22,285 bases of DNA from a virus. The notes under the pieces are model-generated. The model searched no databases. It worked only from the letters and a program-made list of their open reading frames with translations, and was not told the DNA's origin. Positions 1 through 22,285 of this stretch are shown here, in pieces. Numbering within the stretch: the stretch's first letter is position 1; each line of letters begins with the position of its first letter. The stretch is taken from the IMG/VR virus record IMGVR_UViG_3300044646_000990, positions 1-22,285 of that record; one strand, written 5' to 3'. The translations under genes were made by a program, and so were the position numbers.

Positions 1-1
1 T

Positions 2-7
2 TATAAT
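2..7 (+). promoter_or_regulatory. -10 box for gene at 14
   Basis: TATAAT with exactly six bases between it and the ATG at 14, so transcription should begin at or next to the start codon and give a leaderless message. The -35 region lies outside the window. Confidence 0.6.
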
Positions 8-13
8 GATATT

Positions 14-265
14 ATGCCACACCACTTTGCAAAGATGTATGAGAACAAGTCCCATAGACATGATTCTCTTTCTGACTCTGCTGTCTTTAATGAAGCAGTA
101 GGTGCTTTAACTGGTATGTTGTATTCTATTGTTACTCTTAGGGCTTTCTTTCCTTTCTTTAGATCCCCTGAAAAGATCACTGATAATACTGTTATTCATG
201 CCCCTTATCCTATGCCGTCGCAAAAATCGGGGGAGTCAAAGTATACCCAATTAACCCTATGGTAA
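14..265 (+). CDS. Hypothetical protein, 83 aa
   Basis: I do not recognise this 83-residue protein. It begins His-rich and polar (MPHHFAKMYENK), has one moderately hydrophobic stretch at about residues 28-50 that could be a short membrane segment or a buried helix, and a polar tail ending TQLTLW. The main support for it being real is the perfect TATAAT six bases before the ATG, the same layout that introduces 17 other genes here. There is no Shine-Dalgarno sequence. It is the last + strand gene before the non-coding, origin-like stretch, and a terminator follows about 80 bases after its stop. Function unknown. Confidence 0.55.
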   Translation: MPHHFAKMYENKSHRHDSLSDSAVFNEAVGALTGMLYSIVTLRAFFPFFRSPEKITDNTVIHAPYPMPSQKSGESKYTQLTLW

Positions 266-341
266 ATAACAAACCTTTTATCCTGGTTTCTTAAATATTT
301 GATATTGGTTTTATAAAAAAAGATTACGATTATCGACAATT

Positions 342-367
342 TCTCCCTGGTTTTGGGAGATTTTTTT
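342..367 (+). terminator. Intrinsic terminator
   Basis: A 6-bp perfect stem, TCTCCC (342-347) with GGGAGA (355-360), closes a 7-base loop and is followed directly by seven T residues (361-367). This is a textbook Rho-independent terminator for + strand transcription from the gene at 14-265. Confidence 0.8.
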
Positions 368-392
368 ATGTGGTTTTAAGGTTTGAAAGGAC

Positions 393-421
393 TTGACAAA
401 CCATTATATCTGTGATATCAT
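393..421 (+). promoter_or_regulatory. Strong sigma70-type promoter
   Basis: TTGACA (393-398), 17-base spacer, TATCAT (416-421). No start codon sits six bases downstream and no clear + strand gene follows, so this promoter may drive an untranslated RNA or replication-associated transcription through the repeat region. A second TTGACA at 450-455 has only a weak -10 (TAGGGC) at the right distance. Confidence 0.55.
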
Positions 422-526
422 CCGCTGCGGGGATATGAGGTTTGAAGGTTTGACAATATGAAGGTTTTGTGATAGGGCCCCTCTCCCCAAAAAAGATTAC
501 GAACGCCTCTTTAAAAGCGCTCCCTA

Positions 527-556
527 CTCCACTATCCTCCACTTCACTCCACTTCT
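527..556. repeat. Three 10-bp iteron-like direct repeats
   Basis: CTCCACT occurs at 527-533, 537-543 and 547-553, exactly 10 bp apart, so the three copies lie on the same face of the helix. The three spacer bases vary (ATC, TCA, TCT). Phased repeats of this kind often bind a replication initiator or a repressor. Confidence 0.55.
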
Positions 557-590
557 AGAGTGTCTAATAATATAATCAGTAAGATTAATC

Positions 591-646
591 TGTGGATAAC
601 TTGTGGATAACTATGATATTTTTGGCGTATCAGCCTGTGGATAACT
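591..646. promoter_or_regulatory. Three perfect DnaA-box-like sites
   Basis: TGTGGATAACT is present at 591-601, immediately repeated at 602-612, and again at 636-646. Each contains TGTGGATAA, the exact complement of the canonical DnaA box. All three point the same way. Boxes 1 and 2 are tandem; box 2 overlaps the stop codon of the - strand oxygenase gene and box 3 lies inside its last codons. Confidence 0.6.
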
Positions 647-1195
647 ATCTCTAAAGGCTCTTATATCATCAAAAATAGGATCGTTTTGAACCAGGTTCAG
701 GTGTGAGTAGTCTGACTTATTTTCTAGATAGCCAAACCTCATAAACATCATCTTGACATACTCTCCATCCTTAAACTCCTTATGGGTTCTCCAATGAATC
801 TCTTTATTAGCATTAAAGATCAAGGCAGAGTTATTCTCTAACTCATAGACATCTAAGTTCAAACCCAAAGGCCAAACGGTATTAGCATCTATCTGCATAT
901 TGATGATTAGGTTATTGTCATCTCCATCAAAGTGTGGGGGAAGGTTAGGCTTTCCATATAGATTGCTATATTCCACATATGTTATGCCACTCATGTTCAA
1001 AGAAGGATAGCCCATCTCACTTACAATATCGTTAAATTTTTCTATGATTCTTGGGTGTAGTAGGTTCTTTATTGCTGGAATAGCACGAACCCTACCTAGG
1101 TTATTGTCTATTTCAAAATCTACATTTGATACAGTTTTAAGGATATGGTCCATATCTTCATCAGAAAATATGTTATTTATAAGGGTTATTGACAT
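611..1195 (-). CDS. 2OG-Fe(II) oxygenase-like protein
   Basis: A 194-residue protein with the layout of a 2-oxoglutarate/iron oxygenase. What is visible: an HxD pair in PPHFDGD (H88, D90), a strand-rich middle, and a distal NKEIHWRTH segment (H134 or H138) followed by MMFMRF with R153, the expected place for the residue binding 2-oxoglutarate. Members hydroxylate proteins or small molecules; nothing here names the substrate. Length is close to a single jelly-roll domain. It starts at an ATG six bases after a - strand TATAAT, head to head with the JmjC-like gene at 1231. Its 3' end carries DnaA-like sites. The fold class is likely; activity is inferred. Confidence 0.65.
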   Translation of the reverse strand: MSITLINNIFSDEDMDHILKTVSNVDFEIDNNLGRVRAIPAIKNLLHPRIIEKFNDIVSEMGYPSLNMSGITYVEYSNLYGKPNLPPHFDGDDNNLIINMQIDANTVWPLGLNLDVYELENNSALIFNANKEIHWRTHKEFKDGEYVKMMFMRFGYLENKSDYSHLNLVQNDPIFDDIRAFRDSYPQADTPKIS

Positions 1196-1201
1196 ATACT
1201 C

Positions 1202-1207
1202 ATTATA
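1202..1207 (-). promoter_or_regulatory. -10 box for gene 611-1195
   Basis: On the - strand TATAAT preceded by TGC (extended -10), six bases before the ATG at 1195. It faces the + strand -10 at 1219-1224 with only 11 bp between them, so the two promoters overlap. Confidence 0.7.
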
Positions 1208-1218
1208 GCATTGTCTGT

Positions 1219-1224
1219 TATAAT
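1219..1224 (+). promoter_or_regulatory. -10 box for gene 1231-1737
   Basis: TATAAT preceded by TGT (extended -10) with six bases to the ATG at 1231, a leaderless arrangement. Its -35 zone overlaps the start region of the divergent gene. Confidence 0.7.
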
Positions 1225-1230
1225 TAAACC

Positions 1231-1737
1231 ATGCCCATAGACAAGTATGAACTCACAAGAAACTACTTCCTTATCAACACCAACTGGGAACAGGCACTGA
1301 CTCTCCTATATAAAAATGCGGAAGGCTCACAAAGACCTGAGACCCTATGGTTTAAAATAAAAAACCGTAGATTATTTGATGACCTTCCAGACCTTAAAGA
1401 CTTCTTTGAAAAGATAAACAAGGACTATGGCTCAAAGTATTACGATGACTGCCCATATTACGATGCGTGGCAAGTTGGTATATGTAATTGTGATGGTATA
1501 TGGCATGTTGATGGACCAGTTATATCTTTAGACAATAGTGTAGTTAGCCCTCATAGAGATGTCCACGATGCAGCCTATCTTCAAATGTTAGGCCAATCAT
1601 TCTGGAGATTAGGTGGGGAAGAAGAAATTGTCCTAAATCCAGGGGATATCCTTTTCCTATCCAATGAGATTACTCATGAGGTATGGGGGCAAGGACCTCG
1701 TATGGGTATTCTCCTTATGGCATTAAAGCCTCTATAA
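1231..1737 (+). CDS. JmjC/cupin-like oxygenase
   Basis: 168 residues with a JmjC/cupin-like iron site: SPHRDVHD (H108, D110), then LQMLGQSFWRL, then NPGDILFLSNEITHE (H149) and a late R157. The PHxDxxD, LQxxGxxxW, PGDxLFL and ITHE succession is the pattern of protein-hydroxylating JmjC oxygenases such as the ribosomal oxygenase group. A second HxD (H92-D94, WHVDG) could instead be the iron pair. It is shorter than cellular relatives (about 370 aa) and lacks their C-terminal part, so it is a minimal catalytic core. It is divergently transcribed from another oxygenase, which suggests a shared trigger. Substrate unknown. Confidence 0.6.
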   Translation: MPIDKYELTRNYFLINTNWEQALTLLYKNAEGSQRPETLWFKIKNRRLFDDLPDLKDFFEKINKDYGSKYYDDCPYYDAWQVGICNCDGIWHVDGPVISLDNSVVSPHRDVHDAAYLQMLGQSFWRLGGEEEIVLNPGDILFLSNEITHEVWGQGPRMGILLMALKPL

Positions 1738-1755
1738 AACCACGGTAAATAAAGA

Positions 1756-2070
1756 TTACGATAGGTCCTTTATCGCCCTATTGACCATACGGATCAAACC
1801 TTTTCGAGTTATCTTCGACGCATCAAATGTCTCCGTATATCCCCCTTGTGGCATATCTGCCTTATCCAGGAAAGAACCATGCTTTTCCCTTAGTGTTCTT
1901 AGTACTAGGGTTTCTATTGCTCTTGCTTGATCCCGTTCGGAAAACCACCAATACTTGATCAATATCCAACCCTTGGTCCTATGGCTTGCAAACCTTCTAC
2001 CAGACACATCTGATATACCCACCTTAATAGCCTTGTGTATGGGGCTGTAGAGTATGTATAGTAGGGTCAT
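1756..2070 (-). CDS. GIY-YIG-like nuclease domain protein
   Basis: 104 residues beginning LLYILYSPIHKAIKVGIS, which fits the two short strands of a GIY-YIG nuclease core (LYIL standing for GIY and IKVGIS for YIG), followed by an H/R-rich helix, WWFSERDQARAIE with a conserved-looking Glu, and GGYTETF near the end. This resembles the T5orf172/MEPCRL-type GIY-YIG branch common in phages. The canonical tyrosines are partly changed, so activity is uncertain. It is leaderless (TATAAT at 2077-2082, six bases to the ATG) and convergent with the JmjC-like gene. A GATTACGA motif lies in the 18-base gap between their stops. Confidence 0.55.
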   Translation of the reverse strand: MTLLYILYSPIHKAIKVGISDVSGRRFASHRTKGWILIKYWWFSERDQARAIETLVLRTLREKHGSFLDKADMPQGGYTETFDASKITRKGLIRMVNRAIKDLS

Positions 2071-2076
2071 ATGTCT

Positions 2077-2082
2077 ATTATA
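2077..2082 (-). promoter_or_regulatory. -10 box for gene 1756-2070
   Basis: TATAAT on the - strand, six bases before the ATG at 2070. It abuts the + strand -35 at 2084, so the divergent promoters are interlocked. Confidence 0.7.
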
Positions 2083-2083
2083 C

Positions 2084-2112
2084 TTGACATCCCCCGCAAT
2101 TTCTGAGATAAT
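2084..2112 (+). promoter_or_regulatory. Promoter of gene 2119-2499
   Basis: TTGACA (2084-2089), 17-base spacer, GATAAT (2107-2112), then six bases to the ATG at 2119. A near-consensus sigma70-type promoter with a leaderless start. Confidence 0.75.
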
Positions 2113-2118
2113 AAGAAT

Positions 2119-2499
2119 ATGAAAAATCCATACAAGGTTATATTAAGCAATGCCAAAGGTGCTCAAAATGGTTGGAACAAGAAGCATCAGAGTGTAGGAA
2201 TTAACAGACGAGTAAAGGTCTTTACTATTACCTGGGAAGATGTAGAAAAGGTATTTAATGACCAAGGTGGCAAAAGCAAGTGGCTTGGTATTCCAATGGA
2301 CCCTAATGATGTATTTAGAAAGCACTACCCCTTATCTCCAAGTCTAGACAGGCTAGATAATGAAAAAGATTATACTCCAGATAATATATGTATCAGTACA
2401 AGATTTGAGAATTATGGATTTAACAAATGTAGCGATGAGGTTAAGACTGAGTGTGTAAATTACTTAATTAATAATATTAAACCAGAAGTAAGCATATAA
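2119..2499 (+). CDS. HNH-type endonuclease-like protein
   Basis: 126 residues. The C-terminal half reads LSPSLDRLDNEKDYTPDNIC followed by STRFENYGFNK. The pattern S-x-DR-x-(D/N)-x-x-x-x-Y-x-x-x-N, with a later N and K, is that of phage HNH endonucleases in which the first His sits in a degenerate treble-clef. No CxxC zinc pair is seen. The N-terminal half (basic, with a W-rich ITWEDVEKVF helix) may bind DNA. Such genes are usually free-standing homing or packaging-related nucleases. It has its own strong leaderless promoter and is followed by about 110 non-coding bases holding a hairpin. Confidence 0.5.
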   Translation: MKNPYKVILSNAKGAQNGWNKKHQSVGINRRVKVFTITWEDVEKVFNDQGGKSKWLGIPMDPNDVFRKHYPLSPSLDRLDNEKDYTPDNICISTRFENYGFNKCSDEVKTECVNYLINNIKPEVSI

Positions 2500-2506
2500 A
2501 GGCTTG

Positions 2507-2543
2507 TAACCACTATTGCCCGTTTAGGGCATAGGAAGGTTTA
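2507..2543. other. Intergenic hairpin
   Basis: TAACC (2507-2511), CTATTGCCC (2513-2521), loop GTTTA, GGGCATAG (2527-2534) and GGTTTA (2538-2543) form an interrupted hairpin of about 13 pairs after the HNH-like gene. There is no solid T-tract after it, so it is a processed-end or weak-terminator candidate rather than a classic terminator. Confidence 0.4.
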
Positions 2544-2552
2544 TAACTTCTA

Positions 2553-2590
2553 TTTTGCGCCGAACTTCAAAACCTATTTTTCGTCGAACT
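2553..2590. repeat. 14-bp imperfect direct repeat
   Basis: TTTTGCGCCGAACT (2553-2566) and TTTTTCGTCGAACT (2577-2590) match at 12 of 14 positions with starts 24 bp apart. The second copy covers the -35 zone of the promoter at 2597-2602, so an operator is plausible. Confidence 0.35.
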
Positions 2591-2596
2591 GTGTGA

Positions 2597-2602
2597 TAAA
2601 AT
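2597..2602 (+). promoter_or_regulatory. -10 box for gene 2609-2734
   Basis: TAAAAT preceded by TGA (extended -10), six bases before the ATG at 2609. Confidence 0.6.
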
Positions 2603-2608
2603 AACCCT

Positions 2609-2734
2609 ATGAACAAATTAGAATCATCTTATAATAAGTTTATGGGCTACAGGGTAGCCTGCAGCAATTGCGATCAACTATATATAAAACAAGATGACGA
2701 ACCATTTGTATGTCTTGCCTGTGCTATTAAGTAA
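2609..2734 (+). CDS. Small zinc-ribbon protein, 41 aa
   Basis: A 41-residue protein with two CxxC knuckles, C18-x2-C21 and C35-x2-C38 (ACSNC and VCLAC), spaced as in a minimal zinc ribbon. The flanks are polar and no other domain fits, so it would act as a zinc-bound adaptor or nucleic-acid binding peptide. Its start is set by the leaderless rule (six bases after TAAAAT). It ends 15 bases before the glycosyltransferase start, yet that gene has its own -10, so the two are separately transcribed. Several similar mini zinc proteins follow. Partner unknown. Confidence 0.6.
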   Translation: MNKLESSYNKFMGYRVACSNCDQLYIKQDDEPFVCLACAIK

Positions 2735-2737
2735 TGG

Positions 2738-2743
2738 TATAAT
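2738..2743 (+). promoter_or_regulatory. -10 box for gene 2750-3391
   Basis: TATAAT preceded by TGG (extended -10), six bases before the GTG at 2750. This spacing decides the start: the overlapping ATG at 2748 runs straight into a stop. Confidence 0.7.
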
Positions 2744-2749
2744 CAAAAT

Positions 2750-3391
2750 GTGATACCTAAAAAAATTTTTCAAACTCACCAATACAAGTACGAAGACCTT
2801 CCAAAATGGTTTAAACAAACATCAATGTCATGGATAAATCTTAACCCAGGATGGGAATACATATACCATGACGCAGTAACCAGAGAAAAGTATGTGAAAG
2901 ATACCAGCCCAGAACTTTATAAAATATATGGAGAAATAAGAAAACCACACCAAGCAGATATTTGGAGATACCTTATTGTAAAAAATGAAGGTGGTGTATA
3001 TGCAGATATGGACTCATTTTGCTTAGTTCCAATGGATTATATTTTAGATGGCTTACCAGAACATATTGACCTTGTATCTACTAAAACCGAAGCCCGTGAA
3101 CACACAAACAATGCAAACTTTGCAGCCGTAAAAAATTCAAAATTGCTTAACTCTTGCGTAGACAGTATCATAAAGGCACACAGTATTTTTTTAAATAAAC
3201 CTGATCAACAGATAATCCATTCGTGTTTTACAGATGGGGTTAAAAATAACCCAGATATAGTTTCTAAAACAATGAGGGCTGGGCATGGCTCATCCTACAA
3301 GACAGAGTTTGATCAAAATATCCAGAGAATAGACTATTACGGGCAAGAAATGACATATGAAGAGTTTTTGTCAAGACACAATATGATATAA
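2750..3391 (+). CDS. Glycosyltransferase, GT32/DXD type
   Basis: 213 residues, GTG start. It begins IPKKIFQTH, the usual opening of GT32-type (OCH1/mannosyl-like) sugar transferases, and carries the family core at residues 68-90: QADIWRYLIVKNEGG then VYADMDS. Asp70 and Arg73 fit the nucleotide-sugar pocket, and D86-x-D88 is the metal-binding DXD pair. It should transfer a sugar from a nucleotide donor to an acceptor in the cytoplasm. No signal peptide or membrane segment is seen. Phages use such enzymes to decorate host surface glycans, virion proteins or modified DNA bases; the acceptor here cannot be read. Leaderless, with its own promoter. Confidence 0.8.
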   Translation: MIPKKIFQTHQYKYEDLPKWFKQTSMSWINLNPGWEYIYHDAVTREKYVKDTSPELYKIYGEIRKPHQADIWRYLIVKNEGGVYADMDSFCLVPMDYILDGLPEHIDLVSTKTEAREHTNNANFAAVKNSKLLNSCVDSIIKAHSIFLNKPDQQIIHSCFTDGVKNNPDIVSKTMRAGHGSSYKTEFDQNIQRIDYYGQEMTYEEFLSRHNMI

Positions 3392-3392
3392 T
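3387..3392 (+). promoter_or_regulatory. -10 box for gene 3399-3524
   Basis: TATAAT overlapping the stop region of the glycosyltransferase gene, six bases before the ATG at 3399. Confidence 0.7.
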
Positions 3393-3398
3393 CAATAT

Positions 3399-3524
3399 AT
3401 GAATAAGTCCAAATGCTTTTTTTGTGAAAAGGAAGCCACACATTACGATGTTGTTGTAGATCACTCTGATTATGTGGTTGCGGACGTATGCTTTAATCAT
3501 TTGTCTATGAGTCTTAGTTCATAG
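3399..3524 (+). CDS. Small zinc-finger protein, 41 aa
   Basis: 41 residues with C6-x2-C9 (KCFFCE) near the start and C31-x2-H34 (VCFNH) near the end, a CCCH-type minimal zinc ribbon. The span between is acidic with repeated Val. It is leaderless after a perfect TATAAT and its stop is followed after one base by the next ATG, so the two are a transcription unit. Function unknown; zinc binding is the only supported statement. Confidence 0.6.
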   Translation: MNKSKCFFCEKEATHYDVVVDHSDYVVADVCFNHLSMSLSS

Positions 3525-3525
3525 A

Positions 3526-3762
3526 ATGTCTCACAGAATACTTAAAGATGGATCAGAAGTTGAATCTTTTGATAAGCCAGTTGATTTAATTATTCATACT
3601 AAAGCCCCTGGAAAATGGAAATTGACTGACTTAGAAACAGGTGAAGAGTACCTTGGATCTGAGATAAGTACAGACTTTGCAGAAGTCTTAAGAGAAAAAG
3701 TTAACATTAATAAAATAGGCACTTGGGTAAAGACCAAGTGGAAACAAAAGCAAGTTGACTAA
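3526..3762 (+). CDS. Hypothetical protein, 78 aa
   Basis: A 78-residue, charged protein without a recognised domain. It contains alternating strand-like segments (VDLIIHTKAPGKWKLTDLET) and a Lys-rich C-terminus (TKWKQKQ). Residues 25-45 look like a small beta-hairpin domain in which TGEEYLG forms a turn. The one-base gap from the zinc protein upstream implies translational coupling. The -35 of the next gene lies over its stop codon. Its small size and overlap with regulatory sites are typical of early phage genes, but no role is assigned. Confidence 0.55.
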   Translation: MSHRILKDGSEVESFDKPVDLIIHTKAPGKWKLTDLETGEEYLGSEISTDFAEVLREKVNINKIGTWVKTKWKQKQVD

Positions 3763-3783
3763 ACCCTTACTTTAAGGTATACT
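3755..3783 (+). promoter_or_regulatory. Promoter of gene 3790-4074
   Basis: TTGACT (3755-3760), 17-base spacer, TATACT (3778-3783), then six bases to the ATG at 3790. The -35 overlaps the upstream stop codon. Confidence 0.75.
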
Positions 3784-3789
3784 AAATAT

Positions 3790-4074
3790 ATGGAACAATG
3801 GATGAACGACTACGCCTCATATATACTTGTTATAAGTGGTGCTGCAGCCATGTTTACTATTGGCCGTAAAAAGCGATGGGGCTGGCTTTGGTTTATATTT
3901 AATGAATTTATGTGGACGGCCTACGCTCTAATTACAAAGCAGTATGGATTTATCCTTGGCGCTATTCTATACGGAATAGTGGGAGTAAGGTCATACATGA
4001 GATGGAAAGACATATCATTAGACAAACACTCTTGGAATAAATTTCTTAAGTTAGTTTGGTCACCAAATGATTAA
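3790..4074 (+). CDS. Small membrane protein, PnuC-like
   Basis: 94 residues with three likely membrane helices at about 8-24, 29-50 and 52-68, joined by short loops with RKKRWGW (positive) and KQYG. The W-x-W-xxF-xxN-xx-W-xx-Y-A pattern and a final aromatic helix ending in SYMRWK recall the repeat unit of the nicotinamide-riboside carrier PnuC, but it is only about half the usual length. It might assemble as an oligomer or be a diverged phage membrane protein with another job. The tail after residue 70 is cytoplasmic and basic. Own leaderless promoter. Confidence 0.5.
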   Translation: MEQWMNDYASYILVISGAAAMFTIGRKKRWGWLWFIFNEFMWTAYALITKQYGFILGAILYGIVGVRSYMRWKDISLDKHSWNKFLKLVWSPND

Positions 4075-4273
4075 CATGGAAATTCCTGATCCATTTCAAA
4101 CCTTTGTAGCCAACAAGTATGCTAATGCCAAAGGTGCTGTGTATGATTTCTTTGCTAAGGAATGGCATATGAGGTGTGGATGCTGTAAAGAAGAATTGTT
4201 TGCTCCAACCCGCAAAATTTTAACAAAAGTTAGACTGTTTCATACAAGAAATGAATGTTTGGGTGGGTATTAA
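4067..4273 (+). CDS. Hypothetical Cys-rich protein, 68 aa
   Basis: 68 residues, overlapping the membrane-protein gene by 8 bases and so probably translated by coupling. A helical N-terminal half is followed by RCGCCKEELF (C37, C39, C40), H59 and C64, enough ligands for one zinc site. A second ATG (codon 4) could be the true start. Its TAA stop interlocks with the TAA of the opposite-strand gene through the palindrome TTAA. Function unknown. Confidence 0.5.
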   Translation: MINMEIPDPFQTFVANKYANAKGAVYDFFAKEWHMRCGCCKEELFAPTRKILTKVRLFHTRNECLGGY

Positions 4274-4515
4274 GCAATACTGCCAGAACCAGTTACTGAT
4301 CCAGATCCAGTTACTGACTTAACACCATATGGTGCCCAGTTATCGTTACTTCCTCCACCCACTGCAGGTGGATATCCTGGATTACCAGGGTTGCTAATTC
4401 TAATAAAGTATGCTCCGTCAATACCGTATGGGTCTCCATCAGTAATAACTGTGTCTCCAATGGCATAAAGTGCTCCATTGTTATATAGTCCTTGATAATT
4501 TGGTGGTGTAGGCAT
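4270..4515 (-). CDS. Carbohydrate-binding-like small protein
   Basis: 81 residues on the - strand. The pattern YNNGALYAIGDTV, then GAYFIRIS, then PGYPP, then NWAPY matches the general plan of chitin-binding type 3/CBM5-12 modules (Y-x-x-GD-x-V ... Y-x-x ... P ... W), small beta modules used in phage fibres and secreted glycosidases. The tail is a Gly/Ser linker with VTGSGS twice. There is no signal peptide, so it may ride on a virion. Leaderless after TATAAT at 4522-4527, and isolated on the opposite strand among + genes. A structural or decoration protein is my guess. Confidence 0.5.
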   Translation of the reverse strand: MPTPPNYQGLYNNGALYAIGDTVITDGDPYGIDGAYFIRISNPGNPGYPPAVGGGSNDNWAPYGVKSVTGSGSVTGSGSIA

Positions 4516-4521
4516 GAGATT

Positions 4522-4527
4522 ATTATA
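4522..4527 (-). promoter_or_regulatory. -10 box for gene 4270-4515
   Basis: TATAAT on the - strand preceded by TGA (extended -10), six bases before the ATG at 4515. It is divergent from the promoter at 4537-4565. Confidence 0.7.
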
Positions 4528-4536
4528 TCATCTGTT

Positions 4537-4565
4537 TTGACATCCAAGCGTGGTGGGTGTATACT
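4537..4565 (+). promoter_or_regulatory. Promoter of gene 4572-4691
   Basis: TTGACA (4537-4542), 17-base spacer, TATACT (4560-4565), six bases to the ATG at 4572. Full consensus -35 and a near-consensus -10. Confidence 0.8.
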
Positions 4566-4571
4566 TAGTAT

Positions 4572-4691
4572 ATGAAAAAGAAAAATGAGTGCTCATCATG
4601 TGGCCTATCACACAAAGATCCTATATTTTGGAACACTCATCAAACCATGAGCGATGGACATATATGGTGCACCAATGCCAAAAGAACCTAA
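4572..4691 (+). CDS. Small zinc-knuckle protein, 39 aa
   Basis: 39 residues, basic N-terminus (MKKKNE), C7-x2-C10 (ECSSCG), H14, H23, H30 and C33. The Cys/His set could hold one zinc ion. It is introduced by one of the best promoters in the window, which argues that this tiny gene is real. It overlaps the next reading frame by 17 bases. No function can be assigned. Confidence 0.55.
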   Translation: MKKKNECSSCGLSHKDPIFWNTHQTMSDGHIWCTNAKRT

Positions 4692-4800
4692 GATAACTCA
4701 GATGGATTGGCGTAGCCTTGGCTATTGGCCAGAATATAAAAACGGGAAGAAAGTGTGGGTACCTAAAGATGACACGAACAACAAAGATAGAGAAGACTAG
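4675..4800 (+). CDS. Hypothetical protein, 41 aa
   Basis: 41 residues, strongly charged, with an aromatic centre (MDWRSLGYWPEYKNGKKVW) and an acidic/Asn-rich tail. It lies in a different frame between two small genes and overlaps both, by 17 bases upstream and about 32 downstream. The tryptophan-rich pattern and the absence of stop-like drift suggest coding, but there is no separate ribosome site, so translation would depend on coupling. Function unknown. Confidence 0.4.
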   Translation: MPKEPKITQMDWRSLGYWPEYKNGKKVWVPKDDTNNKDRED

Positions 4801-5071
4801 AATATGGCCATTAAGAGTCATAGGCAACTTCTGTGGTGGCTTTGCTGGTAATCATTTGTTTAAGGCTATGATGTTAGAGGAAGAGTTGGATGCTGACCTA
4901 GGCTTTCGTCATAAGTACCACGCAAAAATGTGGGTAATTCTTAACAAACCTTATAGTTGGTGGGGTACATACTACCAACTTGATATAGAACAAATGAAAA
5001 AAGACTTAGAGGGTTCAGGGTGGGATGACTATGACGAGTTTGGTAAAGCCTATTGGGATAAAGATGAGTAG
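4769..5071 (+). CDS. Hypothetical protein, 100 aa
   Basis: I place the start at 4769 (MTRTTKIEKT), not at the ATG at 4718, because the first 17 codons would overlap the previous gene completely and read like out-of-frame sequence. The 100-residue product has a glycine-rich short hydrophobic segment (IGNFCGGFAGNHLFKAMML), a central aromatic segment (YSWWGTYYQLD) and an acidic end (WDDYDEFGKAYWDKDE). No known domain is recognised. It overlaps the following zinc-finger gene by 8 bases. Confidence 0.5.
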   Translation: MTRTTKIEKTRIWPLRVIGNFCGGFAGNHLFKAMMLEEELDADLGFRHKYHAKMWVILNKPYSWWGTYYQLDIEQMKKDLEGSGWDDYDEFGKAYWDKDE

Positions 5072-5171
5072 GATCCTTATCTGCCCCGTTTGTAAAAAGG
5101 AATGGGATTTACGCTGGGGCATTATGGCTAATGAATCCCTGTCCAGACACATGAAAGACTGCACAAAATAA
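5064..5171 (+). CDS. C2HC zinc-finger peptide, 35 aa
   Basis: 35 residues with C7-x2-C10 (ICPVCKKEW) and H29-x3-C33 (SRHMKDC), a C2HC/BED-like single finger of about the normal finger size. It overlaps the preceding stop by 8 bases, so it is the last member of the small-gene run 4572-5171. A lone finger of this form often binds nucleic acid or protein. The next promoter starts within ten bases of its stop. Confidence 0.55.
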   Translation: MSRILICPVCKKEWDLRWGIMANESLSRHMKDCTK

Positions 5172-5179
5172 AGTTATGG

Positions 5180-5185
5180 TATCAT
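5180..5185 (+). promoter_or_regulatory. -10 box for gene 5192-5875
   Basis: TATCAT preceded by TGG (extended -10), six bases before the ATG at 5192. The -35 region is poor, consistent with an extended -10 promoter. Confidence 0.65.
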
Positions 5186-5191
5186 AGAGAC

Positions 5192-5875
5192 ATGGAAAAA
5201 ATATACTTAGATGAAGATAAGCAAATTTGGATCATTGAAGACTTTCTTACAAAAGAAGAGTTAGAGTGGTTTAAGACTCAGACTGATGATTTAAATGGAT
5301 GGTATGCAACAATGAGATCTCCATATGGAAATATTTTAAACAAATTTTTAAACATTGTTCCCAAGTATGATGAGACTGGTAATATTATTTTTCCAAATAA
5401 AGATTCAGAAGTTATTAACTTACCAGTATTTTCTGATCCCGACGGAGTTTGGGACAGACTTGATTCTGTTTTGCCACCATCATACAAAAGACACGCAACA
5501 CTACAAACATTTAAGTATATGACTGATGAAGAAATTGAAACAAATGTAAACCCAGATGTTTTAACTGAGTATGGAGTAAAGACAGAAGATATTGATTTTG
5601 CAATGTATTGGCATCAAGATCCTGGAGCAGAAAGCAACATCAATGCATCATTTAGTCTTTATCTTAATGATGATTTTGAGGGCGGAGAACTAGAGTTTGG
5701 AAACTTGCCAATTAAAGTTAAGCCCAAGGCTGGCATGCTTGCTGTAATCCCTGGTGGAGACAAGTACAAGCATAGAGTAAATAAAGTTCTTGGACCTAAC
5801 TCAAGACACACACTGTATGGAAACTCATTTATAGACATTGAGTCTGCTCCAGAAAGTACCGCAGACGACTGCTAA
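5192..5875 (+). CDS. Prolyl-4-hydroxylase-like 2OG-Fe(II) oxygenase
   Basis: 227 residues, the clearest 2-oxoglutarate oxygenase in the window. Iron ligands: H141 and D143 in YWHQDPG, H194 in KYKHRV. R205 in NSRHTLYGN should bind 2-oxoglutarate. Between them SFSLYLNDDFEGGELEFG is the signature strand-turn of the P4H/PiuC group. The enzyme would use O2, Fe(II) and 2-oxoglutarate to hydroxylate a protein or small substrate in the cytoplasm. Such genes are common in aquatic phages but their targets are mostly unknown. Leaderless; followed by a separate promoter for the peroxidase pair 21 bases later. Confidence 0.85.
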   Translation: MEKIYLDEDKQIWIIEDFLTKEELEWFKTQTDDLNGWYATMRSPYGNILNKFLNIVPKYDETGNIIFPNKDSEVINLPVFSDPDGVWDRLDSVLPPSYKRHATLQTFKYMTDEEIETNVNPDVLTEYGVKTEDIDFAMYWHQDPGAESNINASFSLYLNDDFEGGELEFGNLPIKVKPKAGMLAVIPGGDKYKHRVNKVLGPNSRHTLYGNSFIDIESAPESTADDC

Positions 5876-5883
5876 AAGGGTGT

Positions 5884-5889
5884 TATAAT
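5884..5889 (+). promoter_or_regulatory. -10 box for gene 5896-6684
   Basis: TATAAT preceded by TGT (extended -10), six bases before the ATG at 5896. Confidence 0.7.
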
Positions 5890-5895
5890 ATAAAC

Positions 5896-6684
5896 ATGAA
5901 ATCTATATATGACATCCAATTGGACTCTGCCGAAGGCACTCCAAACTTTCTAGAACAATTCAAGGGCAAAGCAGTATTGCTCATCAACACAACTGTGGGT
6001 TGTGGTAACGCTGGTCAGATGGAGTCCATTCAGTGGATCCAAGAAGACATGGCTGGAGAAGACTTTACCGTTGTAGCAATTCCTACTAACGACTTCTGTG
6101 GTCCAAGCATTACAAAGGGCAAGTGGTCAAAAGGTATTACTTGTGGTATGGATTCTAAGTTATACGGAGAAGATGTCTATGGTGTTACATTCCCATTCTC
6201 AGAGATGATTGTTTCTAATCCCGCAGAAATTCCATTAGAGGCACCATGGCTTGGACAAGGTCCAGGGCTTAACGGAAACGGTCAGCCATTTGGAGAAAGA
6301 CATGAACTTTATTTAGAGATCTCTAATCAGATTAGATTGCTTGCTGAAGACAAAGTTGCAAACGGTATAGTTGAAAAGACAGATTACGAATCACGATACC
6401 TAAATCAACATGATGGTGGTTCTATGATGAACGCTAACTTTGAAAAGTATTTAATTGACAAAGATGGTTACGTAGTTAAGCATTATCCTGCTACAACACT
6501 AAACTGGGATGTAGAGCGCACTCTTAAAGAAGATCTTGCAGCACAAGGAATCTGGGCAAAGATGGGTCCAGATAGATCTGAGTACATCTTCAATGAAGAA
6601 AACGCTGTTATTCGTGACCATATTGAAAGACTTATGGCTGGCGAAAGATCACGCATCAACCCAAACCTAGTTCTATCTAACTAA
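5896..6684 (+). CDS. Divergent glutathione-peroxidase-fold protein
   Basis: 262 residues with a thioredoxin/peroxidase fold like its neighbour at 6701, but much longer. The probable peroxidatic Cys is C36 in NTTVGCGN. PTNDFCGP (65-70) stands for the usual PCNQF, so the catalytic Gln is replaced by Asp, and NANFEKYL stands for WNFEKFL, so the catalytic Trp is Ala. C83 and C68 are candidate resolving cysteines. Extra segments of about 35 residues before and about 50 after the core set it apart. It is probably a thiol-dependent redox protein that has drifted from classic peroxidase chemistry. Leaderless; likely co-transcribed with the canonical peroxidase 16 bases downstream. Confidence 0.7.
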   Translation: MKSIYDIQLDSAEGTPNFLEQFKGKAVLLINTTVGCGNAGQMESIQWIQEDMAGEDFTVVAIPTNDFCGPSITKGKWSKGITCGMDSKLYGEDVYGVTFPFSEMIVSNPAEIPLEAPWLGQGPGLNGNGQPFGERHELYLEISNQIRLLAEDKVANGIVEKTDYESRYLNQHDGGSMMNANFEKYLIDKDGYVVKHYPATTLNWDVERTLKEDLAAQGIWAKMGPDRSEYIFNEENAVIRDHIERLMAGERSRINPNLVLSN

Positions 6685-6700
6685 CAGAAAGAAGACTCAT

Positions 6701-7129
6701 ATGAGTATATATGACTTGTCATTTATTGACAACTCTGGTAATGAAATAAAACTGGAAAGTTTTAAAGGTAAAAGCATATTGATAGTTAACACTGCAAGCC
6801 AGTGTGGATACACAAAACAATATGAAGACCTACAAAAGATCCAAAGCGACTCTGTTGTTGTAATTGGATTTCCATGTAATCAGTTTGGTAATCAAGAGCC
6901 AGGAACAACAGAAGAAATCAAAGCATTCTGCACAAACATCTATGGTATAACCTTTCCTATATCACAAAAGGTAGAGGTTAATGGTCCTAATGCACACGAG
7001 ATATATAAGTACTGCAAAGACAGTGCTAACGTTACTAATATTGGTTGGAACTTTGAGAAATTCTTAGTATCTGTTGACGGATCAATTACTCATTATCCTA
7101 GTTCACATCAAGTATCAGACATCGTTTGA
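6701..7129 (+). CDS. Glutathione peroxidase-type thiol peroxidase
   Basis: 142 residues, a compact glutathione-peroxidase-family enzyme. Visible: C35 in NTASQCGYT (peroxidatic Cys in place of Sec), PCNQFGNQEP (Q61), resolving-type C77 in FCTNIYG, and WNFEKF (W116, N117). The full Cys-Gln-Trp-Asn tetrad is therefore present. The C77 position is that of the thioredoxin-dependent two-Cys members, so the reductant is probably thioredoxin; one is encoded at 8629-8880. It reduces peroxides in the cytoplasm. It is slightly shorter than the usual 160 residues, ending after YPSSHQVSDIV. No -10 box precedes it, so it depends on the upstream unit. The next promoter overlaps its stop. Confidence 0.9.
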   Translation: MSIYDLSFIDNSGNEIKLESFKGKSILIVNTASQCGYTKQYEDLQKIQSDSVVVIGFPCNQFGNQEPGTTEEIKAFCTNIYGITFPISQKVEVNGPNAHEIYKYCKDSANVTNIGWNFEKFLVSVDGSITHYPSSHQVSDIV

Positions 7130-7154
7130 CAATCAGTTTGCCTTAAGGTATACT
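7126..7154 (+). promoter_or_regulatory. Promoter of gene 7161-7334
   Basis: TTGACA (7126-7131) over the upstream stop codon, 17-base spacer, TATACT (7149-7154), six bases to the ATG at 7161. Essentially consensus. Confidence 0.8.
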
Positions 7155-7160
7155 TGAACT

Positions 7161-7334
7161 ATGAGTATAGATGATATGACATTACGAGAAGAAATTGCAA
7201 GGGCTATAGAAGCCATACCTATTGAACCATCAATAACAAATGCTTTAGGCATGCGTACAGAAGCAGCAAAAATTGCAAGAGGATTGGATAATTATATGAC
7301 TCAATGGTATGAAAGGCAGGTAGATTTCGAATGA
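7161..7334 (+). CDS. Hypothetical helical protein, 57 aa
   Basis: 57 residues, mostly helical by composition (LREEIARAIEAIP and RTEAAKIARGLDNYM), with no Cys and no membrane segment. It looks like a short two-helix protein, possibly an adaptor. Its strong leaderless promoter supports it as a real gene. Its stop overlaps the ATG of a 29-residue membrane peptide (ATGA), so the two are translationally coupled. Function unknown. Confidence 0.6.
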   Translation: MSIDDMTLREEIARAIEAIPIEPSITNALGMRTEAAKIARGLDNYMTQWYERQVDFE

Positions 7335-7420
7335 TAAGTTTTTTCTTTTTAATTCCAGCATTCTTGGTAGGTTATGTAGCATGCTACCTTATTATGACAT
7401 ATCATGTTGATCAAAACTAG
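7331..7420 (+). CDS. Single-helix membrane peptide, 29 aa
   Basis: 29 residues, almost wholly hydrophobic from residue 2 to 22 (SFFFLIPAFLVGYVACYLI), then a short polar tail. It should span the membrane once. It starts in an ATGA overlap with the previous gene and overlaps the HAD gene start by 17 bases, which supports translation as part of a three-gene run. Such micro membrane proteins can be holin or antiholin accessories or modulators of a host transporter. Confidence 0.5.
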   Translation: MISFFFLIPAFLVGYVACYLIMTYHVDQN

Positions 7421-7871
7421 CCCAAGTTCATCTGCGTACATCTTTGACGTAGATGGCACCCTGGCCAATGTAGATCCTTACCTGCATTATGTTCGTGGCT
7501 CTAATAGGGATTACGAGGCTTTTCATGAGGCTTCTATTGATGCCCTGCCAAATATACAGGTAGTAGAAATGTTAAACCATGCTTTCTTTGATCAGATGCA
7601 CGTTATTATTGTCACATCAAGAAAAGAAACTTGGCGTGGACTAACATCATATTGGCTTGCCAAAAATGACATTGGTCACCATGCACTGTACATGCGTAGT
7701 GACGATGATAACAGGCCAGACTACGAAGTTAAAAAAGATATCTTACTTAAGATTAAGAAACATTGGAATGTTGTTCATGCAGTAGATGATAATCCCAATG
7801 TGATTAGATTGTGGGAAGATCATGGAATTCCAACTACTAAGATTGGTACATGGGATGGAAACAAGTCTTGA
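7404..7871 (+). CDS. HAD-family phosphatase
   Basis: 155 residues with all HAD motifs: motif I YIFDVDGTL (D15 nucleophile, D17 acid/base), motif II IVTSR (T71, S72), motif III lysine at 110/111, motif IV VDDNP (D128, D129). The order and cap size resemble the 3'-phosphatase half of phage polynucleotide kinases and nucleotide-type HAD enzymes rather than sugar phosphatases. No kinase P-loop domain is fused. Possible roles are end repair of nicked nucleic acid, such as cleaved tRNA, or nucleotide dephosphorylation. It is translated in overlap with the 29-residue membrane peptide upstream. Confidence 0.8.
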   Translation: MLIKTSPSSSAYIFDVDGTLANVDPYLHYVRGSNRDYEAFHEASIDALPNIQVVEMLNHAFFDQMHVIIVTSRKETWRGLTSYWLAKNDIGHHALYMRSDDDNRPDYEVKKDILLKIKKHWNVVHAVDDNPNVIRLWEDHGIPTTKIGTWDGNKS

Positions 7872-7896
7872 TACTTTTATCTCAGTATGGTATGAT
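7868..7896 (+). promoter_or_regulatory. Promoter of gene 7903-8040
   Basis: TTGATA (7868-7873) overlapping the upstream stop, 17-base spacer, TATGAT (7891-7896) with TGG before it, six bases to the ATG at 7903. Confidence 0.75.
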
Positions 7897-7902
7897 TAGT
7901 TT

Positions 7903-8040
7903 ATGAGCAAACGAGTTAAGAAGATTTATAAGTGTGTTGAATGTGAAACAATGATTACGATTGTAACCAAGGTTCACGAACTTCCAGAGTCAATAATCTG
8001 TCCTTGTGACAACGTAGCAGAAAGCCAGGGTGCAAAATGA
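7903..8040 (+). CDS. Small zinc-ribbon protein, 45 aa
   Basis: 45 residues: basic start (MSKRVKKIYK), C11-x2-C14 (KCVECE), then C33-x-C35 (ICPCD) after a beta-like middle. This is a short zinc ribbon. Its stop overlaps the next ATG (ATGA), so it heads a coupled run of three small genes ending at the tRNAs. Function unknown. Confidence 0.6.
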   Translation: MSKRVKKIYKCVECETMITIVTKVHELPESIICPCDNVAESQGAK

Positions 8041-8198
8041 GAAAGTCTAACAACAAAACCTCTCAGCATAAGATTAAGAGAGCAACAAAGAACAAGAAGA
8101 GAATACAGGATAAGCCTTATCTTTCTAAATTTGAACGCAAACAGCAACGGATCAGAGAAGAAATTATTCTTGGATCTTTACGCTCAGTCCCTAACTAG
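8037..8198 (+). CDS. Small basic protein, 53 aa
   Basis: 53 residues, very rich in Lys and Arg (HKIKRATKNKKRIQDK, FERKQQRIREE), no Cys, no membrane segment. It is likely nucleic-acid or ribosome binding by charge alone. It is coupled to the zinc-ribbon gene through ATGA. I cannot assign a family. Confidence 0.5.
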   Translation: MRKSNNKTSQHKIKRATKNKKRIQDKPYLSKFERKQQRIREEIILGSLRSVPN

Positions 8199-8211
8199 AA
8201 CTGGAGATATT

Positions 8212-8355
8212 GTGGTAGATCAAGACGAAGTAAATAAAATATCAAAAGAAATAAAACGTTACATTATTAAACAACACATGAAAACATACTATCATTCTAC
8301 TATTGGGATTTTATGCTTTCTTCTTGGAACATTCTTTGGCTTACTAATTAAATAA
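8212..8355 (+). CDS. Small C-tail-anchored membrane protein, 47 aa
   Basis: I choose the GTG at 8212 because GGAG lies at 8203-8206, five bases upstream. An upstream TTG at 8131 in the same frame would overlap the previous gene by 68 bases. The 47-residue product has an acidic/basic helical head (DEVNKISKEIKRYIIKQ) and one C-terminal membrane helix (TIGILCFLLGTFFGLLIK). It ends six bases before tRNA-Met. Function unknown. Confidence 0.5.
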   Translation: MVDQDEVNKISKEIKRYIIKQHMKTYYHSTIGILCFLLGTFFGLLIK

Positions 8356-8361
8356 GGACTA

Positions 8362-8439
8362 GCACCAGTAGCCAAGTTGGTTAAGGCACCGAACTCATAA
8401 TTCGGCTATTCGTAGGTTCAAGTCCTACCTGGTGTACCA
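8362..8439 (+). tRNA. tRNA-Met (anticodon CAT)
   Basis: Cloverleaf: acceptor GCACCAG (8362-8368) with CTGGTGT (8429-8435), anticodon stem CCGAA/TTCGG with loop CTCATAA (CAT at 8396-8398), T-arm GTAGG-TTCAAGT-CCTAC, discriminator A8436 and an encoded CCA (8437-8439). The anticodon stem lacks the three G-C pairs of an initiator tRNA, so it is elongator Met or, if C34 is lysidinylated, tRNA-Ile2. It ends one base before the next tRNA. Confidence 0.95.
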
Positions 8440-8440
8440 T

Positions 8441-8512
8441 ACCTCTGTAACTCAGCGGAAGAGTAGCGGACTTCTAATCCGTTTGTCGCAGGTTCGATTC
8501 CTGCCAGGGGTA
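8441..8512 (+). tRNA. tRNA-Arg (anticodon TCT)
   Basis: Acceptor ACCTCTG (8441-8447) with CAGGGGT (8505-8511), anticodon stem GCGGA/TCCGT with loop CTTCTAA (TCT at 8473-8475), T-arm GCAGG-TTCGATT-CCTGC, discriminator A8512. CCA is not encoded. It reads AGA, an arginine codon frequent in this AT-rich sequence, a usual reason for phages to carry it. Confidence 0.95.
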
Positions 8513-8517
8513 CATGG

Positions 8518-8600
8518 TATAATTATATTGTGACAATATAGTCGCTGTATCTTTGTCGGGAAACTTTTTTATAGCGTGTTGCAACACTATATTGTCCTTA
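8518..8600 (+). ncRNA. Candidate structured small RNA after the tRNAs
   Basis: TATAAT (8518-8523, with TGG before it) stands six bases before GTG at 8530, yet that frame is only three codons long before TAG. The transcript would instead fold: GACAATATAGT (8532-8542) pairs perfectly with ACTATATTGTC (8586-8596), an 11-bp stem, and inside it CGCTGTA (8543-8549) pairs with TATAGCG (8570-8576), one pair being G-U. A 17-bp palindrome at 8524-8540 overlaps the start site. It could be a small RNA, an operator, or a bidirectional end signal at the convergence of the two gene arrays. No match to a known family is recognised. Confidence 0.5.
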
Positions 8601-8628
8601 ACTTAAAGTCCTGGGTATGACTTAAAAA

Positions 8629-8880
8629 CTACCCAAATATAGATCTTATAACAGATTCTGGCTTAACTCCGCCAAGCATATTATGATACTCTCCATCAAT
8701 AAGTGCAATGAATGTTGGAACAGACTGAACTCTATACTCTCTGACTAACTCAGTCTCCGCATCTACGTCAACCTTTGTATATTTTATATCTGGGTTATCG
8801 TTAATAAACCTTTCAATGACTGGAGCCATACTCTTGCATGGGTTACACCAATCTGCTGTAAAATGTAAAAGTTCTTTCAT
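8629..8880 (-). CDS. Thioredoxin
   Basis: 83 residues, a minimal thioredoxin. Active site W11-C12-N13-P14-C15 (a WCNPC variant of WCGPC), cis-proline in SVPTF (P55), and a final helix SVIRSIFG. It reduces protein disulfides in the cytoplasm and is a natural electron donor for the two-Cys peroxidase at 6701-7129. It is shorter than the bacterial form (about 108) because the first helix and strand are missing, as in many phage thioredoxins and glutaredoxins. Its ATG overlaps the stop of the 43-residue gene upstream, so it is the last member of a coupled set of three. Confidence 0.9.
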   Translation of the reverse strand: MKELLHFTADWCNPCKSMAPVIERFINDNPDIKYTKVDVDAETELVREYRVQSVPTFIALIDGEYHNMLGGVKPESVIRSIFG

Positions 8881-9008
8881 GGCTTTGGCTTATGCTTTAC
8901 TTCATAAGGGGCAATCTTAGACTTGATGCGACCATCTTTATATAGTCTAACAATCCATCCATCTTTAATCTGAACAGGGTTAAAGGCTGCTGCTTTTTTC
9001 TTTGGCAT
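8877..9008 (-). CDS. Hypothetical basic protein, 43 aa
   Basis: 43 residues: Lys-rich ends (MPKKKAAAF and KHKPKP) around a beta-hairpin-like core (VQIKDGWIVRLYKDGRIKSK). It overlaps both neighbours at stop/start codons (TAATG upstream, ATGA downstream), so it is translationally locked between the 146-residue protein and thioredoxin. Function unknown; the charge suggests nucleic-acid contact. Confidence 0.6.
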   Translation of the reverse strand: MPKKKAAAFNPVQIKDGWIVRLYKDGRIKSKIAPYEVKHKPKP

Positions 9009-9448
9009 TACTTTGCCACCTTAAATGGAGAATCAACCCAACTATCTGATTTGGCAACTGGGATACAGTTAGGCACTGGCTTTCCGTCTGCACCTGGTTT
9101 CATTCCTCTTTGTACATATCCATCCCAGCAAGGTGCTGCTTTGCCCATTTGTGCATCATACATAGCCATAGCAACTTCTGAATCTTCAGGCTCAACCATT
9201 AGTGGTGGGATCTGTACATACATAGACATTGCACATGCAGTGTATAGTCTTGTTGCTTCCCATAATCCGCTTTCTTCTTGTTCAAATAGTTGAATCATTA
9301 CCGCAGGATTTTCTGCACTTGCTTCCATATAATATTCTGTTTCTGGATTACCAAGAGCGCCTTCATACATAACATGTACTACTTGCCCTATGTGTGTATC
9401 TCCTTCTCCACCGTGGGAGGTCATTGCGAAATCGCCTTCTTTTAACAT
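9008..9448 (-). CDS. Hypothetical phage protein with GYVQRGMK motif
   Basis: 146 residues, acidic, with a first half like a small beta-barrel (GDFAMTSHGGEGDTHIGQVV) and a C-terminal segment PCWDGYVQRGMKPGADGKPV then NCIP. The C-x-x-GY-x-Q-x-GMK ... GK-x-VPNC signature recurs at ends of phage structural or capsid-associated proteins and binds something through two Cys. I cannot name the function. It is leaderless (TATACT at 9455-9460) and heads the operon with the 43-residue protein and thioredoxin. Confidence 0.55.
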   Translation of the reverse strand: MLKEGDFAMTSHGGEGDTHIGQVVHVMYEGALGNPETEYYMEASAENPAVMIQLFEQEESGLWEATRLYTACAMSMYVQIPPLMVEPEDSEVAMAMYDAQMGKAAPCWDGYVQRGMKPGADGKPVPNCIPVAKSDSWVDSPFKVAK

Positions 9449-9454
9449 ATTAAT

Positions 9455-9460
9455 AGTATA
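9455..9460 (-). promoter_or_regulatory. -10 box for operon 9448-8629
   Basis: TATACT with TGG before it (extended -10), six bases before the ATG at 9448. No good -35. Confidence 0.65.
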
Positions 9461-9465
9461 CCATA

Positions 9466-9732
9466 TTAACCAGCAAGCCTATTATGAGTCCTTATCCTAT
9501 GGCAATTGGCACAAACCACCTCACACTTTTCGATCTCTTTCTTAATAGCCTTCCAGGAAAAACCATCGTGGATCATTCTGGATATGTTATATTTCTTATC
9601 TCTTACATGATCAAAGTCTAAGATTATGTGGTTACCAACACCACAGTCTACACAGCCAGAATCCTCTTTTATCTTAGCAAGCATCTTCTTATACTGCTGC
9701 TTATTATAATGGTCTAACTCTTTGTCAGTCAT
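9466..9732 (-). CDS. HNH endonuclease
   Basis: 88 residues with a zinc-stabilised HNH core: C27-x2-C30 (GCVDCG), LDFDHV (D41, H42), and C74-x2-C77-H78 (VCANCHRIRT). The DHV...CANCHR order is the usual HNH signature, so catalytic His42 and the metal ligands are all there. The N-terminal helix (DKELDHYNKQQYKKML) is a likely DNA contact. Small free-standing HNH enzymes are often homing nucleases. It begins just after a candidate structured RNA and has its own TATAAT seven bases upstream, one more than the others. Confidence 0.85.
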   Translation of the reverse strand: MTDKELDHYNKQQYKKMLAKIKEDSGCVDCGVGNHIILDFDHVRDKKYNISRMIHDGFSWKAIKKEIEKCEVVCANCHRIRTHNRLAG

Positions 9733-9739
9733 TGCTATT

Positions 9740-9745
9740 ATTATA
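9740..9745 (-). promoter_or_regulatory. -10 box for HNH gene
   Basis: TATAAT on the - strand, seven bases before the ATG at 9732. Slightly looser spacing than the usual six. Confidence 0.6.
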
Positions 9746-9763
9746 CCGTGAAAATATTAAGGC

Positions 9764-9843
9764 CCCACACAGGCAATTCACCTGACTTGCGCCACGGTCT
9801 CTATCCAATGGGTAACTAATCCATCACTAAGGTCCTGTGTGGG
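9764..9843 (-). ncRNA. Candidate structured RNA E1 (3' of pstS)
   Basis: An 80-base element closed by a perfect 10-bp stem, CCCACACAGG (9764-9773) with CCTGTGTGGG (9834-9843), enclosing 60 bases. Internal ATGG/CCAT can pair. On the - strand a TATAAT (9852-9857) puts the expected transcript start at about 9845, the first bases of the stem. It shares ordered blocks with element E2 at 10982-11064: on the + strand GACTTGC (9784-9790), GGTCTC (9796-9801), TAAGG (9828-9832). It is tRNA-sized but lacks a T-loop. Strand is inferred; a weak terminator for pstS is the alternative. Confidence 0.5.
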
Positions 9844-9860
9844 ACACTTCTATTATACTG

Positions 9861-10904
9861 CTACTTTGAACTTATTTCTGCTACTCTTGCCTTTGAAAAC
9901 TTGAGCATAGCACTTCTGATTGGAGAGTAGCCAAGATCTTCAGCCTTCTTGCCACAGGTATCAAGCATAAAGTTAAAGAACTTTTTAACGGAATCATTTT
10001 TTGAGTTCTTCTCTTTGTATGCTATACCGTATGTGAATGTTGATATGTTATAGGATAGTTTATTAGGGTTCTTGTAATTAATTTTAACTACGCCACTCTT
10101 GTCTGGGACAAAGTCTCCAAGGAATACTGACGCTGCACTCACTGTTGGCTGTATAAACCTTCCAGCCTCATTCTCAACAGAGACTGTCTTTAGTCCTCTT
10201 GCATATGATATCTCATTGTATCCAATAGATCCATTTGTAGTTCCTTGTACCATTGCAATTCCATGAGACCCAGAAGCGCTGGTCATATAACTCTTAGATA
10301 TATCTCCAGGGAATGCAGTACCAAAGTTTTTATTCCCTGGTTTGTTCCATATAGTTGGAGCAACTGCATTAAGGTATGAGGTAAAAACTTCTGAAGTTCC
10401 AGAACCATCAACACGGTATACAACTCTAATCTTTGTTGCTGGTATCTTAGGTAGTTTTCCTGATATAAGGTTTTCTTTTAATATCTGTGGGTCGTTCCAC
10501 ATTGTTATTTGTCCCGCAAAAACTTTAGCAAGGGTATCTTTACTCATCTTGATAGTAACTTTATATCCATCAAGTTTGTAGATAATTCCAATTGGCCCTG
10601 CTACCAATGGAACATATACAAACTCTTTTGATGGCTTTACTTCTGTACCAGAGTAAGGAACATCTGACATAGCAAAGTCTGTTACTCCATTTGAAAACAT
10701 ATTCTTTCCAGCACCTGATCCAGATGCTCCATATACAACAGAATCTCCTGTTGATTTCATAAATTCGACCCTGCATCTGTCTATAAAGTTAGCAGCAAAT
10801 GTGGATCCAGCACCTTGAAGGTTGTCAGCATGTGAAGGGGTAATAAAAAAAGCATTAGCAAATATGGCTAATGCTACTGGTAAAGCAATGAATTTAAATT
10901 TCAT
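9861..10904 (-). CDS. pstS: Phosphate ABC transporter substrate-binding protein PstS
   Basis: 347 residues from the ATG at 10904, chosen because TATACT lies six bases upstream and the N-terminus is then a signal peptide (KFKFIALPVALAIFANAFF then SHA before Asp27). There is no lipobox Cys, so the product is secreted or periplasmic-like rather than a lipoprotein. Phosphate-binding signatures: GAGSTF (31-36), YGASGSGAG (58-66), DFAMSD with D81, and RVDGSGT (164-170). It captures phosphate for the host PstCAB importer. No pstCAB gene accompanies it, the usual state of phage-borne pstS. Flanked by two structured elements. Regulation by the host Pho system is likely but no clear Pho box is seen. 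Confidence 0.95.
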   Translation of the reverse strand: MKFKFIALPVALAIFANAFFITPSHADNLQGAGSTFAANFIDRCRVEFMKSTGDSVVYGASGSGAGKNMFSNGVTDFAMSDVPYSGTEVKPSKEFVYVPLVAGPIGIIYKLDGYKVTIKMSKDTLAKVFAGQITMWNDPQILKENLISGKLPKIPATKIRVVYRVDGSGTSEVFTSYLNAVAPTIWNKPGNKNFGTAFPGDISKSYMTSASGSHGIAMVQGTTNGSIGYNEISYARGLKTVSVENEAGRFIQPTVSAASVFLGDFVPDKSGVVKINYKNPNKLSYNISTFTYGIAYKEKNSKNDSVKKFFNFMLDTCGKKAEDLGYSPIRSAMLKFSKARVAEISSK

Positions 10905-10910
10905 ACTTAC

Positions 10911-10916
10911 AGTATA
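10911..10916 (-). promoter_or_regulatory. -10 box for pstS
   Basis: TATACT on the - strand six bases before the pstS ATG. It lies one base from the + strand -35 at 10918-10923, so pstS and the + strand transcript share one control region. Confidence 0.7.
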
Positions 10917-10917
10917 T

Positions 10918-10946
10918 ATGACAAGGCTATAAACTTTTGTTATAAT
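10918..10946 (+). promoter_or_regulatory. + strand promoter divergent from pstS
   Basis: ATGACA (10918-10923), 17-base spacer, TATAAT (10941-10946) with TGT before it. It would start a transcript near 10953 running through the E2 element. A 24-codon frame begins at 10971 (MNNEQFMDLL) but has no ribosome site. Confidence 0.55.
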
Positions 10947-10981
10947 TGGTAAACTAAGAATTAAATTTAGATGAATAATGA

Positions 10982-11064
10982 GCAGTTTATGGACTTGCTC
11001 AGGTCTCCCAGGGTGCGACCCTGGCTTGTCCGTACTCAGCAATAAGGTTGCTAAAAGCAACTGC
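10982..11064. ncRNA. Candidate structured RNA E2 (between pstS and hsp20)
   Basis: An 83-base multi-branch fold: P1 GCAGTT (10982-10987) with AACTGC (11059-11064); P2 ATGGAC (10989-10994) with GTCCGT (11028-11033), including a U-G pair when read on the + strand; an apical hairpin CCAGGG-TGCGA-CCCTGG (11008-11024); and P3 AGCAA-TAAGG-TTGCT (11038-11052). All helices nest. Promoters face it on both strands (+ at 10918-10946; - TATAAT at 11089-11094), so the strand is unsettled. The U-G pair favours +; the similarity of layout to E1 favours -. Blocks GACTTGC, GGTCTC and TAAGG recur in the same order in E1. Confidence 0.5.
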
Positions 11065-11088
11065 ATGTATCATGACGGAATACTATCT

Positions 11089-11094
11089 ATTATA
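11089..11094 (-). promoter_or_regulatory. - strand -10 box before element E2
   Basis: TATAAT on the - strand next to the hsp20 stop codon. Start would be near 11082, 18 bases ahead of the first E2 stem. A 24-codon frame from the ATG at 11073 (MIHAVAFSNL) is possible but unsupported by a ribosome site. Confidence 0.45.
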
Positions 11095-11511
11095 CTATTT
11101 AATTTTAATAGATTTTGGCTTTTTGTCTTCAGGAACAATGCGTACAACATTTACATGTAGCATACCATCCTTTAGTTCTGCAGAAGTTACTTCCATGTAC
11201 TCTCCCAGTGCAAAAGATCTTACAAACTTTCTTCCTGCGATTCCCTTGTGAACTACCTCTGCATCTGTCACTTCAACAATCTCACCCTTGATGATCAGTG
11301 TTCCATTATCTACTGAAACATCAATATCGTCTTTTGAAAAACCAGCGACAGCCAGTGAAATCTTGTATGTATCTTCATCTAGTTTGATTAGATCATACGG
11401 AGGGTATGACTGTGAGTTTGTTTTATGTGCTGTATTTAGGCGACTCAACTCTCTGTTGAAGCCAATAAAAAAAGGATCATTGAATAGATCCATAGCGTAC
11501 TTTGTTACCAT
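11095..11511 (-). CDS. Small heat-shock protein, Hsp20/alpha-crystallin
   Basis: 138 residues. The N-terminal arm (MDLFNDPFFIGFNREL) is followed by the alpha-crystallin domain at about 37-127: YPPYDLIKLDEDTYKISLAV, GFSKDDIDVSV, and the late RKFVRSFALGEYMEV with AELKDGMLHVNV. The C-terminal KSIKIK carries the I-x-I anchor for oligomer assembly. This is an ATP-independent holdase. Phage versions are frequent in aquatic phages and may protect folding of virion proteins. Unlike most units here it has an untranslated leader (about 45 bases) and a real Shine-Dalgarno, AAAGGGG, eight bases before the ATG. A hairpin covers that site. Confidence 0.92.
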   Translation of the reverse strand: MVTKYAMDLFNDPFFIGFNRELSRLNTAHKTNSQSYPPYDLIKLDEDTYKISLAVAGFSKDDIDVSVDNGTLIIKGEIVEVTDAEVVHKGIAGRKFVRSFALGEYMEVTSAELKDGMLHVNVVRIVPEDKKPKSIKIK

Positions 11512-11512
11512 G

Positions 11513-11572
11513 TTATTCCCCTTTCAAGCGAATAAGTTAATTCCCCCCATTTGGGCAGGTATAAATATTATA
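11513..11572 (-). promoter_or_regulatory. hsp20 promoter and 5' leader hairpin
   Basis: TATAAT (11567-11572, TGA before it) overlaps the stop of the next gene. In the leader TTATTC (on the + strand gaataa, 11530-11535) pairs with GAATAA (+ ttattc, 11513-11518), placing most of the AAAGGGG ribosome site in the 11-base loop and its last G in the stem, two bases from the ATG. A heat-melting switch is possible. Confidence 0.4.
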
Positions 11573-12410
11573 TCATATTGTATATAGACTCAGCAATATG
11601 GATTTGTTGATGAAATCCCCAATGACCAGGGGGCCAATAGGCGTAGTCTGCTGCGTTATCAAAAAACTCATTATCAGAAAACTCTAAATGGCATCCAATG
11701 TTTTTTGGTATTTTACTATTTAAGTAGGCGCTCTCAAAATATGTATCAGTAAAATCTTTAAAAGAGTATGGTTCTAAAGTTGAATCATTATAATAGGTCC
11801 ATAATAATTTTATGTTATTGGATTCGCAATATTGAATAAATATTTTTAAAAATAAAATATTATAAAAAATTCCAAATTCTTCGGGCAAAACATTTTCTGC
11901 CATATGGGGCTCTTTAGAAAACTTTTCAATTAATTTGTTTGAAAGCATTGCTTTTCCTATATTTTCTCTAGACTCTGAGTCATTGTCTTTTTTGTCATTC
12001 ATTACTGTAAAATTTATTAAGGGAACCTCAATCCTTGCTATTGGGAATACTGCAAATATATATTCAGGATGGTGAAATTCTTTAAAAAACTGAAATGCTT
12101 TAATTATTTGTGCTTGCATTCCTTCTCCACCTTTTGCTAAATTAACATAATCTTTATTCATTTTTTCTGATATTAGGTAAGGCCATGTCAGTTCTATAGG
12201 CATTCCATGTCCTTCTGTTTGAGAGCATCCCAAAGTTAAAATTTTTTGATTGTTAAACTCATCACATCTATATCCTTGAGAGTTTAGTTTATACTCAATT
12301 AAAACAGAATCTGCTTCTATTTTAGGAATACCATTATTACTCATTTCTTTTAAAGATCTATTAACAAAAATATTTGGTATTGTCTTTGGTGTGTATTTTT
12401 TATTAATCAT
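11568..12410 (-). CDS. SGNH-like protein C
   Basis: 280 residues related to the proteins at 12492-13331 and 14711-15682. Shared blocks: ILTLGCSQTEG (S63 as the SGNH-type nucleophile), NLAKGGEG (N90 and Gly block), and a C-terminal GHWGFHQQIHIAE with H263. The residue three before that His is Pro260, not the Asp of a DxxH, so the triad is altered. SGNH enzymes are esterases or acyl-transferases acting on glycans. No signal peptide or membrane segment is seen. It has its own leaderless promoter (TAGGAT at 12417-12422), so it can be made independently of the carbamoyltransferase operon upstream. Confidence 0.65.
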   Translation of the reverse strand: MINKKYTPKTIPNIFVNRSLKEMSNNGIPKIEADSVLIEYKLNSQGYRCDEFNNQKILTLGCSQTEGHGMPIELTWPYLISEKMNKDYVNLAKGGEGMQAQIIKAFQFFKEFHHPEYIFAVFPIARIEVPLINFTVMNDKKDNDSESRENIGKAMLSNKLIEKFSKEPHMAENVLPEEFGIFYNILFLKIFIQYCESNNIKLLWTYYNDSTLEPYSFKDFTDTYFESAYLNSKIPKNIGCHLEFSDNEFFDNAADYAYWPPGHWGFHQQIHIAESIYNMI

Positions 12411-12416
12411 TAAACT

Positions 12417-12422
12417 ATCCTA
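12417..12422 (-). promoter_or_regulatory. -10 box for SGNH-like gene C
   Basis: TAGGAT with TGA before it, six bases before the ATG at 12410. The 70 bases upstream to 12491 are AT-rich with no gene visible. Confidence 0.55.
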
Positions 12423-12491
12423 TCACTCTATTAGTAAATATATTTATCTTTAAATATTTTCTTTTTTTTAAACTTAAACAGTATGTATAGC

Positions 12492-13331
12492 CTAACTTTT
12501 CTTATTATTTTTTTCATTTTCCCTCGCTTCGTAAAATTTTTCTGCCCAGTACCTATGGAATACCAGCCCTTTGTGTCCATCATTTTTGGTCAGGTTGTAT
12601 TTAACGGTTTTTGTTTTATCTTCATGCTGTTCAAAAATTTTTTTTATATTTAACTCCATATTTTTTATATCTAAAGAAATAAATTTTTTAAATTCATATT
12701 CTTTAAAGATGTCTTCTTCATCACCAAACCATGTAGACCAAAATAGTTTTGTATTGGATGCAGAGCAAAATGATTCTAGCAGTCTCAAACATATCACTGA
12801 GTTTCCATGTGCATTTACAAACTCTGCATCCGTAAAGTTATTTTCATCCGCCCGAATATTGTTTAGAAAAAATGAGTTTTCAGTGTCAGCAGTATGTTTA
12901 TGACTGTATAAAATAGTTCTATATGTTTCTGGAATTAAAAAATATATTTCATCTGGCACACCGAAGTTATCTACATACTGCATTAATTTTAGAATTTGTA
13001 TTGTTATTCCATCACCTATACTTGCAATATTATAATATCCACTGACGCTTTCTTTTTCTTTTATTTTTTTATAAAGGATGTATGCCCATGCTTCGTCTAG
13101 CCCATGGTTAGATCCTTGTGTTTCAGAACACCCCATAAAAAGTATGTGCTTTCCGTTGTGTGTGTCTATAAAATTATCGCACCTAAATCCAAAAGAGTTA
13201 AAATCATCAAGCATACTTTCTGGATAGTTTTTTCTAAAATCTAAATCAGTCTCACCCATTGTATTAAATATAAGATCTTTATTATTTAAAAATAAATCTT
13301 TAACTATCTTATGATATAATCTTTTTGTCAT
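12492..13331 (-). CDS. SGNH-like protein B
   Basis: 279 residues. Blocks: ILFMGCSETQG (S69), YYNIASIGDG (N101, G106), DEIYFLIPETYRT, and near the end NDGHKGLVFHRYWAEKF with H253. Asn250 stands where DxxH needs Asp, though D251 is adjacent. It aligns end to end with protein C and with the core of protein A. It overlaps the carbamoyltransferase gene by 23 bases, so the two are made from one message with coupled translation. This suggests that it acts on the same substrate, perhaps removing or adding an acyl group. The tail is Lys/Asn-rich (ENEKNNKKS). Confidence 0.65.
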   Translation of the reverse strand: MTKRLYHKIVKDLFLNNKDLIFNTMGETDLDFRKNYPESMLDDFNSFGFRCDNFIDTHNGKHILFMGCSETQGSNHGLDEAWAYILYKKIKEKESVSGYYNIASIGDGITIQILKLMQYVDNFGVPDEIYFLIPETYRTILYSHKHTADTENSFFLNNIRADENNFTDAEFVNAHGNSVICLRLLESFCSASNTKLFWSTWFGDEEDIFKEYEFKKFISLDIKNMELNIKKIFEQHEDKTKTVKYNLTKNDGHKGLVFHRYWAEKFYEARENEKNNKKS

Positions 13332-14730
13332 AGTTTAACTCCCAACTACCTATATCATGTTCATCATTTAGTAGTGGTTGCCCTTTAATGTTTAAACTAG
13401 TATTAAGAAGTATCGGAACACCAGTTTGTAAATAAAATTTATTCAAAACCCTGTATAGCCCTGGGTGCTGTTCTTTTGTAACTGTTTGAACTCTTGATGT
13501 GCCGTCTGCGTGTACCACAGAGGGGATCTTGTCAGGCTGCAGGCACTTAACTGTGTACTGCATATAAGGACTCTCAAAGTCCATATCAAACCATTTGGAG
13601 GCATGCTCTGCCATAACTACTGGGGCAAAGGGTCTAAAAAGTTCTCTCTGTTTAATTAGATTTACCTTGTCTTTAATTGATGGATCTCTTGGGTCCGCAA
13701 GTATACTTCTATTTCCTAATGCTCTTGGGCCATACTCTGCTCTTCCTGTTGCTACTGCTACGATTCCGTCTTTCAATATGCCGTCCAAAATTTTCTGAAC
13801 AGGGTACTCTCCACCAAGGTCATAGCCAAGATAAGGAGTCTTCCAATCAAGATGCTTTCCATATAGGGCTGCTGATGCGCCTAAAGAACTACCAGCATCA
13901 CCAGGGTTAGGCATGATCCAAATCATATCAAATATTTTCCACAGCAGTGTATTTGCGGATGAGTTTAGTGCACATCCACCCATGAATACTAAATTATTTT
14001 TGCCAGTTAAACTTTTTGCCATACGCATGAATTGATTTAGCCTTTGCTCGTATACCATTTGTACTGCTGCTGCTATATCAAACTTATCTTGTTCTGAAAC
14101 CCAACCCCAGTCAGTTATTCCTTTATGAAAATTATATTTTTGTTTATCATAACTTGGGAAATATTCGTCTACTTTTTTATAATACTTTTGCCAGTCTCCA
14201 TAGGCAGCCATCCCCATCATAATATATTCTTCTTGATTTGGCATTAAGCCTATTAGTTGTGTGAATGCTGAATAGAATAGTCCGAAACTTACTGGATAGT
14301 TTTGTTTATACTTTAGTTTAATCTTGTCGCCTTCACCAACCCAAATTGTGGAGGTATTGTATTCACCCATAGCATCTAAAACAACAATTACAGCATCGTT
14401 GAACAAACTCGTATAGTATCCTGCTGCTGCATGAGAATAGTGGTGGCTAAAGGATTTTCTAGGTATTCCTTCAATATTAAACTGTGGTTTCCAGTCTCCA
14501 GATCCACCCCTTAAAGCCAGTCTAGAGGCCTTTAGAAGAGGTTTCTCGTAGTATGCTATAGCATTAGGGGTGCCGTACTGCAAAGCATTAGTGATTAAAC
14601 TATCATTCACATACCAATCATTTTTTTGCTTACTATACCTTTCAGCATGTCCAGCAAAAAGTATCTCTCCATCTTTAATTAAAGAGACAGATGCGTCGTG
14701 AGAGGTTTCGTTAATTCCAAGGATTATCAT
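13309..14730 (-). CDS. NodU/TobZ-type O-carbamoyltransferase
   Basis: 473 residues from the ATG at 14730; an earlier in-frame ATG would add ten residues inside the previous gene. Family marks: ILGINETSHDASVSLIKDG at the N-terminus, the metal site HHYSH (H96, H100), LDAMGE (119-123), GGCALNSSAN (251-260), PNPGDAGSSLG, and the carbamoyl-transfer motif YGPRALGNRS (333-342). These enzymes move carbamoyl from carbamoyl-phosphate through carbamoyl-AMP to a hydroxyl of a sugar; phage relatives have been reported to act on hydroxymethylated cytosine. It is about 100 residues shorter than NodU, ending soon after LLNTSLNIKGQP. Sandwiched between two SGNH-like genes in one operon. Acceptor unknown. Confidence 0.88.
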   Translation of the reverse strand: MIILGINETSHDASVSLIKDGEILFAGHAERYSKQKNDWYVNDSLITNALQYGTPNAIAYYEKPLLKASRLALRGGSGDWKPQFNIEGIPRKSFSHHYSHAAAGYYTSLFNDAVIVVLDAMGEYNTSTIWVGEGDKIKLKYKQNYPVSFGLFYSAFTQLIGLMPNQEEYIMMGMAAYGDWQKYYKKVDEYFPSYDKQKYNFHKGITDWGWVSEQDKFDIAAAVQMVYEQRLNQFMRMAKSLTGKNNLVFMGGCALNSSANTLLWKIFDMIWIMPNPGDAGSSLGASAALYGKHLDWKTPYLGYDLGGEYPVQKILDGILKDGIVAVATGRAEYGPRALGNRSILADPRDPSIKDKVNLIKQRELFRPFAPVVMAEHASKWFDMDFESPYMQYTVKCLQPDKIPSVVHADGTSRVQTVTKEQHPGLYRVLNKFYLQTGVPILLNTSLNIKGQPLLNDEHDIGSWELNYDKKIIS

Positions 14731-15682
14731 TATCCAACTCTCTCTTAAATCGTTCTGCAATGTGTATGTGTTGATGAATACCTATGTGTTCTTTATCATG
14801 CCCTGTGTTCCAAACTGTTTTTATTTTATTTTCTTTAATATCCTTATGGCAAGAAAGATTTTCAAACTCAAGTTCATCAAAATTAAATTCTTTAGGTTCT
14901 AAGTAGTTTGAGTATTCAGAAAAACTTTCTTTTAACATTTTTAAAAACAAATTTGTTGTGTGATTCCAAGAACTATATTTAAAATAAATATTATTTTGTT
15001 TGCAGTATTCGTTTAGTAGTAAAATTGATTGAAGGTTTTTGTAAAGGGCTTGAGTAAATGGAATAACGTCTAAAGGACTATGAGGAAGAACACTTAACTT
15101 ATTAACTTTGTGATCATCGGATGGTCTTAAAAACCAGTGTTGTACGAGTTCATGCTTGTTTAATGGGGTTGGCATCTCTATTTTATTACTATCTACCCCT
15201 TCTATTCTTCCTAAGTCTGGGTATAATACTAACAAAACTTTTGGGTTTCCATTTTTTTGAAAGTGATGCATTAATCCCTTTAATATTGACTCTGCTCCCC
15301 AGCCACCCATGCCTAAGTTTAGGGCTTCTTTACCGTAAGAATCTGCAATTTGAAAACCCCATATATCCTTGTAAGATCCATCTTTAACTTCTGGCTCTGT
15401 TATGTGATCTCCATGCGTCTGGGAACAGCCTGAAAAAACAAATTCGTAGTACTTGTTAAAGTCTTGGTCCATAGGTCTGTATCGGTAATCTTCAAGTTGT
15501 TGATCAAAAGTAAAAAAACTTAAAGCCTTAGATTGAGTAGTTGAATGAGAGGCAAGAATGTCTTTTAACTCTTCCAGAAACAGGGACATCTCTTCATTGC
15601 TGTATTTATTTTTAGAGTCAACTGTAATACCTTGAAAAAACCTAGTTAAAAAATCAAAAAATCTTCTGTTTATTTCGTTCAA
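14711..15682 (-). CDS. SGNH-like protein A
   Basis: 323 residues, TTG start whose TTGA overlaps the stop of a 27-residue peptide gene, so translation is coupled. Blocks: VFSGCSQTHG (S87), ALNLGMGGWG (N122), VLLVLYPDLGR, and TGHDKEHIGIHQHIHIAE with D296-x2-H299. It is therefore the only one of the three SGNH-like proteins that keeps the full Ser-Asn-Asp-His set, and it is the best candidate for an active esterase or acyltransferase. The N-terminal 60 residues are an added helical region. It overlaps the carbamoyltransferase by 20 bases. A role in glycan acyl modification is inferred from fold and context. Confidence 0.7.
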   Translation of the reverse strand: MNEINRRFFDFLTRFFQGITVDSKNKYSNEEMSLFLEELKDILASHSTTQSKALSFFTFDQQLEDYRYRPMDQDFNKYYEFVFSGCSQTHGDHITEPEVKDGSYKDIWGFQIADSYGKEALNLGMGGWGAESILKGLMHHFQKNGNPKVLLVLYPDLGRIEGVDSNKIEMPTPLNKHELVQHWFLRPSDDHKVNKLSVLPHSPLDVIPFTQALYKNLQSILLLNEYCKQNNIYFKYSSWNHTTNLFLKMLKESFSEYSNYLEPKEFNFDELEFENLSCHKDIKENKIKTVWNTGHDKEHIGIHQHIHIAERFKRELDNDNPWN

Positions 15683-15762
15683 TATATAAACCTGTTGTCT
15701 TTCTTTTTAAAGATTTTTTTTATTTTATAATAAACTTTATACATTAAGTACTTTAGTATCAT
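15679..15762 (-). CDS. Basic micropeptide, 27 aa
   Basis: 27 residues, Lys/Tyr-rich (MILKYLMYKVYYKIKKIFKKK), strongly positive and amphipathic, so membrane-surface binding is possible. GGAG lies four to six bases before the ATG, a proper ribosome site. The stop TGA overlaps the TTG start of SGNH-like gene A. It stands first after the operon promoter and may serve mainly to load ribosomes onto the SGNH gene. No family recognised. Confidence 0.5.
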   Translation of the reverse strand: MILKYLMYKVYYKIKKIFKKKDNRFIY

Positions 15763-15780
15763 TTTTTCTCCTATTATTAA

Positions 15781-15809
15781 ATTATATCATAGAAAAGCAG
15801 GCCTGTAAA
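15781..15809 (-). promoter_or_regulatory. Promoter of SGNH/carbamoyltransferase operon
   Basis: TTTACA (15804-15809), 17-base spacer, TATAAT (15781-15786) preceded by TGA, on the - strand. The -35 sits inside the upstream terminator hairpin, so this unit starts within the previous unit's stop signal. The leader is about 12 bases with GGAG. Confidence 0.7.
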
Positions 15810-15823
15810 ATAACAAGCCTGCT
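15792..15823 (-). terminator. Intrinsic terminator of gene 15838-16137
   Basis: On the - strand AGCAGGCTTG (15814-15823) pairs with CAGGCCTGCT (15796-15805), ten pairs with one G-U and a short loop, followed by TTTT (15792-15795). It ends the membrane-protein operon. Confidence 0.75.
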
Positions 15824-15837
15824 AATCTTTAGGAAAA

Positions 15838-16137
15838 TTACTTTACCTGGTTAGTTGGTTTTCCTCCGCCAGATGACTTCTTTGCAGGAGCCTTCTTTGC
15901 GGTCTTCTTAACAACCTTAGCAGTCTTAACTGCCTTGTCTACATCTTCTGCAGATGGCATCTTGCCGAATGCAGGATCGTTAGGGTTGGCTGCTCTCAAT
16001 ACAACGGGCACAAGTGCTCCAAGTAGTGAGTATGCTAATGTCTGTGGATCTGTAACTCCAGAAGCATACATTGCTGTTGCTGCTCCAAGTACTGATCTTC
16101 CGTATGACGCTAGTGCGTTTTTGATTTGTTTATTCAT
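15838..16137 (-). CDS. Small membrane protein, holin-like
   Basis: 99 residues. The first half is a hydrophobic hairpin-like region (LGAATAMYASGV and TLAYSLLGALVPVVLRA) followed by NPNDPAFG, a block seen in small phage holin-like proteins. The tail is Lys/Ala/Gly-rich (KKTAKKAPAKKSSGGG), typical of holin C-termini. Excellent ribosome site AGGAGG before the ATG. It is the last gene of the membrane set. A holin role is a guess because no endolysin is in view; a virion DNA-ejection or host-membrane protein is possible. Confidence 0.5.
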   Translation of the reverse strand: MNKQIKNALASYGRSVLGAATAMYASGVTDPQTLAYSLLGALVPVVLRAANPNDPAFGKMPSAEDVDKAVKTAKVVKKTAKKAPAKKSSGGGKPTNQVK

Positions 16138-16147
16138 TTTATTCCTC

Positions 16148-16306
16148 CTAGGATATGAATTTTGTTAGTACTGTAAAACCAATCCATAAACCAATAATTC
16201 CTGCGACTCCCGCAAAAACTGGTGGTGCTGGTACTGGCAATTTGAATGCAGCAAATACTACACCACATCCAAAACCTGTTAATACTGAAAGCATAATTTC
16301 TTTCAT
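16148..16306 (-). CDS. XapX (DUF1427) domain membrane protein
   Basis: 52 residues matching the XapX family almost over its full length: two membrane helices (MLSVLTGFGCGVVFAAF and GVAGIIGLWIGFTVLTKF) around the hallmark turn LPVPAPPVFAG. The family is widespread in bacteria and small phage genes, with unknown function; membrane localisation is certain by sequence. The start ATG overlaps the stop of the upstream gene (ATGA), and it precedes the holin-like gene by 10 bases. Confidence 0.75.
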   Translation of the reverse strand: MKEIMLSVLTGFGCGVVFAAFKLPVPAPPVFAGVAGIIGLWIGFTVLTKFIS

Positions 16307-16716
16307 GCGTCTATTCTACCATAGTCATCTGGCAGGAGTTTTTTTAGTTCTTTGTACGCTCCTGATATTTTTTTTAAGGCAAAGTCATGTGGAGTAATCA
16401 TGCCATCTACTGCTGAGCCATATTTATCGTAGTGTTCGACCTGTGGACCAACCTCATCAATAAACAACTTTAGCCCAGACTGAACCTCTTCTATATACTG
16501 ATATGCCCAATCACGAGAATCTGAAACAAATTTTAAAAATGCTTCGTTTGATTCTTCTTGATCTGTTTTATTTCCGTCGCTAATAGACTGCTGCATAAGC
16601 AAAAGATTTAATGTGTTTGCCAAAATGATGCGGTTCTTTTTTATTTGAAACACATACAAAGATAAGAATAATAGAGTTAAGAATACAAATACTCCGACTA
16701 GAATTGACTCAATCAT
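16303..16716 (-). CDS. Membrane-anchored coiled protein, 137 aa
   Basis: 137 residues: one N-terminal membrane helix (ILVGVFVFLTLLFLSLYVF) then a cytoplasmic helical region with IKKNRIILANTLNLL and a late KKLLPDDYGR. The order of a single anchor, basic stop-transfer and amphipathic helices suggests a spanin-, antiholin- or scaffold-like protein, but none can be proved. It overlaps both neighbours by four bases (ATGA), so it is translated as part of the WhiB to membrane-protein run. Confidence 0.55.
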   Translation of the reverse strand: MIESILVGVFVFLTLLFLSLYVFQIKKNRIILANTLNLLLMQQSISDGNKTDQEESNEAFLKFVSDSRDWAYQYIEEVQSGLKLFIDEVGPQVEHYDKYGSAVDGMITPHDFALKKISGAYKELKKLLPDDYGRIDA

Positions 16717-16952
16717 AGTTCTTTTCCACCTTCTCTTACCAACAAAACAATAGCACCATTATCTTCAAGTGCTTTTTTAACACGAATCATGTACTCAATA
16801 GCCTGTCTCTTTAACTCAACAGTCTCCAAGGACATAAAGTCTTTCTCTTTTGCTTTTACTGTTATAAAATTATCATTATCTACAATTTCCAAACTAAAAT
16901 TGTTTGGGGCATGCAAAGATCTAAACGCTCTTCTCATTGCATCTGTATACAT
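16713..16952 (-). CDS. Hypothetical protein, 79 aa
   Basis: 79 residues with an alpha/beta pattern: DAMRRAFRSLHAPNN, then strands LEIVDNDNFITVKAK, then a long helix ETVELKRQAIEYMIRVKKALEDNG and a last strand AIVLLVREG. No family is recognised. It is placed between WhiB (one-base gap) and a membrane protein (four-base overlap), implying a single operon. Confidence 0.6.
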   Translation of the reverse strand: MYTDAMRRAFRSLHAPNNFSLEIVDNDNFITVKAKEKDFMSLETVELKRQAIEYMIRVKKALEDNGAIVLLVREGGKEL

Positions 16953-16953
16953 C

Positions 16954-17235
16954 TTACTCCATTGTTAATGATTGCCATGTCATTCCCCAGTCATCCTTGC
17001 TCTTGTGGCTAGAAAACTCTTTTGATATTTCACCATTCTCTAAGTATACACCACCCCAGACTCCCCACTCTTTTCCTGAAATTCCAACAGAAAAGCAGTC
17101 TTTCCTTACTGGACAGGATGAACAAAGAGCATCAATTGCTGGTCTTAGTAGTTCATCTTCCTCATATTTATCAAAAAATAAGTTTGTATCATAGTCTAAA
17201 CAAACAGCATCATCTTTCCATTTAAACTTATTCAT
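16954..17235 (-). CDS. WhiB-family iron-sulfur transcription factor
   Basis: 93 residues. The four cluster cysteines are C12, C38, C41 and C47 (CSSCPVRKDC), and the WGVWGG turn at 57-62 is the sigma-factor-binding and DNA-side signature of Wbl proteins. It would bind a [4Fe-4S] cluster, contact domain 4 of the host main sigma factor and redirect transcription, or respond to redox changes. The C-terminus after the turn lacks the usual basic AT-hook cluster and is acidic/Ser-rich, so DNA contact may be weak and it may act mainly on the sigma factor. Wbl proteins are confined to Actinobacteria and their phages. Confidence 0.93.
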   Translation of the reverse strand: MNKFKWKDDAVCLDYDTNLFFDKYEEDELLRPAIDALCSSCPVRKDCFSVGISGKEWGVWGGVYLENGEISKEFSSHKSKDDWGMTWQSLTME

Positions 17236-17448
17236 TTAGATCACATACTTATCAGGGATTTCCCATCCTTGGCTAGAAGGAATAAACTCTTTTTTCATTT
17301 GCCACTTGTTATTTTTATAGATACCAAATTTTGAGTAGTAGGCTTTCTCTGAGGGAAATGTCTCAACTACTGTCCAACCATCCCATGACAGTTGTCTATT
17401 CTTGTTTACTATTGACTCCATAGTGTCTAAAGAATTAACTAATTTCAT
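17236..17448 (-). CDS. Hypothetical protein, 70 aa
   Basis: 70 residues from the ATG at 17448, preferred over an upstream TTG at 17475 because GGAAAG lies just before it. Contents: an N-terminal helix (LVNSLDTMESIVNKNRQL), then WDGWTVVETFPSEKAYYSKFGIYKNNKWQMKK-like strands with many aromatic residues. I see no known domain. It abuts WhiB with no gap, so both are co-transcribed from the promoter at 17497-17525. Confidence 0.55.
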   Translation of the reverse strand: MKLVNSLDTMESIVNKNRQLSWDGWTVVETFPSEKAYYSKFGIYKNNKWQMKKEFIPSSQGWEIPDKYVI

Positions 17449-17491
17449 AATCTTTCCATTCTGTTTGTGTGCCAAGGCACATTTGAAGCAT
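17435..17491 (-). CDS. Possible 18-aa leader peptide
   Basis: A frame of 18 codons (MLQMCLGTQTEWKDYEIS) opens five bases after TAGAAT, almost the leaderless spacing, and its stop lies 14 bases inside the next gene. That would let terminating ribosomes restart at 17448. It may be a real leader or chance; the next frame over reads CFKCALAHK, like a decayed zinc knuckle. Confidence 0.3.
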   Translation of the reverse strand: MLQMCLGTQTEWKDYEIS

Positions 17492-17496
17492 ACTAA

Positions 17497-17525
17497 ATTC
17501 TAACATATATGACAGAGTTTGTCAA
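17497..17525 (-). promoter_or_regulatory. Promoter of WhiB operon
   Basis: TTGACA (17520-17525), 17-base spacer, TAGAAT (17497-17502) on the - strand, full consensus -35. It drives 17448 leftward through WhiB to the membrane genes. Confidence 0.75.
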
Positions 17526-17531
17526 GAACTA

Positions 17532-17882
17532 TTAGAATGTGTATACGTTTGTGTTTATATTATTTAGTTTTGATATGTGAACCATCTTTGACACTGGCTC
17601 TTTTGGATTAGACAAAAAGGCAAAGTGGTTTAGTTCAGATATGTTTTCTTCTAGCCATTGAGGAGTCACTTTAATAAACTTAATAGACTTACCTCTTGAC
17701 TTCATTCCTTTTTCAGATAGGTTTGCAAACTCCATAGCCATCATATTAATATTGTTTGGACCCGCAGAATATATATGAAAGTTTTTGTCCTCTTCTAGCA
17801 ATTCAGAAAGGGCAACGGCCATCGATCTAAGGAATACATTATAGTTGTCAAAACTACTCGTCCCCTGAACCCCTACTATCAT
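17532..17882 (-). CDS. SLOG/YspA-like Rossmann-fold protein
   Basis: 116 residues beginning MIVGVQGTSSFDNYNVF, a strand followed by a G-x-x-G/S turn as in SLOG-type nucleotide-binding folds. Then FHIYSAGPNNINMMAMEFAN fits the second strand-glycine-helix. The later pattern of strands and helices (IKFIKVTPQWLEEN and HFAFLSNPKEPVSKMV) agrees with that fold. SLOG members sense or cleave nucleotide-linked ligands and occur in phage conflict systems, so this is a candidate counter-defence or nucleotide-sensing protein. It overlaps the gene upstream by 29 bases. Confidence 0.4.
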   Translation of the reverse strand: MIVGVQGTSSFDNYNVFLRSMAVALSELLEEDKNFHIYSAGPNNINMMAMEFANLSEKGMKSRGKSIKFIKVTPQWLEENISELNHFAFLSNPKEPVSKMVHISKLNNINTNVYTF

Positions 17883-18270
17883 CGTTAATCCCTTCTCTTA
17901 ATCTATCCATTATGAATAGCATTTTATCTAATTGTACCTTATCCATGTGTATTGTGTCAACTTGTTCCGCAGACTCCTTGTCAATAAGTTCATTGACCAG
18001 TGGCGCTTTGTAAAAAATATTATCTTTAATCCAGTACGCACTGTTATCAAAAATAATTACTTTTATATTAGTTTTATCGTAATGTATTTTAGACTGTGAC
18101 CTAGTTTTTAATTTTCTAGATTTACTCTTTCCATTGCTATACCTATACTGAAGCATTGACTGGCTAATAATTGGAGTGCTGATATTATTTGCTTTGACTC
18201 TTAAAATATAAACATAAACAAGCAAGGCAAGTATTACTGTTGTCCCGATAGCACCATACAAATTATTCAT
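17854..18270 (-). CDS. Membrane-anchored hypothetical protein, 138 aa
   Basis: 138 residues with one N-terminal membrane helix (IGTTVILALLVYVYIL), a basic Ser/Lys-rich linker (NGKSKSRKLKTRSQSK), and a soluble end: IIFDNSAYWIKDNIFYKAPL then EQVDTIHMDKVQLDKMLFI. The YWIKDNIFY ... VDT ... LDKML block looks like a conserved phage family, but I do not know a function. It has a leader with GGGAG before the ATG and a TATACT 18 bases upstream, so it is not leaderless. Confidence 0.55.
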   Translation of the reverse strand: MNNLYGAIGTTVILALLVYVYILRVKANNISTPIISQSMLQYRYSNGKSKSRKLKTRSQSKIHYDKTNIKVIIFDNSAYWIKDNIFYKAPLVNELIDKESAEQVDTIHMDKVQLDKMLFIMDRLREGINDDSRGSGDE

Positions 18271-18288
18271 AAAGACTCCCAGGTATTT

Positions 18289-18294
18289 AGTATA
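18289..18294 (-). promoter_or_regulatory. -10 box for gene 17854-18270
   Basis: TATACT with TGA before it, directly after the upstream stop. It is 18 bases from the ATG, leaving a leader that contains GGGAG. Confidence 0.5.
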
Positions 18295-18624
18295 TCATTT
18301 TTTATTAGAAAGAGCCTTTATTATCTCTTCGATAACAACTCTTTGATCTTTGTCTAAAGACTTTATTGCATCTAGGTCAAGGCCTTTTGGACCTATCTTA
18401 ACCAGAGGATCTTCTTCTGTTATATCCATGTCGATAAAACCTTTTTCCCAAAGTTTTAAAGTAACTTTTGAAAAGTATATAGAAAGATCATCACTAAGTT
18501 TAGAGTCTAACTCCTTAAGCCTATCTGTTGGCCTGTAAAGGGGTTCCCCAGTCTCAGAGTCAGTACCTGCAAACTCTAGCCCACCATTAAGTATTAACTT
18601 ATCTACGGAATCAAACTCATCCAC
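18295..18624 (-). CDS. Conserved phage-type hypothetical protein
   Basis: 109 acidic residues. The pattern LILNGGLEFAGTDSETGEPLYRPT, then LKLWEKGFIDMDITEEDPLV, ending with a helix DQRVVIEEIIKAL, resembles a winged-helix-like small protein found in aquatic phage genomes, with no assigned role. The glycine-turn opening and the LWEKGFID helix-turn could be DNA- or protein-binding. It follows the nuclease gene with a two-base gap. Confidence 0.5.
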   Translation of the reverse strand: MDEFDSVDKLILNGGLEFAGTDSETGEPLYRPTDRLKELDSKLSDDLSIYFSKVTLKLWEKGFIDMDITEEDPLVKIGPKGLDLDAIKSLDKDQRVVIEEIIKALSNKK

Positions 18625-18626
18625 GG

Positions 18627-19034
18627 TTATTTCCCAGACTTCTTTCTGGCCTTTGCTAGTTGATCAAAATCTTTAACCTTAGTGTCACCTAGATATCCCC
18701 AGGCATAGCCATCATTGATCATCATGTCGTTAAGAGATACGGTATCTCCATTAATATATACCCAGCCTAAAATGCGACCATACTTCTCAGATGAATCCAT
18801 CTTCTCAGTCTTAATAATAACAGACTTGGCATCTTTTAGAGCCTTCTTTAGGTACTCTTTAGACTCAAGACCAAGAGTCTTTTCTTTAAGGTCTTTCGTA
18901 CGAGACTCAGGGGTATCAATACCAGCCAATCTCACACGGGATTGAAACAAAATATCAAACCCTAAATCAATAAGAACGTCAATGGTATCTCCATCTACTA
19001 CGTTCTCTACTTTTCTTACATAGTATTCATACAT
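18627..19034 (-). CDS. Staphylococcal-type nuclease (SNase)
   Basis: 135 residues. VVDGDTIDV (12-20), VRLAGIDTPE (34-43) and EKYGRILG (83-90) give R35, E43 and R87, the classical SNase catalytic residues, and D16, D40 and T41 bind Ca2+. The protein ends after the region corresponding to the third core helix. It should cleave DNA or RNA. With no signal peptide it would work in the cytoplasm, perhaps to degrade host DNA for nucleotides. A clear ribosome site, AAGGAGG, precedes the ATG and its start overlaps the end of the sulfotransferase gene by 8 bases. Confidence 0.9.
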   Translation of the reverse strand: MYEYYVRKVENVVDGDTIDVLIDLGFDILFQSRVRLAGIDTPESRTKDLKEKTLGLESKEYLKKALKDAKSVIIKTEKMDSSEKYGRILGWVYINGDTVSLNDMMINDGYAWGYLGDTKVKDFDQLAKARKKSGK

Positions 19035-19833
19035 TTGTAGCCTCCTTGTTTTTTACAAAATTGTAAACATCTAAGTCTATACTGTTTAACTCTAGGACTC
19101 TGTCCTTTTCTCCTTGAGTTAACAAGTTTACAAAGTAATCAGACGAAACTTTTTCTTTATTTAACTCAGATGGTCCAACATTAATCTTAGTATTAAGATC
19201 AAAGTTTATCTCAATGCCGTGGTTTAATAGGAACCAGTCTTTAATTTTACCACAGAACACACCTATGTTATCAACTGTGTTTACGATTTTAAAACTATTT
19301 ATATTCTCAATTGCATTAGTTAGAGATGTATTTTCATTTCCAACAAACCAATCAAACCCATAACCTTCATGATACTTCTTCATCATTTCGGCTCTATGCT
19401 TTGTGTAAAAAGACTCTGCATCCCAAGATCTTGGATCAGCAGAGTTACAAATAAATCTACTCTGATAGTTGTTATGAATTAAAAAATTATTATCTTCAAA
19501 CAAATAATATAAAAACTTTTCCTTGTTATCTTTTCTTTCCATGTACTCTGGCCTGTCTTGCAGATATCTAGGATATATAAAATTAAAATAACTTGCTCTT
19601 GCTTCTACTGGTTCTCTTACTACCGTTGCAGTATCCACATCTTTTAAAAATTCTATGGGGTATGTTCCTCCATGAGCAGAAATGTAGATTTTTGAATCTA
19701 AAAACTCATTACTGTTTGGAAAGTATGTACTAACATAAGATAAAATATCATTATTTATACTATTTTTTATATTATGAGAAATAAATTTTCCAGCAGTTTT
19801 TGGTATATGTAAAAAGTATAACTGCTTATTCAT
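19027..19833 (-). CDS. Sulfotransferase-family protein
   Basis: 268 residues from the ATG at 19833, chosen for GGGGGAG nine bases upstream and because it follows the previous stop by two bases. FLHIPKTAGKF (7-17) is the PAPS 5'-phosphosulfate loop, ISAHGG (51-56) follows the second strand, and VVREPVEARASYF (71-83) is the 3'-phosphate loop with R73 and S81. This is the glycan/HS2ST-like sulfotransferase branch. It would put sulfate from PAPS on a sugar hydroxyl. An APS-kinase-like gene lies in the same block, which could supply PAPS. No membrane anchor is seen, unlike the eukaryotic Golgi forms. Confidence 0.8.
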   Translation of the reverse strand: MNKQLYFLHIPKTAGKFISHNIKNSINNDILSYVSTYFPNSNEFLDSKIYISAHGGTYPIEFLKDVDTATVVREPVEARASYFNFIYPRYLQDRPEYMERKDNKEKFLYYLFEDNNFLIHNNYQSRFICNSADPRSWDAESFYTKHRAEMMKKYHEGYGFDWFVGNENTSLTNAIENINSFKIVNTVDNIGVFCGKIKDWFLLNHGIEINFDLNTKINVGPSELNKEKVSSDYFVNLLTQGEKDRVLELNSIDLDVYNFVKNKEATNV

Positions 19834-19835
19834 GT

Positions 19836-20039
19836 TTATTTTCTCCCCCATTGTATATAGTTCCACCCACGCTCATGTGCGTAGTAGATAAATACTTTAA
19901 CTACCGTTTCCCAAAACGCAATCGTTACTGAGAGCGAAGCGTTCTTTGTTATAACATAAGCAACCGCAACAGAGGAGAGTGTTCCCCATATGCGATAACT
20001 AAGTGCCTTAGCAAACGATCTTGCTCTGGTTACTGTCAT
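19836..20039 (-). CDS. DUF2061 membrane protein 2
   Basis: 67 residues, start at 20039 in an ATGA overlap with the previous gene. Typical DUF2061: RARSFAKALSYRIWGT, then a hydrophobic helix (LSSVAVAYVIT), a second helix and YYAHERGWNYIQWG. The family is a small two-helix membrane protein of unknown function. It is a tandem relative of the gene upstream (20036-20242); a third copy ends at the window edge. Confidence 0.8.
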   Translation of the reverse strand: MTVTRARSFAKALSYRIWGTLSSVAVAYVITKNASLSVTIAFWETVVKVFIYYAHERGWNYIQWGRK

Positions 20040-20242
20040 TCCTTGCCCCACTTGACAGCATTCCAAATTCTTTCATGATAATAGTATGCCACAAAATTAA
20101 CCCCATTGGTTATTAGTGTAGCAATAGTAGCCAGACTAATATCTTCGCTCAAAGCATAAAGAGTTACAAACCCTGAAACCATTGCGACAACTCTCCATGT
20201 TAAAGACTTAACAAGTGATCTACTTTTCTTTACGCTCATCAT
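20036..20242 (-). CDS. DUF2061 membrane protein 1
   Basis: 68 residues with KSRSLVKSLTWRVVAMV, a hydrophobic stretch (GFVTLYAL), then TLITNGVNFVAYYYHERIWNAVKWG. The HERIW/KWG end is the family hallmark. Two ATGs in a row are possible starts; AAGG sits six bases before the second. It is directly followed by its paralogue, a tandem duplication that has diverged strongly. Confidence 0.8.
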   Translation of the reverse strand: MMSVKKSRSLVKSLTWRVVAMVSGFVTLYALSEDISLATIATLITNGVNFVAYYYHERIWNAVKWGKE

Positions 20243-20357
20243 TATCCTTAAACATTGACGCTATAATTCTTTCATCTGCAGCATTGATTGCTTCCCCAGA
20301 TTTTTCTATCTGTCTAAAGGCCCAACTGCTTGCGTTTTTCAGTAGCCGAAATAGCAT
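20220..20357 (-). CDS. Hypothetical helical protein, 45 aa
   Basis: 45 residues in a frame overlapping the end of the kinase gene by 44 bases and the start of DUF2061 gene 1 by 23 bases: MLFRLLKNASSWAFRQIEKSG then EAINAADERIIASMF and a charged tail. The amphipathic, stop-free character and the lack of any other gene between 20242 and 20314 favour it. A later start is possible because the first seven codons are in the kinase overlap. Function unknown. Confidence 0.45.
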   Translation of the reverse strand: MLFRLLKNASSWAFRQIEKSGEAINAADERIIASMFKDNDERKEK

Positions 20358-21072
20358 GAATGTCTGCCCCCAAATCTACTTGTTCAATCTTGTATCCAAC
20401 ATCTCTACCATATACAATGTTGGTAATGTTTGGTAGTCTTAATACTAATGCACCATCCATAAATTCATCCTTGGCAATATATTCTTTTACCTGATCGAAC
20501 TTAAGTGGATCTTTCTCGCTTGTATTGTATGTATTACGTACTCCCAGCAAAACCTGCTCTGTTCTCTTCCCTGCCTCTTTGTAAAGAGCGTGATGTCCTT
20601 CATGCCATGGCTGATATCTGCCCAGCATAAGGGTTGTAGGGGCTGTCCAGTCGTGTAACTGGCAAGCAGCAATGATAAGGTCAGCCTCTTCTTCTACTGT
20701 CATCCCACAGGGGATTCTGACATCGCATGACTCTGGGTCTTCCCACATCTTGTTTGTGTCTTCAAATCTTCCAGACTCAATTCTGTCTACCCAAATTAAA
20801 ATATCTGGCTTGCCAAATGCTGCACGAGTCAAGTCGGTAGGGCACACAAAGTCAACTATCACTGGAGCAACTCCCTGCTTAGCAATAAGTCTTGCCATGT
20901 CCCCCATACGTCTTGCCTGTTCAATTCTATCTTCAGGGCTAAAACCTAAGTCTGAGTTTACTGTTGCACGGACCTCATCTGCATTAAGGTGAATGGCGTT
21001 AATTCTTTCTTTGAGTGCCTTGGCCAACTCTGTCTTACCAGCACCTGGCAGACCAATAATCTGAATAATCAT
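20314..21072 (-). CDS. APS-kinase-like / nucleotidyltransferase fusion
   Basis: 252 residues with two domains. Residues 1-140: P-loop kinase of the adenylylsulfate-kinase type, GLPGAGKT (7-14), LNADEVR (29-35), RIEQARRMGDMARL, VIVDFVCP. Residues 146-252: a nucleotidyltransferase with GRYQPWHEGH (HxGH at 157-160), LPNITNIVYGRDVGYK (GRD 222-224) and ISATEKR (241-247). The pair could make PAPS from sulfate and ATP if the second domain acts like ATP sulfurylase, or transfer a nucleotide to something else, as in the NMN/cytidylyl group. The sulfotransferase three genes on fits the first idea. It overlaps the oxygenase gene by four bases (ATGA). Confidence 0.75.
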   Translation of the reverse strand: MIIQIIGLPGAGKTELAKALKERINAIHLNADEVRATVNSDLGFSPEDRIEQARRMGDMARLIAKQGVAPVIVDFVCPTDLTRAAFGKPDILIWVDRIESGRFEDTNKMWEDPESCDVRIPCGMTVEEEADLIIAACQLHDWTAPTTLMLGRYQPWHEGHHALYKEAGKRTEQVLLGVRNTYNTSEKDPLKFDQVKEYIAKDEFMDGALVLRLPNITNIVYGRDVGYKIEQVDLGADIHAISATEKRKQLGL

Positions 21073-21632
21073 TCTTCACCTATCTCTGTGTTTGGCATAA
21101 TGTCAATTAACAAATGCACTCTGTCAATTTTGCTACTGTTTTCTACTGAGTGTACTCTTGAGTTGTTAATCTCCCAGCATTCTCCTTCTGACATGTTAAT
21201 TTTTTCTGATCCAACAGTAAAAAAAGTCTGGTCTGATGTAATAATTGGTATGTGATGCCTTCTTGAGGAAAGCAAATACTCACCACTATCAGAATGTGCA
21301 GAAATATTATGTCCTGCTTTTAATTTTATAAAAAGAACATTGCTCCTAATTCCATTATGCTTTAGTTCCAAGTCTTTAATAATTGGATTAATCATGTCAA
21401 GTAGTGTTTTGTCATTGCTTTTTTCTTCAACAACAAGAGGTTCTCCTTGTTTCCAAGCAAGATTTGTTTTGTATACAAAGTAAGAATTAGTGTCTTTGTG
21501 TGCTTGGAAAATATCTTGTCTTGATGTATCAATAAACCATTCATCAGAAAAATTATTAATATATTTTTGGATTGATGATATATCATAGTTTCCAAAAAAA
21601 TTAAAGTTAAAGTTTTCTGACAACTTGTTCAT
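21069..21632 (-). CDS. Aspartyl/asparaginyl beta-hydroxylase-like oxygenase
   Basis: 187 residues. LFIKLKAGHNISAHSDSGE (iron ligands H113, D115), RRHHIPI (R124 or R125, H126), NNSRVHSVEN (H161) and DRVHLLID (R171) give the Asp/Asn beta-hydroxylase layout, HxD...H...R. The enzyme hydroxylates Asp or Asn side chains, or a small molecule, with 2-oxoglutarate and O2. The first 90 residues are a less defined helical part. It sits one base after the DUF7455-like gene and overlaps the kinase fusion, so it is inside a long operon. A role with the sulfate genes is not evident. Confidence 0.8.
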   Translation of the reverse strand: MNKLSENFNFNFFGNYDISSIQKYINNFSDEWFIDTSRQDIFQAHKDTNSYFVYKTNLAWKQGEPLVVEEKSNDKTLLDMINPIIKDLELKHNGIRSNVLFIKLKAGHNISAHSDSGEYLLSSRRHHIPIITSDQTFFTVGSEKINMSEGECWEINNSRVHSVENSSKIDRVHLLIDIMPNTEIGEE

Positions 21633-21633
21633 T

Positions 21634-21864
21634 TTAACTAACTAATTTTTCTCGTTCGTCAACAATGCTAAGCGCAAAAGACATCATCTTCTTATATCCT
21701 TCAGAACTATCCATAATCTTATTATAGTGATGACCACAAAACATTAGGTCTCCAGAGATGCCAGTTACCTGAACTAGAGCCTCCGCACTACAAGAGTCAC
21801 ACCTATCCAATGGAGATAGTCTCCACTGCTTTATTTCTACTGCTTCATCAATCATTGTCTTCAT
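21634..21864 (-). CDS. DUF7455-like zinc protein
   Basis: 76 residues from the ATG at 21864; an upstream GTG at 21909 would overlap the FmdB-like gene by 35 bases. SPLDRCDSCSAEALVQVTG (C22, C25), then DLMFCGHHYNK (C43, H45 or H46), form a zinc ribbon. The DRCD-x-C ... LFC-x-HH layout is the actinobacterial DUF7455 type, supporting the host assignment. Function unknown; probably a small regulator or chaperone. Confidence 0.65.
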   Translation of the reverse strand: MKTMIDEAVEIKQWRLSPLDRCDSCSAEALVQVTGISGDLMFCGHHYNKIMDSSEGYKKMMSFALSIVDEREKLVS

Positions 21865-21874
21865 AGTATACTGC

Positions 21875-22060
21875 CTATTTCTTTCTATTATCAGTGGAAT
21901 AAAATCCACTACCGTTGAAAACTGCTCCTACATTAGAGTATACACGAACTAAGGTATGATTGCAAGTCTCACAGACATATCCAGGATCGTTATCTTTTAT
22001 TGAACGCTCTTTAGTGTAGCGTTTTGCACATGGCATGCAATCATATTCGTACAGTGCCAT
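21875..22060 (-). CDS. FmdB-family zinc-ribbon protein
   Basis: 61 residues: YEYDCMPCAKRYTKERSI (C8, C11), GYVCETCNHTLVRV (C30, C33), VFNGSGFYSTD at the end. This is the FmdB/CxxC-CxxC family whose members are small putative regulators in many bacteria and phages. The GSGFYSTD tail is characteristic. It follows the 35-residue gene by three bases. Its role in phages is not known. Confidence 0.8.
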   Translation of the reverse strand: MALYEYDCMPCAKRYTKERSIKDNDPGYVCETCNHTLVRVYSNVGAVFNGSGFYSTDNRKK

Positions 22061-22063
22061 GCG

Positions 22064-22171
22064 TTACTTCTTCTTTTTTGCTTTTACTGTCCAGACTGGT
22101 GCATTGAGATTGTCTCCACCCCATTCATATCCAAGTGTTTTAACAACAAACCTAATAAATTTAATACGCAT
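22064..22171 (-). CDS. Small basic protein, 35 aa
   Basis: 35 residues (MRIKFIRFVVKTLGYEW, then DNLNAPVWTVKAKKKK). The ATG shares one base with the stop of the DUF2061 gene (TAATG), so it is coupled. Positively charged at both ends with an aromatic middle; no family recognised. Confidence 0.45.
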   Translation of the reverse strand: MRIKFIRFVVKTLGYEWGGDNLNAPVWTVKAKKKK

Positions 22172-22285
22172 TATTTTACCTTGTGTCCAAACTTTGCCCA
22201 GACTCTCTCATGTAGGTAATAGAATGTCATTTCTAATGCCATGTATGAAAGTGCATATAGTCCAACATACTCCCATTCAGCCTCA
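22171..22285 (-). CDS. DUF2061-like membrane protein, partial
   Basis: Only the last 37 codons are in the window; the gene enters from the right edge. The end YYLHERVWAKFGHKVK after a hydrophobic helix (YVGLYALSYMALEMTFYY) is the DUF2061 C-terminus and resembles the copies at 19836-20039 and 20036-20242. This is a third family member in 2.5 kb. Confidence 0.65.
   Translation of the reverse strand, partial: EAEWEYVGLYALSYMALEMTFYYLHERVWAKFGHKVK

Follow-up and report, generated by a model that had tools for sequence, protein, structure and literature searches.

Basic micropeptides beside SGNH-family and NodU-type carbamoyltransferase genes of aquatic phages: a candidate RiPP-like peptide-modification cassette

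What does a phage-encoded carbamoyltransferase act on when its gene is packed among several SGNH-like genes? The question is raised by positions 11568 to 15809 of the 22,285-nucleotide stretch of viral DNA analysed here (the window; IMG/VR record IMGVR_UViG_3300044646_000990), for which a preliminary description proposed a dedicated modification pathway that targets a surface glycan, a virion glycan or a modified DNA base. A dedicated pathway fits both the recurrent pairing of SGNH-like genes with carbamoyltransferase genes and the SGNH fold of two of the three SGNH-like proteins, A and B (see below); the proposed targets, however, leave out what is the most telling part of the cluster, its micropeptides, which that description named only in passing.

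All features of the locus lie on the minus strand. A promoter-like site (15781..15809; TTTACA-17-TATAAT with an extended -10, 11 of 12 matches) and a ribosome-binding site (AGGAG, 15768..15772) precede mp1 (15679..15762), a basic micropeptide of 27 residues (MILKYLMYKVYYKIKKIFKKKDNRFIY) that ends in RFIY and lies 5' of the gene for SGNH-fold protein A (14711..15682; 323 residues, TTG start). There follow the carbamoyltransferase (13309..14730; 473 residues, ATG start) and SGNH-fold protein B (12492..13331; 279 residues). Adjacent genes overlap by 4 nt (mp1 and A, the stop of mp1 overlapping the TTG start of A), 20 nt (A and carbamoyltransferase) and 23 nt (carbamoyltransferase and B), in line with the overlaps given in the preliminary description. 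The preliminary description was right about mp1 and had no counterpart for a second basic micropeptide, mp2 (12431..12517; 28 residues, MKKIIRKVRLYILFKFKKKKIFKDKYIY, ending in KYIY), which begins within the last codons of B and is separated by 20 nt from the start of C (11568..12410; 280 residues), a protein placed in the SGNH family by its sequence. C had been thought to follow under its own promoter; a promoter scan of the region found no promoter-like site directly 5' of C, where mp2 lies instead, and it returned 35 sites against a shuffle mean of 33.0, indicating no enrichment. A 118-kb relative carries an identical copy of mp1 and a one-residue variant of mp2.

In the relatives of the window the peptides are about 25-34 residues long, strongly basic and end in [FY]-[I/T]-Y. 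The start regions of related SGNH or carbamoyltransferase genes were scanned for small basic ORFs with an SD-like site, and no C-terminal filter was applied: of the 54 unique ORFs, 52 finish in [FY][ITVLMF]Y. A control scan of gene interiors returned two ORFs, neither with this end. We then scanned 80 carbamoyltransferase loci (949 kb, both strands, GTG and TTG starts included) and found 78 basic peptides with an aromatic end, spread over 62 loci: 74 lie at most 300 nt upstream of an SGNH (35) or carbamoyltransferase (39) gene, four lie at most 300 nt after an SGNH gene and none lies elsewhere. Eight phage contigs of 109-119 kb carry 12 peptides of this kind, every one of them between -3 and +53 nt from an SGNH or carbamoyltransferase gene, and Markov-resampled genomes contain 0-0.1 such peptides each. 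The stop codon of the peptide frequently shares nucleotides with the downstream start (TAATG or ATTGA). Basic and aromatic residues prevail in the peptide body, conservation is highest in the C-terminal tripeptide, and net charge is at least +6 in 73 of 83 ORFs with an aromatic end (ATG starts only, so that GTG and TTG peptides are missed). A detectable peptide is absent in 18 of the 80 carbamoyltransferase loci, and none is found in 31 of 97 carbamoyltransferase contexts with any flank or in 14 of 45 with good flanks, five of these 14 nonetheless having an SGNH gene; the 73 peptides from carbamoyltransferase contexts include two likely false positives, which are kept in the counts. Searches of INPHARED phages with single micropeptides gave no match, which the BLAST low-complexity filter or the short length of the queries may explain. 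We found no published description of the family in the open-access literature, and in the main text of a phage-RiPP paper, as far as it is available, carbamoyl, crocagin and SGNH are all absent (PMC11118758).

Purifying selection acts on the peptide body at the protein level (dN/dS 0.24), and the aromatic end is kept while its codons vary. The body covaries with the adjacent SGNH protein (rho 0.39, n = 42, 0 of 2000 permutations; rho 0.215, n = 33, 1 of 2000 permutations), including cases in which the SGNH gene precedes the peptide, and is without covariation with the carbamoyltransferase (rho 0.04 and 0.06). The covariation with SGNH may merely mirror the co-inheritance of neighbouring genes.

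None of A, B and C matches a Pfam family over the cut-off or a PHROG better than 0.02, and a search of INPHARED phages with A gave no match; a small number of other family members do match GDSL lipases in Pfam (best 2.2e-6). AlphaFold2 models of A and B (mean pLDDT 81.6 and 88.7) support the SGNH fold that had been suggested for them, the structural matches listed for both models being mostly SGNH/GDSL chains with Z of 11-15. In a structural second look CgnD, an SGNH-fold protein of crocagin biosynthesis, ranks first for the model of A (Z 14.0, tied with rank 2) and for that of B (Z 15.3, 222 residues); CgnD is absent from the PDB matches of a profile of the SGNH family up to E 10, and a shared fold by itself shows no function. 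The Ser of block I and the Asp and His of block V are invariant (61 of 61 aligned family members each). In the superfamily, the block III motif is GxND; here the region that may correspond to it reads FPDxxR in consensus, with Arg159 in 61 and Asp156 in 32 of the 61 members. The preliminary description held that A alone keeps a full Ser-Asn-Asp-His set (S87, D296 and H299 in A), that B and C have Asn250 and Pro260 at the Asp position, and hence that one active SGNH protein stands beside two altered ones. For C this fails, because the alignment of 61 members gives Asp255, with seven residues between it and His263, in addition to S63, and an Asn equivalent to N122 is found in A, B and C. B is uncertain: with S69 it has Asp251-Gly-His253, a shortened D-x-H spacing found in 4 of 61 members, and Asn250 occupies the position where D-x-x-H spacing would place the Asp.

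The carbamoyltransferase is of NodU/NolO type by its domains (PF16861, 6e-54, 182.5 bits against a cut-off of 27; PF02543, 2e-32, 113.4 bits against a cut-off of 24; phrog_1601, 1e-104), and carbamoyl transfer is its predicted activity. H96, H97, H100, D119 and D278 are invariant in seven aligned carbamoyltransferases; we take the conserved His and Asp residues to belong to a Kae1-like active site. SGNH-like genes recur beside related carbamoyltransferase genes in many phage contigs, as the preliminary description had led one to expect. Homologous enzymes of cyanophages and pelagiphages, 28-41% identical among the matches listed (phrog_1601), are sometimes near 2OG oxygenases, but 13 of 14 of their regions contain no micropeptide or SGNH-family match (E < 0.01); the exception, marine virus AG-345-D19 (L107), has both. 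A scan of GTDB genomes with the single protein gave no match, and the best 80 matches of a scan with the carbamoyltransferase alignment are distant cellular enzymes (45-46% at best), among which the peptide occurs only on one MAG contig that is possibly viral (L287, GC 36%).

A marine form of the peptide was recovered by a blind DNA search for DP[FY]IYEE-stop, which matched 32 contigs with 25 distinct ORFs (28-54 residues where the start is present). An SGNH and/or carbamoyltransferase gene lies on the same strand in the available stretch of 28 of the 32 contigs (within 3 kb in 27), and in eight loci the gene order is 2OG oxygenase, peptide, SGNH, SGNH, carbamoyltransferase; radical SAM or 2OG enzymes lie beside the peptide in some marine loci. 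These peptides are longer and less basic (net charge over the last 30 residues, 0 to +7), and their end is DP[FY]IY followed by one or two acidic residues. A crude regular-expression check found the triad in 12 of 25 marine SGNH relatives; several are without the usual Asp before GHPG and thus may use another arrangement.

The reading we favour, to which we give about an even chance, is that of a phage-encoded RiPP-like cassette for peptide modification, with the micropeptide as substrate or scaffold. As in RiPP clusters, a short candidate precursor gene lies beside enzyme genes, which would modify its product, and the [FY][ITVLMF]Y end provides a conserved core motif. We infer the modification, its chemistry and order, and the role of the product in the infected cell. 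The neighbouring SGNH protein would recognize the variable body of the peptide, and the NodU-type enzyme would carbamoylate the near-invariant aromatic end, or a nearby lysine or amine; in some phages hydroxylation by the neighbouring 2OG-Fe(II) oxygenase would probably come before carbamoylation. The SGNH protein would act on the peptide by Ser-Asp-His chemistry, either as a releasing protease, in the manner of CgnD, or as an acyl transferase.

Two bacterial RiPP pathways with NodU-type carbamoyltransferases count for this peptide-modification reading. That of crocagin (Chondromyces crocatus; CgnA-E, CgnI and CgnL) starts from a precursor in which a basic leader is joined to an IYW core at the C-terminus, and CgnD is its leader protease (PMC10070186). 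The likeness extends to a short precursor with a conserved aromatic C-terminal tripeptide, an SGNH-fold protein, a carbamoyltransferase (CgnI) and a 2OG-dependent dioxygenase (CgnC; here 8 of 32 marine loci have a 2OG gene adjoining the peptide), and the comparison covers these four components; crocagin-like clusters are defined by the peptide-binding proteins CgnB and CgnE. The crocagin core ends in Trp, whereas the motif-bearing peptides here end in Tyr ([FY][IT]Y, followed in the marine form by acidic residues) and a crocagin-type Tyr-Trp C-terminus is not found; the present loci, moreover, are phage-borne, with SGNH genes in up to three copies. In the std cluster of Streptomyces thermodiastaticus a NodU-type enzyme carbamoylates lysine, and the precursor peptide again has a conserved C-terminal motif, but the enzyme is fused to an S8/S53 peptidase and accompanied by YcaO-TfuA and MNIO enzymes, and the gene list, as far as available, contains no SGNH protein (PMC13174530). 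Carbamoyltransferase loci without a peptide, the Trp versus Tyr core and the less basic marine peptides count against the RiPP-like reading, as does the 118-kb relative, whose oxygenases and glycosyltransferases lie outside the cluster, mostly tens of kilobases off.

Glycan genes occur in the same phages, so the carbamoyltransferase and SGNH proteins may instead act on a glycan, the former carbamoylating and the latter acylating or deacylating a host-surface or virion glycan, with the peptide as an accessory (a membrane anchor, a targeting tag or an inhibitor of a host enzyme). We consider this unlikely, though more probable than the other rivals. Glycosyltransferase PF11397 is present in five of the eight relative contigs, the 118-kb relative has PF04488, PF11397 and an epimerase, sugar or tail-fibre genes lie near four cyanophage carbamoyltransferases, carbohydrate esterases and acyltransferases are numerous among solved SGNH proteins, and the cassette can be likened to seroconversion cassettes such as that of phage D3, which also has a short inhibitor peptide. 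In the available part of its source, Oac of D3 acetylates LPS (PMC11436027). Yet the operon in the window contains no glycan gene and other cyanophage carbamoyltransferases sit in replication or photosystem regions; a glycan target also leaves unexplained why the C-terminal tripeptide is most conserved and why the body covaries with SGNH, and it sits poorly with the radical SAM or 2OG enzymes beside some marine peptides. Still less credible, indeed very improbable in our judgement, is modification of DNA, with carbamoylation of 5-hydroxymethylcytosine. A NodU-type enzyme from a virome contig does this according to the accessible part of the MetaGPA study, where PF02543 and PF16861 likewise occur on phage-like contigs, a thymidylate synthase family gene co-occurs and a micropeptide or SGNH partner is not mentioned (PMC8670742). 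2OG oxygenases are abundant in the relative phages and sub-threshold TET/JBP matches occur in all eight relative contigs; in the same contigs, which may be incomplete, thymidylate synthase/dCMP hydroxymethylase (PF00303) and TET/JBP over the cut-off (PF12851) are both absent (0 of 8 each), which speaks against the DNA base put forward in the preliminary description, and the peptide would be left without a role.

Two further explanations take the peptide itself as their subject and leave it unmodified. If it were a regulatory leader, ribosomes would stall at [FY][IT]Y-stop, or reinitiate, and thereby control how the downstream SGNH or carbamoyltransferase gene is translated, the peptide being no product at all; the frequent stop/start overlap and the upstream position of 74 of 78 peptides agree with this, but the four peptides that follow an SGNH gene have no SGNH or carbamoyltransferase gene within 300 nt downstream, the body is constrained as protein and covaries also with an SGNH encoded upstream of it, and acidic residues separate motif from stop in the marine forms, all of which makes a leader improbable. 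We regard as distinctly improbable, too, that the peptide works as it is, whether as a cofactor or activator that binds SGNH or carbamoyltransferase or as a cationic, membrane-active effector: the high net charge and the basic and aromatic body are in keeping with such roles, and the basic body could bind the SGNH proteins given their median pI of 5.9, but modifying enzymes better explain the fixed aromatic end and the marine 2OG and radical SAM neighbours.

From WhiB, an actinophage marker in the available parts of two sources (PMC10202952, PMC6802176), we guess that the freshwater host is actinobacterial. Somewhat short of an even chance is what we give to the broader proposal that freshwater (probably actinobacterial) and marine phages share undescribed, widespread, virus-encoded RiPP-like pathways, in which the [FY]IY end would be carbamoylated, the peptide tailored by SGNH proteins that co-evolve with its body (and by 2OG or radical SAM enzymes in some phages) and a small bioactive compound released during infection. 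Should the peptide prove to be the substrate, a compact modified-peptide pathway would be widespread among aquatic phages, and its product could serve in host regulation, in keeping out other phages or in shielding the virion; two bacterial pathways in which NodU-type carbamoyltransferases act on peptides make the idea directly testable. Regardless of that outcome, these peptides, which at about 28 residues can fall below the usual gene-length filters, provide a concrete partner and a functional handle for the 'Nol-like' carbamoyltransferases and uncharacterised SGNH proteins of phages.

The cluster of the 22,285-base viral record lies on the minus strand and is transcribed in the order mp1 (a basic micropeptide of 27 residues ending RFIY; 15679-15762), the SGNH-like protein A (14711-15682), a carbamoyltransferase (CT; 13309-14730) assigned to the NodU/NolO type by agreement of Pfam, PHROGs and PDB sequence relatives, SGNH-like B (12492-13331), mp2 (a second basic micropeptide, of 28 residues, ending KYIY; 12431-12517) and SGNH-like C (11568-12410). 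On the same strand an HSP20 gene (11095-11511) directly follows C, and a PstS-like phosphate-binding protein (9861-11066) lies beyond it. Upstream of mp1 are a promoter-like site with an extended -10 element and then a clear ribosome-binding site, AGGAG. The mp1 stop codon overlaps the start codon of A, a TTG; A and CT overlap by 20 nucleotides and CT and B by 23, in agreement with the preliminary description, in which these three genes were joined by overlaps behind a micropeptide. C had been placed under its own promoter, but a promoter scan of the region found no promoter-like site directly upstream of it; C instead comes after the second micropeptide, because mp2 begins within the 3' end of B and terminates 20 nucleotides ahead of C. 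PstS-like and HSP20 genes are both recurrent near CT in related loci, and HSP20 is also found near two cyanophage CTs.

The micropeptides form a family defined by position and C-terminus. In related loci, a first listing of the small open reading frames (ORFs) found where SGNH and CT genes begin repeatedly turned up basic peptides ending [FY][IT]Y. When unique ORFs at the starts of SGNH or CT genes (22-36 residues, net charge of at least +6, with a Shine-Dalgarno-like site) were selected blind to their ends, 52 of 54 ended in [FY][ITVLMF]Y (one of the two exceptions is apparently another gene's tail); a control scan within the same SGNH and CT genes gave two ORFs, neither with this end. A search with a DNA pattern for the start of CT matched at least 119 stretches, and in 42 of the 84 unique upstream contexts among the matches listed a peptide of this type ends at most 18 nucleotides before CT. 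With the end as criterion, both strands of the best 80 of 560 CT loci (949 kb) contained 78 peptides, spread over 62 loci: 74 lie within 300 nucleotides upstream of an SGNH (35) or CT (39) gene, four within 300 nucleotides after an SGNH gene, and none elsewhere. Eight contigs of 109-119 kb carry 12 peptides, all at -3 to +53 nucleotides from SGNH or CT, and resampled genomes give 0-0.1 each. SGNH and peptide co-occur, both among 45 CT contexts flanked by 1.5 kb or more on each side (30 with both, five with SGNH only, one with peptide only, nine with neither; Fisher p = 2e-5) and among all 97, many with short flanks (52, 9, 14 and 22, respectively; p = 4e-6), the contigs behind all these counts being metagenomic and mutually non-independent. 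The opposite strand of the 97 contexts contained no peptides, and neither micropeptide nor SGNH-family gene was present in 13 of 14 regions surrounding the CTs of other phages.

These peptides are under purifying constraint: among 114 distinct peptides, 94 pairs gave a dN/dS of 0.20 over the whole micropeptide and 0.24 without the start codon and last three codons, and the end is encoded by varying codons (TTT/TTC, TAT/TAC, ATA/ATT/ATC/ACN) while its residues are constant. The body, taken without the three C-terminal residues, covaries with the SGNH protein next to it, whether upstream (rho 0.39, n = 42, 0 of 2000 permutations) or downstream (rho 0.215, n = 33, 1 of 2000), and not with CT (rho 0.04 and 0.06), which is 85-100% identical in the best 80 of 560 loci; the variable body thus tracks the variable SGNH protein and the constant end the constant CT. 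Linkage between neighboring genes, without recognition, could also produce the body-SGNH covariation.

The arrangement extends to marine viruses. The contig of AG-345-D19 encodes a homologous CT (41% identical), two SGNH-family ORFs and, upstream of CT, a basic ORF ending DPYIYEE. (Its CT is seemingly frame-shifted near the N-terminus, at about 5.8-5.95 kb of L107, which is probably an artefact of how this single-cell contig was sequenced.) A blind DNA scan of IMG/VR for DP[FY]IYEE-stop returned 32 contigs, and in every one the match closes a short frame of 18-56 codons (25 distinct); 31 have a start codon, giving 28-54 residues, the exception (L387) being interrupted by the contig end. Over the 30 C-terminal residues the net charge ranges from 0 to +7, and it is at least +3 in 26 of 32. 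SGNH and/or CT are present on the same strand in 28 of the 32 stretches examined, and within 3 kb of the peptide in 27, 15 of these with both genes; of the four contigs lacking them, L379, L382 and L387 end less than 0.8 kb upstream of the peptide, and L395 retains flanks of 1.1 kb on the upstream and 10 kb on the downstream side. The order 2OG-Fe(II) oxygenase, peptide, SGNH, SGNH, CT is found in eight of 32, and eight of 32 have a radical SAM homologue no more than 3 kb away. Radical SAM enzymes are frequent in peptide-modifying clusters. In L380, L375 and L388 the micropeptide (with an SGNH gene) adjoins such homologues; L380 has three that match PF04055, of which one also has a SPASM domain over cut-off.

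None of A, B and C reaches the cut-off of any Pfam model. A family built from related ORFs of the first 105 loci (83 distinct, 61 aligned) unites their relatives in one diverse HMM family, whose alignment has a mean column identity of 21%; a small number of the aligned members match Pfam GDSL lipases (best 2.2e-6), and the profile finds GDSL/TesA-like PDB chains through its first block (9otv, 1.2e-4). The SGNH fold is seen in the AlphaFold2 models of both A (pLDDT 81.6) and B (88.7). In a second structural comparison, CgnD (8a2n), a protein from crocagin biosynthesis, ranked first for A (Z 14.0, 205 residues, 4.0 A; counted as tied with rank 2 at Z 13.4) and for B (Z 15.3, 222 residues, 4.3 A; 1.1 over rank 2), whereas Foldseek's own ordering put other SGNH esterases on top. 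Ser, Asp and His are invariant (61 of 61). The earlier view that C is altered at the Asp position (Pro260) does not hold, as Asp255 is retained, with seven residues separating it from His263, an arrangement shared by close relatives. B has Asp251-Gly-His253, which may supply the invariant Asp, and its Asn250 falls where DxxH spacing would give Asp. The viral protein A0A6J5LTW5 (602 residues), named radical SAM, matches the fold of A and is a possible radical SAM-SGNH fusion. A second protein type, with a GDSH motif, adjoins CT in L051, L053, L071 and L077 (cluster c37; about 250 residues, starting MTNILIVGDSHT); the A/B/C family model did not retrieve it, and it has no Pfam match.

The WhiB-like regulator encoded in the window (16954-17235, minus strand) suggests an actinobacterial host. 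The micropeptide/SGNH/CT cluster is also present in a contig of 118 kb, whose other genes include a cluster of 2OG oxygenases, a glycosyltransferase of PF11397 (a hydroxyproline GlcNAc-transferase-like family) accompanied by an epimerase, two glycosyltransferases of PF04488 and one collagen-repeat protein. In its regions at about 81.9-88.8, 97.6-100.3 and 105.1-105.9 kb (L121-L126), 2OG-Fe(II) oxygenases adjoin tail-like genes, PF11397 stands with the epimerase, and the collagen-repeat protein is found; a tail protein might be hydroxylated and glycosylated by these enzymes. A candidate radical SAM protein was noted by eye in the PF11397/epimerase region. Among eight relative contigs, possibly incomplete, 2OG oxygenases occur in all, PF11397 in five and PF00303 in none; PF12851 is over cut-off in none and sub-threshold in all eight.

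We found no published description of a micropeptide/SGNH/CT cassette in the open-access literature, to which the search was confined. Crocagin derives from a short precursor, with an 18-residue basic leader and an Ile-Tyr-Trp core, on which a dioxygenase acts together with two peptide-binding partners; its making also comprises release by CgnD, N-methylation by CgnL and carbamoylation by CgnI (PMC10070186). A preprint describes a second RiPP pathway in which a NodU-like CT carbamoylates a lysine of a conserved C-terminal motif (PMC13174530). With crocagin biosynthesis the phage cassette shares a short basic peptide with a conserved aromatic end, a CgnD-like fold, CT and, in some loci only, a 2OG oxygenase; its peptide core, however, lacks the Trp in which the crocagin core ends. 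Because of this difference, and with the comparison confined to the precursor, CgnD, CT and the oxygenase, we do not class the cassette as crocagin-like. The results establish the peptide family, the selection on it, its adjacency to SGNH and CT genes, its covariation with SGNH and the SGNH fold; from these we infer modification of the micropeptide, along with the order of steps, their chemistry and any role in infection. Since the cassette has the same kinds of parts as these RiPP pathways, the role we hold most likely, at about an even chance, is a RiPP-like one, in which the cassette would make a modified peptide with the micropeptide as substrate or scaffold.
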